64,000 nt of DNA from Raoultibacter phocaeensis (GTDB lineage: Bacteria > Actinomycetota > Coriobacteriia > Coriobacteriales > Eggerthellaceae), in NCBI RefSeq assembly GCF_901411515.1, contig NZ_CABDUX010000001.1, positions 620,001 through 684,000 of the forward strand, read 5' to 3'. Under the pieces are notes generated by a model. That model worked only from the letters and a program-made list of their open reading frames with translations. It did no database searches and had not been told where the DNA came from. Shown in pieces: positions 1 to 64,000 of the stretch. A program made the position numbers and the translations under genes. Position 1 is the first letter of the stretch. Each line of letters opens with the position of its first letter.

Positions 1-72
1 TCGGTTTTGGTAGACGAGAGCGGAAAGCCAGTCATCACCCCTGCCGACGCCATCGTATCCATTTACGAATAG
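1..72 (+). CDS. C-terminal end of an unidentified protein (cut by window start)
   Basis: An open frame runs from the first base to a TAG stop and gives 23 residues ending in ...AIVSIYE. It is followed after 17 bp by a strong terminator hairpin, as expected for the end of a real gene. The fragment is too short to name a family. Confidence 0.6.
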   Translation, partial: SVLVDESGKPVITPADAIVSIYE

Positions 73-89
73 CCGCACCATCGCCGAAA

Positions 90-122
90 GCAGCCGGGCA
101 TACATCCGGCTGCTTCTTTTTT
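90..122 (+). terminator. Rho-independent terminator
   Basis: The 8-bp arms GCAGCCGG and CCGGCTGC enclose an 8-nt loop and are followed by a T-rich tail (TTCTTTTTT). It closes the gene that ends at 72. Confidence 0.85.
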
Positions 123-299
123 CCAAGTTGGCACGACAACCGACAGGCGAATCCTTCGCGCGCTTTTTGCCACACGGCTCGATGCACCAGATCAAACGCA
201 TGTCAAACACTTTCGACACCGCTAAAATACAAGTGTCAAAGCCATTTGGTGGTATGGTGTCTTTCATCATGGCACTCTCTTATAGGCGAAAGGAACGCA

Positions 300-866
300 G
301 TGGAACTCGGCAATCAGATTCGGAACTATCGCACGGCAGGTGGACTGTCCCAGGAAGACCTCGCAGCGAAGATTTACGTTTCGCGGCAGACGATCTCGAA
401 CTGGGAAACAGATCGTACGTATCCGGATGTGCAAAGCCTGCTTCTGCTGAGCGCGCTTTTCGACGTAACGATAGACGAATTAGTCAAAGGAGATGTCAAA
501 GCCATGAAAGAAGCCGTTGATGCGAACAAGATGAAAAAGCTCAGCTACGTGATGTTGGCGGGCATGGTATTGAGCGTCGCGCTGATCGGGCCATGCTTCA
601 AGCTGTGGGGGTGGATGGGGCTTCTCATTCCTCTTGCAATTTGGGCGGTCGCGCTAGTAAGTTCGATCATCGTCGACCGGATGAAGAAACAGCACGATAT
701 AAAAACGTTTTCTGAAATCCTCGCGTTCATGGAAGGCGAGCCCGTGGACCGCGAAAAGGCCGAGCGGGAGCGCAAACACCACCTGCTCACGAAAACGCTC
801 CTCGTTATCGGCATCGGAGTGGCTGCCGGTCTCATCGCATTCGCGAGCCTTGCGCTGTTCGGGTAG
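300..866 (+). CDS. Membrane-anchored XRE-family transcriptional regulator
   Basis: The product is 188 aa. An N-terminal helix-turn-helix of the XRE/Cro type (LSQEDLAAKIYVSRQTISNWE, about residues 17-37) is followed by a charged linker. Then come three predicted membrane helices (about 78-98, 102-122 and 165-187), so the DNA-binding domain faces the cytoplasm while tethered to the membrane. I chose the GTG at 300 because the helix-turn-helix begins right after it and an AAAGGA box lies just upstream. An in-frame TTG at 246 would add 18 unlikely residues. It is a single gene ending at a bidirectional hairpin. The signal it senses is unknown. Confidence 0.85.
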   Translation: MELGNQIRNYRTAGGLSQEDLAAKIYVSRQTISNWETDRTYPDVQSLLLLSALFDVTIDELVKGDVKAMKEAVDANKMKKLSYVMLAGMVLSVALIGPCFKLWGWMGLLIPLAIWAVALVSSIIVDRMKKQHDIKTFSEILAFMEGEPVDREKAERERKHHLLTKTLLVIGIGVAAGLIAFASLALFG

Positions 867-951
867 CACGCGGCACCCGGCACGCAGCGTGTGAGCCGTG
901 TAGGAAGCAAAGCCACCGACCGATCGTCACACAGCAATGCACAGGACCCAA

Positions 952-977
952 AGCGCCCGCCATAAACGGCGGGCGCT
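952..977. terminator. Hairpin between convergent genes
   Basis: The arms AGCGCCCGCC and GGCGGGCGCT form a perfect 10-bp stem with a 6-nt loop. It lies between the XRE gene (plus) and the TetR gene (minus). There is no long T run, so it is only terminator-like. Confidence 0.55.
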
Positions 978-1007
978 CTCTGTTCGATCTGACACCGCCA
1001 AACTAGC

Positions 1008-1610
1008 CTACACACCACGATGCATCTTGCTGGGCGCTTCGATCTGCAAAGCACGGAACAGACGGTCGGGAACGAGGCTGACCAGGTCATCGGTCCATTG
1101 AGCAAGGTTCGTCGGTTGATCGGACCGAAACCAGTCGTTGAGCACTTCGCATTCGAGCTTTGAGAATATCTCCACCAGAAACATCATGTTGTGATCGACC
1201 GACATGTGGCGGTATTTCTCGAGCGTTTCAAGCAGTACGGTCTTTCGGTTTTCGGGCATAACGGTCTGGCCGAACGGGGTGTTGATGCTGTACTGGATCG
1301 ACTTACGGTAAAAATCACGTTCTTGGGCAATGAGGCGCAAATGATGGTAGTACCCCGTCACCCAATCGATGGTGCGGCCTATCTCGTTGAGATAGAACTG
1401 ACGACAGAAGATCGAATGCCACCAAGGTATATCGTACTTGCTTTCGAAATGCCGATAGAAGGTCTGCCGCGACACGCCGGCGTTGGCGCAGATTTCCGAT
1501 ATCGTGATCTGATCGAGCGACTTGTTCACGCCATGGAGTATCTTCATCTTCGTTTTGATGTCGGGGGATTCGAATATATCGTTTCCATGAGCAAGATCCA
1601 TCAGCATGCA
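1008..1610 (-). CDS. TetR/AcrR-family transcriptional regulator
   Basis: The product is 200 aa. The N-terminal TetR helix-turn-helix is clear (ITISEICANAGVSRQTFYRHF, about residues 34-54). The C-terminal ligand-binding part is divergent and gives no substrate hint. The ATG at 1610 fits the domain start, and the longer frame upstream adds an arginine-rich tail that is probably not translated. It is divergent from the amidinotransferase/creatininase operon, with a 31-bp perfect dyad between them at 1762-1792. It may therefore control that operon and itself, which is inference from position. Confidence 0.8.
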   Translation of the reverse strand, partial: CMLMDLAHGNDIFESPDIKTKMKILHGVNKSLDQITISEICANAGVSRQTFYRHFESKYDIPWWHSIFCRQFYLNEIGRTIDWVTGYYHHLRLIAQERDFYRKSIQYSINTPFGQTVMPENRKTVLLETLEKYRHMSVDHNMMFLVEIFSKLECEVLNDWFRSDQPTNLAQWTDDLVSLVPDRLFRALQIEAPSKMHRGV

Positions 1611-1761
1611 ATCACCCACCGTTCCTGCTCGCTTTGCGGCACGTGAGCCACTGCGACAGAGAAACCTTACCACATACGTTTTGTTGAGATTCGAAGCGAC
1701 GAACAGACAACGTTTTCGCTTTGTCTTAAGCGTACTACATTACCGTCTTTCATTCCCCCTT

Positions 1762-1792
1762 CGCGTGACAAATCCATGCGATTTGTCACGCG
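1762..1792. promoter_or_regulatory. Long perfect dyad, candidate TetR operator
   Basis: The 13-bp arms CGCGTGACAAATC and GATTTGTCACGCG flank a 5-bp centre. The site sits in the 364-bp gap between the TetR gene and the amidinotransferase operon. This is the expected place and form for a TetR-family operator. The rest of the gap (1611-1974) holds no gene I can support. Confidence 0.6.
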
Positions 1793-1942
1793 CTTCGTAC
1801 GACGTTGTCTCGCTGTCATGATTTGGCGACAAGCCATGATTCTGCTGGATGGCAGAGCGGAACAAACACCGCCGCCCGCCTCTTGGCATACGCCTCGAAA
1901 ATTCTGAAAATGAACGCACCGAAGCACGGAAACCCAAATCTT

Positions 1943-1959
1943 GGAAGGCGCCGCCTTCC
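1943..1959 (+). other. Leader hairpin before the amidinotransferase ribosome site
   Basis: GGAAGGC and GCCTTCC pair around a 3-nt loop (GCC), directly followed by GGAAAGGAG and the start codon. The same hairpin is in copy 2. It could stabilise the mRNA or tune translation. No known riboswitch is recognised. Confidence 0.5.
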
Positions 1960-1974
1960 GGAAAGGAGACTGTC

Positions 1975-3123
1975 ATGGCGAAGATAGTCAGCTCTTGGAA
2001 CGACTGGGACCCGCTGAAGCACGTCATCGTGGGCAGGTGCGACAACTCGATGATCCCGCCCGAGGAGCCCGCGACCTCCGAGAAGGTGCCCGTCGACTCC
2101 GAGATGCGCGGCATGTGGGGCCTGCGCCCGCTGGCCACCGTCGAGCGCGGCAACGAGTGCCTCGAGAACCTCGTTAAGATCCTCGAGGACCGCGGCGTGA
2201 AGGTCGACCGCCCGACGCCCCTGCAGTGGAACCAGGCCATCGGCACGCCGGACTTCCGCAACGACTCCATGATGACCTGCATGCCGCCCCGCGACATCCT
2301 GCTCACCGTCGGCAACGAGATCATGGCCTCCGCGAACTCCTTCCGCTGCCGCTACTTCGAGTACCTGGCCTACTGGCCGCTCATGAAGCAGTACTTCGAC
2401 GAGGACCCGGAGTTCAAGTGGACCCAGGCCCCCCGCCCGCGCCTCACCGACGCGTCCTACAAGCACAACTACTACGACGAGAAGATCACCCTCGAGGAGC
2501 GCCTCGTCCGCACCGCCAACAAGGACTTCGTCACCACCGAGGTCGAGCCCATGTGGGACGCCGCCGACGTGATGAGGATGGGCAAGGACCTCTTCATCCA
2601 GCACGGCCTGACCACCAACCGCGCCGCCATGGACTGGTTCCAGCGCTACTACCCCGAGCTGCGCGTGCACGCCGTGAACTTCCCGGGCGACCCCTACCCG
2701 ATCCACATCGACGCGACCTTCGTGCCGCTGCGCCCGGGCCTGATCATCAACAACCCGCACCGCAAGCTCCCCGAGGAGCAGCGCGCGATCTTCGAGGCCA
2801 ACGACTGGCAGATCGTCGAGGCCGCCCAGCCCGCCCACGACGAGCCGCCGGCGCTGTGCTACAGCTCGGTGTGGCTGTCCATGAACTGCCTCGTGCTCGA
2901 CCCCAAGACCGTCATCGTGGAGGCCTCCGAGGTCTACCAGCAGGAGCAGATGGACAAGCTCGGCATGAACGTCATCCCCTGCGACCTGCGCGACGCCTAC
3001 CCGTTCGGCGGCGGCCTGCACTGCTCCACCGCCGACGTCTACCGCGAGGGCGACTGCCTCGACTACTTCCCCAACAGGGTCAAGGACCCGACGCTCGTGC
3101 GCCCGGAGATGTGGAACGACTAG
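1975..3123 (+). CDS. Glycine-amidinotransferase (AGAT)-family protein, copy 1
   Basis: The product is 382 aa and collinear with vertebrate L-arginine:glycine amidinotransferase over its core. The catalytic set is present: Asp in EPMWDAAD (about 191-198), His244 in PIHIDATF, and the nucleophile Cys350 in GGGLHCST. Enzymes of this family move an amidino group from arginine, or another guanidine, to an amine through a Cys-bound intermediate, in the cytoplasm. Donor and acceptor here are not known. Start: ATG after GGAAAGGAG; an in-frame start at 1849 is upstream of the repeat and unlikely. It heads an operon with an EamA carrier, creatininase and BCCT carrier. Codon use is extreme, with almost every third base G or C, unlike the neighbours. 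That suggests transfer or very high expression. Confidence 0.9.
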   Translation: MAKIVSSWNDWDPLKHVIVGRCDNSMIPPEEPATSEKVPVDSEMRGMWGLRPLATVERGNECLENLVKILEDRGVKVDRPTPLQWNQAIGTPDFRNDSMMTCMPPRDILLTVGNEIMASANSFRCRYFEYLAYWPLMKQYFDEDPEFKWTQAPRPRLTDASYKHNYYDEKITLEERLVRTANKDFVTTEVEPMWDAADVMRMGKDLFIQHGLTTNRAAMDWFQRYYPELRVHAVNFPGDPYPIHIDATFVPLRPGLIINNPHRKLPEEQRAIFEANDWQIVEAAQPAHDEPPALCYSSVWLSMNCLVLDPKTVIVEASEVYQQEQMDKLGMNVIPCDLRDAYPFGGGLHCSTADVYREGDCLDYFPNRVKDPTLVRPEMWND

Positions 3124-3140
3124 GGCGGACCATTCGATTT

Positions 3141-3203
3141 CCGGAGTCGGATCCGGGTTGCCTCACGGCACTCCTTATCCGCGATCCGACTCCGGGCCAA
3201 CCC
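3141..3203 (+). other. Structured spacer after amidinotransferase copy 1
   Basis: CCGGAGTCGGATC (3141-3153) pairs perfectly with GATCCGACTCCGG (3183-3195). GGGTTG (3155-3160) is complementary to CAACCC (3198-3203) outside that stem, so a pseudoknot is possible. There is no T tract, so it is not a simple terminator. It could be an attenuator or a processing site. Confidence 0.45.
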
Positions 3204-3326
3204 GACACGGGCTCAACGCAACCACCACCTCAGCATAGATCGATCCTTTCGCACGTGCAGCCGACTATCTGCACTCGCCTCGGCATGCGCGCGAAAGGAA
3301 CCGACCGCAACCTCTAAGGGGGATAC

Positions 3327-4583
3327 ATGAACCCGCAAGCTAAATACAAGCTCAAAGGCTTTATCTTCATGTTCCTATCGTCGTCCGCCATGGGCGGCAT
3401 AGGTGCATTCGGCCGCTTCATCAACGCGCCGGGCGATTTCATATCGTTCGGCCGTAACTTCATCGGCTTCATCACGCTTACCATCGCGTTCTTCTTCATA
3501 AGCGGAAGCTTCAAGAAGATCAAAGAGACGCGCTTTTCGCCCTCGATGTTGCTTTCAGGCGTGTTCCTCGGCTTGCTCTCGGGCCTCTACGTCATCTCGA
3601 CGCAGTACACAACGCTCGCGAACGCTTCCTTTCTCATTTACACTGGCCCCATATACTCGACCATCCTCGCGGCGATTTTCCTCAAAGAGAAGCTCGACAT
3701 CAAGGGCATTCTCTGCATTGTCGCCGTGGTCATCGGCATGCTGTTCATCGTCGGCATCATTACTCCCGATGGCTTGACGCTCGATCTTGATCCAAAGTGG
3801 ATGTTCGGCAACATGATCGGCCTGCTCTCTGGCGTTGCATATGGCTTATACCTGTTCGTCGGAAGATACCGGGAAGACTGCAACTCGAACGTACGCTCAT
3901 GGTGGAACTTTCTGTTCGCGTTCATCACCATACTTGGCCTCATGGCGGTTGACAGTCTGCTTTCGGGCGGTTTGAAGTACACGGTGAAAGTCGACGGCGT
4001 ACAGCAGGTCGATGCCTCAGGCCAGATCATGACGGCGGATTGGAGCATCTTCACTATGGATGCCACGTCGTGGATCGTATGGGTCATCGCCGCGCTGGTC
4101 ACCGGATTCATCGCGTTTCACCTGCTTGCCTACGCCACTAAAATGCTGAAAGCCGGCGAACTCGCCGCGATCTCCTATCAGGAAACGATCATGGCCTCGT
4201 TGCTCGGGCTGCTTTTGTTCGGTGAAGTGCTCACCACGTTTCAGCTCATCGGCGGTGGACTCATCATCTTAGGAGGCGTATCGCAGATATTCTTTTCGAC
4301 GAATGCCGCCAACAAGCAGCCAGCTCAGCTCGAGGTTCAAGCTGCGGGCGCGATCGGAGCGGGTCCTGTCGACGGAGATTCATTGCTAGCGGAAGCCGAA
4401 AACGGTTCTCCATCCATCACCTGCAACGACAAGGCGTTGCCGCTCGATCACGACCAGATACCTGCTCGAATCGCGAGCACACCTCAGACCGCCAGCGTAC
4501 CGCCGACTGCCAGCGCATCGCCGACTTCCGCCGTGCCGCCAATCGCCAGCACACCGCCGACCGCCAGCGCAAAGGAGGACTAA
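3327..4583 (+). CDS. EamA/DMT-family carrier with Pro/Ala/Thr-rich tail
   Basis: The product is 418 aa. Residues 1-330 contain about ten membrane helices in the two-EamA-domain pattern of drug/metabolite transporters, with helix-end motifs such as NASFLIYTGPIYSTILAAIF. The last ~85 residues are hydrophilic and repetitive, with near repeats of PPTAS. The ribosome site of the next gene (AAAGGAGGA) is inside the last codons, so creatininase translation is coupled to it. Its position between an amidinotransferase and creatininase suggests transport of a guanidino compound or a product amine. The family itself does not fix a substrate. A paralog (19019-20173) follows copy 2 of the amidinotransferase. 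Confidence 0.85.
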   Translation: MNPQAKYKLKGFIFMFLSSSAMGGIGAFGRFINAPGDFISFGRNFIGFITLTIAFFFISGSFKKIKETRFSPSMLLSGVFLGLLSGLYVISTQYTTLANASFLIYTGPIYSTILAAIFLKEKLDIKGILCIVAVVIGMLFIVGIITPDGLTLDLDPKWMFGNMIGLLSGVAYGLYLFVGRYREDCNSNVRSWWNFLFAFITILGLMAVDSLLSGGLKYTVKVDGVQQVDASGQIMTADWSIFTMDATSWIVWVIAALVTGFIAFHLLAYATKMLKAGELAAISYQETIMASLLGLLLFGEVLTTFQLIGGGLIILGGVSQIFFSTNAANKQPAQLEVQAAGAIGAGPVDGDSLLAEAENGSPSITCNDKALPLDHDQIPARIASTPQTASVPPTASASPTSAVPPIASTPPTASAKED

Positions 4584-4586
4584 GCC

Positions 4587-5363
4587 ATGCCTGCGAACAC
4601 CGTTTTCATGGAAGAGATGGACGCGTTTACCTATCGCGGCATCCTCGAGCAAGACAATCCGATCGTTTTCGTGCCGGTCGGCGCATTCGAACAACACGGA
4701 CCGCATATGGCTATGTGCGTCGATGCTGCGCTCACCAAGCAAATGGCCGCATCCGTTGCCGTACGCGTTGGCGGCATCGTGGCTGCTCCCATCGTCTACG
4801 GCTACAAATCCCAGCAGCGTTCGGGGGGTGGGTTTCATCTTTCGGGTACGACGAGCCTCAGCGCATCGACCCTTATCGGCATGGTGAAGGAAATCGTGAT
4901 CAACCTCGCCGAAGACGGGGTGAGGCGCATCGTGTTTATGAACGGCCACTACGAAAACTACCAGTTCGTCTTCGAGGGGGTCGATCTTGCCACACGCGAG
5001 CTGAAGTTAGCCGGTATTGGCGACGTCAAGGTAATGCTTATGTCGTACTGGGATTTCGTCGATGACGAAACGATCGAGCGCTTGTACCCCGAAGGGTTCA
5101 CCGGCTGGGATCTCGAGCATGCCGGCGTCATGGAGACTTCGCTCATGCTGCTGTTCTACCCCGATTTGGTGGATATGGACAAGGTGGTAATCGAGCCGCC
5201 TGCCGACATGCCAAAATATGATATCTTACCAATTAATCCCGACTACACGCCGGCATCGGGATGTCTGTCGTGCGCCGCAGCCGCATCGGCCGAAAAAGGT
5301 CGGATTCTGCGTGACGCCGCAACCGAGCACATGGTGGGAGCTGTTCTCGATGAATTCGAATAA
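4587..5363 (+). CDS. Creatininase (creatinine amidohydrolase)
   Basis: The product is 258 aa, the usual size of Pseudomonas creatininase (about 260). The binuclear metal ligands match in spacing: Glu35 and His37 in FEQHGPHM, Asp46 in CVDAAL, and His and Glu in the NGHYENYQF segment (about 121 and 123). The GWDLEHAGVMETSLM and PDLVDMDK segments are also typical of the true creatininases rather than of other family members. It should catalyse creatinine + water to creatine, reversibly, in the cytoplasm. It starts 3 bp after the EamA gene stop, with its ribosome site inside that gene, and overlaps the BCCT gene by 14 bp. The operon has no creatinase or sarcosine gene, so the fate of creatine is open. 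Confidence 0.85.
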   Translation: MPANTVFMEEMDAFTYRGILEQDNPIVFVPVGAFEQHGPHMAMCVDAALTKQMAASVAVRVGGIVAAPIVYGYKSQQRSGGGFHLSGTTSLSASTLIGMVKEIVINLAEDGVRRIVFMNGHYENYQFVFEGVDLATRELKLAGIGDVKVMLMSYWDFVDDETIERLYPEGFTGWDLEHAGVMETSLMLLFYPDLVDMDKVVIEPPADMPKYDILPINPDYTPASGCLSCAAAASAEKGRILRDAATEHMVGAVLDEFE

Positions 5364-7011
5364 AGGTGATCCTGGGCGAGCCGCATCCTCAGCGACGACG
5401 AAAGCCCGCAAAGACGATATCGCCATACGGATCGCAACGGCGGCAATCGTTGCGATCATCGTAGGCGCGGCGGTAGCAAACCCGTCGGCTGCGTACGACA
5501 CCATCCAAAACCTCCGTACGTTCATCACGGAATACTTCGGATGGTGGATCGTCTTCGCAGCCTTGCTTGCACTGGTACTGTGCCTGTGGATAGCGTTCGG
5601 AAAATACCGTTCGATCCGATTGGGCGGTCCGGATGCGAAGCCCGAATACAGCCGATTCGCCTGGTATTCGATGCTGTTCGCCTGCGGGCAGGGTATCGGC
5701 CTCATCTTCTGGTCGGTAGCAGAGCCCATTCTCGTGCGTACCGATAACCCCCTGCTCGACACGTTCCCCGTCGGCGTAGATAACGGTGCCATGGCCTGGT
5801 CGTACTTTCATTGGGCCATCACCGCATGGGCCATCTATTGCATCGTAGCGATCTGCATGGCATACGCACGGTTCAACCGCGGAAAAAGCGGGTCGTTTCG
5901 CGGTGCATGCGAAGACATCCTGCCGAAGCCGATACGCCGCGGCGGCGGACTCGTCATCGAGTGGCTTGCCGTCATCACGACCATCCTTGGCCTTGCTACC
6001 TCGTTCGGATTCGCCTCGATGCAATTCGGTTCAGGACTGAGTTCTCTTTTCGGCATCGACTCGAATCTCGTGCTCAAGGTCGGCGTTATCGTGGTCATCG
6101 GACTTATCACCGCCCTATCGGTGTTCGTCGGCGTGCAGAAGGGAATGCAGCGCATCAGCAAGGCGAATTCCGTTCTTTCGATCGTCTTACTCGTGCTCGT
6201 CTTCGTGTTCGGGCCCACGTTGTTTCTTCTGCATCTCATACCTGAAAGCATCGGGACCTATATTCAGACGTTCGTGCCCATGAGCACATTTATGGAAACG
6301 TCGACAGCAGGAGGATTGGGAACCTGGTCCGATAGCTGGAACGGGGCATGGTCGGTATTCATATTCTGTTGGTGCTTTGCCTTCTCCCCGTTCGTCGCTT
6401 CGTTCATCGCCTCGATTTCTCGGGGCCGAACGCTGCGCGAGTTCGTCTTGGGCATCATCGGCATCCCATCGATCGTCGTAGTCGTGTGGATCGGCATCAT
6501 AGGCGGAACGGCGCTGAATTACGATGATGCCCTCGGCGGAGCCATCACTGCTGCAGTCATGCAGGATACCTCGTCGGGCTTGTTTGCGATGGGCCAAGCG
6601 ATACCTTATGTCGGGCTGCTCGTCGTAGCGATATCCACCGTACTTGTCGGCACGTACTTCATAACATCGATCGATTCGGGCGTTCATGCGCTTTCGGGCT
6701 TCGTCTCGACCGTCGCCAAACCGAGTCCTCCGTTTAAGGCCGTTCTCGTCGCCCTGATCGCAGTCGTCACGCTCGTGCTCTTGCTCCTTGGCGGCGACGG
6801 GGTGCTCGACACCATCCAAACGGGCACCATCGTCGGTGCGCTTCCCTTCACGCTCATCGTCGTTATCATGGTCGCTAACTTTATACGGGCTGTACGAAAG
6901 GATCCGCAAATCAGCACATGCGTTTCTGTTTTGGAAGGCGGTGAACCGCAGGCAGAAGAAAACTATGCGCTACCCGAAGGCCAATGCAGCACCACACTGC
7001 ACGATCAGTGA
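5350..7011 (+). CDS. BCCT-family betaine/carnitine/choline-type transporter
   Basis: The product is 553 aa with about twelve membrane helices. The family segment is visible near residue 340 (SVFIFCWCFAFSPFVASFIA followed by SISRGRTLREF), as is the early IGLIFWSVAEP stretch. The ATG at 5350 overlaps the creatininase end by 14 bp, so translation is coupled; an in-frame upstream start at 5218 lies inside creatininase and is rejected. BCCT carriers move quaternary ammonium zwitterions by Na+ or H+ symport or by exchange. Tight coupling to creatininase makes creatinine, creatine or a related zwitterion a reasonable substrate, but this is inference. Confidence 0.85.
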   Translation: MNSNKGDPGRAASSATTKARKDDIAIRIATAAIVAIIVGAAVANPSAAYDTIQNLRTFITEYFGWWIVFAALLALVLCLWIAFGKYRSIRLGGPDAKPEYSRFAWYSMLFACGQGIGLIFWSVAEPILVRTDNPLLDTFPVGVDNGAMAWSYFHWAITAWAIYCIVAICMAYARFNRGKSGSFRGACEDILPKPIRRGGGLVIEWLAVITTILGLATSFGFASMQFGSGLSSLFGIDSNLVLKVGVIVVIGLITALSVFVGVQKGMQRISKANSVLSIVLLVLVFVFGPTLFLLHLIPESIGTYIQTFVPMSTFMETSTAGGLGTWSDSWNGAWSVFIFCWCFAFSPFVASFIASISRGRTLREFVLGIIGIPSIVVVVWIGIIGGTALNYDDALGGAITAAVMQDTSSGLFAMGQAIPYVGLLVVAISTVLVGTYFITSIDSGVHALSGFVSTVAKPSPPFKAVLVALIAVVTLVLLLLGGDGVLDTIQTGTIVGALPFTLIVVIMVANFIRAVRKDPQISTCVSVLEGGEPQAEENYALPEGQCSTTLHDQ

Positions 7012-7033
7012 TACACAAAGTAATTTCGCTTGA

Positions 7034-7066
7034 AAGCGGGTCGAAAGGCACTCTTTCGACCCGCTT
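7034..7066. terminator. Bidirectional terminator between convergent genes
   Basis: The arms AAGCGGGTCGAAAG and CTTTCGACCCGCTT form a perfect 14-bp stem with a 5-nt loop. It lies between the BCCT gene (plus) and the flavoprotein gene (minus). Confidence 0.8.
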
Positions 7067-7094
7067 GGTTCTACCGATCAGAAACCGCTGAAAC

Positions 7095-8987
7095 CTACTG
7101 AGCATCGGCTACGAGCTTGCCGACCATGTACCCTTGCGTCTGGGCGATACCGAGGCTCACGCCCGAAATGGATGTCGTGTACTGGTATCCAAAGCGGCTG
7201 CCGGAGTTGTTGCCGGCGGCGTACAAGCCGGGGAGAGGATTGCAGTTCTGGTCGAGCACCTGGCTGTCCTGGTTTACGAGCAGGCCCGACGTAGTTACCA
7301 TGGGTGCACCGATTTCTTTTTCCGCGCAGTACGCGTAATAAGGTGCTTCCATTTTGATCATGAGATGGGCGTCTTTTCCGAAGTCCTCGTCGCGCCCCTG
7401 ATCGCACAGCTCGTTGTAGCGCTCGACCGATGCGACGAACGTATCGACCGCTTCGCCGGTGTAGCCGAGATAGCCTGCAAGGGTCGCAAGATCGTCCGAG
7501 CAGTACACGGTCGTGCTGCCGCCAGGTCCTCCGGGAGCGCCGCCGCCTGCAGGTGCGCCGCCACTTTCCCCGCCGCCTGCAGGAGCCTCGCCTTCTCCGC
7601 CTGCATCGGCAGTGGGACCCGCCGCGGCAGCGTCACCCGAAGCATCGTCGGCACCGGCCGAGCCCGCAGCTCCACCCGCAAGGGCCTTTTCCATCGCTTC
7701 GTGCAGTCCCGACATGCTCGGCTGGCTCGCCTCATGAGCATAGTCGATCGCCATATGGGAAGGAACCTGCGCGTACACGTAGTCGTCGACGTTGCTTCCG
7801 AACACGGTAGCGATGATGCCCGAAGGTTCTTTCGCACCGGGGATGGCGGCAAGCTCGATCGAGCCGAAGCCCTCGTTGCAGTACCGCTCGCCCAAGCTGT
7901 TGAGCCAGAGCACCGGAGCGGTACCCGCAGGGTCGCTCGGCGAGTCGCACGGATAGAAGTAGTTGCCGCCCATGCCGCTCATGCACGGGTCGAGCTTGCC
8001 GCCCGCCCAATAGCCGAGCGCCACGCCCGATCCATCTTGATCCATGCCTGGGGAAAGCGTTTCGCCCTCCGCCTTGAGCCCGAGGCTTTCGGCATACAGA
8101 TCGGTGAGCATGTCGGCATTGCCGCCGAAACCGCCCCCCGCCAAGATAACACCCTTCATCGCCGTAACCTTGACGTACGTGCCGTCGGATTTTTCTCCGT
8201 ACGCACCCGTAACCGCCCCCGCATCATCGGTGATGAGCAAATATCCGCTCGTGCCGTAGTACACCGTACCGCCACTCTGCTCGACGACTTCGGCGCAATG
8301 ATCGAGCGCTGCGGTCATGAAATCACCGGTATGGGCGCATCCGATGAACCCGCGCAGGCCGCCTATCTGCTCCTGATACGCGTCGTTTGCGGGCCACTGC
8401 CGAATGACCACACTCGCAGGATCGTCGATGTACTCGCCGAACAGCCAGTCGAAACATGCGCCCGAGTTAGCGGCGTAGCGACGGATGAGGCCGGGGTTCG
8501 GACGGTTGTTGTGGCGCAGCATCCAATCGTTCATGAACACGAGCTCGTCGACCTCGGGCACCCCTTGGCTTGCCAAAAGCTCGGAGTTGATGTGGCCGAC
8601 CTGGCCGCCCGACATGTACGAACGCGCGTCGAGCTCCTGCTTCTCGAAAGCACACACGGTTGCACCGCCCTCTGCAGCCGCACGGGCAGCGCAGCTTCCC
8701 GCATGGCCCAGCCCTATAACAAGCACGTCGCACTCGGCCTCTTCGGCAACCTCGCTTGGCGCAGCGGGTGCCGTGCGCCACGCTGCGGCAGACGACGATC
8801 CGCTTGCGGACGATCCCGATCCGCCTTTCGACGATGCGGCCTCGGCATCGGCCGGCGTAGACGGGCTGCACCCGGCAAGCCCCGCCCCCGCAACGACCGC
8901 GGCGGCCCCGAGCCCAAGGAAGGCGCGGCGGGATAACCCGGATTTCCTCGTTTCGAACGTTTCGTTGTGCATGGTTTTTTCACTCAT
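7095..8987 (-). CDS. Tat-exported FAD-dependent fumarate-reductase-like flavoprotein (lipoprotein)
   Basis: The product is 630 aa. The N-terminus has a twin-arginine signal (SRRAFLGLGAAAVVAGAGLAGC) ending in a lipobox Cys, so it probably sits outside the membrane. An FAD_binding_2 Rossmann motif follows (VLVIGLGHAGSCAARAAAEGG). The C-terminus GLYAAGNNSGSRFGYQYTTSISG is the family's FAD-binding end. Related proteins reduce fumarate, urocanate, cinnamates or other enoates as respiratory electron acceptors; the substrate here cannot be read. An Ala/Gly/Pro-rich stretch of about 60 residues (near residues 430-490) interrupts the capping domain. Start: ATG preceded by AGGAGG. It is divergent from a membrane LuxR regulator, an arrangement common in this family. 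Confidence 0.88.
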   Translation of the reverse strand: MSEKTMHNETFETRKSGLSRRAFLGLGAAAVVAGAGLAGCSPSTPADAEAASSKGGSGSSASGSSSAAAWRTAPAAPSEVAEEAECDVLVIGLGHAGSCAARAAAEGGATVCAFEKQELDARSYMSGGQVGHINSELLASQGVPEVDELVFMNDWMLRHNNRPNPGLIRRYAANSGACFDWLFGEYIDDPASVVIRQWPANDAYQEQIGGLRGFIGCAHTGDFMTAALDHCAEVVEQSGGTVYYGTSGYLLITDDAGAVTGAYGEKSDGTYVKVTAMKGVILAGGGFGGNADMLTDLYAESLGLKAEGETLSPGMDQDGSGVALGYWAGGKLDPCMSGMGGNYFYPCDSPSDPAGTAPVLWLNSLGERYCNEGFGSIELAAIPGAKEPSGIIATVFGSNVDDYVYAQVPSHMAIDYAHEASQPSMSGLHEAMEKALAGGAAGSAGADDASGDAAAAGPTADAGGEGEAPAGGGESGGAPAGGGAPGGPGGSTTVYCSDDLATLAGYLGYTGEAVDTFVASVERYNELCDQGRDEDFGKDAHLMIKMEAPYYAYCAEKEIGAPMVTTSGLLVNQDSQVLDQNCNPLPGLYAAGNNSGSRFGYQYTTSISGVSLGIAQTQGYMVGKLVADAQ

Positions 8988-9030
8988 GGCGATTCCCTCC
9001 TATGGGTATCAACGGTTTCTGAGGAGGCAT

Positions 9031-9090
9031 CCGCCTGAAAGCCGATATAAGGGATGAGGGAGGATGGGAAGCGAACCGGCTTTCAGGCGG
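9031..9090. promoter_or_regulatory. Long spaced dyad in the flavoprotein/LuxR divergent region
   Basis: CCGCCTGAAAGCCG (9031-9044) and CGGCTTTCAGGCGG (9077-9090) are perfect 14-bp inverted arms around 32 bp. The arms lie 40-100 bp upstream of the flavoprotein start, in the 301-bp gap (8988-9288) that otherwise holds no gene. This could be a paired LuxR operator or a leader hairpin. Confidence 0.55.
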
Positions 9091-9288
9091 ACACCCCCTC
9101 ATTGCACAGGCTTATTGTTGAAAACCGCAGGCAGATGAAAAATCGCACTATTTCGGTAAAATGGTAGGAAAGCGTCGTTTCGGCATCACGCTTTTGAGGT
9201 AAACAGGCAACGGAGCGGTTCGCAAACCGTTTCGCGGCACGCGAACACGACTTTGGCGGTATCATGGTGCAAGGAGCGAGGGAGGCAC

Positions 9289-10731
9289 ATGCGATTCAAA
9301 ATCCGATTCAAAGCAAAGCTTGCTGCTTTTGCCGCATTCTTCGCAACCATTCCGATCTACTCCCCCAACGTCGTCACGTTCACAAGCTCGCTCGACGTTC
9401 CTTCGGAGTCGATCGGATGGTTCGTAAACCCCCTACTCTTTAGCGCCCTTGTTACGGGAGCCGCTCTCGCGCTGCTCTCGCTGAATCGCCCCCTGGAAAA
9501 GCGCCTCTTCTCACTCCCGTCGATCGTCGGCTCGACAGCACTGTATCTTTGCGGGTTTGCGCTCATGGCATTTGATGCGCTTGGCTCGCCTCCCTTACTC
9601 GCTTCGCTCGAAATTGCCGCCGGCGTTGCATGCGGCATCGGCCTTATTCCTCTCTGCATCGCGTGGGGCGCTTTGTTCGCCTCGATGGACATACGCCGAG
9701 CGCTTTTCCACCTCGCCGTGTTCTGCGGCATCGGATCGATCGTCGCGTTCATGCTGTCGTCGTTGAGCGGCTTCGCGCTGCTCGTTTCGTATGGCCTCAT
9801 GCTCGTCATCGGAGTAGCGGTTCCGATCGTCAAAACGTGCGCGAAATCAATAGGCTCCGACCCGGATACCGAAGCAGAAGAAGAGGAGCTCCCCGCCAAA
9901 CAGGGAAGCGAAACCGTCGTGCAGACGTTCAGACGGCTCGCCTCGGTGGCCGCCGCGCCGTTTATCGGGTTCATCGTGTTCGCCTTCACGATGTCAGCCC
10001 GGAAATTCAACCTGTTCGGCGTCTACGATATCGAGGTCTTTGCAGGAATGATCGCCCCCTTGATCGTCATCCCCTTCTGCTTCGCACGCATCAAACGCCC
10101 CTTCTTCTCGTTCATCTACCAGATGCTTCTTCCCGTATGCGCGCTTGCGCTCATCGTGTTCAACAGCTTTCCGCTCGACACGGTGCCGCAGTGGATCGGC
10201 GCGGCGACAGTCTACGTGTTCTTCGCCATGCTGGGGCTGCTTGCGCTCGCAGCGCTGTGCGCCGTCGCCCACGCCCGCGAGTTTCCCCCTACGCTCGTAT
10301 TCGGCGGCACGCTTGCGGCGTTCTCGGCCGTATCACTTATAGGCATCCAGGTCGGCCAAGCCGTCGCAGAGGATATTCTGGGGCCTGCGCTCCTCGTTAT
10401 CAGCACCCTGTATTTCGTGGGGCTCATTCTTGCAGCGCTCGTCTCGCTTTCCCGCTCGCGCGACGAGCAGCAAGCCTCGACCGTCGCCGCCGTTCCCGTC
10501 GAGGAGTTCTTGAAGCTGCGCTGCGAGGAAATCGCCCGCGAAAGCGCCCTGTCGCCTCGCGAGGCGGAAATTCTGCTCTACATGGGGCGAGGCCACAACC
10601 CCGTGTTCATCGCCAAAACGCTCGTGCTCTCGGTGAGCACCGTGCGCACCCACATCCGCAACATCTACCGCAAAGTCGAAGTCTCGTCGCGCGAAGAGCT
10701 GCTCGCTCTCATCGACAGCACCGTTGCGTAA
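9289..10731 (+). CDS. LuxR-family regulator with 12-TM membrane sensor
   Basis: The product is 480 aa. About twelve hydrophobic helices fill residues 8-395. A LuxR/GerE helix-turn-helix closes the protein (LSPREAEILLYMGRGHNPVF, then IAKTLVLSVSTVRTHIRNIY, about 418-460). Start: ATG at 9289 after GGGAGG; the TTG at 9253 is rejected. This architecture is widespread in Eggerthellaceae next to flavin reductases, and the divergent flavoprotein is the likely target. The membrane part probably senses the enoate substrate, which is inference. Confidence 0.88.
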   Translation: MRFKIRFKAKLAAFAAFFATIPIYSPNVVTFTSSLDVPSESIGWFVNPLLFSALVTGAALALLSLNRPLEKRLFSLPSIVGSTALYLCGFALMAFDALGSPPLLASLEIAAGVACGIGLIPLCIAWGALFASMDIRRALFHLAVFCGIGSIVAFMLSSLSGFALLVSYGLMLVIGVAVPIVKTCAKSIGSDPDTEAEEEELPAKQGSETVVQTFRRLASVAAAPFIGFIVFAFTMSARKFNLFGVYDIEVFAGMIAPLIVIPFCFARIKRPFFSFIYQMLLPVCALALIVFNSFPLDTVPQWIGAATVYVFFAMLGLLALAALCAVAHAREFPPTLVFGGTLAAFSAVSLIGIQVGQAVAEDILGPALLVISTLYFVGLILAALVSLSRSRDEQQASTVAAVPVEEFLKLRCEEIARESALSPREAEILLYMGRGHNPVFIAKTLVLSVSTVRTHIRNIYRKVEVSSREELLALIDSTVA

Positions 10732-10797
10732 TCGCTCGCGCAGCTGCGGTTTGCCCACGGGCAACGCTGTACATTCATGCTACCGAATATTGCAGAA

Positions 10798-12006
10798 CTA
10801 GCGTCCAGGCTTAAGCAGCCAATCGACAAGGTTCACCACTTCGACGCCATCAGTCCGTCCAAGCCCGATCTTGTCGGCTGTGATGAGCAGCATGTGCCCC
10901 GCTCCCCACGGGACCGCCCTGAATGCTTCGAACTCGCGCCGTCGCGTACCCTCGTCCAGAATACTTGCACTCACCTGCACGTACAGCACTTCGTCGAATC
11001 GCGTTGCGATAAAGTCGATTTCGCACGCATCCGCTTTTCCGATGCGCACTTCATACCCGCGCACCTTAAGCTCGTTGTGCACGATGGTCTCGAACGAAAA
11101 CCCATAATCCCGTTTCGGAAATCCTAGCAACATGTTCTTAATTCCCAAATCGGAAGGATAGTACTTGTCGAGCCCTTGCAAGATGGTACCGCCTCTCATG
11201 TCGAAGCGCTTCGTCCGATAAAACAAAAACGCATCGACAAGCGCCTGGAGGTACCGCTCGATCGTATCGGTAGCGGTCTGCCTGCGAGCGCTCTTCAACC
11301 TATTTCCGATATTAGTGATCGAAACGCTCGAACCCGCCGTATCCGCCAAAAAGCAGGCTACGTCGTTGAACACAAGGGGGTTGCGAATCTGAACATGCTG
11401 CGCGATGTCTTTCACGAACACCGTGTTGTATATTCCGGACAAAACCGTTTGGGCGAGCGCCCCGTCCTCCCCCTGCTCGACAACTGGCGGAAGCCCACCG
11501 TGCTTGAGATAACGCTCAAGCGCTCGTTCGTGGTTCTGCTCTCCCGTGAAATCAACGAATTCTCTGAATGACAACGGATACATCTGAATCTCGATATATC
11601 GTCCGGATAGCAAGGTAGCCAACTGACTCGACAGGAGATATGCGTTCGAACCCGTAAGATACACATCGACATCGAAATCAACGCAGAGCGCATTCACTGC
11701 TCGCTCCCATGCTTCGACAAGCTGCACCTCGTCCAACAAAACGCAGCACCGTCCTCTTCCTTCTACGCGCATCTTCACCGCATCGACGAGATCACGATGA
11801 TCGAGTATGTCAAAGCAAGCAGATGATTCGAGCTTAAGAAAAACGATGTTGGCTTCAGGCATGCCGCTTTTGCGCAAATGCTGCGCAAACAATTCGAGCA
11901 AGGAGGATTTTCCGCATCGACGCATACCGACAACCACTTTGACGAGACCATTGTCTCGAGCCGCAATAAGCTTGTCGATGTAGATGGGGCGCTCTTTGAG
12001 CTTCAT
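10798..12006 (-). CDS. AAA ATPase with DUF4143 domain
   Basis: The product is 402 aa. The Walker A motif is GMRRCGKSS (about 27-35) and Walker B is CCVLLDEVQLV (about 91-101). The C-terminal DUF4143-type region has the YGFSFETIVHNELKVRGYEV segment, then a nuclease-like EIDF...YVQVS stretch. These proteins are very common in gut bacteria and of unknown role, often carried as isolated accessory genes. Base composition is lower in GC than the neighbours. The promoter region has three copies of a 16-bp AT-rich box (12031-12100), which suggests tight control, perhaps by itself. No partner gene is adjacent. Confidence 0.8.
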   Translation of the reverse strand: MKLKERPIYIDKLIAARDNGLVKVVVGMRRCGKSSLLELFAQHLRKSGMPEANIVFLKLESSACFDILDHRDLVDAVKMRVEGRGRCCVLLDEVQLVEAWERAVNALCVDFDVDVYLTGSNAYLLSSQLATLLSGRYIEIQMYPLSFREFVDFTGEQNHERALERYLKHGGLPPVVEQGEDGALAQTVLSGIYNTVFVKDIAQHVQIRNPLVFNDVACFLADTAGSSVSITNIGNRLKSARRQTATDTIERYLQALVDAFLFYRTKRFDMRGGTILQGLDKYYPSDLGIKNMLLGFPKRDYGFSFETIVHNELKVRGYEVRIGKADACEIDFIATRFDEVLYVQVSASILDEGTRRREFEAFRAVPWGAGHMLLITADKIGLGRTDGVEVVNLVDWLLKPGR

Positions 12007-12030
12007 CCATCATCCTCCTTTGTCGTGATG

Positions 12031-12100
12031 ATACTTTTACTATCATACTACTAAAAGTATACATCGTTTTAAATTTTTTATAGTATGGTAGTAAAAGTAT
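12031..12100. promoter_or_regulatory. Triple 16-bp operator-like box upstream of the AAA ATPase
   Basis: The boxes ATACTACTAAAAGTAT (12045-12060) and ATGGTAGTAAAAGTAT (12085-12100) are direct copies. ATACTTTTACTATCAT (12031-12046) is the same box inverted. The first two overlap into a dyad next to the start codon. This looks like a repressor site set. Confidence 0.55.
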
Positions 12101-12222
12101 GAGTTGTGCCACACTCTCTGATTCAGTAGATGGCATAACCCGCGAGAATAGAGCCTCGCCAAAGAAACGGATGTCCAATCTCAAAGGTGCAAGCCGATTC
12201 TTGCGGCTCTTGGTCGACCTTT

Positions 12223-12342
12223 TGTCCGCCAACCTTCGCTAAACGACATTTTTCCAGGCTTTTTTCTCTTGAAAAAATATCCGACCAGACTTTATTCATA
12301 GTATAAATATAAGAAATGTCGTTTAACGAAGGTTGGCGGACA
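12223..12342. repeat. 120-bp palindrome-ended element A
   Basis: The element starts with TGTCCGCCAACCTTCGCTAA and ends with its complement. The arms are about 29 bp with one mismatch, and the interior is AT-rich. It matches element B (30285-30404) in length, in its outer 10 bp and, when B is read in reverse, in the core CTTTATTC. No clear target-site duplication is seen. It could be a MITE-like element or a structured RNA/DNA site. Confidence 0.75.
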
Positions 12343-12356
12343 GCGGGTGCTCAATT

Positions 12357-12488
12357 CGCTGTTAAGCCAGGACCAGCATGCGCCCGCCCGGAGCTGCGCG
12401 GCCGCACGGCTGCGGCGGCCGCGCAGCTGATGCATCAGATCGCCACCAGGTGCTCCATGGGAGCCGTGTCAACATTGGTCTAACAGCG
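12357..12488. other. Nested dyad with GC-rich hairpin in the gadB/ATPase gap
   Basis: An outer, imperfect pair CGCTGTTAAGCCA (12357-12369) and TGGTCTAACAGCG (12476-12488) encloses a perfect 14-bp hairpin, AGCTGCGCGGCCGC with GCGGCCGCGCAGCT (12392-12428). A direct repeat ACAGCGGGTGYTCAA lies at 12340 and 12483. The 611-bp gap 12007-12617 holds no gene, only this structure, element A, the operator boxes and the gadB terminator. Confidence 0.45.
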
Positions 12489-12519
12489 GGTGTTCAAGAG
12501 TTCGACAAAGCGCATGACC

Positions 12520-12556
12520 CATAGAAAAGGCCGCGCTCGCATGCGGGCGCGGCCTC
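12520..12556 (-). terminator. gadB terminator
   Basis: Read on the minus strand, AGGCCGCGC and GCGCGGCCT pair around a short loop and are followed by TTTTCT. It lies about 60 bp after the gadB stop codon. Confidence 0.75.
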
Positions 12557-12617
12557 CTATCTTCGCCGTCTGTACTATCGGCTTTCCTTAGCGACGCGTG
12601 CTTCCGAAGGGTATCGG

Positions 12618-14099
12618 CTACTTCGCGTCCTTCACCTGGCTCGACTGGACGTCGGCAGCCTTATCGACCGCAGCACGTCCGCCGTGGTTGAAGCCGGTGT
12701 TGATGACGCCCTGGGTGTTGCCGGTAACGAACTTGGCATTCTTCAGAGTGTTGATTTCCTTCTTCATGTCCTCGACGAGCTTGATGGCAAGCTGCATGGA
12801 GAAATCCTGGCGGGCGACGACGCGCTGCACCGTGGTGTTCTCCATGTCCTTCGGCATCGGGTATGCCGGCACGAGCCAACCGCTCATACGCAGGCGGTCT
12901 GACAGATCGTACAGCGACCAGGACACGTCGGCATCGTCTTTGAGGCCCCAGCAGACGATCGGAATGTTCGATGCGTCCTCGTAGATCTCGAAGATGCCCA
13001 TATCCTTGATCTCAGCGGCGAGATAGCGCGCCACGTCGAGCGTACGCTGCTGAATCTCTTTGTAGCCGTTGAAGCCGTTGCGCATGAGCACGTAGTACTG
13101 GCCGACGATTTGCGACGCGGAGCGGGAGAAGTTGATGGCCATGGTGGCCTCTTCGCCGCCGAGGTAGCTTACCCAGAAGATCAGATCCTCGGGCAGCGCT
13201 TCCTTGCTGCGCCAGATGACCCAGCCAATGCCGGGGTACACGAGGCCGTATTTGTGGCCCGACGTATTGATGGACCAGACGTTCTTCAAGCGGAAGTCCC
13301 ACTTGAGATCGGGGTCGACGAACGGAGCCACCATAGCGCCCGAAGCACCGTCAACGTGGATGCGGATCGGCAGGTCCTTGTGCTCCTGGTTGTACGCCTC
13401 AACGAGTTCGTCGAGCTTCTCGACGTCGTCGAACTTGCCTGTGTAGGTGATGCCGAGGATAGCCGTGATACCGATGGTGTACTCGTCGACGTAATCCATG
13501 ACGGTATCCATGTTGAGCGACAGATGATCTTTCTCAAGCGGCACGAGGCGCATTTCGATGTCCCAATAGCGGCAGAACTTCTCCCAGCACACCTGATAGC
13601 CCGAGGAGATCACGAGGTTCGGACGCGTCTCGGAATAGATGTCCACGCCGGCGGCCTTCGCGAGCTTCTTCCAGCGGAACAGCATGCCCAAACCGCCGAG
13701 CATGCACGCCTCGGACGAACCGACGGTCGAGGTACCCATAGGCTCCTCTGACGGATCGGCGTTCCACAGATCGCCGATCATGGCGACGCAGCGGTTCTCG
13801 AGATCGGCCGTCATCGGATACTCGTCCTTGTCGATGGCGTTCTTCTCCATGGTTTCGGCCATGATCTTGGTGGCCATGGGCTCCATGTAGGTCTGGCAGA
13901 ACGTCGTGAGGTTCTGCGTGGCGTTGCCCTCGATCGAGAGATACTCCTTGATCATCTCGTAGGCCAGACGCGGCTCGACCGGTTCATCGTTCATCTTGTC
14001 GAGCGGCATCTGGGTATCGCTCGCCTCGGAGCCGAAGATCGGGGTGAGGTACTTCGTCTTCTCGTCCATGTCCTTCAAAATCTTGCTCTCGGTTTCCAT
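12618..14099 (-). CDS. gadB: Glutamate decarboxylase
   Basis: The product is 493 aa, a PLP enzyme converting glutamate to GABA and CO2 while consuming a proton, in the cytoplasm. The PLP lysine is Lys283 in SINTSGHKYGLVYPG, and HVDGASGAMVAPF (about 248) carries the PLP-ring Asp. GTSTVGSSEACMLGGL (about 122) is the phosphate-binding region. Length and order match E. coli GadB. Start: ATG after AGGAGG. It lies 72 bp downstream of the gadC antiporter in the same direction, giving a complete acid-resistance/GABA module. GABA might also serve as acceptor for the nearby amidinotransferases, which is speculation. Confidence 0.95.
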   Translation of the reverse strand: METESKILKDMDEKTKYLTPIFGSEASDTQMPLDKMNDEPVEPRLAYEMIKEYLSIEGNATQNLTTFCQTYMEPMATKIMAETMEKNAIDKDEYPMTADLENRCVAMIGDLWNADPSEEPMGTSTVGSSEACMLGGLGMLFRWKKLAKAAGVDIYSETRPNLVISSGYQVCWEKFCRYWDIEMRLVPLEKDHLSLNMDTVMDYVDEYTIGITAILGITYTGKFDDVEKLDELVEAYNQEHKDLPIRIHVDGASGAMVAPFVDPDLKWDFRLKNVWSINTSGHKYGLVYPGIGWVIWRSKEALPEDLIFWVSYLGGEEATMAINFSRSASQIVGQYYVLMRNGFNGYKEIQQRTLDVARYLAAEIKDMGIFEIYEDASNIPIVCWGLKDDADVSWSLYDLSDRLRMSGWLVPAYPMPKDMENTTVQRVVARQDFSMQLAIKLVEDMKKEINTLKNAKFVTGNTQGVINTGFNHGGRAAVDKAADVQSSQVKDAK

Positions 14100-14171
14100 T
14101 GCTCTTTACCTCCTGTATCTGTAACACTTCTGTTGTTACCTGAATATTGGGTGCTCGCTTAACGAGCGGGA

Positions 14172-15866
14172 TTACTTGACGGATGCAGGCGGTGCCTGCC
14201 CTGCTCCTGGATCGGACGCCGATGGTGTAAAAGACGCCTCGCCGACAGGCGCAGCAGCTCTAGTCGCGGGTGACTGCGCGCTCGGTTCAAGGGGTACCGC
14301 AGCTGCTGTGCCCCCATCGGTAACCGTGCCCACGGGCGCCGCACCTCCGCCCATCGGCGGCGTGGGCGGCTGAGCCCAACGATGCCTGAAGGCGTAGATG
14401 ATGAACGGCAAGGCAACCGAAATTGCAAAGCATATGAACAGCGTCATCTGATAGACGGTGTTCGCTTGATCGGTCAGCTCCGAGGACGGGAAGAACGAAA
14501 TGATAAGCGTGCCGATAGTCATGATCATGCCGATGCCGGCAAAGATAGCCTTGAACGGCGTGCCGCCCGGAAGCTGGAATTTACGGGGCAGGTTCCTCTT
14601 CTTGAACACGAGCACGAAGTACCCGAGGAAGAAGAGCACGTAGCCCACAAGGTAGATGACTACCGTCAGGCCGATTGCGGTCAGATAGCCAACCGACGAG
14701 CTCGAACCGCCCGAAAGCGCGATCGATCCGCAGAGGACCGCATCCCAGATCGTCACGATAATCGCCTGGATGACAACCGTTTTCACGGAAACGCCGTGCT
14801 TGTTGACCTTCTTGAACGTCGGAGGAAGGATGCCGTCGTGCGCGGTGTCCAAAAGGGCACGCGACGGACCGACGATCCAGGCAGAAATCTCAGCAAGCAC
14901 GCCGAGTGCCAGCAGGATGGCGACCACGTACACAAGCCAGCCCCATTCGGCCCCCAAATGCGTTACAAAGATCGCCTTGAACGCCTCGATAACGCCGAAC
15001 GAAAGGTTGCTGTCGAGCGTTTCGGCGGGAAGCGTGGTCGCAACGGCCAAGCCGCCGAGCGCGTCGAGCACGATTGTCATGACGACGAGCACGATCATAG
15101 CGAGCGGGTAGTTACGCGTCGGGTTCTTCAATTCGTTGATATGCGAAGCCGAGGCTTCAACGCCCATGTAGGCGAGTATGAACGAGGCGAAGATCACGAG
15201 CGTATCCACTTTGCTGAAATCGGGGATGAGCGTGTTGAAATCCATGGTGATCTGAGAAACGCCACCGGTGAGGAAGTACACGGCCAACCCGATGAACAGG
15301 ATAGCGGCTGGAAGCAAGATGCCTCCCAGGAAGCCTACCTTCGAGATGCGGGCGGTGAATTTCGTGCCGCCGAGCTGCGTAAACGTAAGACCCCACACGA
15401 TGATCGCCACGCCGACGAACATGACGAGCGGGTTGTTGTAGAGCGCGTCCCATTTGAACACGTACGCGAGCGCCGCAAGAACGAAGAACGCCATCGTCAC
15501 GAAGCCTACGGTGATCTGGAACCACTGGAAGAACAGCGCTGCGAAACCCCAGCGCCTGCCGAGCGTATTGCCGACCCAGGCGAAGATGCCGCCTGATTCC
15601 CAACCTTTTACCGTCGCCATTTCGGCGGCGCACAATGCGACCGGCAGAAACCATAGAAGGCCTCCGACGATCAGGAAGAACACCAGCTGGAACCCTGACG
15701 ATGCGAACGACGGATACTCGTAGACCGTCATGACCATCGAAGCCGTGATGGCGAAGAAGCCGAAGAAGCTCAAGGTACGCGTGAAGCTCGGTCTGCTCAC
15801 CGAACCGACGGGAGCGTTGTCCGCCGGAACGACTGCGGATGGATCGTTGGGTTTGCCCATGCTCAT
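14172..15866 (-). CDS. gadC: Glutamate:GABA antiporter
   Basis: The product is 564 aa, an APC-superfamily exchanger that takes up glutamate and exports GABA. About twelve membrane helices run from residue 27 to 495, and the first helices carry FFAITASMVMTVYEYPSFAS, typical of GadC. The last ~60 residues are Ala/Pro/Gly/Thr-rich. This is different from the short C-plug known in E. coli, so pH gating may differ. The start is ambiguous (ATGATGAGCATG); the second ATG (15866) has the best spacing from GAGGAG. Upstream are three ACCGTTT boxes at 21-bp period and then a TetR gene. Confidence 0.9.
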   Translation of the reverse strand: MSMGKPNDPSAVVPADNAPVGSVSRPSFTRTLSFFGFFAITASMVMTVYEYPSFASSGFQLVFFLIVGGLLWFLPVALCAAEMATVKGWESGGIFAWVGNTLGRRWGFAALFFQWFQITVGFVTMAFFVLAALAYVFKWDALYNNPLVMFVGVAIIVWGLTFTQLGGTKFTARISKVGFLGGILLPAAILFIGLAVYFLTGGVSQITMDFNTLIPDFSKVDTLVIFASFILAYMGVEASASHINELKNPTRNYPLAMIVLVVMTIVLDALGGLAVATTLPAETLDSNLSFGVIEAFKAIFVTHLGAEWGWLVYVVAILLALGVLAEISAWIVGPSRALLDTAHDGILPPTFKKVNKHGVSVKTVVIQAIIVTIWDAVLCGSIALSGGSSSSVGYLTAIGLTVVIYLVGYVLFFLGYFVLVFKKRNLPRKFQLPGGTPFKAIFAGIGMIMTIGTLIISFFPSSELTDQANTVYQMTLFICFAISVALPFIIYAFRHRWAQPPTPPMGGGAAPVGTVTDGGTAAAVPLEPSAQSPATRAAAPVGEASFTPSASDPGAGQAPPASVK

Positions 15867-16059
15867 CATCTCCTCTCAATAAACGGGTGTGCGTCGCGAT
15901 CGGCGCTCACAAAAATAAGTACTTCCCCGTTATACCGTCTGAGAAAAGATGCGCAAGACTTTCGAGCAATCGTTAACCCGCGCGTGGCCGACTCGTGAAG
16001 GTCTCGCTAACGGTTTGAAACGTCGCCGTTATCGTTGAGTTTGTGACTGTGAGATTGCA

Positions 16060-16108
16060 ACCGTTTACGGGCGGTTTGACACCGTTTAAGGAGCAATATA
16101 GACCGTTT
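16060..16108. promoter_or_regulatory. Three ACCGTTT boxes at exact 21-bp period upstream of gadC
   Basis: ACCGTTT occurs at 16060, 16081 and 16102, two helical turns apart. Opposite-strand copies of the core (AAACCG) occur at about 16011 and 16071. The 276-bp gap between the TetR gene end and gadC is the only place for the gadC promoter. This looks like a multi-site operator or activator array. Confidence 0.55.
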
Positions 16109-16142
16109 GCCGCTCGTTTTGGAAAAAGAAAAGTAACAGAAA

Positions 16143-16730
16143 CTACGAACAATACCCCTCGGCAACCTCGGCAAGCAGCGTTGCGGCGTTGTCGTGCACG
16201 TCGTAACCCTCGGAGATGGCAGCCACGGCCGCCCCGTCAACGATGGCGTACACGAGCCGGGGCGACATGGGCACCCCGGCTCGATCGAGGATACGTTTCA
16301 CGGCGGCATCGAGGGCTTGTCTGCCCTTCTGGTACGCCTTCGTGACAACCTCGGACTCCGCTGCGGCGATAAGCTGCGCGTAGTGGGCGGACGGCACGGT
16401 TGACTCTTCGGGCAAGCACGCCTTGACCAGAAGATCGACGCAGTTTTCGCGGCACTCCTCGGGCGTCATGGCCTCGGCTCCGTCAGCTGCACGCTCGGCG
16501 CGCTGAGCCCACATTTGGATGTTATGCTGGCCGGCTTCGTGCAAAAGCTCGGTGACCGAGTTGAAATAGTAGCCGACCGATGAAGAAGCGGCTCCCGCCC
16601 ACTTCGCCACCCGGCGATACGTAACGGCGCTCGGCCCTTCCTCTCTCAGAAGGGCCGCAGCAGCCAGCACGAGCGAAGCCCGCGTAATCTGAGCCTTCAG
16701 CGACTTCGGCGTTTGCGACGATTCGCCCAT
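16143..16730 (-). CDS. TetR/AcrR-family transcriptional regulator
   Basis: The product is 195 aa. The helix-turn-helix GPSAVTYRRVAKWAGAASSS followed by VGYYF is at about residues 32-56, and an all-helical ligand domain follows. Start: ATG after GGGAGG. It lies between the ProP-type symporter gene (18 bp upstream) and gadC, all on the same strand. It may control either or both. The inducer is unknown. Confidence 0.82.
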   Translation of the reverse strand: MGESSQTPKSLKAQITRASLVLAAAALLREEGPSAVTYRRVAKWAGAASSSVGYYFNSVTELLHEAGQHNIQMWAQRAERAADGAEAMTPEECRENCVDLLVKACLPEESTVPSAHYAQLIAAAESEVVTKAYQKGRQALDAAVKRILDRAGVPMSPRLVYAIVDGAAVAAISEGYDVHDNAATLLAEVAEGYCS

Positions 16731-16747
16731 GCAACCTCCCGTACTCG

Positions 16748-18094
16748 TTAAACTTCTGACAGATCCTTCCCGGTGTGCTCATGCGACAATATCATAGCAA
16801 CCAGGGCGAGTACAGCGATGAACACCATGTAGAACGCCGGAGCGATATCGTTTCCGGTCACGTCGATCAACCAGAACGAGATGACCGAAGCCGAGCCGCC
16901 GAAGATCGCGTTCGCCAAGTTGAAGCTCAAGGCAAACCCCGAATAGCGCACATCGGTCGGGAACGTTTCGGTCAAGTAGCTCGCAAGCGTGCCGTCGTTG
17001 ATGGTCAAGAGCAGGCACATGACGAGCTCGACAATCAGAATGACCACGAAGCTCTTGGTCCCTAGCAGCAAGAACGCCGGTATGGTAAGCACGATGAATC
17101 CCACGCAGGCGATGATGAGCATCTTCTTGCGGCCGAAACGATCCGATATCCGCCCCGATAAGAAGATGAAGCCGATGTAGAACACGAGCACGATCGTGGT
17201 GATGATCGACGCCAAACCGGGATCGTAGTTCAACGTCGTTTCAAGGTAGTTCGGCAGATACGTGAGCACCGCGTAGAAACCCACTGCGTTGAGCACGCAC
17301 GCTCCGAACGAGATGATGAGCACACGGAGATGCTTCTTGAACAGCGTGCGGATGGGCTTTTTCACGCTGGATCCCATCTGCTTCAACGTGCGTTGCATTT
17401 CCTCGTAAACCGGGGAGTCCTCCAAATGGGTGCGGATGTAATGGGTGATGTAGCCGAGCGGCAGAGCAAGCAAAAACGGTATGCGCCAGCCCCAGTCGAC
17501 TACGAAAGCGGACTCAGCTCCCCATACGCCGAACATGAACGTGGCGAACAGCGAACCCACAAGCAAGCCCGTCGCCGTCGAAGCCGGCACCATCGAGCAG
17601 TAGAATCCGCGATGATTCTTCGGTGCGTATTCGGCGATGAACGTCGCAGCTCCCGCATATTCGCCGGCAGCGGAAAAGCTCTGCACCATGCGCAGCAGCA
17701 AGAGCAGAAGCGGCGCGCCGACGCCGAGCACGGCGTAGCCGGGCAAGCACCCGATCAGAAACGTTGCGCCGCTCATCATGAGAATGGATACGGACAAAGC
17801 CCACTTCCGGCCTTTCTTATCGCCCATGTTCCCCCAGAATATCGCGCCGATCGGACGCACGAGAAACGAGAGGGCGAACACGGCGAACGTGCTCATGACC
17901 GAGACCAAGCGGTCTTCGCCTGGGAAGAACACGAGCGCGATCACCGTTGCCAGATACGAATAGCTCGCATAGTCGAACCACTCGATGAAATTCCCGAGAA
18001 ACGACGAGAACGTCACCTTTTTCAGCGTCTTGTGCTTCTCTTCTTCTGAGAAATCCCGCAGCGGTTCGTTCGGTAGAGCGTTTTCAACATTCAT
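16748..18094 (-). CDS. ProP/MHS-type MFS metabolite:H+ symporter
   Basis: The product is 448 aa with twelve membrane helices. Family marks are FIEWFDYASYSYLA in helix 1, the loop GDKKGRKWALSVSI, and the helix 5 segment AGEYAGAATFIAEYAPKNHRG. Members bring in osmolytes such as proline or betaine, or carboxylates, with protons. The loop 8 copy is SGRISDRFGRKKMLI. With the TetR gene and gadCB downstream it may supply an amino acid or osmolyte during acid stress. The substrate is not readable. Confidence 0.85.
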   Translation of the reverse strand: MNVENALPNEPLRDFSEEEKHKTLKKVTFSSFLGNFIEWFDYASYSYLATVIALVFFPGEDRLVSVMSTFAVFALSFLVRPIGAIFWGNMGDKKGRKWALSVSILMMSGATFLIGCLPGYAVLGVGAPLLLLLLRMVQSFSAAGEYAGAATFIAEYAPKNHRGFYCSMVPASTATGLLVGSLFATFMFGVWGAESAFVVDWGWRIPFLLALPLGYITHYIRTHLEDSPVYEEMQRTLKQMGSSVKKPIRTLFKKHLRVLIISFGACVLNAVGFYAVLTYLPNYLETTLNYDPGLASIITTIVLVFYIGFIFLSGRISDRFGRKKMLIIACVGFIVLTIPAFLLLGTKSFVVILIVELVMCLLLTINDGTLASYLTETFPTDVRYSGFALSFNLANAIFGGSASVISFWLIDVTGNDIAPAFYMVFIAVLALVAMILSHEHTGKDLSEV

Positions 18095-18284
18095 GGTAAT
18101 CCCCTAAGAAATGTACGGCCTCATTCATGTGCGCACGGAGCCGCCCGCAGAGCGCATGGTGCATGCGAAGCCTCCTTCCAAGACGGGAATGGATTGCCTG
18201 CCTTCAGAGCATGATACCTCTAAAATGCAGATTCTCGTCATCATGTAACAATACCTGCGACTGGATGACCTGTTTTGTAATCAA

Positions 18285-18845
18285 TCAGTAATCTTCAAGC
18301 AGCTCGACTTGAGCCTTGCTCGCACGGTCGATAAACGAGCGTTTCGCCTTCTGGCCACCCTTGGCGAGCTTGCTCAGGATAACGCGCTTCAGCCTCGGAT
18401 ACTCGTTCATGCCGTACCAGGCAAACGCCGTGCCGCCCACATAGGCTTCCACGATGCTGTGTACGGGAAGATCGGCGTTGCGCTTTGCATCGAGCGCAAG
18501 GTATTCTCTAATCTCGTCTGCGCATACGTCGCGGATGACCTCGGCGCTGATCTCCAAATCGTGAGCGAGCTGCCGCAGCTGATACGCCACTTCGGCATCG
18601 TCGGCATGGGGGAAATACGTGACGTCGTAGGTGACGGCACCGACGCCGTTCGCTTTCGCGAATTCGAGAAGCGATTCGAGCGCCATCATCTGCACATGGT
18701 CTTCGGTGCGCTCCGCGATATCGAGTTCAGCGGGAAACCCGGGGATACCGTGCCGTTCGAATGCCGCCTTCAGCTCGTCCTCGTTTAAAGCGGGTTCGAA
18801 TTCGACTTCGGTAGCAATGTGGGTCAGATTGGTCGTCATCTTCAT
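18285..18845 (-). CDS. Conserved-looking protein of unknown function
   Basis: The product is 186 aa, soluble and acidic, with no signal peptide or membrane helix and no motif that I recognise. Helical segments such as DDAEVAYQLRQLAHDLEISA dominate, and the C-terminus is basic (SKLAKGGQKAKRSFIDRASK). The ATG at 18845 has AAGAAGG eight bases before it; the GTG nine bases earlier is the alternative. It is the last gene of the copy-2 amidinotransferase/EamA group, so a role linked to that substrate is possible. Nothing in the sequence proves it. Confidence 0.7.
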   Translation of the reverse strand: MKMTTNLTHIATEVEFEPALNEDELKAAFERHGIPGFPAELDIAERTEDHVQMMALESLLEFAKANGVGAVTYDVTYFPHADDAEVAYQLRQLAHDLEISAEVIRDVCADEIREYLALDAKRNADLPVHSIVEAYVGGTAFAWYGMNEYPRLKRVILSKLAKGGQKAKRSFIDRASKAQVELLEDY

Positions 18846-19018
18846 ATGACACACCTTCTTTCTGCTCGTCCGAGCATACGTAAAAACGCCTCAGCCTCCG
18901 ACGACCCGCACAGGATTCTGCCGGGCAGCCAACCGTCCCGTCGGCTGACTGCCCGCCTGCGCTTTGTTGTCTCGTTCACCGTAAGCAGGGACACGCGGCC
19001 GAGTGCGTATCGCAGAAT

Positions 19019-20173
19019 CTACAGTAATCCTTCTTTGGTTTCTTCCTCTTCGAGGTGAGCTGCAAGCTTCTCGCTTATCTCTTCTTGCTGTTTGAGCTTG
19101 CGACCGGCAATCATGCCCTTGATCGAGGGCACGGCACCGCCTCCGATGATGAGGATGCCGCCTATGATCGTGTTGATGGTAAGCGCCTCGCCGAACACGA
19201 CGAGCCCGACGAAAATCGCAACGGGAACCTCCCAATATGCGATGGTGCCGTAATCGGCGGCGGGCAGGTTGCGGCCGGCGACAAGCAGGAAGCCGAGCGC
19301 GATAGGACCGCAGATGATCCACAACAAAACGGCGCCGATCCAGTTGAAGGGCGTGAAGTGCACGTTAAGCGCCCAGTTGGCCATCTCAGGCGACGAGCCG
19401 AGCGAGTTGAGGATTATGGTGACGGCTCCGGCTCCGAGTACCGCGAAGATGAAGTTCCAAACGCCGCGGGCCGTGGTGTCGGCATCTTTGCGATAGCCGT
19501 TGAAGAACATGGATGCGCCGTAGAACACGCCGGAAGCGAGGCCGAACGCATCGCCGATGCCCTTCTGGGGGAACTCGGGTGTTGCGGTTTGCAGGTTGAA
19601 ATCGATGAAGAAGCCGCTTTCGTTGAAGCCCATGAGGTTGTTTCCGAACAGCATGCCGATAAACACTGCGAGCAGGCATACCCACTGCAGCTTCGACATG
19701 GGCTCTTTGCGGAAGATACGGGCCAGAAGCACGCAGATAACGGGGCCGATATAGATGAAGAGCACCGCATTCGACACTGTGGTCAAAAGCGTTGACGTGA
19801 CGTAGCATGCAAGCGACAGGCCGATCATCAGGCCACCGAGCGCGATAGCCGGCGTCAGCTTGAGTTTTTTGAACACGTGCACCTTATGGGTGGCCAGAAG
19901 CAGGATCACGAAGAAGATCACGCCCATGCCCATGCGTCCGACCGCCATAAGCGCGCCGATGCTGTCACCGGCATTCAGGCCTTCCGCACCGTTGAACATA
20001 TCGGTGCGCGTTGCCCACCGACTGAACAGCGGCACGAGGCCCATGCCCGTCGCGGAGATCAGCATGGCAATGGTGCCGAAGCCGAGCCTCATCTTATAGT
20101 TGCCCGAGCCGTCTTTGCCGTTTCCGTTCGTTTTCTCGGTCCCCGTAGGTTTGAGATCAGTGTTTTCCGCCAT
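19019..20173 (-). CDS. EamA/DMT-family carrier (second copy type)
   Basis: The product is 384 aa. After a ~28-residue hydrophilic head there are about ten membrane helices in two EamA halves (for example NAVLFIYIGPVICVLLARIF, and EALTINTIIGGILIIGGGAV near the end). The tail is charged. It is a distant paralog of the carrier at 3327-4583 and occupies the same place downstream of an amidinotransferase copy. Start: ATG after AAGGAGG. A terminator lies between it and that amidinotransferase, so it may have its own promoter or depend on read-through. Confidence 0.85.
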   Translation of the reverse strand: MAENTDLKPTGTEKTNGNGKDGSGNYKMRLGFGTIAMLISATGMGLVPLFSRWATRTDMFNGAEGLNAGDSIGALMAVGRMGMGVIFFVILLLATHKVHVFKKLKLTPAIALGGLMIGLSLACYVTSTLLTTVSNAVLFIYIGPVICVLLARIFRKEPMSKLQWVCLLAVFIGMLFGNNLMGFNESGFFIDFNLQTATPEFPQKGIGDAFGLASGVFYGASMFFNGYRKDADTTARGVWNFIFAVLGAGAVTIILNSLGSSPEMANWALNVHFTPFNWIGAVLLWIICGPIALGFLLVAGRNLPAADYGTIAYWEVPVAIFVGLVVFGEALTINTIIGGILIIGGGAVPSIKGMIAGRKLKQQEEISEKLAAHLEEEETKEGLL

Positions 20174-20344
20174 TGGTCCTCCTTAAACCAGTAGCAGGGA
20201 ATGGTTTGGCCGTCGGATGCTCAGTGCCGGGCACCGTCCATCGCAAGGCGAAATCGAGGTTCGACCTGTAAGCCTCCTCGCCTTCGGCATGCGATGGGAA
20301 AAGGCATGCAACGACCTAAGGGGTGGTATGCCCCTAAAACAAAA

Positions 20345-20379
20345 CGGGGGTTTGGTCGCCTTTGCGAGCCAAACCCCCT
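20345..20379 (-). terminator. Terminator after amidinotransferase copy 2
   Basis: On the minus strand GGGGGTTTGG and CCAAACCCCC pair around a 15-nt loop and are followed by GTTTTGTTTT. Copy 1 lacks such a terminator, so the two copies differ in read-through to their carrier genes. Confidence 0.8.
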
Positions 20380-20425
20380 TTCTATCGACTAGTCTTGAAT
20401 CGGTAGTAGTATGACGAGCCTTATA

Positions 20426-21618
20426 TCCGCCCTAGTCGTTCCACATCTCCGGGCGCACGAGCGTCGGGTCCTTGACCCTGTTGGGGAAGTAGTCGAGGCA
20501 GTCGCCCTCGCGGTAGACGTCGGCGGTGGAGCAGTGCAGGCCGCCGCCGAACGGGTAGGCGTCGCGCAGGTCGCAGGGGATGACGTTCATGCCGAGCTTG
20601 TCCATCTGCTCCTGCTGGTAGACCTCGGAGGCCTCCACGATGACGGTCTTGGGGTCGAGCACGAGGCAGTTCATGGACAGCCACACCGAGCTGTAGCACA
20701 GCGCCGGCGGCTCGTCGTGGGCGGGCTGGGCGGCCTCGACGATCTGCCAGTCGTTGGCCTCGAAGATCGCGCGCTGCTCCTCGGGGAGCTTGCGGTGCGG
20801 GTTGTTGATGATCAGGCCCGGGCGCAGCGGCACGAAGGTCGCGTCGATGTGGATCGGGTAGGGGTCGCCCGGGAAGTTCACGGCGTGCACGCGCAGCTCG
20901 GGGTAGTAGCGCTGGAACCAGTCCATGGCGGCGCGGTTGGTGGTCAGGCCGTGCTGGATGAAGAGGTCCTTGCCCATCCTCATCACGTCGGCGGCGTCCC
21001 ACATGGGCTCGACCTCGGTGGTGACGAAGTCCTTGTTGGCGGTGCGGACGAGGCGCTCCTCGAGGGTGATCTTCTCGTCGTAGTAGTTGTGCTTGTAGGA
21101 CGCGTCGGTGAGGCGCGGGCGGGGGGCCTGGGTCCACTTGAACTCCGGGTCCTCGTCGAAGTACTGCTTCATGAGCGGCCAGTAGGCCAGGTACTCGAAG
21201 TAGCGGCAGCGGAAGGAGTTCGCGGAGGCCATGATCTCGTTGCCGACGGTGAGCAGGATGTCGCGGGGCGGCATGCAGGTCATCATGGAGTCGTTGCGGA
21301 AGTCCGGCGTGCCGATGGCCTGGTTCCACTGCAGGGGCGTCGGGCGGTCGACCTTCACGCCGCGGTCCTCGAGGATCTTAACGAGGTTCTCGAGGCACTC
21401 GTTGCCGCGCTCGACGGTGGCCAGCGGGCGCAGGCCCCACATGCCGCGCATCTCGGAGTCGACGGGCACCTTCTCGGAGGTCGCGGGCTCCTCGGGCGGG
21501 ATCATCGAGTTGTCGCACCTGCCCACGATGACGTGCTTCAGCGGGTCCCAGTCGTTCCAAGAGCTGACTATCTTCGCCATGACAGTCTCCTTTCCGGAAG
21601 GCGGCGCCTTCCAAGATT
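20426..21618 (-). repeat. Inverted long repeat, copy 2 (1193 bp)
   Basis: This is the reverse complement of 1937-3129, identical where checked at both ends and at several inner points, including the unusual GTTAAG. The pair is inverted and encloses 17.3 kb (3130-20425). Confidence 0.95.
20432..21580 (-). CDS. Glycine-amidinotransferase (AGAT)-family protein, copy 2
   Basis: The 382-residue protein is identical to the product of copy 1, with the same catalytic Asp, His244 and Cys350. The leader hairpin and ribosome site are also identical. The upstream control region is quite different: a sigma70-like promoter (21755-21783) overlapped by tandem 20-bp repeats instead of a TetR-type dyad. It is closed by its own terminator, with an EamA carrier gene beyond. 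Two identical enzymes under two promoters suggest that dose or condition matters, or that gene conversion/inversion keeps them the same. Confidence 0.9.
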   Translation of the reverse strand: MAKIVSSWNDWDPLKHVIVGRCDNSMIPPEEPATSEKVPVDSEMRGMWGLRPLATVERGNECLENLVKILEDRGVKVDRPTPLQWNQAIGTPDFRNDSMMTCMPPRDILLTVGNEIMASANSFRCRYFEYLAYWPLMKQYFDEDPEFKWTQAPRPRLTDASYKHNYYDEKITLEERLVRTANKDFVTTEVEPMWDAADVMRMGKDLFIQHGLTTNRAAMDWFQRYYPELRVHAVNFPGDPYPIHIDATFVPLRPGLIINNPHRKLPEEQRAIFEANDWQIVEAAQPAHDEPPALCYSSVWLSMNCLVLDPKTVIVEASEVYQQEQMDKLGMNVIPCDLRDAYPFGGGLHCSTADVYREGDCLDYFPNRVKDPTLVRPEMWND

Positions 21619-21754
21619 AAAAGTGGCGCACTACGTACTGCAGCGTACCGACATGAGTGTCGCGGCTGAAAGAACACGGGTTTGGGAGTATCTTGGTTAT
21701 GGCAACCGCCCGATTCCTCCGTGACATTTCCCTGTCAGTTTTGCCCTTGCCTAA

Positions 21755-21783
21755 GGTATACCATCATTTTTGTTCAAGTGCAA
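21755..21783 (-). promoter_or_regulatory. Promoter of amidinotransferase copy 2
   Basis: On the minus strand TTGCAC (21778-21783) and TATACC (21755-21760) are 17 bp apart. The -35 box is inside the first of four tandem repeats, so a bound protein would directly block or help RNA polymerase. Confidence 0.6.
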
Positions 21784-21870
21784 GAACTATTTTTGTTCAC
21801 GTGCATCATTTTTTTACGAATGATTTTGTTCACTTTGCATATCATTTTTGTTCAAGTGCACAAAAATGAT
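21763..21870. repeat. Four tandem ~20-bp operator-like repeats
   Basis: ATCATTTTTGTTCAAGTGCA occurs identically at 21763-21782 and 21841-21860, with variants at 21786-21805 (ACTATTTTTGTTCACGTGCA) and 21819-21839. The last copy continues into CAAAAATGAT, making a 10-bp dyad. The 520-bp gap 21581-22100 has no gene; apart from this array and the promoter I see nothing in it. Confidence 0.7.
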
Positions 21871-22100
21871 GACTAAACGCCTTATCGTTTTGTATTTAAA
21901 ATGCTCAACTATTGGATATCGGGGAGAAAACTTGCGGACCCTAAGGGAGAAAAACGAATACGGGGCTTTCGTTTTTACATAGAACGGCTCGCGCAGCCTT
22001 GCGAACTCGAGCAGCGCGCTGCACAAAGGACATCCAGCGAGAGCCGCGCCTGCACTGCTCGAGCCGATCGGCCACCCGCTTGACCGACGCGCGCCGTTCC

Positions 22101-24455
22101 CTAGTGCGAAACCCTCGATTCTCTGATAGCGCGGTACGCCGCTCCGTACATGCCGCAATCGTTTCCGAGCGTAGACGCCACGATAGGGGTTTTGCGGCAT
22201 ACCTCAAGGGCGTAGCGCTTGTAGCATTCGCGGATGGTTTCGAGATAGACATCGGCCGAGGCGGCCATGCCGCCTCCGAGCACGAACAGGTCGGGATCGA
22301 CGAGGCAGGCCACCTGCGAAAGACCAAAAGCGAGCCGATCTGCGAAGCGCTCGACAGCCGCTTTCGCCGCCTTGTCCCCTGCAGCTGCAGCATCGAACAC
22401 ATCTTTTGCGCTTTCGTAACCCCCGCACCCGTCGCTCGCGAACTCGCCCGCCATGCGCACGAGCGCCCGCGACGAAGCGAACTGCTCGAGGCATCCTGTA
22501 CGCCCGCACCCGCACACGATATCGCTTCCTGGTTCGACACACAGATGGCCGATCTCGCCGACAGCGCCGTTCGAACCGGTTACCAGCTTTCCGTTTACGA
22601 CCACGCCCGCCCCGACTCCGGTTCCTAAGGTCAACAATGCGAACGTCGACGCACCGAATTCCCTGGCGCTTCCCGCCCATTGGTCGCCGAGCACCGCCGC
22701 ATCGGCGTCGTTTATGACGTGAATCGTAGCACGCGGGAATTCCGCACGAAGAAACGCTTTGTAAGCGCGCAAGTCGAGATCGACGTTCGGGCAGAGCTTC
22801 AGCGACTCTTCGGCCGCCACCATGCCGGGCACCGCAAGCCCGATCGCGCAGATGCGTTCGGCAGCTACGCCGTTGCGGGCAAGCATCATCTGGTACGCCT
22901 CGGCAAGCTTAGCCGACGAGCCGTCCGCCCGCACGGGAGCCGTTGCGAACGTAGAGCGGGCAACGAGCTTTCCGTCTTCGGTGAATACGCCTATTTTAGT
23001 GGACGTACCGCCCACATCGATGCCGAGTACCGCATCGGCTCCCTCTTCGAGCGATTCGTCGGCCGTCTTTCGCAGCACGTCTGGCCCGTCCTCACATTCG
23101 GGGCAAGGGGCATCCGCCGCTTCACCCGAGTCGAAGCTTCGAGGTTTGAACAGCCGACGTGCCCCCATCACGAGCACGAATACCCCGACCGCATCGACGA
23201 GCTTGTCGAATGCGAGCGCACAGAAGCAAGCGATCGGCGCAGGCACGCCCCAACCAGCCAGAAGGCCGAAGTAATCGACGGTTCCTGCCGTCGTGGGCAC
23301 ACCGCCATCGAACGCATAGCACAACCCCAACGAGATCACGGCGCTCACCCCGACAAGAAACACGAGGGCGATCCCGATCGAGCGCATCGTGATCTTCCTG
23401 CCCCGCGCAAAGAGAATACCGTACACGAGTGCGACAATCGCCGACAGCGCGAAGTACAAGAGATTGCCCGCGTTCTGGAACACGACCGCCAGATACATGT
23501 TGTTCACGAACCCGACGATGAGCGCCGCAGCCGGCTCGAGCATAATCGCCACAAGAGCGGTACCCGCAGTATCGAGCCATAACGGTAAGCCCGACCATGC
23601 AGCAAGGTTGTACAATACGATATCGAGCACGATGCCGAGAACCATGAACTTGAGATAGAAGACCACCTTGGGATGGGCTTTCGCGTATGCGCCCACGCTC
23701 GCATACGATCCGAGGGAGCGGCCCTTGTACATGCCTGGCGTAGCCGAGTGGAAGTACGCAACGCGATCTTCCTGGCTCTTGCGCACCTCTTCGAGAAAGC
23801 CTCCCGTAATGATGCCGGCGGGAAGCGCGATGACCGCTATGCCGAACAGCGAGGAAATCATCGATATCCCCATGCCGAGATCGGTATGGGGCGCGATATC
23901 GCCGTAGCCCACCGTGGTGAGCGCCGTCGTCGCCCAGTAGAGCGCGACGAAGAACGTGTTGAACGTATCGGGTTCGTTCACGAACATGATGAGCCCCGAC
24001 ACGAAGATGTAGGCGATGGCCACCACGAGCACCGCAAGCAGCGTGCGGCGCTCCGATTTGAGCACGTTGGTCACGATCATGAGGTTTTTGGAATAGCGGA
24101 AAATCTTCGCGACGCGCAGTACACGCAAGAACCGAAACGTTTGCGGCAGAATGCCGAGCGAAGGAAGGATGGCGAGCAGATCGATGATGGCAAGCGGGGT
24201 GAACGGATATTTCGCGAAGGTTTTCCAGCCCTTCTTCCCCGTTTTGAAATCGTGCGTGATCCACCGCATGATGTAATCGAAGAACAGGATATAAACCGTC
24301 ACTACGTCGAGCATGGTGAGGAGCGTATCCTGCTCCTTGAACATGAGCGGAACCAAACTCGCGAATGCAACGAATACGATGAAGATGTCGTAGGCGCGGC
24401 TGAGGCCATCGCCCGGTTGCGCCCTCTGGACGATTTCGAACATGCGCTTTCTCAT
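22101..24455 (-). CDS. Three-part fusion: voltage-gated K+ channel, ECF-S-like membrane module, ROK sugar kinase
   Basis: The product is 784 aa from the ATG at 24455. Part 1 (about 10-230) is a six-helix voltage-gated channel with an S4 segment FRFLRVLRVAKIFR and a K+ filter TTVGYGD (about 180-186). Part 2 (about 263-435) has five or six helices with LPLWLDTAGTALVAIMLEPA, like ECF-transporter S components and related sensors. A short CPEC-containing linker follows. Part 3 (about 476-784) is a ROK kinase with the phosphate loop GIDVGGTSTKIG, the DADA segment and the zinc motif CGCGRTGCLEQF, as in glucokinases. The frame is open throughout, so it is one protein. The start at 24521 is less likely, because it falls inside a promoter-like stretch similar to that of amidinotransferase copy 2. 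Confidence 0.8.
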   Translation of the reverse strand: MRKRMFEIVQRAQPGDGLSRAYDIFIVFVAFASLVPLMFKEQDTLLTMLDVVTVYILFFDYIMRWITHDFKTGKKGWKTFAKYPFTPLAIIDLLAILPSLGILPQTFRFLRVLRVAKIFRYSKNLMIVTNVLKSERRTLLAVLVVAIAYIFVSGLIMFVNEPDTFNTFFVALYWATTALTTVGYGDIAPHTDLGMGISMISSLFGIAVIALPAGIITGGFLEEVRKSQEDRVAYFHSATPGMYKGRSLGSYASVGAYAKAHPKVVFYLKFMVLGIVLDIVLYNLAAWSGLPLWLDTAGTALVAIMLEPAAALIVGFVNNMYLAVVFQNAGNLLYFALSAIVALVYGILFARGRKITMRSIGIALVFLVGVSAVISLGLCYAFDGGVPTTAGTVDYFGLLAGWGVPAPIACFCALAFDKLVDAVGVFVLVMGARRLFKPRSFDSGEAADAPCPECEDGPDVLRKTADESLEEGADAVLGIDVGGTSTKIGVFTEDGKLVARSTFATAPVRADGSSAKLAEAYQMMLARNGVAAERICAIGLAVPGMVAAEESLKLCPNVDLDLRAYKAFLRAEFPRATIHVINDADAAVLGDQWAGSAREFGASTFALLTLGTGVGAGVVVNGKLVTGSNGAVGEIGHLCVEPGSDIVCGCGRTGCLEQFASSRALVRMAGEFASDGCGGYESAKDVFDAAAAGDKAAKAAVERFADRLAFGLSQVACLVDPDLFVLGGGMAASADVYLETIRECYKRYALEVCRKTPIVASTLGNDCGMYGAAYRAIRESRVSH

Positions 24456-24518
24456 GCTTGCCGATGCGCGGCACGCCCGAAGCGGCCTCGCGAAACCCCC
24501 TTTTATAAGGATACCCAT

Positions 24519-24539
24519 CATTGTTCACTGCAATGATAC
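24519..24539. promoter_or_regulatory. Dyad upstream of the channel-kinase gene, similar to the 20-bp repeats
   Basis: ATCATTG and CAATGAT flank TTCACTG. Read on the minus strand, TTGCAGTGAACAATGATGGG resembles the copy-2 amidinotransferase promoter region (TTGCACTTGAACAAAAATGA and on). A shared regulator is possible. Confidence 0.45.
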
Positions 24540-24594
24540 TGGTTAACGGGTTTCAGGCATACGTTCAAAGGCTGCTTCAACGTATGGTTGTAGG

Positions 24595-25302
24595 TTACTC
24601 GAGCAATGCTCCGTCGGTGTCGATGGTGCGCACCGAGATCGGCACCGACCTGCCGCTTGCAGCGACCGCCTCGCGCACCGCGCGTTCGATTCCACCGCAA
24701 CACGGGACGCTCATACGTGCAACGGTGATCGAGCCGATGTCGTTTGCCGCAACGATCTGGGTGAGCTTATCAGCGTAATCGATCGCATCGAGCTTTGGGC
24801 ATCCGATGATCGTAACCTTGCCCGCCATGAAATCGCGGTGGAAAGCCCCGTACGCGAACGCCGTGCAATCGGCGGCCACGAGCAGGTCGGTTCCCTTGAA
24901 ATACGGTGCCGACGGCGAAACGAGCTTGATCTGCACGGGCCACTGGGCAAGCTCGCTCGCGCTTTCAGCGCGCTGCGCGCCCTCGTTTTCCGACACTGTG
25001 CGCGGTTCGAATGCGCGTGCGGCGGCCCCAGGGCAACCGATGTGCTGCACGGGAGCAGCCCCGGCCGCTTCGGCGACGGCGGCCTCGTCGTAGGGGGCCG
25101 CCATACGCTCCTCGAACGTTATGGCACCCGTGGGGCAAGCTGGCAAGCAATCGCCCAGACCGTCGCAGTAATGCTCGAACATGAGCTTCGCCTTACCGTC
25201 TACAAGCGCTATCGCTCCTTCATGGCACGCGTCGACGCAGAGCCCGCACCCCGTGCAGAGGTCCTGGTCGATTGCGATGATGGTTCTCATTTCCTGGTTC
25301 AT
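24595..25302 (-). CDS. 4Fe-4S ferredoxin-domain protein
   Basis: The product is 235 aa. The first cluster motif is CTGCGLCVDAC (about 15-25), and a second region reads YCDGLGDCLPACPTGA. The C-terminal half has DCTAFAYGAFHRDFM, a GCPKLD motif and PCCGG near residue 205. This layout is known in anaerobes as a stand-alone ferredoxin-like protein of unclear role. Start: ATG at 25302 after GGGAG; the upstream in-frame extension is not translated in my view. It is the gene before the channel fusion, with a 139-bp gap, same strand. Confidence 0.78.
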   Translation of the reverse strand: MNQEMRTIIAIDQDLCTGCGLCVDACHEGAIALVDGKAKLMFEHYCDGLGDCLPACPTGAITFEERMAAPYDEAAVAEAAGAAPVQHIGCPGAAARAFEPRTVSENEGAQRAESASELAQWPVQIKLVSPSAPYFKGTDLLVAADCTAFAYGAFHRDFMAGKVTIIGCPKLDAIDYADKLTQIVAANDIGSITVARMSVPCCGGIERAVREAVAASGRSVPISVRTIDTDGALLE

Positions 25303-25514
25303 TGATGCTCCCGAACTTCTCAAAGTACGTGTTCGACCCACCGTACACCGCCGAAGCATCGCCGTCTGTTGGATTTCCAACGCTGCACGATGGGCGGACA
25401 AGACTCGTGCCGTTCCAGCTTTGGACGACGCCCGTTGCCGTTTCGGCTAGCTACAGATTCGCTTCGGGCCGCCTGCTTGCCTCGGATGCGCTTTCGTCTT
25501 CGCCTGACACCTAC

Positions 25515-26231
25515 TTATTCCTCGGCTTCGAGCGCCGTGGCGAGAATCTGCATGCGCGCTTCGACATCCTCGATGATGTGACTGCAGTCTTTCAACTCGT
25601 CGTAAGAATCGATCCCCTCGATCGTGCGGACGGCTTTGTATTTGAGATCGTGCTCGAGGCTTGCCCAGAAGTCCATCGCGATGGTGCGGAACTGTACCTC
25701 GACGGGCACCTCTTCCTTCTTGTCGAGAAAGTACACCGGCACCTTGACGATGATATGGAGGCTGCGGTAACCGTTGGGCTTCGGCTCGTCGATGTAATCC
25801 TTCACGGTGATGACCGCCAGATCATCCTGCCGCTTTACGAGGTCGAGCAGCTTGTACACATCGTTGACGTACGAGCAGATCACACGAATGCCCGCGATAT
25901 CCATGATGTAGGCTTCCATGTCTTCGATCGTAGTCTGCTTGCCGTAGCGCTGGAGCTTCTCGAAGATGCTCGCAGGTTTTTTCAGGCGAGACTCGATGTG
26001 GTGGATGGGATTGCGGTTCTGCTGCGCGTTGAGCGACTGGTCGAGGATCTCGAACCGGACCTCCATCTGGCGCATGGCCGCCTGGTACTTCTGCATGATG
26101 TCGCGCGTTGCCCCCTCAAGGTCGCGCAACCGCTTGATGTCATCGATCGTCAGGTTGCGGGATTTGAGTATCTCGCTCCCGTCGGTTACCGCACGACCCA
26201 GCTCCGTATCGACCGTTGCCGCATTTCCCAT
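25515..26231 (-). CDS. Small alarmone synthetase (RelA/SpoT synthetase domain)
   Basis: The product is 238 aa and makes (p)ppGpp-type alarmones from ATP and GDP/GTP. The synthetase domain has DIAGIRVICSYVNDVYKLLD (about 108-127), the substrate loop PKPNGYRSLH and the strand EVQFRTIAMDFW. There is no HD hydrolase and no TGS/ACT regulatory domain, so it is synthesis only, like YjbM/YwaC. The ATG at 26231 (MGNAATV) is chosen with AGGCGG ahead. Confidence 0.9.
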   Translation of the reverse strand: MGNAATVDTELGRAVTDGSEILKSRNLTIDDIKRLRDLEGATRDIMQKYQAAMRQMEVRFEILDQSLNAQQNRNPIHHIESRLKKPASIFEKLQRYGKQTTIEDMEAYIMDIAGIRVICSYVNDVYKLLDLVKRQDDLAVITVKDYIDEPKPNGYRSLHIIVKVPVYFLDKKEEVPVEVQFRTIAMDFWASLEHDLKYKAVRTIEGIDSYDELKDCSHIIEDVEARMQILATALEAEE

Positions 26232-26349
26232 ATATCCGCCTATCGTCCCACCGCGCCGTAAAACGCGTGCCCGCATTGTGCGTCAGCAGGACAAGGATAG
26301 CGAACTTACGCATAGGGGAGCTGCTACGCGTGCAAACGTCAGCAAATCT

Positions 26350-28134
26350 TTAGGAATCCGCAGACGGCGCAGATTCGACCGCATCATCGTTTCCGAATCC
26401 GTACACGACGATGCGGTTCTTGCCCGCACGCTTCGCACGATACAGCGCATCGTCGGCTTTCACAAATGCATCGCGGTACGTCATATCGTCGCTTTTGATC
26501 TTGTACACGCCGATGCTGAGCGAGGGAACGTAGCCCGAACAGGGCAGCGCATACGCGGCAACACGCTCGGTCACTTTGTGCAGCTTGGAAAGGGCGATGT
26601 CGAGGTCGATGTTCTTGAGCAGCAGCACGAACTCGTCGCCGCCCACGCGGCCGATCACGTCGGTTTCCCTGAAACTCGAGCGCAGCACCGAACCGACTTC
26701 GTGCAAAAGCGCATCTCCTTCGATATGTCCGCACGTATCGTTCACCAGTTTGAAATCGTCGATATCGAGTACGGCGCATATGCTGTTCGTTCGCGTAGCC
26801 GGATCGGCAAGCGCAAGGTTGACGAGCTCTTTGGCGGTAGCATGATTAGTGAGGCCGGTCGTTTCGTCGAGCTCGGCGCGCTTTCTCAAATCGAACTCGT
26901 TTTGGATGTTTTCTATCAAACCAACCAGGTGCCGCGATCCGTAAGCATCGTGTACCACGAACAGATTGGTGCGGTACCATGCATACCCGAGGCCGTAGTA
27001 ATCAGCTTGGTATTCGATCGCTCCCCCGTCGGAGCCTTCGCGCACCCGCGCGAACATGGTGTGCACGGCTTCGACGCTGTCGGGATGCACGACTCCCCGT
27101 CGCTTTTCGAGCATCGTTTCAAAATACGAGGGTATGACCTGCGCCTCCATGCCCTTGCCAGTACGGTCCAAGTAAAGCAGAACCGCATCGGCATCCACAT
27201 CGTAATCGAAGCTGATCGCATGCGTGAGTTCGCTGAGAATGCGGTACCGCTCGTTGTTCCACGATGCAGCCTTGCGCGTGCGAACCTCATCGGTCACATC
27301 GGTTGCAACGATGTAGAGGATAACGTGGCCCTCGGGGACCTCGATGCCTCCATCGGACTCGCGAACCGCACGACCCTGAAGGCGCACGTTTACCGTTTCC
27401 CCTGCGCGCTCGAATTCGAACTCGTAATCCATACCGTTCTGCAGCGCCGCTTCCATATCGAAAGCCTGATCAAAGGAGATGAGCGAATCGGTCAAGAGAA
27501 GTGGATCGCCCGAAGCGATTATCCGGTTGTATTCCTCGCGCGACCTTCCGAATAGCGCGCACATGCGGTCGCTTAAGTACAGAGGATACGATCCGCCTTC
27601 GAAATACCGGTATACGCCCACCCCGACCGGAAGCTTGCTGACGATATCGGATATGCGGGCCGACGCACGCCGATCCTCGTCGAACATGTGCTCGCTAACA
27701 TCTTTGTTGCACCACAGAATATACTCGTGAGACACCCTGAGAAACGTCGTTTGGCACCACACGCTGCGCTCGCCCACCTGGAACCGATACGAACAGGTGC
27801 GGGATTGTTCTCGGGACGATTCTGCGCACGCATCGATTGCCTCAATTAACCCGTCGCGATCTGCCTGGTCGGGAATATGGGAAAGCCATCGTTCGAGCGC
27901 CTCTGCCAAAGGCTTCTGCTCGATTTGCGATACGGGCTGATGAGCCGAATAGATCACGCAGCAGAGCCCGCGTACGCAATCGTATTCCACTACCTCGTCG
28001 TACACAGAACAGAGCACGCTCGCGTAGCGTTCCATATCGCGTTTATGCTGTTCGGCAGCACGACTCCCCGCCAGCGCTCGAACTCGGTTCCAGAGATTGC
28101 GAAGCGGTGCACCCGATTTACGCATGGTGCCCAT
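26350..28134 (-). CDS. Diguanylate cyclase with N-terminal PAS-like domains
   Basis: The product is 594 aa and soluble. The C-terminal GGDEF domain has the intact active site RVGGDEFVLLL and the inhibitory RxxD site (RETD) exactly five residues before it, so product feedback is likely. The first ~410 residues look like two or three PAS/fold-like sensor regions (for example PLYLSDRMCALFGRSREEYN). It makes cyclic di-GMP. Start: ATG at 28134 after GAGGAGG. It is a single gene between the alarmone synthetase and mazG. Confidence 0.88.
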   Translation of the reverse strand: MGTMRKSGAPLRNLWNRVRALAGSRAAEQHKRDMERYASVLCSVYDEVVEYDCVRGLCCVIYSAHQPVSQIEQKPLAEALERWLSHIPDQADRDGLIEAIDACAESSREQSRTCSYRFQVGERSVWCQTTFLRVSHEYILWCNKDVSEHMFDEDRRASARISDIVSKLPVGVGVYRYFEGGSYPLYLSDRMCALFGRSREEYNRIIASGDPLLLTDSLISFDQAFDMEAALQNGMDYEFEFERAGETVNVRLQGRAVRESDGGIEVPEGHVILYIVATDVTDEVRTRKAASWNNERYRILSELTHAISFDYDVDADAVLLYLDRTGKGMEAQVIPSYFETMLEKRRGVVHPDSVEAVHTMFARVREGSDGGAIEYQADYYGLGYAWYRTNLFVVHDAYGSRHLVGLIENIQNEFDLRKRAELDETTGLTNHATAKELVNLALADPATRTNSICAVLDIDDFKLVNDTCGHIEGDALLHEVGSVLRSSFRETDVIGRVGGDEFVLLLKNIDLDIALSKLHKVTERVAAYALPCSGYVPSLSIGVYKIKSDDMTYRDAFVKADDALYRAKRAGKNRIVVYGFGNDDAVESAPSADS

Positions 28135-28265
28135 CGGTGTACCGCCTCCTCGCGTTTCGCGCATATGCTACCAAATAAGTTCATCTATCATAGCGCTCTC
28201 AGAGCAACTTCGCTACAATCGATGTTCCCACCGCGACGATTAGTGTATCCAGCGGGTCTCCCCCG

Positions 28266-29108
28266 TTATTCGTGCGCCTTGGCCTCGTCCCACAGCGCCT
28301 GCATCTCGCCCATCGAGAGGTCTTCGACCGTGCGTCCCTGCACCCAGGCAGCACCTTCGATAAACGACCATCTGCGACGGAACTTGCCGCAGGTTGCCCG
28401 CAGGGCGCTCTCGGCATCGATGCCCATCTTGCGCGCTACGTTCACAAGCGAGAACAGCACATCGCCGAACTCGAGTTCGACCGCAGCTTTCGCCTCTTCG
28501 GCCACGGTACCCTTGTCGGTTTTCGGGGCAGCGGCGAATGCCTGCTTGAGTTCCGCGGTTTCTTCGGCAACCTTGCCCCATACGTCTTCGATTGTTTCCC
28601 ACTCGAATCCGACCGAAACGGCTTTGCGCGATATCTTCTGAGCTTGCATGAGGGATGGGAAGCTCGTCGGCACCCCGTCGAGCAGACCCTCACGCGCCCT
28701 ACCTGGGCTTTCGGCCTGCGTGTCGGACGCACCCAGCTCGCCTAGCTTGACGGCATCCCACAGTTCGAGCACGTCGCCTGCGCTCTTGGCCTTGGCTTCA
28801 CCGAACACGTGCGGGTGGCGGCGAATCATCTTCTCGTTCACATCGCGGCACACATCGTCGATTGTGAACTCGGCACCGTCGGCCGCGATCTGACTTTGGA
28901 GCACCACCTGCAAGAGCACATCTCCGAGTTCTTCGCGAAGATGGGCGACGTCGCCCGACTCGATGGCGTCTACCGCCTCGTACGCTTCCTCGATCATGTT
29001 CTTCGCGATGCTCGCATGCGTCTGCTCGCGGTCCCACGGGCACCCGTCGGGCGCTCGAAGCGCGGCGATCGTTTCCACGAACGCGTTGAACTCAGAATGC
29101 TTTGCCAT
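28266..29108 (-). CDS. mazG: Nucleoside triphosphate pyrophosphohydrolase MazG
   Basis: The product is 280 aa and hydrolyses (d)NTPs to NMPs and pyrophosphate. The first MazG domain has CPWDREQTHASI, EEAYEAVDAI and REELGDVLLQVV (metal-binding Glu/Asp). The second half has EETAELKQAF and EFGDVLFSLVNVAR. The linker (about 135-160) is longer than in E. coli MazG. Start: ATG at 29108 with GGGAG; the frame upstream is spurious. It is divergent from the rubrerythrin-VIT1 gene. Confidence 0.92.
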   Translation of the reverse strand: MAKHSEFNAFVETIAALRAPDGCPWDREQTHASIAKNMIEEAYEAVDAIESGDVAHLREELGDVLLQVVLQSQIAADGAEFTIDDVCRDVNEKMIRRHPHVFGEAKAKSAGDVLELWDAVKLGELGASDTQAESPGRAREGLLDGVPTSFPSLMQAQKISRKAVSVGFEWETIEDVWGKVAEETAELKQAFAAAPKTDKGTVAEEAKAAVELEFGDVLFSLVNVARKMGIDAESALRATCGKFRRRWSFIEGAAWVQGRTVEDLSMGEMQALWDEAKAHE

Positions 29109-29295
29109 GTATGCTCCCGTCGTCGTTTGTTCGGGTACGAGTATAACGCCCTTCGGGAAAAAGGGTGCGCTCGTTTGGATCGGTGTCGACGAGCGTTTGA
29201 TTCGCACCCGATCGATCGCCCGCAAAACCATTGAAGCGAACGGCAACCCAAGCTATGCTATAGGTTTCCCGTTCAACCGCAGAAAGGCAGCAACC

Positions 29296-30198
29296 GTGGC
29301 CGATATCGCCAACACCGCACAATCCGCCGTCTCCCCCGAAGCGCTTGCGCAGATACGGGTGTTCCAACAGGGGGAGGTTACCGAAGCGGAAATATACCGC
29401 CGCATAGCCGCTCGCACGAAAGACGAGAAGAACAAAACCGCCCTCACGCGTATCGCCGAAGAAGAGACGTTTCACGCCAAGCGGTGGCAGAGCTATACCG
29501 GCGAGGAAATGAAACCGGAAGGCCATAAGGTGTTCTGGCATACGCTCATCGCGCGCATATTCGGGTTTACGTTCGCTGTGAAACTCATGGAAAACGGCGA
29601 GGGCAACGCGCAGGACAAGTACGAGAAGCTCGCCGCAGAAGTGCCCGAGGCGATGGAGATACGCGCCGACGAGATCGAGCATGAGCAGGCGCTGCTCGAA
29701 ATGCTCGACGAAGAGCGGCTTTCGTACGTAGGCTCGATGGTGCTCGGCATGAACGACGCGATGGTCGAGATGACCGGCACGCTCGCAGGTCTCACACTCG
29801 CCATGCAGAACACGCGCCTCATTGCGCTATCGGGCCTCATCACCGGCATCGCGGCGACGCTTTCGATGGCTTCGAGCGAATACCTCTCATCGAAAAGCGA
29901 GGGACGTACCGATGCGCTGAAATCGGCAAGCTACACGGGCGTCGCTTACCTGATTACGGTTGCACTCCTGATCCTTCCCTACCTTCTGTTCGACGAGGCG
30001 CACTACCTTTGGGCGCTCGGAACGATGATCGTGATTGTGTTGCTGATCCTGGTGGCGTTCAACTACTACCTTTCGGTTGCACAGGGCCTGCCGTTCAAGA
30101 AGCGCTTCGGGCAGATGGCAGGCATCAGCCTCGGCGTTGCCGCGCTCTCGTTCGTGATCGGCATCGTCGTGAAGCAGTTCTTAGGCGTAGATATTTAG
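29296..30198 (+). CDS. Rubrerythrin-like/VIT1 fusion (membrane ferritin, MbfA type)
   Basis: The product is 300 aa. The N-terminal ~140 residues form a ferritin-like di-iron four-helix domain (Glu-rich: EVTEAEIYRRIA, EEETFHAKRW, EIRADEIEHEQALLE). The C-terminal part is a VIT1/CCC1 membrane domain (GMNDAMVEMTGTLAGLTLAM, and ATLSMASSEYLSSKSEG with the metal-site residues). Related MbfA proteins export iron to protect against oxidative stress; VIT1 proteins move Fe2+ or Mn2+. Start: GTG at 29296, with AAAGG upstream, right where the family begins. Confidence 0.88.
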   Translation: MADIANTAQSAVSPEALAQIRVFQQGEVTEAEIYRRIAARTKDEKNKTALTRIAEEETFHAKRWQSYTGEEMKPEGHKVFWHTLIARIFGFTFAVKLMENGEGNAQDKYEKLAAEVPEAMEIRADEIEHEQALLEMLDEERLSYVGSMVLGMNDAMVEMTGTLAGLTLAMQNTRLIALSGLITGIAATLSMASSEYLSSKSEGRTDALKSASYTGVAYLITVALLILPYLLFDEAHYLWALGTMIVIVLLILVAFNYYLSVAQGLPFKKRFGQMAGISLGVAALSFVIGIVVKQFLGVDI

Positions 30199-30284
30199 GA
30201 GATACAGCTGAGTCGGGTCGGTCGCAGCGAGCGAGCCCCGCGCGTCCGCCCATCGCCTTAATACAACGATGGAAGATGCTGATT

Positions 30285-30404
30285 TGTCCGCCAAGGCCCG
30301 CTAGACGACATTTTCTATATGCGAAACCCGAATAAAGCCTGTTCAGTCACTTTCAGCACCGCAAATTTTCCGAAAAAAAGTCGTCTAGCGGGCCTTGGCG
30401 GACA
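30285..30404. repeat. 120-bp palindrome-ended element B
   Basis: The element starts with TGTCCGCCAAGGCCCGCTAG and ends with its complement, with arms of about 26 bp matching perfectly. It is exactly as long as element A. The six bases at arm positions 11-16 differ (GGCCCG against CCTTCG), but the opposite arm changes with them, so base pairing is kept. It is the main content of the 335-bp gap 30199-30533. Confidence 0.75.
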
Positions 30405-30533
30405 TCGAGAACCGTTGTCGATGCGGCAGGCGTTAGCGCACGCGGCGAACGCGAAGCATCCTGCGATCCTTCGCCGAGCTACAGCACTGCGGCAGCTCTG
30501 GCATCCCTACCGCTCCGCGGCCACACCGTCACC

Positions 30534-31208
30534 CTACAGCCGCTTGTCCAACACAGCACGACGCAGCCGCAAGACGATATAGCCGACGAATACGACCGAG
30601 TACACCGCAACGCTCGTCTGCGCGACGCCTCCGCCGTTGAGGGCTGCGGGGAGCAGCATGAGCAGCAGATGCACGTATACTAAGATAAAGAACGGGTACG
30701 CGAGCATCTGAATGCGCTTCCACGTGTGCAGCTTCATGCTTTTCTTGACCACCGCAAACGAGGTTACGCCAAGCACAAGTAAGAGCGCAAACAGCACAAG
30801 CGCCACCGTAAGCGAGCCGAGCACGATGCCGCTCATGTGCTCGATCCCGTGGAGCACCTGCGGCACGTACGCCATCAGGTAAACAACCATGTGCCCGAGC
30901 GAGAGTATCCACGCGATGATCGACAGCTCGGCGCGGATGGGAAGCAGGTAGGTCTTTACCTTCGACCCCTGCGCGAATACGCCGATGTACATGACGATGG
31001 CGAAAAGCGCGAGCGAGAACGTGCACTTATGGACGAAGACGAACAACGCACTCGACACGACGCGCGGAAACGCCACGTACGAGTTCATGATGAACAGCAC
31101 GTCGATTGCGATGGCGATTGCGTAGAAGAGCACGGGGAACTTCTTGATGGGCTTCTTGAGCACTGCGGTGAGAACTATGGCAAGGGCGAGTACCCAAAGG
31201 AAGGTCAT
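30534..31208 (-). CDS. Ferric-reductase-like heme b membrane protein
   Basis: The product is 224 aa with six to seven membrane helices. Histidines that may bind heme lie in VHKCTFSLALF, LSLGHMVVYL, KLHTWKRIQM and VYVHLLLMLL, a pattern of the YedZ/MsrQ ferric-reductase-like family. The start codon overlaps the stop of the TorD-like gene (ATGA). It is last in the DmsA-type operon, where it probably links the quinone pool to the molybdoenzyme in place of the usual NrfD/DmsC subunit. That role is inferred from position. Confidence 0.8.
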   Translation of the reverse strand: MTFLWVLALAIVLTAVLKKPIKKFPVLFYAIAIAIDVLFIMNSYVAFPRVVSSALFVFVHKCTFSLALFAIVMYIGVFAQGSKVKTYLLPIRAELSIIAWILSLGHMVVYLMAYVPQVLHGIEHMSGIVLGSLTVALVLFALLLVLGVTSFAVVKKSMKLHTWKRIQMLAYPFFILVYVHLLLMLLPAALNGGGVAQTSVAVYSVVFVGYIVLRLRRAVLDKRL

Positions 31209-31894
31209 ACGGAACTCCTCACATAATGTGCATCGGATCCCAAACATGCAAGAAAGCCGATTACAAATCGCGCAAACGATCCGTACACGCTTCCACTCGA
31301 AATCCTTATGGTGTCTTCCATAAACTGCGGGATCCAATGCAATACATGATCACTTAGAAATCTTTCAATACGTTCACTCCAAGCCTTTGAAGACTCGAAA
31401 TCCTCTTGCTGGATCGCCAATGCCAGACTGCCATAAAGAAATGAAAGGAATTCGAATTCCTGATACACACTATCGCATGGCTCCTTCAGCGCATTCTTCG
31501 GAACAATGCCAGCATCACGCATCTGAGTTTCAACATCAAGCGTTATTGGAGTACGGAACAGAATAGGTTTACCCGAATGTCCTGATTTCATATGGATAAA
31601 AGCGCTTTCGTACGGATAGATTAGGACGCCTGCCGGATTCAGATACAACTTCGTATACTCCTTGCGAAGACAAGAAAGCATCTCTTGCGCTTCACTATGG
31701 GAAGATACGGGAGATCCTATGTCGCTCACGTCTTCACAACCGGCATCGGCAAGGCACGAGAGGAGATCGTCGACACACGATCCGCTCACCACCGCATAAG
31801 CCAATTCGTCATCAGGATAGGCAAAAGTACGTGCAAGCAATTCGCACATATCCGCTCTGCCCACAGCTTCCCGTATACTCATCTCCACTTTCAT
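31205..31894 (-). CDS. TorD/DmsD-family molybdoenzyme chaperone
   Basis: The product is 229 aa, soluble and all-helical. The family core is visible as LRKEYTKLYLNPAGVLIYPY (about 75-94) and the YQEFEFLSFLYGSLALAI stretch. These chaperones bind the Tat signal of their partner and guard cofactor insertion before export; the partner should be the DmsA-like subunit of this operon. It overlaps the membrane-subunit gene by 4 bp. Confidence 0.88.
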   Translation of the reverse strand: MKVEMSIREAVGRADMCELLARTFAYPDDELAYAVVSGSCVDDLLSCLADAGCEDVSDIGSPVSSHSEAQEMLSCLRKEYTKLYLNPAGVLIYPYESAFIHMKSGHSGKPILFRTPITLDVETQMRDAGIVPKNALKEPCDSVYQEFEFLSFLYGSLALAIQQEDFESSKAWSERIERFLSDHVLHWIPQFMEDTIRISSGSVYGSFARFVIGFLACLGSDAHYVRSSV

Positions 31895-31961
31895 AAGTAT
31901 CTCCCGTCATAGCCTGGCGAGCCGACCCAGGTAACAGCCCTGAGTCGGCTCGCCACTCAGC

Positions 31962-32627
31962 CTATTGAAGGTAGTAGACGTTGGGTTCCGTTTTTCCCTC
32001 TTCGTGAAGGCGCAGAACTTCACGGCCTACAAGGGCCTTGTTGACGTCGGATTCCGGATCGTCTAGATCGCCCCAATACCGTGCGCGACCAGGACATAGC
32101 TGCATACACGCAGGGACTTCGCCGCGGTCGATCAGGTTCTTGCAGAACGTACATTTCTCAACCGTTCCACCCCGGTGGGAAGGAGCATCGGCTTCGCCGA
32201 CTACCGCTTCAAGGTAGTACTCTGGCTCGCCTTTGATCAGCGAACGCACTCCCTCATAGGGGCAGGCTTGGATGCATGATTCGCAGCCGATGCACAGCTC
32301 GCTGTCCACGGTTACGATGCCGGTTGCCTCGTCCTTCTGGGTGGCTCCCGTCGGGCAGACTTCAAGACAAGCCGGTACTTCGCAATGCTGACACGCAAAA
32401 GGAAGGTACACCAGCTCGCAATCGGGAAACGATCCTCCGGCGTTGTCGTTTGCGACAGCGCCTCTGGCAACCGCGGTGCCAAGCGTGCTGAAGTCGCGAT
32501 CGGTTTTCGTATACACTACGTTGTACGAGAGCTCCTTCGGGAGATTGTTCGCCATTTTGCAGGCAGCGGCGCACGTCTGACACCCAAAACAGCGATTGAG
32601 ATCGATTGCCATTCCATATCGAGTCAT
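31962..32627 (-). CDS. DmsB-like iron-sulfur electron-transfer subunit
   Basis: The product is 221 aa with four Cys groups for [4Fe-4S] clusters: CFGCQTCAAAC (14-24), CQHCEVPACLEVC, CIGCESCIQAC and CTFCKNLIDRGEVPACMQLC. It has no signal, so it would be co-exported with the catalytic subunit by the Tat route. It lies 11 bp after the DmsA-like gene. It passes electrons between the membrane subunit and the molybdopterin site. Confidence 0.93.
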   Translation of the reverse strand: MTRYGMAIDLNRCFGCQTCAAACKMANNLPKELSYNVVYTKTDRDFSTLGTAVARGAVANDNAGGSFPDCELVYLPFACQHCEVPACLEVCPTGATQKDEATGIVTVDSELCIGCESCIQACPYEGVRSLIKGEPEYYLEAVVGEADAPSHRGGTVEKCTFCKNLIDRGEVPACMQLCPGRARYWGDLDDPESDVNKALVGREVLRLHEEGKTEPNVYYLQ

Positions 32628-32638
32628 CTTATATCACC

Positions 32639-35119
32639 TTACGCTTTCTCAATCGCAACAGCGACATCGTTGAATGGCTGATTGGCACACACTTGGTTAT
32701 ATTGCTTGGTCGACAAACTCGCAAAGTGCCCTTCGATGAACTCTCGCTCGCGATAGCTCCGAGGGCTGCCGACAATTCCACGAGGATATCCAGCGCTTAA
32801 GGTTGCTTTCATAACCACCGAACCGCGATCGTTGTACAATCTCACCGTATCGCCTTCGGTTATACCGAGATCAGCCGCATCCTCAGGATTTATTCTGACA
32901 ATCGGTTCTGGATCATAATCCTTAAGATGTTCGACGTCATACCATTGACTGTGGGTGCGCGTTCTCATGTGTTCGGAAATACAGTGGAAAGGATACTGGG
33001 CACGAACAGCGCTATTTTTATCCGCCTCAAGCGTCGGCTCCCAATATAAGCTCGTTTCTTTACTGAAATCGATCTCCTGACCAACATCGTACGCCGGAGC
33101 AACGCTTTCTTTGTAGAAGCTCGCCCTTCCAGTTGGAGTAAGGAAGTTACCGCCTTCGAAAGAAATGTACGTTTCACCCGACATAAATCGAACAGCATGC
33201 TCTTCTTTCAGCCTCTGAACGGAAAGCCCCAACGCCTTGGCGTTGCCATTCTCGAGCCCCATGGCAATGTACTCTTCCCCATCGAACTCGAAGAAGGAAC
33301 CGTAGCCCATCTTCTCGGCTATCGTTTTGAGTATGTCGAAATCGCTCTTCGACTCGAACTGTGGCTCTATAGCCTTTTCCTGCCATACAAAATAGGGATG
33401 CGTATGGCAGTTGGTGTGCAAGTCCGTCACTTCGAACCAGTGGGCTACGGGTAGCATGATGTCGGCATACATTGCAGTTTCGGTCATGGTGATGTCGGCT
33501 ACCACAAGGAAATCAATCTTCTTGAAGCACTCGACGGCGTACGCATGATCAGCCCATACAGTTGCAGGATTCGCCGTCGCAACGTAGATGCTTTTTAGGA
33601 CGGCGTCTTGATCGCCGTACTTTTCATTCTCTAGTATGGTGAGAAGCGTATTCATGTTGTACGATGGACCGCCACCTTGGGCGGGATTCCCTGCAGTGTC
33701 AGTCGGTAGAGCCGAAACCATGAAGTTCAGCACCATTGTCGGCAAGACGCATATGGGTCCACATGCAGCACCAGGTTTGCCGATATTACCCGTTGCAGCA
33801 GAAATGGCGTACATCGGCCAATAGTTGTAATGGCCGTTGACGTAATGGTCTGCACCGAGTTGCACGTAGGTGTTAACTGGTCCATCCTCGACGTATATGC
33901 GGGCAAGCTCTTGGATGTCCTCCACGGACACGCCGCATACAGGTGATGCCGTTTCAGCGGGCCAGGCTGCCACTTGCTGCGCCGCATTCTCCCATACGGT
34001 TTGAACGGAGATGCCCTCAACAGAGGATATTCCCTTGTAAGCAGGGCTCTTTGCTTCTTCAAGGGATGCGACGGCATCGGTGCTTTCGTCCCAAACAGCG
34101 TATGGATCAATTACCGTAGGTTTACCAGTAAGAGGATCGACGTCTCCTTCCATTGGCTCAACACCTAGATCGCTCATCCGCAGGAACATACCATCCTCTT
34201 TGATAAGCAGCGGCGCCTCGGTATGAGTGCGGACAAAATCCTCGTTTTCCGTACCGTTCGTAACAATTTCGTTGAGGATAGCCATGGCCAAAACGCCATC
34301 AGTTGCAGGATTGATGGGAATGTACCAATCCGCCTTCGATGCCGTTGCGTTATAGACGGGATCGACAACGATAAACCGCATACCATTTTCCTTGGCCTTC
34401 ATTATGAAGTGAAAAATCTGCGGTTGCGAGATCGCAGGGTTGGACGCCCAGTTTATGAACGTTTTGGTATTCACATAGTCGGTGGGTTCGTTGTTCGCTT
34501 GAGCTTCCGTCATTCCTCCGAAAATTTTCGTTGCCGCAAATCCCTGTGCTGCATCGACATCATTCGATATAGACGAGAAGCCCATTACCGCATTGAATCG
34601 AGGGATGATGCCCGCCATTCCACCCCCAGCAAGCGTCCCGAAGTTTCCTGAAGCCATAAACGTTGCAATGGAGTGGGTCCCGTATTCCTGGATATAGCCA
34701 TTCCACTTGTTTGCAATCTCATCTATGGCTTCATCCCAGCTGATGCGCTCGAACTTTCCAACACCCCTTTCGCCAGTACGCCTCATGGGGTACTGGATGC
34801 GATCTGCGCTGTAGACGCGCGCGGGCTGCGTGAGACCTTTTGTGCAAATACGATTGTATTCGGTGTTAGGAAAATCCCCTGCCGAAGTGCGCACGATCCT
34901 GCCGTCACGAACATGGATATTGAGAAGACATCCGCCAAAGCAATTCGCACGGCAAACACCTGCGTAGATTTGCTCAGCAGGAACAGCATCGGGCTCTTTC
35001 ACTTCTTCCATGTTCTCGGCTTGCGGGCTGCAGCCTACGAGTGCTCCCGCTGCGCCTAGAACAGCGGCTCCCTTGATGAAACTCCTTCGGGTAAAACCAT
35101 GCGTGTTCTCGTTTTGCAT
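32639..35119 (-). CDS. Tat-exported DmsA-like molybdopterin oxidoreductase
   Basis: The product is 826 aa. The Tat signal is FTRRSFIKGAAVLGAAGALVGC at residues 9-30. A [4Fe-4S] motif CRANCFGGCLLNI is near residue 53, with the fourth Cys in RICTKG. Domains for bis-MGD binding follow (AISAATGNIGKPGAACGPIC mid-protein; the C-terminal domain ends near RSYREREFIEGHFAS). It belongs to the DMSO-reductase family. The electron acceptor (S-oxide, N-oxide or a drug-like molecule) cannot be read. Start: ATG after GAAGGAG. It is the first gene of the operon and downstream of a two-component system. Confidence 0.92.
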   Translation of the reverse strand: MQNENTHGFTRRSFIKGAAVLGAAGALVGCSPQAENMEEVKEPDAVPAEQIYAGVCRANCFGGCLLNIHVRDGRIVRTSAGDFPNTEYNRICTKGLTQPARVYSADRIQYPMRRTGERGVGKFERISWDEAIDEIANKWNGYIQEYGTHSIATFMASGNFGTLAGGGMAGIIPRFNAVMGFSSISNDVDAAQGFAATKIFGGMTEAQANNEPTDYVNTKTFINWASNPAISQPQIFHFIMKAKENGMRFIVVDPVYNATASKADWYIPINPATDGVLAMAILNEIVTNGTENEDFVRTHTEAPLLIKEDGMFLRMSDLGVEPMEGDVDPLTGKPTVIDPYAVWDESTDAVASLEEAKSPAYKGISSVEGISVQTVWENAAQQVAAWPAETASPVCGVSVEDIQELARIYVEDGPVNTYVQLGADHYVNGHYNYWPMYAISAATGNIGKPGAACGPICVLPTMVLNFMVSALPTDTAGNPAQGGGPSYNMNTLLTILENEKYGDQDAVLKSIYVATANPATVWADHAYAVECFKKIDFLVVADITMTETAMYADIMLPVAHWFEVTDLHTNCHTHPYFVWQEKAIEPQFESKSDFDILKTIAEKMGYGSFFEFDGEEYIAMGLENGNAKALGLSVQRLKEEHAVRFMSGETYISFEGGNFLTPTGRASFYKESVAPAYDVGQEIDFSKETSLYWEPTLEADKNSAVRAQYPFHCISEHMRTRTHSQWYDVEHLKDYDPEPIVRINPEDAADLGITEGDTVRLYNDRGSVVMKATLSAGYPRGIVGSPRSYREREFIEGHFASLSTKQYNQVCANQPFNDVAVAIEKA

Positions 35120-35270
35120 GCTCTCTCCTTCTCCCTTACGTCGTCGATCGACCGTAGATTCGCTCGCCGGATTCGCTTCGTGCAGAAAGGTGTGCCAGCG
35201 ATCGACCGAAGAACCTGTTCCCCCGGTTTTTCGATACTTGTACTCTATCGAGAAGAGGCGCTTATTGCGA

Positions 35271-35320
35271 TTAACCGAAAATAAGTTTTAGGTTAAGAAG
35301 TTATTAACCCGATATTAACG
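35271..35320. promoter_or_regulatory. Repeated TTAAC boxes upstream of the DmsA-like gene
   Basis: Four TTAAC/GTTAA boxes, in both orientations, occur within about 50 bp in an AT-rich stretch 150-200 bp before the start codon. OmpR-type response regulators often bind repeated short boxes, and one is encoded next door. No other feature was seen in the 275-bp gap 35120-35394. Confidence 0.4.
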
Positions 35321-35394
35321 AGAAGCAGGCTCGCGCTCGTCCCCATCTTGACCTGCATGATCCCCGATCCCCACGAGATCTGCCCATTGACGCC

Positions 35395-36099
35395 CTACAA
35401 CGTATCCGCCATCTTGTAGCCCACACGCTGCACGGTGAGCAGGTATTTCGGCTCGGAAGGATTCTCCTCGATCTTCTCGCGGATCTTGCGGACGAACACC
35501 GTGATGCTGTTCGTATCCTTCGCATCGGCGTCGCCCCAAATGTACTCCTGTATCTGGCTTCGCGTGAACACCTTGCCGGGGTTGGTGGCCAGAAACGCAA
35601 CGATTTCGAACTCCTTCGTGGTGAGCTGCACCGGCTTGCCCTTCACGAACACCTGGTATTCGTCGAAGTGCACTTCGAGATCGCCGATCTTCGCCACGCC
35701 CTCGCGATTGCAGCAGTGCGCGAACTCAATCGTATCCTTATGCCTGCGAATGTTCGCCTCGATGCGCAGCAAGAGCTCGGTTGCGTTGAAGGGCTTAGTC
35801 ACGTAATCGTCGCCGCCCGCTTTGAACCCGATGCTCTTATCGACGATGTCGTTTTTAGCCGAGATGAAGATGATCGGGATGCGCCTGCCCTGATCACGTA
35901 TCTTCCGGCACAGATCGAACCCGTTGATGCCCGGCAGCATCACATCGAGCAAAAGCAGGTCGGGCTTCTCGCTTCCGAGTGCCACAAGACCCTCTTCGCC
36001 GTTCACGGCTCCGCAGTACTCGTATCCGTTTGCTACGAGCAGCTCCTGTATGGCCGTATGGAGGTTCGCCTCGTCATCGATCAGCATCACTTTATACAT
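35395..36099 (-). CDS. OmpR-family response regulator
   Basis: The product is 234 aa. The receiver domain has the phospho-acceptor Asp in LLLLDVMLPG (about residue 53), the acidic pair near residue 8 (IDDEAN) and the Lys in DDYVTKPF. The C-terminal winged helix carries VQLTTKEFEIVAFL and ITVFVRKIREKIE. It overlaps the sensor kinase gene by 8 bp. The likely target is the adjacent DmsA-like operon. Confidence 0.92.
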   Translation of the reverse strand: MYKVMLIDDEANLHTAIQELLVANGYEYCGAVNGEEGLVALGSEKPDLLLLDVMLPGINGFDLCRKIRDQGRRIPIIFISAKNDIVDKSIGFKAGGDDYVTKPFNATELLLRIEANIRRHKDTIEFAHCCNREGVAKIGDLEVHFDEYQVFVKGKPVQLTTKEFEIVAFLATNPGKVFTRSQIQEYIWGDADAKDTNSITVFVRKIREKIEENPSEPKYLLTVQRVGYKMADTL

Positions 36100-37774
36100 C
36101 GTGTTCTCCTACGATCGCTTCACGGGGAATTCGTATGATGAACGAACTGCCCTTCCCGAGCTCGCTTTCAACCGAAACCGCAAACCCCTGTAGGGCCGCA
36201 TACTCGCGCACAAGGGCAAGCCCAAGCCCGCTTCCGTTGTATTTCCTCGTCGACGTGCTGTCTACCTGGAAGAATCGCTCGAAGATACGCTCCTGATCCT
36301 CCTCGGCAATGCCGATGCCTGTATCGTTCATCACAATGCGAACCCCACCTGTTTCCATGTCGCATTCGACGATAAGCCTGACTTCGCCCCCATCGGGTGT
36401 AAACTTTATCGCATTGCTTCCCAGGTTTTCAAGGATGCGCAGTACCTTTTCGTAATCACCGTTCACGAGTGGAACGTCGGGCGCAACGCTCGTTCCGAAT
36501 CCGACTGCGTATTTGCGTGCCAACGGCGCGATGGTGCCTCTCGCAGAAGCCACCACATCTCCCAAGTCCATCGGCTCGCAGGTCGCCCTTACGCTTCCCG
36601 CGTCGGATCGTGCGATGTCGAGCATGTTGTTGATCATGCCAAGCAGAATCTGGCTGTTCTTCTCGATCTCCTCCCACGATTTCCGCTCGGTCTCATCACC
36701 CGATTGACTGCGCTCGCGCGCTATCTGGGCAAAGGTGATGATAGAGGTGAGGGGCGTGCGCAGTTCGTGGTTCACCATGGAAAGGAGGTCCGATTTGAAC
36801 TGCATCTCCTTTTCGAGTTTGTGGTTCAGCTGCTCGAGGTTGCTTCGCTGGTGTTCGAGCGCCTCGTTGGCCTTCCGCAAATCGAGCGTTCGATCGGCCA
36901 CCTGATCCTCGAGATTCGTGTAGATGGTCCGCAGCTCTTCGGCCATCGTGTTGAAGCGCACCATCAAGCGGCTGATTTCTTTCGCCGAGCGCCGTTCGTC
37001 GAGCGTCACGGCAAGCGTGCCTTCCTGCATTTCGCCAAATGCCGCCTTCATGCGGTTGAGCGGGCGCGTTACGAAGAGCATCGTGATCGCGTACACCATG
37101 ATGCCGATGACGGTTGTCAGCAGAAGGAAGAAGGCGATGTCGCGGATGACGTTGTTGCGCATGATCGTTTGCTGTTGATCGAGCGGAATGACGATGCTGA
37201 TGGCGCCACCGATCGAATCGAGCGTCCAGCCCTCTTTCGCATGGTTGGTGATGTCCATCTCGCCCACGGGCTTGCCGTGGCATTCAAGGCAACCTTCGTC
37301 TACTTCGAGCACCTGCATGTAGCGGAATCGTTCGGTGCCCTGGTAATCGGCTATGCCGTAGTATTCCTTAGTCGAAGCGTCGTCGGTAAACGTAGCAAGC
37401 CCCACCTCTTCGAACTCATCGGGCGTACCCTGGTAGTTGCGCGGCTCGAAGTTCGTGTAGCGAATGGTGTACTCGCTCCCAAGCGAGAACAGCGCGCCGA
37501 CGCTCTTGCCGACTACGGCGCAGTGAAGCCCTTTGAACTCGTAGATGCCGTCCGAGGTGTAGTTGATCTTCTTCTGCGAGTTGTCCATGAACTGCCAAAC
37601 AGCGTCCATTTCGCGCGCGAACGTGCGCGCCTCTTCAAGCAGCGCCGCCTCGGTTTGCTGCTGCTGAGAATGGATATCGAACACCGCGAACATAAAAAAC
37701 GTGATCGCAAACGCCGCCGTTAGAGCACCGAGATAGATCGTTTTCAGGCTCATGTTCTTCAAGAATTTCAACAT
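36092..37774 (-). CDS. Sensor histidine kinase with heme-binding (CxxCH) input domain
   Basis: The product is 560 aa. An N-terminal helix (about 10-30) and one near residue 205 flank an extracytoplasmic domain of the DUF3365/Tll0287 kind. It carries the c-type heme motif CLECH (about residues 148-152). HAMP (TRPLNRMKAAFGEM), HisKA with NHELRTPLTS and HATPase (NLGSNAIKFTPDGG, IVMNDTGIGIAEED) follow. Start: ATG at 37774 after GGGGGTG; the longer frame is rejected. The heme could sense redox state, NO or O2, fitting control of anaerobic respiration. Confidence 0.9.
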   Translation of the reverse strand: MLKFLKNMSLKTIYLGALTAAFAITFFMFAVFDIHSQQQQTEAALLEEARTFAREMDAVWQFMDNSQKKINYTSDGIYEFKGLHCAVVGKSVGALFSLGSEYTIRYTNFEPRNYQGTPDEFEEVGLATFTDDASTKEYYGIADYQGTERFRYMQVLEVDEGCLECHGKPVGEMDITNHAKEGWTLDSIGGAISIVIPLDQQQTIMRNNVIRDIAFFLLLTTVIGIMVYAITMLFVTRPLNRMKAAFGEMQEGTLAVTLDERRSAKEISRLMVRFNTMAEELRTIYTNLEDQVADRTLDLRKANEALEHQRSNLEQLNHKLEKEMQFKSDLLSMVNHELRTPLTSIITFAQIARERSQSGDETERKSWEEIEKNSQILLGMINNMLDIARSDAGSVRATCEPMDLGDVVASARGTIAPLARKYAVGFGTSVAPDVPLVNGDYEKVLRILENLGSNAIKFTPDGGEVRLIVECDMETGGVRIVMNDTGIGIAEEDQERIFERFFQVDSTSTRKYNGSGLGLALVREYAALQGFAVSVESELGKGSSFIIRIPREAIVGEHDV

Positions 37775-38097
37775 AGTGTGCACCCCCACCCGCCCGTTGA
37801 AGAGCCTTGGATGTTCTACGGTAGCGGAAATGCTGGGGAATTCCAACTGTTTTTTAGCATGGGGATCGGATGGATCATGCGCCCGAGAATAGAACGTGCA
37901 CACTTTTATTATTAGGCATGCCGCTTGTTACCATGACCGATGATGACATTAGGGGGCTTTAGCGCACCGTGACTAAATCCTCCTCGATACCAACATCTTA
38001 ATCGACTACATAATACCCGACCGGCCCGCTTAAAGCGGTGTCCTATCGACGTTCGCCGAACTGGGCGGTAGCAAATCTTCTCCTTTAGCACGAGCAG

Positions 38098-38128
38098 CTC
38101 GGGGCGGTCGATCTCCGGCCGCCCCGAG
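38098..38128 (-). terminator. Strong hairpin after hcp
   Basis: CTCGGGGCGG and CCGCCCCGAG pair perfectly around an 11-nt loop, 20 bp after the hcp stop. There is no T tract, so termination is likely but not certain. The rest of the 373-bp gap 37775-38147 shows no gene. Confidence 0.5.
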
Positions 38129-38147
38129 CGGAAAATCCGTGAGATGC

Positions 38148-39797
38148 TTACCTGCAGATTGCCGCTAAGTCCTCTTCGGGAGTGCTGATCGGGCGGATGC
38201 CGAACTCTCGCACGAGCACGTCAAGGACGCCGGACGAAACGAACGCGGGAAGCGTCGGCCCGAGGTAGATGTCCTTGATTCCCAGGTACAGAAGCGTCAA
38301 AAGGATGCAGACTGCCTTCTGCTCGTACCAGGAAAGCACGAGCGTGAGGGGCAGATCGTTCACGCCGCACTCGAACGCTTCGGCAAGGGCGACAGCTACG
38401 CGAATGGCGCTGTAGGCATCGTTGCACTGCCCCATGTCCATGATGCGCGGCAAGCCGCCGATGGTGCCGAGATCGAGATCGTTGAATCGGTACTTGCCGC
38501 AGGCAAGCGTGAGGATGATCGAATCCTCAGGGGCGCGCTTCACGAACTCGGTGTAGTAGTTGCGCCCCGGCTTCGCGCCGTCGCAGCCTCCAACGAGGAA
38601 GAAATGGCTGATGGCACCTTGCTTCACCGCATCGATAACCGTATCGGCTACCGAAAGAACCGTCCCGTGCGCAAATCCAGTCAACAGCGTTGTGCCGCCG
38701 TTGATTCCCGTAAACGTGCGGTTATCCAAATATCCGCCGAGCTCTTGCGCCCGAGCAATGAGGATGGAGAAATCCTTATCGGCTCCTACGTGTTCCATGC
38801 CCGGATACGCCACCACCCCTGTGGTGAACACGCGGTCGGAATACGACTCGGCTGGAGGCATAATGCAGTTCGTCGTGAACAGGATCGGTGCCGGAACATC
38901 GGCGAATTCGGTGCGCTGATTCTGCCACGCGGTTCCGAAATTGCCTTTCAGGTGAGCGTATTTCTTGAGTTCGGGATACGCGTGTGCGGGCAGCATCTCG
39001 CCATGCGTGTACACGTTCACGCCAGTGCCTTCGGTCTGCTCGAGCAGCAGCTTGAGATCATGCAAATCGTGACCCGAAACGATGATGAACGGCCCCGATT
39101 CCACCTCCATGGTCACCTCGGTGGGAGTCGGTGTGCCGAACGTTTCGGTGTTCGCTTTGTCAAGCAGCTCCATGCAGGTGAAGTTCACTTCCCCGACCTT
39201 GAGCACGAGCGGAAGCAGCACGTCTTGGCCAGCATCGGATGCAACCGCGGCAAGGCCTTCGTAGATAAACGCCATCACACCCTCGTTGCGATACCCGAGC
39301 ACCGCAGCGTGGTAGGCGTAGGCGGCCATGCCGCGCAGGCCCAGCAAAATGAGCGATTTGAGTGAGCGGATATCCTCTTGGGCCTCCCACAGTTGGGCCA
39401 TAGGATAGTCGGGAACATTCGCAACGCCCGCGTCTCGAGCCATTCGGTCTTTCTCGGCATGTACACGCTCGATCATGCCCTCGATATCCGCATTATCGAA
39501 ATCGACGTTGGTAAGCGTGGCGAACAGAGCCACCATCGCACAATCGTCCGTAGCTTCAGTGCGGATAGGCGGCTTCGCTTTGCCTTTTTCGCCCATCGCC
39601 TCGATGCGGTCGGGCGCTCCCCCAGAGACGCTCTCAAGCGTTGCCTTCTGCACCATTTCGGAAAGCGCGATCAGCGCTCCCGTCAACTCATCTTGCAGCA
39701 GAGCCGTCTCGGCCTCCTTGCCGCATACGCCTGCGTGTCCAGTGCATGCACTGCACCCCGCCGTCTGCTCGCACTGAAAGCAAAACATCTTGCCCAT
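38148..39797 (-). CDS. hcp: Hydroxylamine reductase / hybrid-cluster protein
   Basis: The product is 549 aa. The N-terminal Cys set CFQCEQTAGCSACTGHAGVC binds the cubane cluster. The hybrid 4Fe-2S-2O cluster ligands lie in the central and C-terminal parts (GHDLHDL, TTNCIMPP, LACGKYRFN, GQCNDAYS). Hcp is an NO reductase/S-nitrosylase in nitrosative stress and can reduce hydroxylamine. Start: ATG at 39797 after GAAGGAGG. It is divergent from a Crp/Fnr regulator, the classic arrangement for NO-responsive control. Confidence 0.93.
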   Translation of the reverse strand: MGKMFCFQCEQTAGCSACTGHAGVCGKEAETALLQDELTGALIALSEMVQKATLESVSGGAPDRIEAMGEKGKAKPPIRTEATDDCAMVALFATLTNVDFDNADIEGMIERVHAEKDRMARDAGVANVPDYPMAQLWEAQEDIRSLKSLILLGLRGMAAYAYHAAVLGYRNEGVMAFIYEGLAAVASDAGQDVLLPLVLKVGEVNFTCMELLDKANTETFGTPTPTEVTMEVESGPFIIVSGHDLHDLKLLLEQTEGTGVNVYTHGEMLPAHAYPELKKYAHLKGNFGTAWQNQRTEFADVPAPILFTTNCIMPPAESYSDRVFTTGVVAYPGMEHVGADKDFSILIARAQELGGYLDNRTFTGINGGTTLLTGFAHGTVLSVADTVIDAVKQGAISHFFLVGGCDGAKPGRNYYTEFVKRAPEDSIILTLACGKYRFNDLDLGTIGGLPRIMDMGQCNDAYSAIRVAVALAEAFECGVNDLPLTLVLSWYEQKAVCILLTLLYLGIKDIYLGPTLPAFVSSGVLDVLVREFGIRPISTPEEDLAAICR

Positions 39798-39850
39798 GGT
39801 CTTCCTCCTTCGATCGGCTTCCCTATACCAGCCGACCATCGATACGGCAC

Positions 39851-39908
39851 TTGCCTTATTGAGGCAACCATACGATACTGATTACAACCCATCAGTTGTT
39901 TTTACAAC
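39851..39908. promoter_or_regulatory. Cluster of dyads in the hcp/Crp divergent promoter
   Basis: Three short dyads lie in 58 bp: TTGCCT/AGGCAA (39851-39867), ACTGAT/ATCAGT (39877-39896) and GTTGT/ACAAC (39895-39908). Crp/Fnr-family sites are dyads of this size, so one or more may be the site of the adjacent regulator. Confidence 0.45.
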
Positions 39909-39919
39909 GAAAGGCCCGA

Positions 39920-40609
39920 ATGAAAGACTATCTTCCGATACTCAGCCGCTCTCCCCTTTTCAAGGGAATACTCGACAACGAAATCGAGGCTATGCTGACC
40001 TGTCTCAACGCCCAGACACGGACGTTCGAGAAAGGCAAGTACCTCTTCCGCGTCGGCGAAGCCACCACGACCATGGGCATGGTACTTGAAGGATCGGTGC
40101 GCATCGAAAAGGAAGACTACTGGGGCAATCGAAGCATTCTTGCACAAGCCGAGCCCGGACAGCTTTTCGCCGAAGTGTACGCATGCGAACCCGAACTTCC
40201 ACTCGACGTCAACGTCATCGCTGCACAGGATTGCGTTGCACTGCTCATGGATGTGCGGCGCGTTACCACGATGTGCACCTCTGCCTGCGAATTCCACACG
40301 AGGCTCGTGCGCAACCTGCTTGCCTCGGTGGCGAAGCGAGCCTACGCCCTCACCCGCAAGATCGAACACACCTCGCGCCGTTCGACGCGCGAAAAGCTGC
40401 TGTCGTACTTGTCCGATCAGGCGGACAGCGCCGGATCGGGCACGTTCTCGATCCCTTTCAACCGCCAAGAACTTGCCGATTACCTATCGGTCGATCGCAG
40501 CGCCATGTCCGCAGAACTGTCGAACATGCGTAAAGAAGGTATCATCGATTTCGACAAGAACCGCTTTGCCATCTGCAACCCAACCGAGCTTCGCGAGGAG
40601 ACGCCATGA
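39920..40609 (+). CDS. Crp/Fnr-family transcriptional regulator
   Basis: The product is 229 aa. The N-terminal cyclic-nucleotide-binding-like barrel spans about 20-120. The C-terminal winged helix has IPFNRQELADYLSVDRSAMS followed by AELSNMRKEG (about 182-212). There is no N-terminal Fnr Cys cluster. This size and the partner hcp resemble HcpR/DNR-type NO sensors; heme or another ligand is possible. Start: ATG at 39920. The next gene begins in its stop codon. Confidence 0.87.
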   Translation: MKDYLPILSRSPLFKGILDNEIEAMLTCLNAQTRTFEKGKYLFRVGEATTTMGMVLEGSVRIEKEDYWGNRSILAQAEPGQLFAEVYACEPELPLDVNVIAAQDCVALLMDVRRVTTMCTSACEFHTRLVRNLLASVAKRAYALTRKIEHTSRRSTREKLLSYLSDQADSAGSGTFSIPFNRQELADYLSVDRSAMSAELSNMRKEGIIDFDKNRFAICNPTELREETP

Positions 40610-41241
40610 TCGAACCGAACAACGCCGCGCTCATCATCATCGATATGCAGAACGGTTTCATCGAACGCGATTCGTCGCTGTGCATTGCTGGTGCCAAGGC
40701 CACACTTCCCGCCTGCTCTCGTGCTCTCGACCGCGCGCGCGAACTCGGTATTCCCGTGTTCCACGTATGCCGCGAATATGCCGCCGACGGCTCCGATGTT
40801 GAATCGACGCGCTTCGAAACATGGCTTTCCGGCGGCAAGCCGATCTCGAAAGCCTGTGCGAAGCCGGATTCGCTCGGGTTTCCCGCTGCTGTTGCCCCCA
40901 AGGGAGATGATCGCGTTGTCGTGAAGCCGCGTTTCTCCGCGTTTTTCGGAACCGACCTGGACGAGACGCTGCGCAGCGCAGGCATAACCACCGTCGTGCT
41001 CATCGGCACGACCACCCCCAATTGCATCCGCACCACCTGCTACGATGCGCTCTCACTGAACTACAACGTGGTGATCATCGAGGATTGCACCTCTTCGCGC
41101 ACCCCCGAAGTGCAGGCCGCGAACATCGAAGACATGGCGCATATAGGAGCGCAGGTGATCGACGTCGATACCTTCTGCACCGAGGGGCTCGCTTCGATCC
41201 GCGATATTGTCAGCGAGCACAGAAAGCGCGTTAGTTTGTAG
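40606..41241 (+). CDS. Isochorismatase-family cysteine hydrolase
   Basis: The product is 211 aa. The catalytic triad is visible: Asp13 in IIDMQNGF, Lys107 in VVVKPRFSAF and Cys140 in TTTPNCIRTTCYDA. The cis-peptide region GTTTPN is typical. Members cleave amides such as nicotinamide, N-carbamoylsarcosine or ureidoacrylate; the substrate here is open. The start overlaps the Crp/Fnr stop (ATGA), so the two are co-translated. Because N-carbamoylsarcosine amidohydrolase is in this family, a link to creatinine breakdown was considered but is not supported by position. Confidence 0.85.
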   Translation: MIEPNNAALIIIDMQNGFIERDSSLCIAGAKATLPACSRALDRARELGIPVFHVCREYAADGSDVESTRFETWLSGGKPISKACAKPDSLGFPAAVAPKGDDRVVVKPRFSAFFGTDLDETLRSAGITTVVLIGTTTPNCIRTTCYDALSLNYNVVIIEDCTSSRTPEVQAANIEDMAHIGAQVIDVDTFCTEGLASIRDIVSEHRKRVSL

Positions 41242-41608
41242 GTTGATCAGCCCCGATATAGGCAACAAGGACCCTCTTTAGCTTCGGCACATCGTTTTCG
41301 ATAACACCCCAGGCAATGCCTCTGTCGATGGCGCTATATCCGTGGGCAATAAAGTTTCTGAACCCCCGAATCTCTTTCCAAGAACACTCGGGATACGCTG
41401 ATACAACGGCGTCTGAAAGATGCACGGCATCCTCCACAATGCGGTACAACGGATTCATAACCGCATCGTAGGCAATCTCACCTTCGAAAGAAAGGTCGTT
41501 GCAGAAGCGTTCTTTTGTAAGACCGAAATGATCTACGCGCTTCTGCAGGGTTTCGATATCTTCCAAAATGCGCTCGATTATTGCTGCATCTTTTTCATGA
41601 GGTTTCAT
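41231..41608 (-). CDS. HEPN-domain toxin (HepT-like, DUF86)
   Basis: The product is 125 aa. The RNase motif of HEPN proteins is present as RNFIAHGY (R-x4-H-x-Y, about 84-91). The preceding helices (VDHFGLTKERFCND) fit the family. It overlaps the upstream nucleotidyltransferase gene by 14 bp, the usual HEPN/MNT toxin-antitoxin layout. Its end overlaps the end of the convergent cysteine-hydrolase gene by 11 bp. Start: ATG at 41608 (MKPHEKD). Confidence 0.85.
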   Translation of the reverse strand: MKPHEKDAAIIERILEDIETLQKRVDHFGLTKERFCNDLSFEGEIAYDAVMNPLYRIVEDAVHLSDAVVSAYPECSWKEIRGFRNFIAHGYSAIDRGIAWGVIENDVPKLKRVLVAYIGADQPTN

Positions 41609-41894
41609 ACAGCAATACCTCGTCTTCTTTAATGCGATTGTAGAACGAAGGGCGCATCTGGTGAGGGGGAGCAGTAGCGATGTCGAGCGATTTGCCCAAG
41701 CGGTTCTCAAGCTCCTTTTGAATGTCGAGAAGCTGTGCGAAACTCATATCCTCCCCACAAAGAAACCGAAGATCGATATCGCTCTCGTCAGATTGATCGC
41801 CACGAGCATACGAACCGTATACGTACGCTTCTCGTATGTCGTAATCCTTAAGGACGTCCGATAAGACATCTCCGATAACGACAATATCAACCAT
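41595..41894 (-). CDS. Minimal nucleotidyltransferase antitoxin (MntA-like)
   Basis: The product is 99 aa. The catalytic motif GSYARGDQSDESDIDL (about 27-42) is intact. In type VII HEPN/MNT systems this enzyme AMPylates the HEPN toxin to neutralise it. Start: ATG after AGGAGG. Lower GC than the surroundings suggests accessory origin. Confidence 0.88.
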   Translation of the reverse strand: MVDIVVIGDVLSDVLKDYDIREAYVYGSYARGDQSDESDIDLRFLCGEDMSFAQLLDIQKELENRLGKSLDIATAPPHQMRPSFYNRIKEDEVLLYETS

Positions 41895-41978
41895 CGGTCC
41901 TCCTTTCGCCTATCTACAGTATAACAGGTGCGTGTAAGGGGCAATTGAACCGTTTGCAACCCGCCGCTCAAGGTGCTG

Positions 41979-42851
41979 CTATCCGACGTCGATCCCCTCG
42001 CGCGGGTCATGCAGATCATTCGGGGGAACGCGCACCTCGGAAAAGCCCATCTCGCGCAACGCATGCGCCGTGCGCCACGGAACCGAGAGGTCGTCGAACT
42101 TCGCACAGTACTCGATGGCTTGCACGAGCGTGATGTTGTGAAACAAGTCGCCCATCGTGTCGACGTCGACGACGGCAGGAAGATAGAGCGCTGGCAGCCC
42201 GAGTTCGGCGGCCTTCTCGATGTAGGCGGGAAGCACGGTCAGGCCGTCCTTATTGTAGAACACACCGTCGTGGCTCATGGGAGTCTCGCGCGTCCAGCCG
42301 ATGATGGACACGCCCATCTCCTGATCGGGAGACAGCACGATACCGCCGCCTTCGACGTCGCAGAGAGCATGGAGCTTGTCGAAGCCTTCGACCACCGCAG
42401 CGCGCGGCAGCGCCGGCATATCGGCCCCCATCGAAAGGATAGTGTCGAAACCCATCGCGAATACCTGCTCGAAGGCATGGTTGTAGTGTTCGTCGAACGA
42501 TGCACCCTCGTCGTATATGATGCGAATCGGGCGGGGCCACTCGCCTGATTCGTCAAACAAACGCTGCATGACCTCGACGTTTTCCTTCGGCGTGGTGGAA
42601 ATGATGAGCTCGTATTCATCGATGCACGCCGCCTCGTTGTCGAGCCTTTCGCCACCGGCAGAGCTGCGCGCTTCGAGCTCGGCAAGCGCATCGCAGCATA
42701 TCTCCGCCACATCGAACAGCATGCAGTGGTAGAGCCCCGAAGCCACCTCGGGTTCGAAAATGCCGTCTTTGAGCCTCGTCAATCGTGTTTTCACGAGCCC
42801 AGGTAGAGGGGGCTTGCTAAACAGCAACAGCGCGTTTTTCCGAATGGCCAC
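41979..42851 (-). CDS. DUF2064 glycosyltransferase-like protein
   Basis: The product is 290 aa with a nucleotidyl/glycosyl-transferase A fold. LLLFSKPPLPGLVKTRL (about 6-22) is the nucleotide-binding start, and ILSMGADMPALP (about 140) is the metal/substrate strand. The family is often called TIGR04282, of unknown substrate, related to CofC-like enzymes. I chose GTG at 42851 because AAGGAG lies seven bases ahead; the ATG five codons earlier has no ribosome site. No clear partner genes. Confidence 0.75.
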   Translation of the reverse strand: MAIRKNALLLFSKPPLPGLVKTRLTRLKDGIFEPEVASGLYHCMLFDVAEICCDALAELEARSSAGGERLDNEAACIDEYELIISTTPKENVEVMQRLFDESGEWPRPIRIIYDEGASFDEHYNHAFEQVFAMGFDTILSMGADMPALPRAAVVEGFDKLHALCDVEGGGIVLSPDQEMGVSIIGWTRETPMSHDGVFYNKDGLTVLPAYIEKAAELGLPALYLPAVVDVDTMGDLFHNITLVQAIEYCAKFDDLSVPWRTAHALREMGFSEVRVPPNDLHDPREGIDVG

Positions 42852-42900
42852 GTGTTTCTCCTTCATAGCGACTCACATGAACACGGTTGATTATACGCAA

Positions 42901-44355
42901 TTATGCATCGACAGGCACTGCCGTCGAAGGCTCGTCGGAAGACGCATCGCGCGAAACAGCGGTTTCGCCGCGAGACGCAGATGCGGAAGGCTTTTGGGTG
43001 CCCACCTGCACACCAAGCGCGGCTTCACCTCCCACAAGAGGCCCTTCGATCTTCGCATCCTTGGGCAGCACGAGGTTGGAAATCACCGCCACAAGGAACA
43101 CGACGGCTACGCAGTTTTGCGCAAACACGCTCTGCACGACTTCGGGGAAGATCGTGAAGATGGACGACACCTGCGTGAACCCGATGCCCACCGCAAGCGA
43201 CAACGCCGCAATGAGAATGTTGCGCTGCGTGAATCCGGCGCGCGCGATCATCTGAAACCCGCTCACGATGATATTGCCGAACATCATGATGGTGCAACCG
43301 CCGAGCACAGCATCCGGTAGCGAAGAGAACGCGACGCTGATGACCGGCAGAAACGCAGCGAGCACGAGAATCGCCGCCCCGGTGGCGATAGCGCGGCGGT
43401 TCACCACTTTCGTCATGGCAACCAAGCCGACGTTCTGAGAAAACGAGGTGATGGGAAGGCATCCGAAGCACGCGGAAAGCGAGCTCACAAAACCGTCGCA
43501 CGCAAGGGAACCCGATAGTTCGCGTTCCTTGACCTCGCGATTCAGACCTACCATGGTGAGCGCCGAGGTGTCTCCGATGGTTTCGGTGGCGGACACGAGG
43601 AAGATGAGCGTCACCGAGATGATCGCACCGATGTTGAATTCGGGAGCAAACGGCATGAGCGCAGGCAAAGCGAACGGCTGCACCTCGGCAAACCCGCCGA
43701 AATCGACCTGACCCATGAACACGGCGAGCGCATAGCCGATCACGAGCCCAAACAGCACTGAAAGCTGCTTGGTCTTGCCCTTCGCAAGCACCTGAAACAC
43801 GATGCACGACACGAGCGCAACCGTACCGAGAATGAGATTTTCGGGCGAGCCGAAATCGGACGCCGCAGCATCGCCTCCGCCAAACGAGGTGGCACCCACC
43901 CCCAAAAGCGAAAATCCGATCGAGGTAACCACCACCGCCGCAACGATGGGCGAGATGATGCGCCTCCAGTACTTCGCGAACAAGCCGAGAAAGCCCTCGA
44001 TGATTCCGCCGACAAGGATCGCGCCAATGGCCACGTTGTAGCCGTAAGTTGCGCTGATGGAACAGAGCACCGTCACGAACGTGAAGCTGACACCCATGAC
44101 GATGGGCAGCCCCGAGCCGATGCGACCGAGCGGAAACAACTGGATGAGCGTCCCGATGCCGGCAATAAGCATGGCGCTTTGGATCAGCGTGCCCGTATCG
44201 GCACCGGAAAGACCCGCCGCCCCGGCAACGATGACGATCGGAGCAAGGTTCGCCACGAACATGGCGAGCACGTGCTGGATGCCATAGGGAACCGAGCGCA
44301 GAATCGGCACAGGAGCATCAAGTTTGAACAGGTTTTCAGTGGGAAACGCTTTCAC
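42901..44355 (-). CDS. NCS2-family xanthine/uracil permease
   Basis: The product is 484 aa with about fourteen membrane helices. The family signature region is PITSFSQNVGLVAMTKVVNR (about 300-319), and the start has VPYGIQHVLAMFVANLAPIV. The last ~50 residues are hydrophilic. Start: GTG at 44355 after GAGAGG. It lies 73 bp downstream of the xanthine phosphoribosyltransferase gene, so it is a likely xanthine carrier in a salvage pair. Confidence 0.9.
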   Translation of the reverse strand: MKAFPTENLFKLDAPVPILRSVPYGIQHVLAMFVANLAPIVIVAGAAGLSGADTGTLIQSAMLIAGIGTLIQLFPLGRIGSGLPIVMGVSFTFVTVLCSISATYGYNVAIGAILVGGIIEGFLGLFAKYWRRIISPIVAAVVVTSIGFSLLGVGATSFGGGDAAASDFGSPENLILGTVALVSCIVFQVLAKGKTKQLSVLFGLVIGYALAVFMGQVDFGGFAEVQPFALPALMPFAPEFNIGAIISVTLIFLVSATETIGDTSALTMVGLNREVKERELSGSLACDGFVSSLSACFGCLPITSFSQNVGLVAMTKVVNRRAIATGAAILVLAAFLPVISVAFSSLPDAVLGGCTIMMFGNIIVSGFQMIARAGFTQRNILIAALSLAVGIGFTQVSSIFTIFPEVVQSVFAQNCVAVVFLVAVISNLVLPKDAKIEGPLVGGEAALGVQVGTQKPSASASRGETAVSRDASSDEPSTAVPVDA

Positions 44356-44428
44356 GCATCGGCCTCTCTCCCAGGTGCGGCACGCACAAAGCCCCCGGGC
44401 TTTTCGGCCGAACGCAGGTTTTTGTACG

Positions 44429-45016
44429 TTATCGGAATACGATGGTGCCCGTTGCCGGATCCATATTGTCTACGATGGCGAGCGATTCGAGACGAAACCC
44501 ACGTTCGCGCAGCGAGGCACCGCCCGGTTGGAAGCCTTTTTCGATGGCTATGCCGATGCCCTCGATGGCCGCACCCGCATGCTGGCAGATATCGATGAGT
44601 CCGTCGAGCGCGCATCCGTTTGCCAGAAAATCGTCGATGATGAGCACGTGATCGTCACACCCGATGTACTTCTTGGAAACGATTACGTCGAAGATGCGTC
44701 CGTGGGTATACGATTGGATGCGGGTCACGTACATATCGCCCTCGAGGTTGATGCTCTGAGCCTTTTTGGCGAACACGACCGGTACCCCGAAATGCCGCGC
44801 GACCACGCATGCGATGCCGATACCCGAAGCCTCGATCGTGAGGATCTTAGTAATGAGCGCATCGGAAAACAGCCGCTTGAACTCAGCGCCGCATGCATCG
44901 AGTAAATCGATGTCGAGCTGATGGTTCAGAAAACTGTCGACCTTCAGAACGCCTTCGTCCTTCACTATTCCATCGCGCCTGATGCGATCCTCTAAAAGCT
45001 TCAAAGCAGCCTCCAT
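44429..45016 (-). CDS. xpt: Xanthine phosphoribosyltransferase
   Basis: The product is 195 aa and converts xanthine and PRPP to XMP. The PRPP motif is [20 protein letters not shown] (about 126-145). [20 protein letters not shown] and the [15 protein letters not shown] flexible loop are typical of Xpt. Start: ATG at 45016 where the family begins; the frame runs on upstream without homology. No purine riboswitch could be recognised in the leader. Confidence 0.92.
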
Positions 45017-45128
45017 ACCCCAACCATGATGATCCAAAGTGTACCCGAAGCTCGAACACCAACCAAGTACATGAACGAAAAAAGAGGTGCTTCCTTTATA
45101 CTGGTTTGAGCTCAGGAAAGGGAATATC

Positions 45129-47183
45129 ATGCAAACTACCGGCAATGCCGCCAACCCGCCGATATCAACGCGGTTTCGCATCCAGCGTCCGATCGCACTG
45201 CTCGCTCTCGTCTGCATGCTTGCGTGCGTCTGCACGATAGTATACGCGCTCGCAGCAGCCCCCTCAGCTTGGGCGAAAAGTTACGACATGCCGAAAACGA
45301 CGATCGACGCCGTGCTCGACGACAACGGCACGCTTAACGTAACCGAAACCCGATCGTTCAAGTTCAACGGCGATTTCACCTGCGTATGGTGGGAGTTCGA
45401 CTCGTTTGGATCCAACGCCGACATGACGGTGCAATCGGTCACGCTCGAACAGAGCGGAACCACGCGCACTCTCGCGAAAACCGATTTCGTAACCAGCTGG
45501 CGTTATGAGGGCGGACCTGGCGGATACGCCTACGCGGTCGATGAGGTGTACGACAGCGTGTACGTGTTTTTCCAGGCAGCGCATGAGACCGTATCGGTGA
45601 CGCTGAACTACCGCGTCGAGGGCATGGTGACGAAATACTCCGACGTCGGCGAACTCTACTGGAAGTTCGTCGGATCGGAGTGGGCCGAGCCGTCGCGCGA
45701 CGTGCAGATGACGCTTCATCTGCCCCAACCGAGTGGAGCAAACCCCGTAGCCGGCGAAGATATCCGCGCATGGGGCCACGGCCCGCTTGACGGAGATGTC
45801 GCGTTCGGCGACGAGGGCACCGTGACCTTCACGGTGCCGCGCATCGATTCGGGGGCCTACGCCGAAGCACGCGTGCTCTTTCCCGCTTCATGGCTTGCAG
45901 CGGATGCCAACGTTGACTCCTGGAACTTCCCCGCGCTGAACTCCATCGTGAAGGAAGAGACGAAGCAGGCAGACGAAGCAAACCGGCAGCGGGCGGCTAC
46001 CAACGCACTCTACATCGGGTTCTTCAGCACCTGCGCGGTTTTCCTCGTTATCTGTCTCATCCTGTTCTTCCGCTTCGGCCGTGAGCACAAAACGACGTTC
46101 TCAGAGCAGTATTGGCGCGATGCGCCCGATAGGCAGGTTCACCCGCTCGTCGTCAAGTACGTCGAAAGCTGGGGTTCGATCACAACCAACGATTTCGCAA
46201 CCGAGCTCATGCATCTCACCGCAACCGGAGCCGTCTACTTGGGCACTGGTGCCTACACGAAACCCGCGACGAGCATTCCCGAAACGTTCAAGTCGATCGG
46301 CGCTATGCTGTTCGGCGAGCAAGCCATGCAGCAGCGCATGTCGCAAGGCGGCCTTGTCACCGTGGAGGATTACTACCTTGCCCGACTCCCGAAAGCGAAC
46401 GAGGTAACGAGCCCGATCGATCGCGCAGCGCTCGATCTCTTGTTCAACCAGATCGGTGGTGGAGCCGATTCCCTTTGGTTCGACTCGATCGATCTGTACG
46501 CCGAACGCAACAAGGAGTCCGCCGTAAGCGGGTTCAAGCGATGGGTCGAGGTGGTCAAGACGGAAGCGGCTGCAGGGCACTTCATTGAGAAGCCGGGCAA
46601 GGCGCTTGGACGCGTGCTCAAAGCGCTCTCGTGGATCATTGGTTTGGCGGGCTTGTTCCTGGGCTCTATGAACCCCGTGTTCTACATCGGAACAGCAGTT
46701 GCCATCGGTGCGAACATCCTTGTGATCAGATTCATGCCCCGACGCAGCAAAGCGGGTGCAGAACTGCACGCAAAAGCCGAAGCCCTGGAAAACTGGCTGA
46801 AGGATTTTACGCTTTTGAACGAGCGCCTTCCGATGGACGTGAAGGTATGGGGCGAGTTCATGGTGTACGCGACCCTTTTCGGCATCGCCGACAAGGTGAT
46901 GAGCGAGTTGCGCGTCACCCTGCCCGACGTGTATCGGGAGGCAACGGGGAGTGCATCGACGGCGAGCGGCTCGAACTGGGGCCTCTGGGTCTCCGACACC
47001 CATAGCGTCGGGGGATCGGTTTCAAGCCTTGATGCAGGCTCGGCCTTCGATGCGTTCAGGAGTACCGTATCGTCTTCGTTCACCACCTCGAGCAGCAGCG
47101 GAAGCGGGGGCGGGGGCGGCTTCTCCAGCGGGGCGGAAGCAGCGGTGGCGGGGCGGAGGTGGCGGCGGGGCGGTGCACGGTAA
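45129..47183 (+). CDS. DUF2207 membrane protein with altered Gly-rich tail
   Basis: The product is 684 aa. An N-terminal signal/anchor (about 18-42) is followed by a beta-rich extracytoplasmic DUF2207 domain. Helices lie near 297-320 and a pair near 505-545, with a cytoplasmic domain between. The C-terminus normally ends in a long Gly run in this family. Here it reads [20 protein letters not shown] and on. Three one-base additions in GGGG runs would restore an all-Gly/Ser tail with the same stop. Role unknown; it may be an envelope or cell-division-linked protein. Confidence 0.85.
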
Positions 47184-47224
47184 AGCGGCCGACGCCCGCT
47201 CCCCGCGTCCACGGCGCGTGCGTG

Positions 47225-48562
47225 TTAGAAGCTTCCTTCTGTCCAGCACAGCGTCGCGATGCTGTGGGGTGCTAGCGAGACATCGGCCACGCGGTCACCC
47301 TCGCAGAGGACGAAGCACTGCTCTGCATCGGTTTTATTGAGCGCAACAACCACCCGTCCGCCATCGGGGTTCGCAAACCCGGTGCACTCGATACGGTCAT
47401 TGCACCGCGAAACAAGGAACCGTCGTGCGCCGCGGCTTATGAAGCTCGAGAAATGCCCAAGATACCAGAAGGATCGGTTGACAATGAGCTCGCCTTGCTC
47501 GCGATCGTACATGAGCGGTGCTTCGCAGAAGTTGCCCACATGGTTTGGACCTCCCTGCTCGTCGAGCAGCACGTTCCAGTCGATGTAGCCGTGTGCACCG
47601 GCATTGAGTGTACCGATCACATCGTGGGCGTACTGTTCGGCTTTGCGCTCCTGCGTCGACTCGCGGTCGCGCGTATACTCCACACACCCCTCGGTTAACA
47701 GGAACTCCTTCTCGGGGTACGCGGCAATCGTTGCCGCAAGCGCCTCGAAATGATCGCCCGAATACCAATGGAATGCCACGCCGTCCACTACCTCGTGCAC
47801 TGCGGGATCGGCGAGCGTCTCGTCCACGCGCTCCACGATGCGATCTTTGTTGTGATCCCAGATGAGAATGCGCACGCCGCCCAGCCCCGCTGCATCGAGC
47901 GCAGGCCGCAAGTGATCCGCTGCGAACTCCGCCTCCTCTTGGGCAGTGAACAAACACGACTCCCATGTTTGGCGCGCCATCGGCTCGTTTTGCACGGTGA
48001 CCCGCGAGATCGCGATGCCTTCCTGAGCGTATTCGGCAACGTAGCGAGCGATTATCGCAGCCCATCGATCGTAGTACTTTCGACGGAGCCTTCCCCCGAA
48101 CGCCATCGTATGCGAAGACTTCATGAACGCAGGCGGACTCCAGGGCGAAGCGATAAGCTCGATCGCGGGATCGAGCGCCAGGGCGCATCGGATGAACGGG
48201 ATAAGAAGCTCGCGATCGCGCTCGATCGAGAACGACGCAAGCTCCGTGTCGCGCTTATCGGACACGTACGCGTAGCTTCCGAGCGAAAAGTCGCAGCTCT
48301 GGATGTGGGTACGGCACAGCGTGTAGGCGTTTCCCTCGCGTCCGAAACACAAACGCAGAAACCGATCCTGCACCTCGGGCGGCATGAGCGCAAACGTATA
48401 CGCAGCCGATTCCGTGAGCGCCGCACCGAACCCCGCGATGCGCTGGTAGGTTTTCTGCGGATACACCTTCACGAGATCCATTTCAGCACGAGGATCACGC
48501 CGCGATGGCAGCTCGGTGCGCCGCATGGCGGTTTCGGTATCGGTCGTATAGCGCTCGATCAT
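47225..48562 (-). CDS. Glycoside hydrolase family 30 (glucosylceramidase-like)
   Basis: The product is 445 aa. The acid/base Glu193 lies in VTVQNEPMA and the nucleophile Glu291 in EFLLTEGCVEY. GFGAALTESAAY near residue 44 and SPWSPPAFMK near 139 are GH30 marks. A beta-sandwich closes the protein. There is no signal peptide, so it acts in the cytoplasm on a small beta-glycoside, or is released with lysis. Carbohydrate genes are scarce in this lineage, so this one stands out. It follows a DHA2 exporter gene, 44 bp apart, same strand. Confidence 0.88.
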   Translation of the reverse strand: MIERYTTDTETAMRRTELPSRRDPRAEMDLVKVYPQKTYQRIAGFGAALTESAAYTFALMPPEVQDRFLRLCFGREGNAYTLCRTHIQSCDFSLGSYAYVSDKRDTELASFSIERDRELLIPFIRCALALDPAIELIASPWSPPAFMKSSHTMAFGGRLRRKYYDRWAAIIARYVAEYAQEGIAISRVTVQNEPMARQTWESCLFTAQEEAEFAADHLRPALDAAGLGGVRILIWDHNKDRIVERVDETLADPAVHEVVDGVAFHWYSGDHFEALAATIAAYPEKEFLLTEGCVEYTRDRESTQERKAEQYAHDVIGTLNAGAHGYIDWNVLLDEQGGPNHVGNFCEAPLMYDREQGELIVNRSFWYLGHFSSFISRGARRFLVSRCNDRIECTGFANPDGGRVVVALNKTDAEQCFVLCEGDRVADVSLAPHSIATLCWTEGSF

Positions 48563-48606
48563 AGCGGCATCCTTCTAAGCGACAGCGTCCCCGCCGAAAA
48601 CGGCGA

Positions 48607-50190
<1,584 letters not shown>

Positions 50191-50247
50191 TCAACCCGTT
50201 TGTTGCCGAGAGACACCGAACCGTAATCGTTGATTTCTCTGCACCGA

Positions 50248-51909
50248 TTATTCGACGGCGATCAGCACGCGCTCCTTCGGCTGCGCGTACGCCTCGCCGA
50301 TCACGCCTTCGAGCTCGGTTCGCACGAAGTTTACCAGGGCGTCGGTATCGGTATAGCCCGTTATGTAGCCCGTCTTCTCATACGCTTCCGCAGCCGCATA
50401 ATACGTATCGCCGCCCGACGTGATGAAGCTCGATGCCGCAATCACGTATTCGTCTTCAAGCGAGAAGCCCCTGCCGCCCACATCGTCGATGGTAATGCGC
50501 GACCCGGGTGTCATCGGTGCGAAATACGTCGAATCGGGATACTGCTCGCCGTTTTCGTACGGCGTGATCGTATCGATCCGATAGGCAATACCTGCTACCT
50601 GGGGGAATCCGCCCGTAGCCTCGGGGAGGCTGAACGTTGCCGCTTCAAGGATTTCAAGCAGTTCCGAGCCTTTGAGCGTAACCACGTTGAGGCTGTTGTT
50701 GTACGGGAACACCGTCGTGAGCGTTTCCATGCTGATATCACCGATGCCTATGGAAGCCCGGATGCTGCCACCGTTCACGATGGCCCCGTCAACGGCTTGA
50801 TCGCTCGCCTGCTGAGCCTGCCAGAGCATCGCATCGGCAGCGAAATCGCCGAGGTTCGTCTCCTGCGTGCGCACACCAGGATCGCGCTCTCCGTCGAGCG
50901 CAACCTCCGTAGTGCCGATGGTTTGCGAAAGCTGGGCCTTCACCTCGTCGTGCGTTTTCACGACGAGTTCCTCGGTAGCCGCATCGCTCCCCTCGTACGA
51001 TCCGTACTCGACCATGTGCTCTGAAAAGGAGTTATTCTCGTACAGCACAACGCCGATATTTTCAGTATGGCATCCTGTGCTTACGAGCAGCGAGCCGTTA
51101 ACGGTTTCGTTCACCACCTTGTGGTCATGCCCGTCGATGAACACATCGATGCCCTCGGTGTTCTCAAGCACGTCGATCGAACGATTCGGCGCCGTGGCAC
51201 CAACACTGCCCAAATGCCCAAGGCACACGATCACGGTGCACCCCTGCGCCTTAAGCTCGTCAACCTGATCTTGCGCACATCGGTATAGGTCTTCGCCCGC
51301 AGCAAATGAAAGGCCCGCGACGTTCTTGGGACTCGATTTCGTCTGCGTCTCGGGGGTGGCAAGGCCGAACACACCGACCTTGAGCCCGTCACCCATATCG
51401 AATACAGCCTGATCCTGCGCGAATGACTCCCCCGTTGCATCGATAGTGATGTTTGCCGCGAGAACAGGAAACTTCGCCCTGGCAATAAGCTTTTCGAGAT
51501 TGTCGGCACCCCAATCGAATTCGTGATTGCCGATCGACATGGCATCGTATCCTGCCGTATTCATGAAATCGATGGCCGCTTCGCCTTCGGAAAGATTCAC
51601 GAGTACGTTGTCCTGAATGGCATCGCCGTCATCGAACAGCAGCACTTCGTAGCCCTGCGCTTCGTAATCTTTTTTCAACTGGGCAACCGCCGCCATTCCC
51701 AAAGCACCGGGAGTTGAGTCGGTCGGCTCTGCCGCCATGTCGTAGCCATGGGTATCGTTCGTATGGATGATGGCGAGCTTGGCAGCCGCTTCGGGCTCCT
51801 GATCAGGCGCCGGCTTTTGTGCGGCACAGCCGGCAATCGGAAGCATCGCCCCTGCAAGCGCGAAAGCACATACGAAAGCGAGTAGCTTTTTCGACAGGTT
51901 TCGTTTCAT
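50248..51909 (-). CDS. UshA-like 5'-nucleotidase lipoprotein
   Basis: The product is 553 aa. The lipoprotein signal ends at the Cys of LPIAGCAAQ (about residue 28). The calcineurin-like phosphatase part has HTNDTHG, FDDGDAI, GNHEFDWG and GHDHK. The C-terminal 5'-nucleotidase domain has NGGSIRASI and the substrate Phe region VFPYNNSL. It should strip phosphate from nucleotides outside the cell for uptake. Start: ATG at 51909 (MKRNLSKK) after GAGGGA; the upstream ATG is too close to that box. Confidence 0.9.
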   Translation of the reverse strand: MKRNLSKKLLAFVCAFALAGAMLPIAGCAAQKPAPDQEPEAAAKLAIIHTNDTHGYDMAAEPTDSTPGALGMAAVAQLKKDYEAQGYEVLLFDDGDAIQDNVLVNLSEGEAAIDFMNTAGYDAMSIGNHEFDWGADNLEKLIARAKFPVLAANITIDATGESFAQDQAVFDMGDGLKVGVFGLATPETQTKSSPKNVAGLSFAAGEDLYRCAQDQVDELKAQGCTVIVCLGHLGSVGATAPNRSIDVLENTEGIDVFIDGHDHKVVNETVNGSLLVSTGCHTENIGVVLYENNSFSEHMVEYGSYEGSDAATEELVVKTHDEVKAQLSQTIGTTEVALDGERDPGVRTQETNLGDFAADAMLWQAQQASDQAVDGAIVNGGSIRASIGIGDISMETLTTVFPYNNSLNVVTLKGSELLEILEAATFSLPEATGGFPQVAGIAYRIDTITPYENGEQYPDSTYFAPMTPGSRITIDDVGGRGFSLEDEYVIAASSFITSGGDTYYAAAEAYEKTGYITGYTDTDALVNFVRTELEGVIGEAYAQPKERVLIAVE

Positions 51910-52151
51910 GCCTACCATCCCTCGCACCCTTCTCCCGAAACACCGCACTTCGGCGCCAACGCCGCCGATTTCGCAACTGGCACCTGCCAAGTGCATCAGC
52001 TTCTAGCGTATACGGTTACATTATCTCACGGTTACATGGAGAGAAGCGCGCGCTTCGACAAACGTCTCGCAACGATCGCGTCTGCACTTCGGCCGAGCCG
52101 CGCACAAGCGGCTCGGCCCGCAAAGGCAACCACGAAACGCTTCGGTAGCCG

Positions 52152-52472
52152 TTATTCGTGCGTTGTCAGATTGAGTCCGATGATGCCCGCACCGATGAGC
52201 AGGATGCAGACGATCTTCACGGCGCTTGCAGGCTCTTTTAAAAACACGATTCCGAGGATCGCCGCACCGACGATGCCGATACCCGTCCAAACTGCGTACC
52301 CCACGCTCAAAGGCAGCGTTTTGAGCGCGTGGGCCAGAAGGCCGAAGCTGATAATCATGCCGATGATCGTAAGGATGCTCGGCATGAGCTTAGAGAATCC
52401 GTCCGAAAGTTTCAGCTGATACGCCCAAAACGTCTCGAACAAGCCAGCGATGATCAAGATAACCCAGTTCAT
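52152..52472 (-). CDS. SMR-family exporter, SugE/Gdx (guanidinium) type
   Basis: The product is 106 aa with four membrane helices. The essential Glu is in GLFETFWAYQLK (residue 13). SVGYAVWTGIGIVGAAILGI is the SMR signature, and the Trp-Ala pair with the LKLSDGF loop follows the SugE/Gdx side of the family rather than EmrE. Gdx proteins export guanidinium in exchange for protons. That fits a genome with amidino-group chemistry 30-50 kb away. The start ATG is 19 nt after a 54-nt leader hairpin. Confidence 0.85.
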   Translation of the reverse strand: MNWVILIIAGLFETFWAYQLKLSDGFSKLMPSILTIIGMIISFGLLAHALKTLPLSVGYAVWTGIGIVGAAILGIVFLKEPASAVKIVCILLIGAGIIGLNLTTHE

Positions 52473-52490
52473 TGTTCTCACCCAAACTAA

Positions 52491-52544
52491 AAGCATGCGC
52501 CGTCCCCTATCTTCTAAGGCCTAACGATAGGGGAGCACATGCTT
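52491..52544 (-). other. Leader hairpin of the SugE/Gdx gene, possible riboswitch part
   Basis: On the minus strand AAGCATGTGC pairs with GCGCATGCTT (one G-U). An asymmetric internal loop (T against ACG) is next, then CCCCTATC pairs with GATAGGGG around a 14-nt loop. It sits just before the ribosome site. Gdx genes are often under guanidine riboswitches, but I could not match this to the class I, II or III consensus. Confidence 0.45.
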
Positions 52545-52669
52545 GGTTTCCTGGTCTACCCGGCGGCAGAGTATGTCATGATCATGCGATTGTACGGTAT
52601 TAGGTATTAACCTACCAGAGTGTCCGCCAAAACTGCACAGATCGGTTTGATCGAAGCTCAGCTTAGAGG

Positions 52670-53098
52670 TTACTTCGCAACGAGCACGGGAATCTCGGAT
52701 GCGTGGAAAACCTTGTAGCTCACGCTTCCCATGTACTCCTTGAGCCCCGACAAACCGCGATTACCGAGCACGATAAGGTCGTACTCGCCGCCATTCGCCA
52801 GCTTGAGCAATTCGGTTGCAGGAGCGGTACCCGTAAGCAAAAGCGTGTTCGCCCGCTCGCCTAGTGAAGCGATCTTGTCGTCGATGGCGTACAGCGTTTC
52901 CTTGCCATCCTCCATCATCATATCGATGATGTCCTTCAAATTGGAAACCTGCGACTCATTGAGAAGCGGTATGGGCACGATATTGACGATATCAAGGCTG
53001 GTTTCCTCATTGGGAAGCGCAATGCCGATCGCCAAATCGAGCGCCTTCTCGGACAGTTCGGAACCATCGTATGCCACCAGAATCTTATTGAGAGCCAT
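52670..53098 (-). CDS. Universal stress protein (UspA family)
   Basis: The product is 142 aa with one Usp domain. It starts ILVAYDGSELSEKALDLAI and has the C-terminal loop GNRGLSGLKEYMGSVS. That loop is one residue shorter than the usual ATP-binding form (G-x2-G-x9-G-S/T), so ATP binding is uncertain. Start: ATG at 53098 after AAAGGA. It is divergent from a MarR gene. Confidence 0.88.
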   Translation of the reverse strand: MALNKILVAYDGSELSEKALDLAIGIALPNEETSLDIVNIVPIPLLNESQVSNLKDIIDMMMEDGKETLYAIDDKIASLGERANTLLLTGTAPATELLKLANGGEYDLIVLGNRGLSGLKEYMGSVSYKVFHASEIPVLVAK

Positions 53099-53244
53099 AC
53101 GTTTCCTTTCTTCGCGGCCAGCGGTAATACGCTGCAAAGAGCCGATCGCGACCCGCATACTGTAGCGCATAGCATCAGTATACCCCGTTCAGGGCAACAT
53201 AAACCAACGACACAGCTACGGTTTCTGGATTAATAAATAAGCCC

Positions 53245-53273
53245 TTGCATACTTTTGTTACGTAAACTATTCT
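53245..53273 (+). promoter_or_regulatory. Promoter of the MarR gene with central dyad
   Basis: TTGCAT and TATTCT are 17 bp apart. The spacer holds the perfect palindrome TTACGTAA (53258-53265), a fitting place for autorepression by MarR. Confidence 0.5.
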
Positions 53274-53312
53274 CTAATTGATAGACGTAGCGCAAACGCG
53301 AAAGGAGCCTTC

Positions 53313-53756
53313 ATGCACCCCAATCCGACCGACTCGACTCAGCGACAGCTGCTGAGAAGTCTTTCGTCTTTCAGCATAAGGCTCAAGTTCGTCGAGCGGC
53401 AGAGTTTCTTGGGCATGTCAGGGCGCCAACTGCTCCTTCTTGCTTCGCTGTGCTCGTTTGACCACAGCCCGACGCTCACTGAGCTTTCCGAGGCAAACGG
53501 GGCGTCGCACCAGAACATCAAACAGATTCTCCTCAAGCTTGAGAAGTCCGGACACATCAAGCTGCTCGCCCACGAAACCGACAGCCGCGCGCTTTTAGTC
53601 GAGCCGACCGAAAAAGGGCTCGAATTCTCGGAGCTTTACGAAGCCAAGATGGATCAATTCGTTGCGCAGCTCTTCGACACCATACCGGAAGAAGACGTCG
53701 AAACGTGTCAAAGAGTCGTTGAGCATTTGCGAGAGGGCCTCAACGAATTGCTCTGA
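53313..53756 (+). CDS. MarR-family transcriptional regulator
   Basis: The product is 147 aa. The winged helix-turn-helix is PTLTELSEANGASHQNIKQI followed by LLKLEKSGHI, with a wing including DSRALLVEPTEKG (about 88-100). Start: ATG after AAAGGAG. It lies between the Usp gene (divergent) and the iron alcohol dehydrogenase gene (convergent). Target and ligand are unknown. Confidence 0.87.
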   Translation: MHPNPTDSTQRQLLRSLSSFSIRLKFVERQSFLGMSGRQLLLLASLCSFDHSPTLTELSEANGASHQNIKQILLKLEKSGHIKLLAHETDSRALLVEPTEKGLEFSELYEAKMDQFVAQLFDTIPEEDVETCQRVVEHLREGLNELL

Positions 53757-53988
53757 CGATTCGCGTCCAGCATACTTTGAATAGCACACATGTCCTGATC
53801 ATGGAGCAAAGTAGGTGCTTTTCGGGCTAGCACACTATGCTGGAACTTCTTTTCAGCGCCTCGACAAACGGTTCGACGAGCTGCTCGTTTTTTCCACGCA
53901 GCCACAGTGCACCAACATCGAATCTCGCATTCGCCTCGTTCTCAAGCGGGATGAAGCGCAGTTCGTCGATTTGCTTGTCTCAGAAGAG

Positions 53989-55155
53989 CTACCAGCTTTC
54001 CCTCAAAATCCCGACGATCTCGTCGTGGTTGAGCACCTTGTAGCCGCCCTCCATGACAAACGATCCCTCGGCAATGCCGTCGAGCATGTCTTCGGTCACG
54101 CCGAGTTCGGCTATGCTCATCACAAGGCCGATCTCGCGCATCCAAGTTTCCATGCGCTCGATGCCCTCGGATGCCACCTCCTCGTCGGATCTGCCGGCGG
54201 CATCGACGTCCCACACGACTTCGGCGAACCGCACGAACCTTGCTAAACCGTAGGGCATGATGTGGCGATAATACGCCGACGAGATAGCCGAAAGCGTCAT
54301 GCCGTGCGTCGCGTCGGTGTACGCGCCGATGGACTGGCCGATCATGTGCACCATCCAATCGGTTTCTTTGCCCTTGGCGATAAGCGTGTTGAGCGCCCAG
54401 GTTGCCGCCCACATGATGTTGCTGCGCGCTTCGTAATCGCGCTCGTTTTCGACGGCGATGCGCGAGCTGTGTACGAGCGAGCGCATGAGCCCTTCGCTCA
54501 GATAATCCGAGATATTGTCATCGGTTCCCGAGAAGTACTGCTCGAGAATGTGCGACATCACATCGAAGATGCCTGCAACCATTTGATAGCGCGGCACGGT
54601 GAAGGTGAGTTCGGGATTTAGGATCGAGAACTTCGGGAACACGTTGTCGCCGAACACATGGCCGATCTTCTGCTTGGTTGCATGATTGGTAATGACCGAG
54701 CCGCCGTTCATCTCCGACCCGGTACCCGCCATGGTGAGCACGCAGCCTACGGGAATGATATCGTTGTCCACATCCTCCATGCGCACGTAATACTTCTCCC
54801 ATGGGTCCTCATCGCAATAGGCAGACACCGAAACCGCCTTGGCATAGTCGCATACCGATCCGCCGCCGACAGCCAAAATCAGGTCGACGTCGTTACCCCG
54901 TGCGATCTCACATCCCCCGTAGAGCTTTTCGACGGTCGGATTCGGCATGACGCCCGCGTCTTCGAACACGTTCTTGCCCGCGTCCTCGAGCATCGCGATA
55001 ACTTCTTCGTACAGGCCGATCTCCTTGATCGATCCCCCTCCGTAGACGAGCTGCACGTTGTCGCCGTATTTCGGCAGTTCTTCTTTGAGCGCTTCAAGTG
55101 AGTCTTTTCCAAAATGCAAGCGTGTGGGATTCGAATAGGTAAAGGTTCCGAGCAT
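53989..55155 (-). CDS. Iron-containing alcohol dehydrogenase (butanol dehydrogenase-like)
   Basis: The product is 388 aa, group III ADH. The NAD(P) motif AVGGGSVCDYAKAV is at about 95-108. GTGSEMNGGSVI and the metal ligands in FDVMSHILEQY and DATHGMTLSAI are present. It probably reduces aldehydes to alcohols, as YqhD/BdhA do. Start: ATG at 55155, where the family begins. It is divergent from a MerR regulator that may control it. Confidence 0.9.
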   Translation of the reverse strand: MLGTFTYSNPTRLHFGKDSLEALKEELPKYGDNVQLVYGGGSIKEIGLYEEVIAMLEDAGKNVFEDAGVMPNPTVEKLYGGCEIARGNDVDLILAVGGGSVCDYAKAVSVSAYCDEDPWEKYYVRMEDVDNDIIPVGCVLTMAGTGSEMNGGSVITNHATKQKIGHVFGDNVFPKFSILNPELTFTVPRYQMVAGIFDVMSHILEQYFSGTDDNISDYLSEGLMRSLVHSSRIAVENERDYEARSNIMWAATWALNTLIAKGKETDWMVHMIGQSIGAYTDATHGMTLSAISSAYYRHIMPYGLARFVRFAEVVWDVDAAGRSDEEVASEGIERMETWMREIGLVMSIAELGVTEDMLDGIAEGSFVMEGGYKVLNHDEIVGILRESW

Positions 55156-55357
55156 GGTTTTCTCCGATCGGTTCTCGTTGCATGGGCGATGGCTCGCAGC
55201 CAAAGCGTTTTCATAGTTTGCAGCGTAACCGCTGGAGCGCACTCCAAGTCAAGAGCTTCCGTCCTCTTTTTTCCAAACAGGCATGTGCTGGAAACCGTAG
55301 GAATAACTCATGCTGTTTTTCCAGGGCTAAGGACTCATCGCGTCCTATGCAAGAGCC

Positions 55358-55376
55358 CCTTACAGTATAATTAAGG
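55358..55376 (+). promoter_or_regulatory. Dyad over a -10 box before the MerR gene
   Basis: CCTTA and TAAGG flank CAGTATAAT, which contains the -10 hexamer TATAAT. No clear -35 box lies at the usual distance, as is common for MerR-controlled promoters. Confidence 0.4.
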
Positions 55377-55414
55377 TAGGGGATTTAAGCTCGCACATGG
55401 TGTTGGGGGTCTTT

Positions 55415-56332
55415 ATGATGAGCCGCAAAGAGTATAAAATCGGAAGAATCTCTGAACTGACCGGTCTCACTTCCGAAGCACTGCGCTACTACGAACATGA
55501 GGGGATAGTATCTCCGAAGAAATCGTCAACTTCGGGATATCGCATGTACAGCGCCTGGGATCTCCACATCCTCATCAGAACACGCGCGTATCGTCGTTAC
55601 GGATTTACGCTTGCAGAAATCGTCCGAGCTCTTGATCAGATGGATGTTTCGGAAATAACAGAGCTGCTTCATGACAAAGAAATCGAGCTTAAGCACAGCA
55701 TCGAAGAACAGCTTCTTCTTTTGGAGCAGATGCAACATGATCGACTTGCCATTATTGATGCAAATACCAATATTGGAAAATACCGCATCGAGAACAGTCC
55801 TGCTTTGCACTTAATCGAAACACAGGAAAGCTACGACATAATGGATAGCAAGCTTGATTTGTATCGAACATGGATCAACATGGTACCATTTGCCTCATCG
55901 GGTGGAATTTTCGAAGCCATCAACGGCAATAAACTCCGTTACGGACTGATCGTTGAGGACGATAGCATTTGCGATCCACGCGATGCCCTCTTCATCGACA
56001 CTATTTCAATTCCTGCCAAAAAATGCCTTACAACGTTTTTTAGATCGGGATCGGAAAAAGAGCTCTGCATCGATATGTTCAAACCTGCTTTCGAGTTCAT
56101 GGAAAACAAGGGTTTGAAGCTTACCGGAGATCCGTTTGCACGAGCGGTGCTTATGACGCGCGATGACAGAGGAGAGTATCACAGCCTGTATCAAGGATGG
56201 GTTCCCTTCGAAGGAGACTGCGAGTATTGCTCTCCCCCGCCACCCCCGAAAACCAAAGGCAGCGCTACTGCACCGTCGTGCATAGATCCGAATGCGATCC
56301 GATTTCCTAAAACAGAAGACCACATTGAATAG
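55415..56332 (+). CDS. MerR-family transcriptional regulator with large C-terminal domain
   Basis: The product is 305 aa. The MerR helix-turn-helix is YKIGRISELTGLTSEALRYY (about 6-25), continuing EHEGIVSP. A dimer coiled coil lies near 85-120. The remaining ~185 residues resemble a ligand-binding domain but match no family I know. They end in a CEYC/PPPPP segment. Start: ATG at 55415 after GGGGGT; the ATG at 55397 is the alternative. The targets may be the ADH gene or the FixABCX operon. Confidence 0.82.
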   Translation: MMSRKEYKIGRISELTGLTSEALRYYEHEGIVSPKKSSTSGYRMYSAWDLHILIRTRAYRRYGFTLAEIVRALDQMDVSEITELLHDKEIELKHSIEEQLLLLEQMQHDRLAIIDANTNIGKYRIENSPALHLIETQESYDIMDSKLDLYRTWINMVPFASSGGIFEAINGNKLRYGLIVEDDSICDPRDALFIDTISIPAKKCLTTFFRSGSEKELCIDMFKPAFEFMENKGLKLTGDPFARAVLMTRDDRGEYHSLYQGWVPFEGDCEYCSPPPPPKTKGSATAPSCIDPNAIRFPKTEDHIE

Positions 56333-56384
56333 CGTGCATGGTTTGTCGTTTCGTCGCCATAGAATGCCCCTATATCAAAAAGCT

Positions 56385-56417
56385 TAAAGGCCTGCCTCAA
56401 TGTGAGACAGGCCTTTT
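56385..56417. terminator. Bidirectional terminator between MerR and fixX
   Basis: AAAGGCCTG-CCTCA pairs with TGAG-ACAGGCCTTTT around a 3-nt loop, followed by T residues. Confidence 0.85.
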
Positions 56418-56473
56418 ATGGCTGGTTGTGCGATTCTCGCTTCGGCCAGCACGCTGCTTCTCGGCCTCACCGT

Positions 56474-56758
56474 TTAGCCCCAGCGATATTCGATACCCAT
56501 CGTGCCCTGTGGGTACTCCCACTTTTCAATGATTGTTTTTCCGCAGATCAAGCGGCACGTACCGCATTCTAGGCACCCCGCGTAATCGAACAGCATCTCT
56601 CCCGCGTCACCGTACTTGTACAGCGCCGCAGGACAAGCGAGGACCAGTTTGTCGAACTCACTTTTCGAGGGGTTCTCAACAAGTTCGATGTGGGCGTTCT
56701 CCTCGTCGACGTGGAACTTGTCGACGGAGAGCTTCGCATCAACGTTAACGGTGCTCAT
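56474..56758 (-). CDS. fixX: FixX-type ferredoxin-like protein
   Basis: The product is 94 aa. One cluster motif, GCLECGTCRLIC, and the C-terminal WEYPQGTMGIEYRWG are the FixX hallmark. It would pass electrons between FixC and its partner. It overlaps fixC by 4 bp (ATGA). Confidence 0.92.
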   Translation of the reverse strand: MSTVNVDAKLSVDKFHVDEENAHIELVENPSKSEFDKLVLACPAALYKYGDAGEMLFDYAGCLECGTCRLICGKTIIEKWEYPQGTMGIEYRWG

Positions 56759-58047
56759 AGCGATTTCACCATCCCCATCATCTCCTTGGCAACTGTCATA
56801 AGGCCGATTTCCTTTACCGGCCGCATCAGTTTCCTCCTGATAGGTTCGACAGGTTGCCCGTCGACCACGAACAGGGCGGTCATCATATCCCTTACCATCT
56901 CCGGATAGCCTTTGAACAGGTGCTTGGTCGACTCCATTGTGTGGGGAAACTTTTGAAACTGCTCCAAATCCTTCATCACAAAGCTGTTCTTGAGCAGTTC
57001 TATATAGGAATCCAACCCGTTTTTGGATACATCGCTCGCATCGAGAGCTTTTGAAGCCGCTTGACCCGCCATTTCACCTGAAGCTATGGCGAAATCGATG
57101 CCGCGAACCGAATACCCCAGGTTTATGCACAGCATAGCCGCATCGCCGGTGACAAGCACGCCGTCGCCCACGAGCTTCGGAATCATACGATAGCCGCCCT
57201 CGGGTACGAGGTGCCCCGAATACTCGATCACCTTGCCGTCTTTCACAAGCGGACGCACGGCCTCGTGGTTCTTGAAATCTTCGAGCATCTGATACACCGG
57301 CGTTTCAGCCGTAATGAGGTCCGACAGCGTAGCGACGATACCGAGCGAAATCGAGTTTTTGTTCGTGTAGAGAAAGCCGCCGCCTACATGGCCATGCGTC
57401 GAGTCGCCCGCAAACAGCCACGAGGCGCCTTCGCCCGGATTGCAGTTGAATCGATCCTCGATAACGTTTGCCGGAAGTTCGATGACCTCTTTCGCGCCGA
57501 CCGCCATTTCAACAAGCTGCGGCTCTTCGGCAAGGCCGATCTTCTGCGCCAGAAGCGAATTGCATCCGTCGGCAACGATGGTCACCCGAGCTTCAAGCTC
57601 GTCGTCGCCCGCCTTCACACCGCGCACTTTCCCATCGCGTACGATCAGCTCATCGACGCGGATGCCGTAGACGAAATTGGCACCTGCGTTTTCCGCCTGC
57701 TCGGCCAACCAAGGATTGAACTGCGCATGCAGCACACTGTAGGCGTCTTTGCCCTCTTGGCCGAGATTCTTCCCCGTAAAATCGATGGTGAAATTGGAAT
57801 CGGGAGCAAGAAACGAAATCTTTTCATGGGTGATCTTGCGTTCCAGCGGTGCATTCTGCTCGAAATCGGGAAACGCCTTTTTGAGGGAGTGCGCATAGAT
57901 GCGTCCCCCTGTCATATTCTTGGAACCGGCAAAATTCCCCCGCTCGATTACCAGCACGGACTTGCCCGCTTTGGCAAGCGTGTAGGCCGCAACGGATCCG
58001 GCGCATCCGGCACCGACGACTATCGCGTCGAAAGCATCATCGGACAT
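56755..58047 (-). CDS. fixC: FixC-type electron-transfer flavoprotein:quinone oxidoreductase
   Basis: The product is 430 aa. The FAD motif VVGAGCAGSVAAYTLAKAGK is at residues 11-30, and GDAAMLCINLGYSVRGIDFA (about 300) is the second FAD contact. There is no built-in FeS domain; FixX supplies it. It connects the FixAB flavoprotein to the quinone pool. Confidence 0.93.
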   Translation of the reverse strand: MSDDAFDAIVVGAGCAGSVAAYTLAKAGKSVLVIERGNFAGSKNMTGGRIYAHSLKKAFPDFEQNAPLERKITHEKISFLAPDSNFTIDFTGKNLGQEGKDAYSVLHAQFNPWLAEQAENAGANFVYGIRVDELIVRDGKVRGVKAGDDELEARVTIVADGCNSLLAQKIGLAEEPQLVEMAVGAKEVIELPANVIEDRFNCNPGEGASWLFAGDSTHGHVGGGFLYTNKNSISLGIVATLSDLITAETPVYQMLEDFKNHEAVRPLVKDGKVIEYSGHLVPEGGYRMIPKLVGDGVLVTGDAAMLCINLGYSVRGIDFAIASGEMAGQAASKALDASDVSKNGLDSYIELLKNSFVMKDLEQFQKFPHTMESTKHLFKGYPEMVRDMMTALFVVDGQPVEPIRRKLMRPVKEIGLMTVAKEMMGMVKSL

Positions 58048-58112
58048 AACCCTACTCCTCTCCTCGTATAAAGGGCACCCGTTGCGGGTGCCCTCAGCGA
58101 AACCGGCCGAGC

Positions 58113-59003
58113 CTATTTCAGCTTCTCGTTTATCGTCGGCAAAACCGCATTGATATCCCCCACCAAGCCGTAATCGACTTGGTCGAATATGGGGGCGTTC
58201 TTGTCTTTGTTGATGGCGAAAGCCACCTTTGCGCCATTCACCCCCACCATGTGCTGCATTTGGCCCGACACGCCGATGCCCACATACACCTCGGGATTCA
58301 ACATGAGTCCCGATATGCCGATGTACGCTTCACGAGGCATCCAGTCTTCAGCTTCGGTAAGGGGGCGGGTGCACCCGAGCTCACCGCCGATAGCAGCCGC
58401 AAAATCGCGCCCCATCCGCAAATCCTCTTCAGCCGCAAATCCACGGCCAGCTGCAACAATGCGCTTAGCAGCAGCCAGGTTAACATCGGATTTCGGCAGG
58501 GGTTCGCGAGAGAGCAGCTTCGCACCCGATTCATCGGCCGCAAAGCCGACAGTCTGAACAACATCGGTACCTGCGGCCTCGGTATCTCCGAAAGGAGCGC
58601 TCGAGCACGTGTAGATAGCGATAGAGCCCGTACTCTTCTGATCGCGTGTAGCGATACCGCCGAAAAACATGCTCTTCGCCACATCGCCGTCGAACGCGGC
58701 GACATCGGTCATGACGGCCGTGTCGAATGCGGCGGCAAGCTTCCCCGCGATAACCTTCATACGGCGCGTCGGCTCGATAAGCACCGATGCCGGCGTTTTT
58801 TCCTTGCACAAGGCAATCACCGTCGCGGCGGCCGATTCAACCATGGCATCGACGGGCACTTCGACACGGTACACCACATCGGCAATACCCGTCTGCACCG
58901 CCTCGTCGTTCAGAGCAACAAGCGAAACGCCTCCCCCCATCGTACGAGCTCCCGCACACAGATCGCGCGCGCCTTTTTGAGTTTCAGCAATAACGAAAAC
59001 CAT
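58113..59003 (-). CDS. fixB: Electron-transfer flavoprotein alpha subunit (FixB)
   Basis: The product is 296 aa. The C-terminal FAD domain has LGCTRPLTEAEDWMPREAYI, then GISGLMLNPEVYVGIGVSGQ and FAINKDKNAPIFDQVDYGLV, all typical. It forms a heterodimer with FixA and receives or gives electrons to the CaiA-like dehydrogenase. Confidence 0.93.
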   Translation of the reverse strand: MVFVIAETQKGARDLCAGARTMGGGVSLVALNDEAVQTGIADVVYRVEVPVDAMVESAAATVIALCKEKTPASVLIEPTRRMKVIAGKLAAAFDTAVMTDVAAFDGDVAKSMFFGGIATRDQKSTGSIAIYTCSSAPFGDTEAAGTDVVQTVGFAADESGAKLLSREPLPKSDVNLAAAKRIVAAGRGFAAEEDLRMGRDFAAAIGGELGCTRPLTEAEDWMPREAYIGISGLMLNPEVYVGIGVSGQMQHMVGVNGAKVAFAINKDKNAPIFDQVDYGLVGDINAVLPTINEKLK

Positions 59004-59014
59004 TGCACAGCCCC

Positions 59015-59782
59015 CTATCGAATCGATTCGAGAATTGCGGCGACGAACTTGTCGACGTCCGCTTCGTCGGATGCATCAAAGAGCTCGCGTTTGCGGGGCG
59101 TCGGCTCGGGAGCGAGCACGTTGGCAGCCTCGATGGCGTGTACGGGATCCACGCCAAGGTCGGCGGCGGCATACGAAGTTACGGGTTTTTTACCAGCAGC
59201 AAGGATGTCCTTCATGCCGCAGATGCGAGGCAGTGCGATATCGGGAATCACCGAAACAACGGCGGGAAGCGGTACCTCGACGACTTCCTTCTCGGCCTCG
59301 AGCGTGCGCTCGCACACGATGGCACCGTTTTCAAACCCGATCTTGCTCACTGCCGTCACTACCGGCACGTTCAACGCTTCTGCCAGCTGCACGTCGACCT
59401 GCTGGGCGTAGATGTCCGCGGAACCGTCTCCGCATACTACGAGGTCATAGGCTTCGATCTTTCCGATCGCAGCGGCAAGCGCTGCCGCAGTCGCACGGGC
59501 ATCAAGCCCGACGAACGCATCGTCCGCAGCGGCCACGTACTCGTCGACGCCGCGTGCGAGCACGTTTTTCGCCACCTTGCTGTCAAGCACGGAGGAATCG
59601 CCCACTGTCACGGCGAAGAGCTTCGCGCCCTGCTCTTTCGCGGCGAGCGCTGCACCCTCGATAGCGTTGAGGTCGTACGTGCTTACGATGGGGCGGGCGT
59701 TGGAGTAATTCAGGGTTCGGTCGGCGTTGACCTGAATGTCTTGGTCGTCTGGAACGATCTTGATCGCAGTAACGACATTCAT
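59015..59782 (-). CDS. fixA: Electron-transfer flavoprotein beta subunit (FixA)
   Basis: The product is 255 aa. The ETF-beta fold starts MNVVTAIKIVPDDQDI, and DLVVCGDGSADIYAQQVDVQ (about 112-131) is the AMP/FAD-binding stretch, close to the family motif. The two ETF genes are 11 bp apart. The fixABCX type, with FixC, can bifurcate electrons or deliver them from a quinone or NADH to an enoyl-CoA. Confidence 0.92.
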   Translation of the reverse strand: MNVVTAIKIVPDDQDIQVNADRTLNYSNARPIVSTYDLNAIEGAALAAKEQGAKLFAVTVGDSSVLDSKVAKNVLARGVDEYVAAADDAFVGLDARATAAALAAAIGKIEAYDLVVCGDGSADIYAQQVDVQLAEALNVPVVTAVSKIGFENGAIVCERTLEAEKEVVEVPLPAVVSVIPDIALPRICGMKDILAAGKKPVTSYAAADLGVDPVHAIEAANVLAPEPTPRKRELFDASDEADVDKFVAAILESIR

Positions 59783-59791
59783 GGCCGCCCC

Positions 59792-60952
59792 TTAATTCCT
59801 TGCGTACTTTTTGATGATCTGGCGCCCGGAGATATGCACCATGATCTCATCGGTGCCGCCGCCGAACTGCGAACCGCGCGCGTCTTTCCACAGGCGCCCT
59901 ACACACGACTCGGTGGTGTAGCCGATGCCGCCCATGATCTGCATGGCTTCGGAGCACACCTCGGTTGCCGCCATGGAGATATAGCGCTTCGCAAGCGCAC
60001 TGTCCAAGCGGATCGGAATGCCGTTGTCGAATTCCCATGCGGTCTTCAAAAGCAGGTTCTCCATGTTTTGAACCTTGATTTCCATATCGGTAAGCTTCTC
60101 CTGGATAAGCTGGAAGCTGCCGATGGTTTTCCCGAAGGCGACGCGCTGGCCAGCGTACGATGCCGCCTCTTCAAGCGCCGCCTTGGCAAGGCCGAGGCTA
60201 TGGGACGAAAGCATGATGCGCTCGAGCTCGAAGTTCTGCATGAGCTGGATGAAGCCGTTGCCGCGCTCGCCGAGCAAACTCGATTCGGGAATGGTCACGT
60301 TGTCCAGATACACCTCGGAGAAGTTGGTGATTTCCTGTCCGATTTTATGCAAGGGGGAAAGCTTGATGCCCGGGGTGTCGGTGGGAAACATCCACATCGA
60401 CATGTTCTTGTTCTCGCGAGCCGGATCCTCGTCTTTGGCGATGACGAGCATGAACGGCGCGGTCTCTGCAAGACTAACCATGGTTTTCACGCCGTTGAGC
60501 GTGACCGTGCCATCGCCGTTCCAATGGGCAACCGTCTGCATGGACATGTTGTCCGAGCCGGCGCACGGCTCGGACAGCGCAAGCGAGAAACACTGCTCGC
60601 CGGTTTCCTCGTACAGTTCCATACCCTGTTTCATAAGCTCGGGCGTACCGAACTCCGAGAGATCGTACATGGCAAGACCGTAGGACATGAACGGCATGGT
60701 GGCCTTCGTGCAGCGCATGAGCTCGGTAACAACGAGCGCAAGCGTTACAGCGTCGGACGAGACTCCGCCGTATTCTTCGGGGATGAACATGTAGCCGAAA
60801 CCGGCATCGAGATAGGCTTTGCACACGTCCCGGTCGATGTGACGCTGCTCGTACCACTTCTGGATACGCTCCTCGGTGCACTCGCGTGCGCAGAACTCAC
60901 GCAGGTTTTCGAGCATGAGCTCTTGTTCGTCGGTGATGCTGAAATCTATCAC
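59792..60952 (-). CDS. CaiA-like acyl-CoA dehydrogenase
   Basis: The product is 386 aa and collinear with E. coli crotonobetainyl-CoA reductase CaiA. Marks are ALSEPCAGSDNMSMQ (about 148), RVAFGKTIGSFQLIQEKL (about 265), and the C-terminal MQIMGGIGYTTESCVGRLWK with FGGGTDEIM. It would reduce an enoyl-CoA using FixAB electrons, or oxidise the saturated form. The operon has no CaiB CoA-transferase or CaiD hydratase inside the window, so carnitine is only one option. Confidence 0.88.
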   Translation of the reverse strand: MIDFSITDEQELMLENLREFCARECTEERIQKWYEQRHIDRDVCKAYLDAGFGYMFIPEEYGGVSSDAVTLALVVTELMRCTKATMPFMSYGLAMYDLSEFGTPELMKQGMELYEETGEQCFSLALSEPCAGSDNMSMQTVAHWNGDGTVTLNGVKTMVSLAETAPFMLVIAKDEDPARENKNMSMWMFPTDTPGIKLSPLHKIGQEITNFSEVYLDNVTIPESSLLGERGNGFIQLMQNFELERIMLSSHSLGLAKAALEEAASYAGQRVAFGKTIGSFQLIQEKLTDMEIKVQNMENLLLKTAWEFDNGIPIRLDSALAKRYISMAATEVCSEAMQIMGGIGYTTESCVGRLWKDARGSQFGGGTDEIMVHISGRQIIKKYARN

Positions 60953-61066
60953 AATTTCCTCCTTTAATGCGATTCATACGTTTTTCGATGATCGTTTTCG
61001 AGGTTGGGATGAGTTCCTCCCCTCGCATGCTAGTCCCTCAAGGTTCTTGAGAGTCAACGAGAAATT

Positions 61067-62755
61067 TCAATGATTTTGCACGCCTCGCTTTCGAGCTTCT
61101 TCACGCTTCAAAAACGCTCGATCGGGCTTCTTCGCCTTTGTTTTGGGAATCTCGTCGAGTACCTCCATAGAGTGCGGAATCTTGTACGCGACAAGGCGTT
61201 CCCTGCAGAAAGACTCGATCTCGGAAAGAGCAACGTCCGCCCCGCCGCGCACGACGATGAACGATTTGGGCCTCTCTCCGGAGTGCTCGTCGGGCACACC
61301 GATCGTACAGGCATCGAGAATCGAGGGATGAGACATGAGCACCTCGTCGATTTCGCTCGGGAAAACATTAAAGCCGCTTACGACTATCGTGTCCTTCTTG
61401 CGGTCAACAAGGTAGAAGAATCCATCTTCGTCCATATACCCGATATCGCCGCTGTAGAGCCAACCGCCGCGCAGAGCGCGTTGCGTCTCTTCGGGATTCG
61501 CCCAATACGAGCGGATTATCTGAGGGCCGCGAAATACAATCTCACCGCATACGCCGGGGGCGAGTGCCTGCGTGCCGCTTTCGAGGTCGACCGCAAGCAC
61601 ATCGGTGTTGCTTATGGGCAGCCCGATACTGCCCATTTTCCCCATGGATCCCACGGGATTGCATGTGACGAACCCGAAGCTTTCCGACATGCCGTAGCTC
61701 TCGACAAACCGCGCTCTCGTTTTTGACGCAAGGTCTTCGAGCATGTTCTTCGCAACGAACGAACCGCCGAATATGACGAGTTCGAGATCCTTGTAGGGGC
61801 TTGCCGCCAAAGTCTCGCACGTGCTTACCGAGTGCAAAAGCGTCGGGAGCGCCGCCCATGCGGTCGGCCGATACCGCTCAAGAGCCGCAATGATGTCGGG
61901 CGGTTTGTAGCCTTCGGCGATGACCACGCTCCCCCCGTTGATGAGCTGCCAGTTCACTCCGTAGTTGATCCCCATGATGTGCGTCATGGGCATGCACACG
62001 AGAAAGCTCGGATCGGGTGTTGTGAGCGCGGAAGCGGTCCAAAAACGCATTGCCTGGAGTTCCCACACCATGGCTTCGTGCGTTTGCGCACAGCCTTTGC
62101 TGACCCCCGTCGTCCCGCCGGTAAAAAGCAGGATGGCGTCGTCGTGCGGCGAAACGTCAATTGCCGGCTCCAGATCGCTCGCCGTGCGCAGCAAGGGTTC
62201 GTACCCGTGCAGCTCTAAACAACCGCCCGCATCCGCCCACGCATCGTCGTTGTCGATCACGACGATGCAGCTGAGATCAGGGCATTTGCCCGCTCCGATG
62301 GCAGAAAGCACCTTGGACACGTGCTCTTGCTCGATGATCAGCGCCGACGCTTCGACTCCCTCGAGAGCGCCGACGATTTCCCGCGCCGTACATCGCTGGT
62401 TGTACGCAGCGGCAACAAACCCTGCCTTGTAGCACGCCATAAACGATATGACATTCTCGGGCCTGTTCGAAACGACGATGCCGACGCGGTCTCCTGGCAC
62501 GACTCCGCAATCGAGCAGCGCGTTTGCGAGCCTGCACGCTTCCTTATCGGCTTGAGAGCGCGATATCCATGTATCCTTGTATCGAATAAGCGGCAGCGCA
62601 CCGCCCGCCCCCGAAAGATGCGAGAGCATGGCTTCTTTGATAGTCCGATGAGTCGATTCGAACGTGCGCGATACACACTCGTCATACGCTTCGCTCCAAA
62701 GCCGTCCGTATTCCCGTGCAGCCCTGTCGAGATCCGCACGCTTACCCTCACTCAT
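61067..62755 (-). CDS. AMP-forming acyl-CoA ligase
   Basis: The product is 562 aa, ANL family. The P-loop reads LFTGGTTGVSKGC (about 211-223), a small change from the usual TSGTTGxPKG. VESYGMSESFGF is the aryl/acyl pocket end. YSGDIGYMDEDGFFYLVDRKKDTIVVSGFN is the hinge, split here only for length. The usual C-terminal catalytic Lys loop is changed to PKTKAKKPDRAFLK. It should activate the acid used by the CaiA-like enzyme. It is 114 bp upstream of that gene and 12 bp after the MFS gene. Confidence 0.88.
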   Translation of the reverse strand: MSEGKRADLDRAAREYGRLWSEAYDECVSRTFESTHRTIKEAMLSHLSGAGGALPLIRYKDTWISRSQADKEACRLANALLDCGVVPGDRVGIVVSNRPENVISFMACYKAGFVAAAYNQRCTAREIVGALEGVEASALIIEQEHVSKVLSAIGAGKCPDLSCIVVIDNDDAWADAGGCLELHGYEPLLRTASDLEPAIDVSPHDDAILLFTGGTTGVSKGCAQTHEAMVWELQAMRFWTASALTTPDPSFLVCMPMTHIMGINYGVNWQLINGGSVVIAEGYKPPDIIAALERYRPTAWAALPTLLHSVSTCETLAASPYKDLELVIFGGSFVAKNMLEDLASKTRARFVESYGMSESFGFVTCNPVGSMGKMGSIGLPISNTDVLAVDLESGTQALAPGVCGEIVFRGPQIIRSYWANPEETQRALRGGWLYSGDIGYMDEDGFFYLVDRKKDTIVVSGFNVFPSEIDEVLMSHPSILDACTIGVPDEHSGERPKSFIVVRGGADVALSEIESFCRERLVAYKIPHSMEVLDEIPKTKAKKPDRAFLKREEARKRGVQNH

Positions 62756-62767
62756 ACCACAAGCTCC

Positions 62768-64000
62768 TCACAAAGAAACGTCGTCGACGGCTGAAACCTC
62801 AGAGCCCTCTGCCTTAACCGTCTGCTCGGCAGCGCACGATCCGTTCACCCAAGGAGATCGCTTTCCCATGGCAAGCGCAGCGAAACCGATTATGTACACG
62901 ATGAACATGACGCCCAATCCCCCATAGAGCATGGCGTAGTATCCACCCGTTGCCTCGATCAGGGCACCCCAGATCGCAGAGCTGAATGCGGAGCTCAAAC
63001 TCGCCACCGTAGCAACCACGGAGAAGATGCGCCCGTAATCGCGGCTTCCGAAGATCCCGCGCGTCATAAGCGATGTCGTAACCGTCGTGCTCGCAAAGAA
63101 CACGCCGAACAGAAACGCTCCCACGTACAAAGCGATCAGGCCCGTGCCTCCGAGAAACGTCATGATGCCGATGCCGAGGATACCGCTTGTGACAGCCGCG
63201 AATACGCCCGCCTTTACGCTGATGTCGTTGATGAAGCCGAGCAGAAGCTTGCCGAGCAGTTGGCCGACCAAAACCGCCGATGCGATGCTCGACACCACCA
63301 GCACCGAATACCCAAGCGTAGTCGCATAGGCCGGAAGATAGTAGTTGAGGGTAAGCCCTATGTCGGCTACGCCCGCATAGAGGGCGACCATGTACAGGAC
63401 GGGTGTCCGTAGAGCTTGACTGAACGTCGCGCCCTCAAGAACGGTATCCCCGCTTTTGCCTAGTCGAGCGCTTGCCTTCTCGCCATACCGCACAAGGCCC
63501 TTGTCGGCAGGTGCGTTTCTTATGAGGAAAGCAGCACACGGAAACCCGATGCAGGCCGAGATAAGACCGAATGCAAGATACCCGGCTCGCCATCCGAAAC
63601 TATCGATGAAAAAACCTCCGATAGGATTGAAGATAATGGCGCCGATACCCGTAAAGCACAACGCTACGCCCACGAAAAAACCGACGCGCTCTTTAAACCA
63701 ACGGTCGATCATCGTCGGAACCATCAGGTATAAGAGGATCGAGTTTGCCGCTCCTATAATTGCTCCAGCGCAGTAGAACTGCCAAAGAGCGGTAAACGTC
63801 GACATGCTCAGAAGCCCTAGAGAAACCATGGCGACGCATACCGAAAGTACCACACGCGCGTTAAACCGGTACAGCACCTTTCCCCCGAAAATCATGGCAA
63901 GGCTCATTGCAAGGTACTGGACCGAGATGTACGTGCCGAATCGACCCGCATCAATTCCCAGTTCGGCGCTTGCGGGAACGTAGAAGATGCCTACCGTGTT
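62768..64000 (-). CDS. MFS transporter (OFA/MCT-like), N-terminus outside the window
   Basis: At least 410 aa; the frame stays open to the last base of the window, so the true start lies beyond. Eleven helices are visible, with WFKERVGFFVGVALCFTGIG (about 100) and IFGSRDYGRIFSVVATVASL, as in oxalate/formate- and monocarboxylate-type MFS carriers. It is the first visible gene of the ligase/dehydrogenase/fixABCX operon. It probably brings in the organic acid that the ligase activates. Confidence 0.85.
   Translation of the reverse strand, partial: NTVGIFYVPASAELGIDAGRFGTYISVQYLAMSLAMIFGGKVLYRFNARVVLSVCVAMVSLGLLSMSTFTALWQFYCAGAIIGAANSILLYLMVPTMIDRWFKERVGFFVGVALCFTGIGAIIFNPIGGFFIDSFGWRAGYLAFGLISACIGFPCAAFLIRNAPADKGLVRYGEKASARLGKSGDTVLEGATFSQALRTPVLYMVALYAGVADIGLTLNYYLPAYATTLGYSVLVVSSIASAVLVGQLLGKLLLGFINDISVKAGVFAAVTSGILGIGIMTFLGGTGLIALYVGAFLFGVFFASTTVTTSLMTRGIFGSRDYGRIFSVVATVASLSSAFSSAIWGALIEATGGYYAMLYGGLGVMFIVYIIGFAALAMGKRSPWVNGSCAAEQTVKAEGSEVSAVDDVSL

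Follow-up and report, generated by a model that had tools for sequence, protein, structure and literature searches.

A predicted voltage-gated K+ channel joined to an S-component-fold domain and a ROK sugar kinase in Eggerthellaceae

Does a single protein of Raoultibacter phocaeensis combine a voltage-gated K+ channel, a module resembling the S components of ECF transporters and a ROK kinase, and what might such a molecule do? A sequence-only reading of the window (the whole 64,000-nt stretch of DNA that was analysed) had proposed one frame of this build. The frame is open without a break at nt 22101-24521 (- strand, 806 aa), and a conserved ATG at 24455 gives a product of 784 aa (MRKRMFEIVQ), with the same boundary as in that reading (Table 1). 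The unbroken order channel, S domain, ROK kinase was found in seven Eggerthellaceae genomes (the window's genome, G001, G004, G032, G128, G137 and G141). They span five genera, including Raoultibacter, Eggerthella, Gordonibacter and Rubneribacter, and the carriers, which are gut bacteria, appear to include Raoultibacter timonensis, Eggerthella sinensis, Gordonibacter sp. 28C and Rubneribacter badeniensis. The distribution is patchy, as other Eggerthella and Gordonibacter genomes are without the fusion gene. All seven proteins begin with MR(K/E)R, and in five of them a TACACT-type -10 element was detected upstream of the conserved ATG. These are Eggerthella-, Gordonibacter- and Rubneribacter-type genomes, in which the fusion mRNA is probably leaderless, since the -10 element is only about 8-11 nt from the start codon. 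Neighbouring genes at the locus specify ferredoxin-type, RelA/SpoT, GGDEF, MFS and EamA proteins. Elsewhere in the window, an amidinotransferase-like gene (20432-21580, -) without a Pfam match at 1e-5 is fully overlain by a 437-aa antisense ORF (20411-21724, +), which is probably a high-GC shadow frame.

Table 1. Features of the fusion gene in the window.
Feature	Coordinates (nt)	Strand	Basis or remark
Whole fusion ORF, 784 aa	22101..24455	-	Conserved start; frame open to 24521
Predicted Kv-type K+ channel, residues 1-229 (S1-S6)	23769..24455	-	Pfam Ion_trans; phmmer; AlphaFold helices
S4 voltage-sensor segment, basic residue every third position	24087..24140	-	Six R/K charges
Selectivity filter TTVGYGD, residues 180-186	23898..23918	-	TT(V/I)GYGD in all fusions
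S-component-fold domain, residues 254-440, six helices	23136..23696	-	NCBIfam; AlphaFold; structure matches
PLWLDTAGT motif, residues 291-299	23559..23585	-	Between S-domain helices 1 and 2
S-ROK linker	23037..23135	-	Fast-evolving, dN/dS 0.45-0.89 across fusion pairs
ROK sugar-kinase domain, residues 474-784 + stop	22101..23036	-	Pfam ROK; 2qm1 match
Predicted catalytic Asp583 (NDADAA motif)	22707..22709	-	Alignment to solved ROK kinases; invariant in fusions
GExGH...CxCGxxGCLE zinc/substrate motif, residues 633-657	22485..22559	-	Alignment

In the full-length AlphaFold model (mean pLDDT 81.4), two sets of six membrane helices are accompanied by a ROK fold; the pTM is 0.51, so that the arrangement of the domains relative to each other is not trusted. 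Fold comparison of this model with the PDB gave match lists filled by ROK chains, and the assignment of the channel therefore rests on sequence. A Pfam search of the fusion protein returned Ion_trans (1.8e-22, over the cut-off), and KCNQ channels were matched by phmmer at about 1e-19. Six transmembrane helices with a basic S4 are present, as expected of a 6-TM voltage-gated K+ channel, the R/K charges of S4 being at positions 108, 111, 114, 117, 120 and 123 (784-aa numbering). The filter reads TT(V/I)GYGD across all fusions, consistent with K+ selectivity, so that both hallmarks noticed in the sequence-only reading, the S4 segment and the TTVGYGD filter, were confirmed. The protein has in common with 6-TM voltage-gated K+ channels (Ion_trans, KCNQ-like by sequence) the S4 charges, acidic residues in S2 and S3, the TTVGYGD filter and the PAG hinge in S6, but is without an RCK or cyclic-nucleotide domain and carries instead a further membrane domain of six helices, followed by a sugar kinase.

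The second group of helices matched the NCBIfam model ECF_S_CD3073 (NF045596) at residues 291-452 of the 806-aa frame (E 4e-8), with a score of 33 bits against a curated cut-off of 180. In the Pfam search, PF12822 was not reported for the fusion protein; a standalone S relative passes this model (38.0 vs 30.7). A search of PDB sequences with the S-domain profile gave zero matches, and fold comparison alone succeeded. Modelled by itself, the S domain reached a mean pLDDT of 92.9, and its best solved match was RibU (Z 13.9, rmsd 2.7, 152 residues aligned); ThiT, FolT and BioY (Z 13.9 to 11, RibU included) and PanT were also among the solved matches. S components and BtuM accounted for all of the best 20 structure matches (Z 13.9 to 8.3, rmsd 2.7-4.2, 147-163 residues aligned), and the next row stood at 7.0. 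Judged by this model, the middle module has the six-helix S-component fold, which bears out the likeness to ECF S components that had been seen in the letters. The fold and a (L/V)PLxLDTxGT-type signature are common to the fusion and the CD3073-family putative ECF S components (NF045596), whereas the fusion scores far below the curated cut-off, lacks AXXXA and is outside an ECF operon.

The remaining part was recognised by Pfam as ROK (PF00480; 4.1e-57, 194 bits vs a cut-off of 22.9), and its best structure match was the glucokinase of E. faecalis (2qm1, Z 32.9, 29% identity). It shares the whole domain, with the catalytic and zinc residues, with ROK hexokinases (2qm1, 3vgk, 3vov), but differs from them in being a C-terminal, membrane-anchored domain, in having NDADAA in place of NDANAA, and in scoring 199 bits with the ROK glucokinase model TIGR00744, under its curated cut-off of 260. 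Five free ROK relatives that were checked also score under this cut-off (167-231). In a clade of free ROK kinases (L011, L013, L017, L018), the third Cys of the zinc motif is replaced by His (CGCGGxGHLEQ).

The reading that we favour, with confidence about evenly balanced, is a voltage-gated K+ channel modulated by a receptor, the S domain, and carrying an active ROK hexose kinase as its tail. The protein would form a tetrameric channel with a voltage-dependent K+ current, the opening of which the fused S-component-fold receptor would modulate. The S domain would probably bind a sugar-like solute; channel gating would shift with ligand at this domain or with the kinase's substrate state, K+ conductance and membrane potential would change in turn, and the ROK kinase on the cytoplasmic tail would phosphorylate sugar at the membrane. 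The identity of the ligand, gating by the S domain, the kinase substrate and the coupling between the parts are points that we infer rather than observe. Conservation of the architecture in seven species means that a single molecule may link sugar metabolism to the electrical state of the membrane, and the coupling to voltage or K+ flux suggested earlier is plausible. A stronger version, advanced tentatively, is a bacterial chanzyme, in which an S-receptor-gated K+ channel would be allosterically tied to a kinase for the same external sugar.

The history of the gene bears on whether the parts are coupled. Free channels of the same type are present in other families, and the channel tree gives the channel+S form a single origin (support 100/98). 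Eight channel+S proteins occur without ROK. Two of these are in Clostridia MAGs (L089:3971-5308 and L090:1361-2713), which takes the two-part channel beyond Coriobacteriia; the named-genome scan was queried with two channel peptides and covers fusions with similar channels. On the ROK tree, the ROK domains of the fusions cluster together, separate from the remaining ROKs of the order, and the free ROK of genome G041 falls within their group. On the channel tree, the triple fusions have no firmly supported place among the channel+S forms, and it is mainly the ROK tree that argues for ROK having been added only once. By these phylogenies the protein was built stepwise, channel and S domain having joined once and ROK having been added later. 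No separate operonic ROK was found beside the channel+S genes in other genomes.

G041 belongs to the same Gordonibacter genus as G137. Its ROK gene occupies the syntenic position and retains the promoter and ATG of the fusion gene; channel and S domain have been removed by a clean in-frame deletion. The possibility that this gene represents an ancestral separate state was rejected, since it nests in the fused clade and shares locus and promoter with the fusions. The kinase is evidently useful without the channel and does not need it, as G041 keeps the one after losing the other, and this separability means that channel-kinase coupling may be weak. Pairwise dN/dS across fusion pairs was 0.11-0.19 for the channel, 0.15-0.31 for the S domain and 0.13-0.30 for ROK, and the value for the S-ROK linker is above those of all three. 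Channel, S domain and ROK are under purifying selection, and fast evolution is confined to linkers. Together with the recurrence of the order in seven genomes, this puts the architecture far outside what chance would give. An alternative that we hold to be unlikely, though the likeliest of the rivals, is that ROK was appended by chance and is tethered only, the channel with its S receptor and the kinase working independently without allosteric coupling, and the fusion serving to co-regulate expression and to fix a cytosolic enzyme at the membrane. A linker that is long, fast-evolving and variable in length would suit this explanation, as would the lone ROK of G041 and the persistence of kinase-free channel+S proteins. 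It accords poorly with the maintenance of the fusion across five genera under selection on every part, where return to separate genes amounts to one deletion only.

What the S domain contributes can be approached through its relatives. PLWLDTAGT is the most conserved signature common to standalone and HD-GYP-fused S domains, and in the form (L/V)PxWLDTxGT it is common to the fusion, the N-terminal S domains of HD-GYP proteins and standalone S proteins. The same kind of S module heads HD-GYP enzymes, in some cases with a beta-propeller between the two, and this N-terminal placement points to its use as a receptor input. Putative c-di-GMP phosphodiesterases of the HD-GYP (HD_5) type with an N-terminal S-like domain are encoded in Eggerthellaceae at L030:9250-11424, L031:1433-3562, L075:5006-7234 and L077:6571-8799. 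Proteins of about 1200 aa that combine an S domain, a two-component-regulator beta-propeller (Reg_prop, Y_Y_Y) and HD-GYP are found at L080:7932-11522, L081:6420-10016 and L082:4472-8221 (the layout was scanned with Pfam in L080 and L082 only). Most standalone S relatives, which are from other families, adjoin EcfT, and some also adjoin PfkB sugar kinases, a PRAI-like enzyme or a LacI-PfkB fusion. In the last, a LacI-type regulator and a PfkB sugar kinase form one protein (L032:10537-12438, L135:4159-6030). Its gene is divergent from an ECF operon with a standalone S component, and the protein is a candidate regulator-kinase of a sugar ECF transporter. The comparison with the HD-GYP fusions and the standalone operons suggests that the module acts as a receptor and that its ligand is of sugar type. 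The sugar ligand of the sequence-only reading thereby gains indirect support from the operons of standalone relatives, S proteins that are only about 20-35% identical.

The same reading had also spoken of sugar capture. In such a scheme, the S domain would carry its ligand across the membrane, either unaided or together with an ECF module of the genome, ROK would trap it as a phosphate, and the channel would balance charge. The modelled S-component fold, four EcfT genes elsewhere in the window's genome and the EcfT and sugar kinase genes beside standalone relatives lend it some credit, and transport by certain solitary S components needs no ECF module (PMC11109136). Set against these points, helix 1 of the S domain has LKFMV instead of the EcfT-docking motif AXXXA, which is kept in only one of the fusions examined (AAVMA), in a test that discriminates weakly because the canonical form is missing from the standalone relatives too. 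No ECF module genes are among the neighbours at the locus, and most relatives of the domain in Eggerthellaceae have HD-GYP outputs or channels as fusion partners. We regard capture as improbable and as less likely than sensing.

A receptor-modulated channel with an active kinase also has to be weighed against a ROK part that is no enzyme but a metabolite sensor for the channel, in the manner of the ROK repressors NagC and Mlc. Such repressors retain the fold and sugar binding, and the model also matches repressors (5f7r, Z 30.9), but kinases are the best matches, and the catalytic Asp (D583), both phosphate loops (GIDVGGT, TLGTGVG) and the zinc residues H637/C648/C650/C655 (784-aa numbering) are kept in all seven fusions, as befits the complete ROK kinase with zinc motif that had been described. 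The window's genome (99% complete) has one PTS EIIC, and neither a second ROK above the cut-off nor a glucokinase of PF02685 was found in it. Some hexose may thus depend mainly on the fused ROK for its ATP-dependent phosphorylation. Its being the sole ROK of the genome, and the retention of ROK without a channel in G041, also speak against a mere sensor, which we consider very improbable. Expression of a free ROK from an internal start was rejected, as no start with a ribosome-binding site is common to the fusion genomes in the linker. That three genes were joined artificially in assembly or sequencing can be dismissed, as seven species were assembled independently, single-contig genomes included, and no fusion genome has a stop codon in the join (23037-23135); the case that would have undone the single-protein claim, separate genes in relatives or an error at the joins, thus failed, and the only relative with ROK by itself is the secondary deletion in G041.

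The S-component fold is known as a receptor domain with many outputs (Partipilo & Slotboom 2024, PMC11109136), and the only fused membrane transporter partner named there is NRAMP, with channels and ROK unmentioned. In the 5TMR sensor histidine kinases of that survey the same fold serves as input module, with varied partners; in the present protein it stands behind a K+ channel and not before a histidine kinase. Neither the NXR motif nor a histidine kinase domain of the 5TMR-LYT type is present in the fusion, which has PLWLDTAGT at the H1-H2 junction instead. The open-access literature yielded no S-component-channel or channel-ROK fusion and nothing relevant on CD3073 or membrane-ROK fusions, in keeping with the earlier remark that no protein with this order had been described. 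The animal chanzymes offer a functional analogy. TRPM7, TRPM6 and TRPM2 are ion channels with a covalently attached cytosolic enzyme, as in the fusion, but are not relatives, since the channel and enzyme families are unrelated, and the bacterial enzyme is predicted to act on sugar.

S-component folds were previously known as transporter subunits and histidine-kinase receptors, and a single ancestral joining of S domain to K+ channel would extend their receptor use to direct control of an ion channel. The protein offers a small, clonable system for studying signal transmission by an S component, and the coupling is directly testable through a natural series of channel, channel+S, channel+S+ROK and, at the same locus, ROK alone. 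With the added ROK, it is by analogy a candidate bacterial counterpart of the animal channel-enzymes. If the chanzyme reading is true, sugar supply would directly set membrane potential, and the protein, together with its kinase-free relatives from Coriobacteriia and Clostridia, would make up a class of S-component-gated K+ channels.
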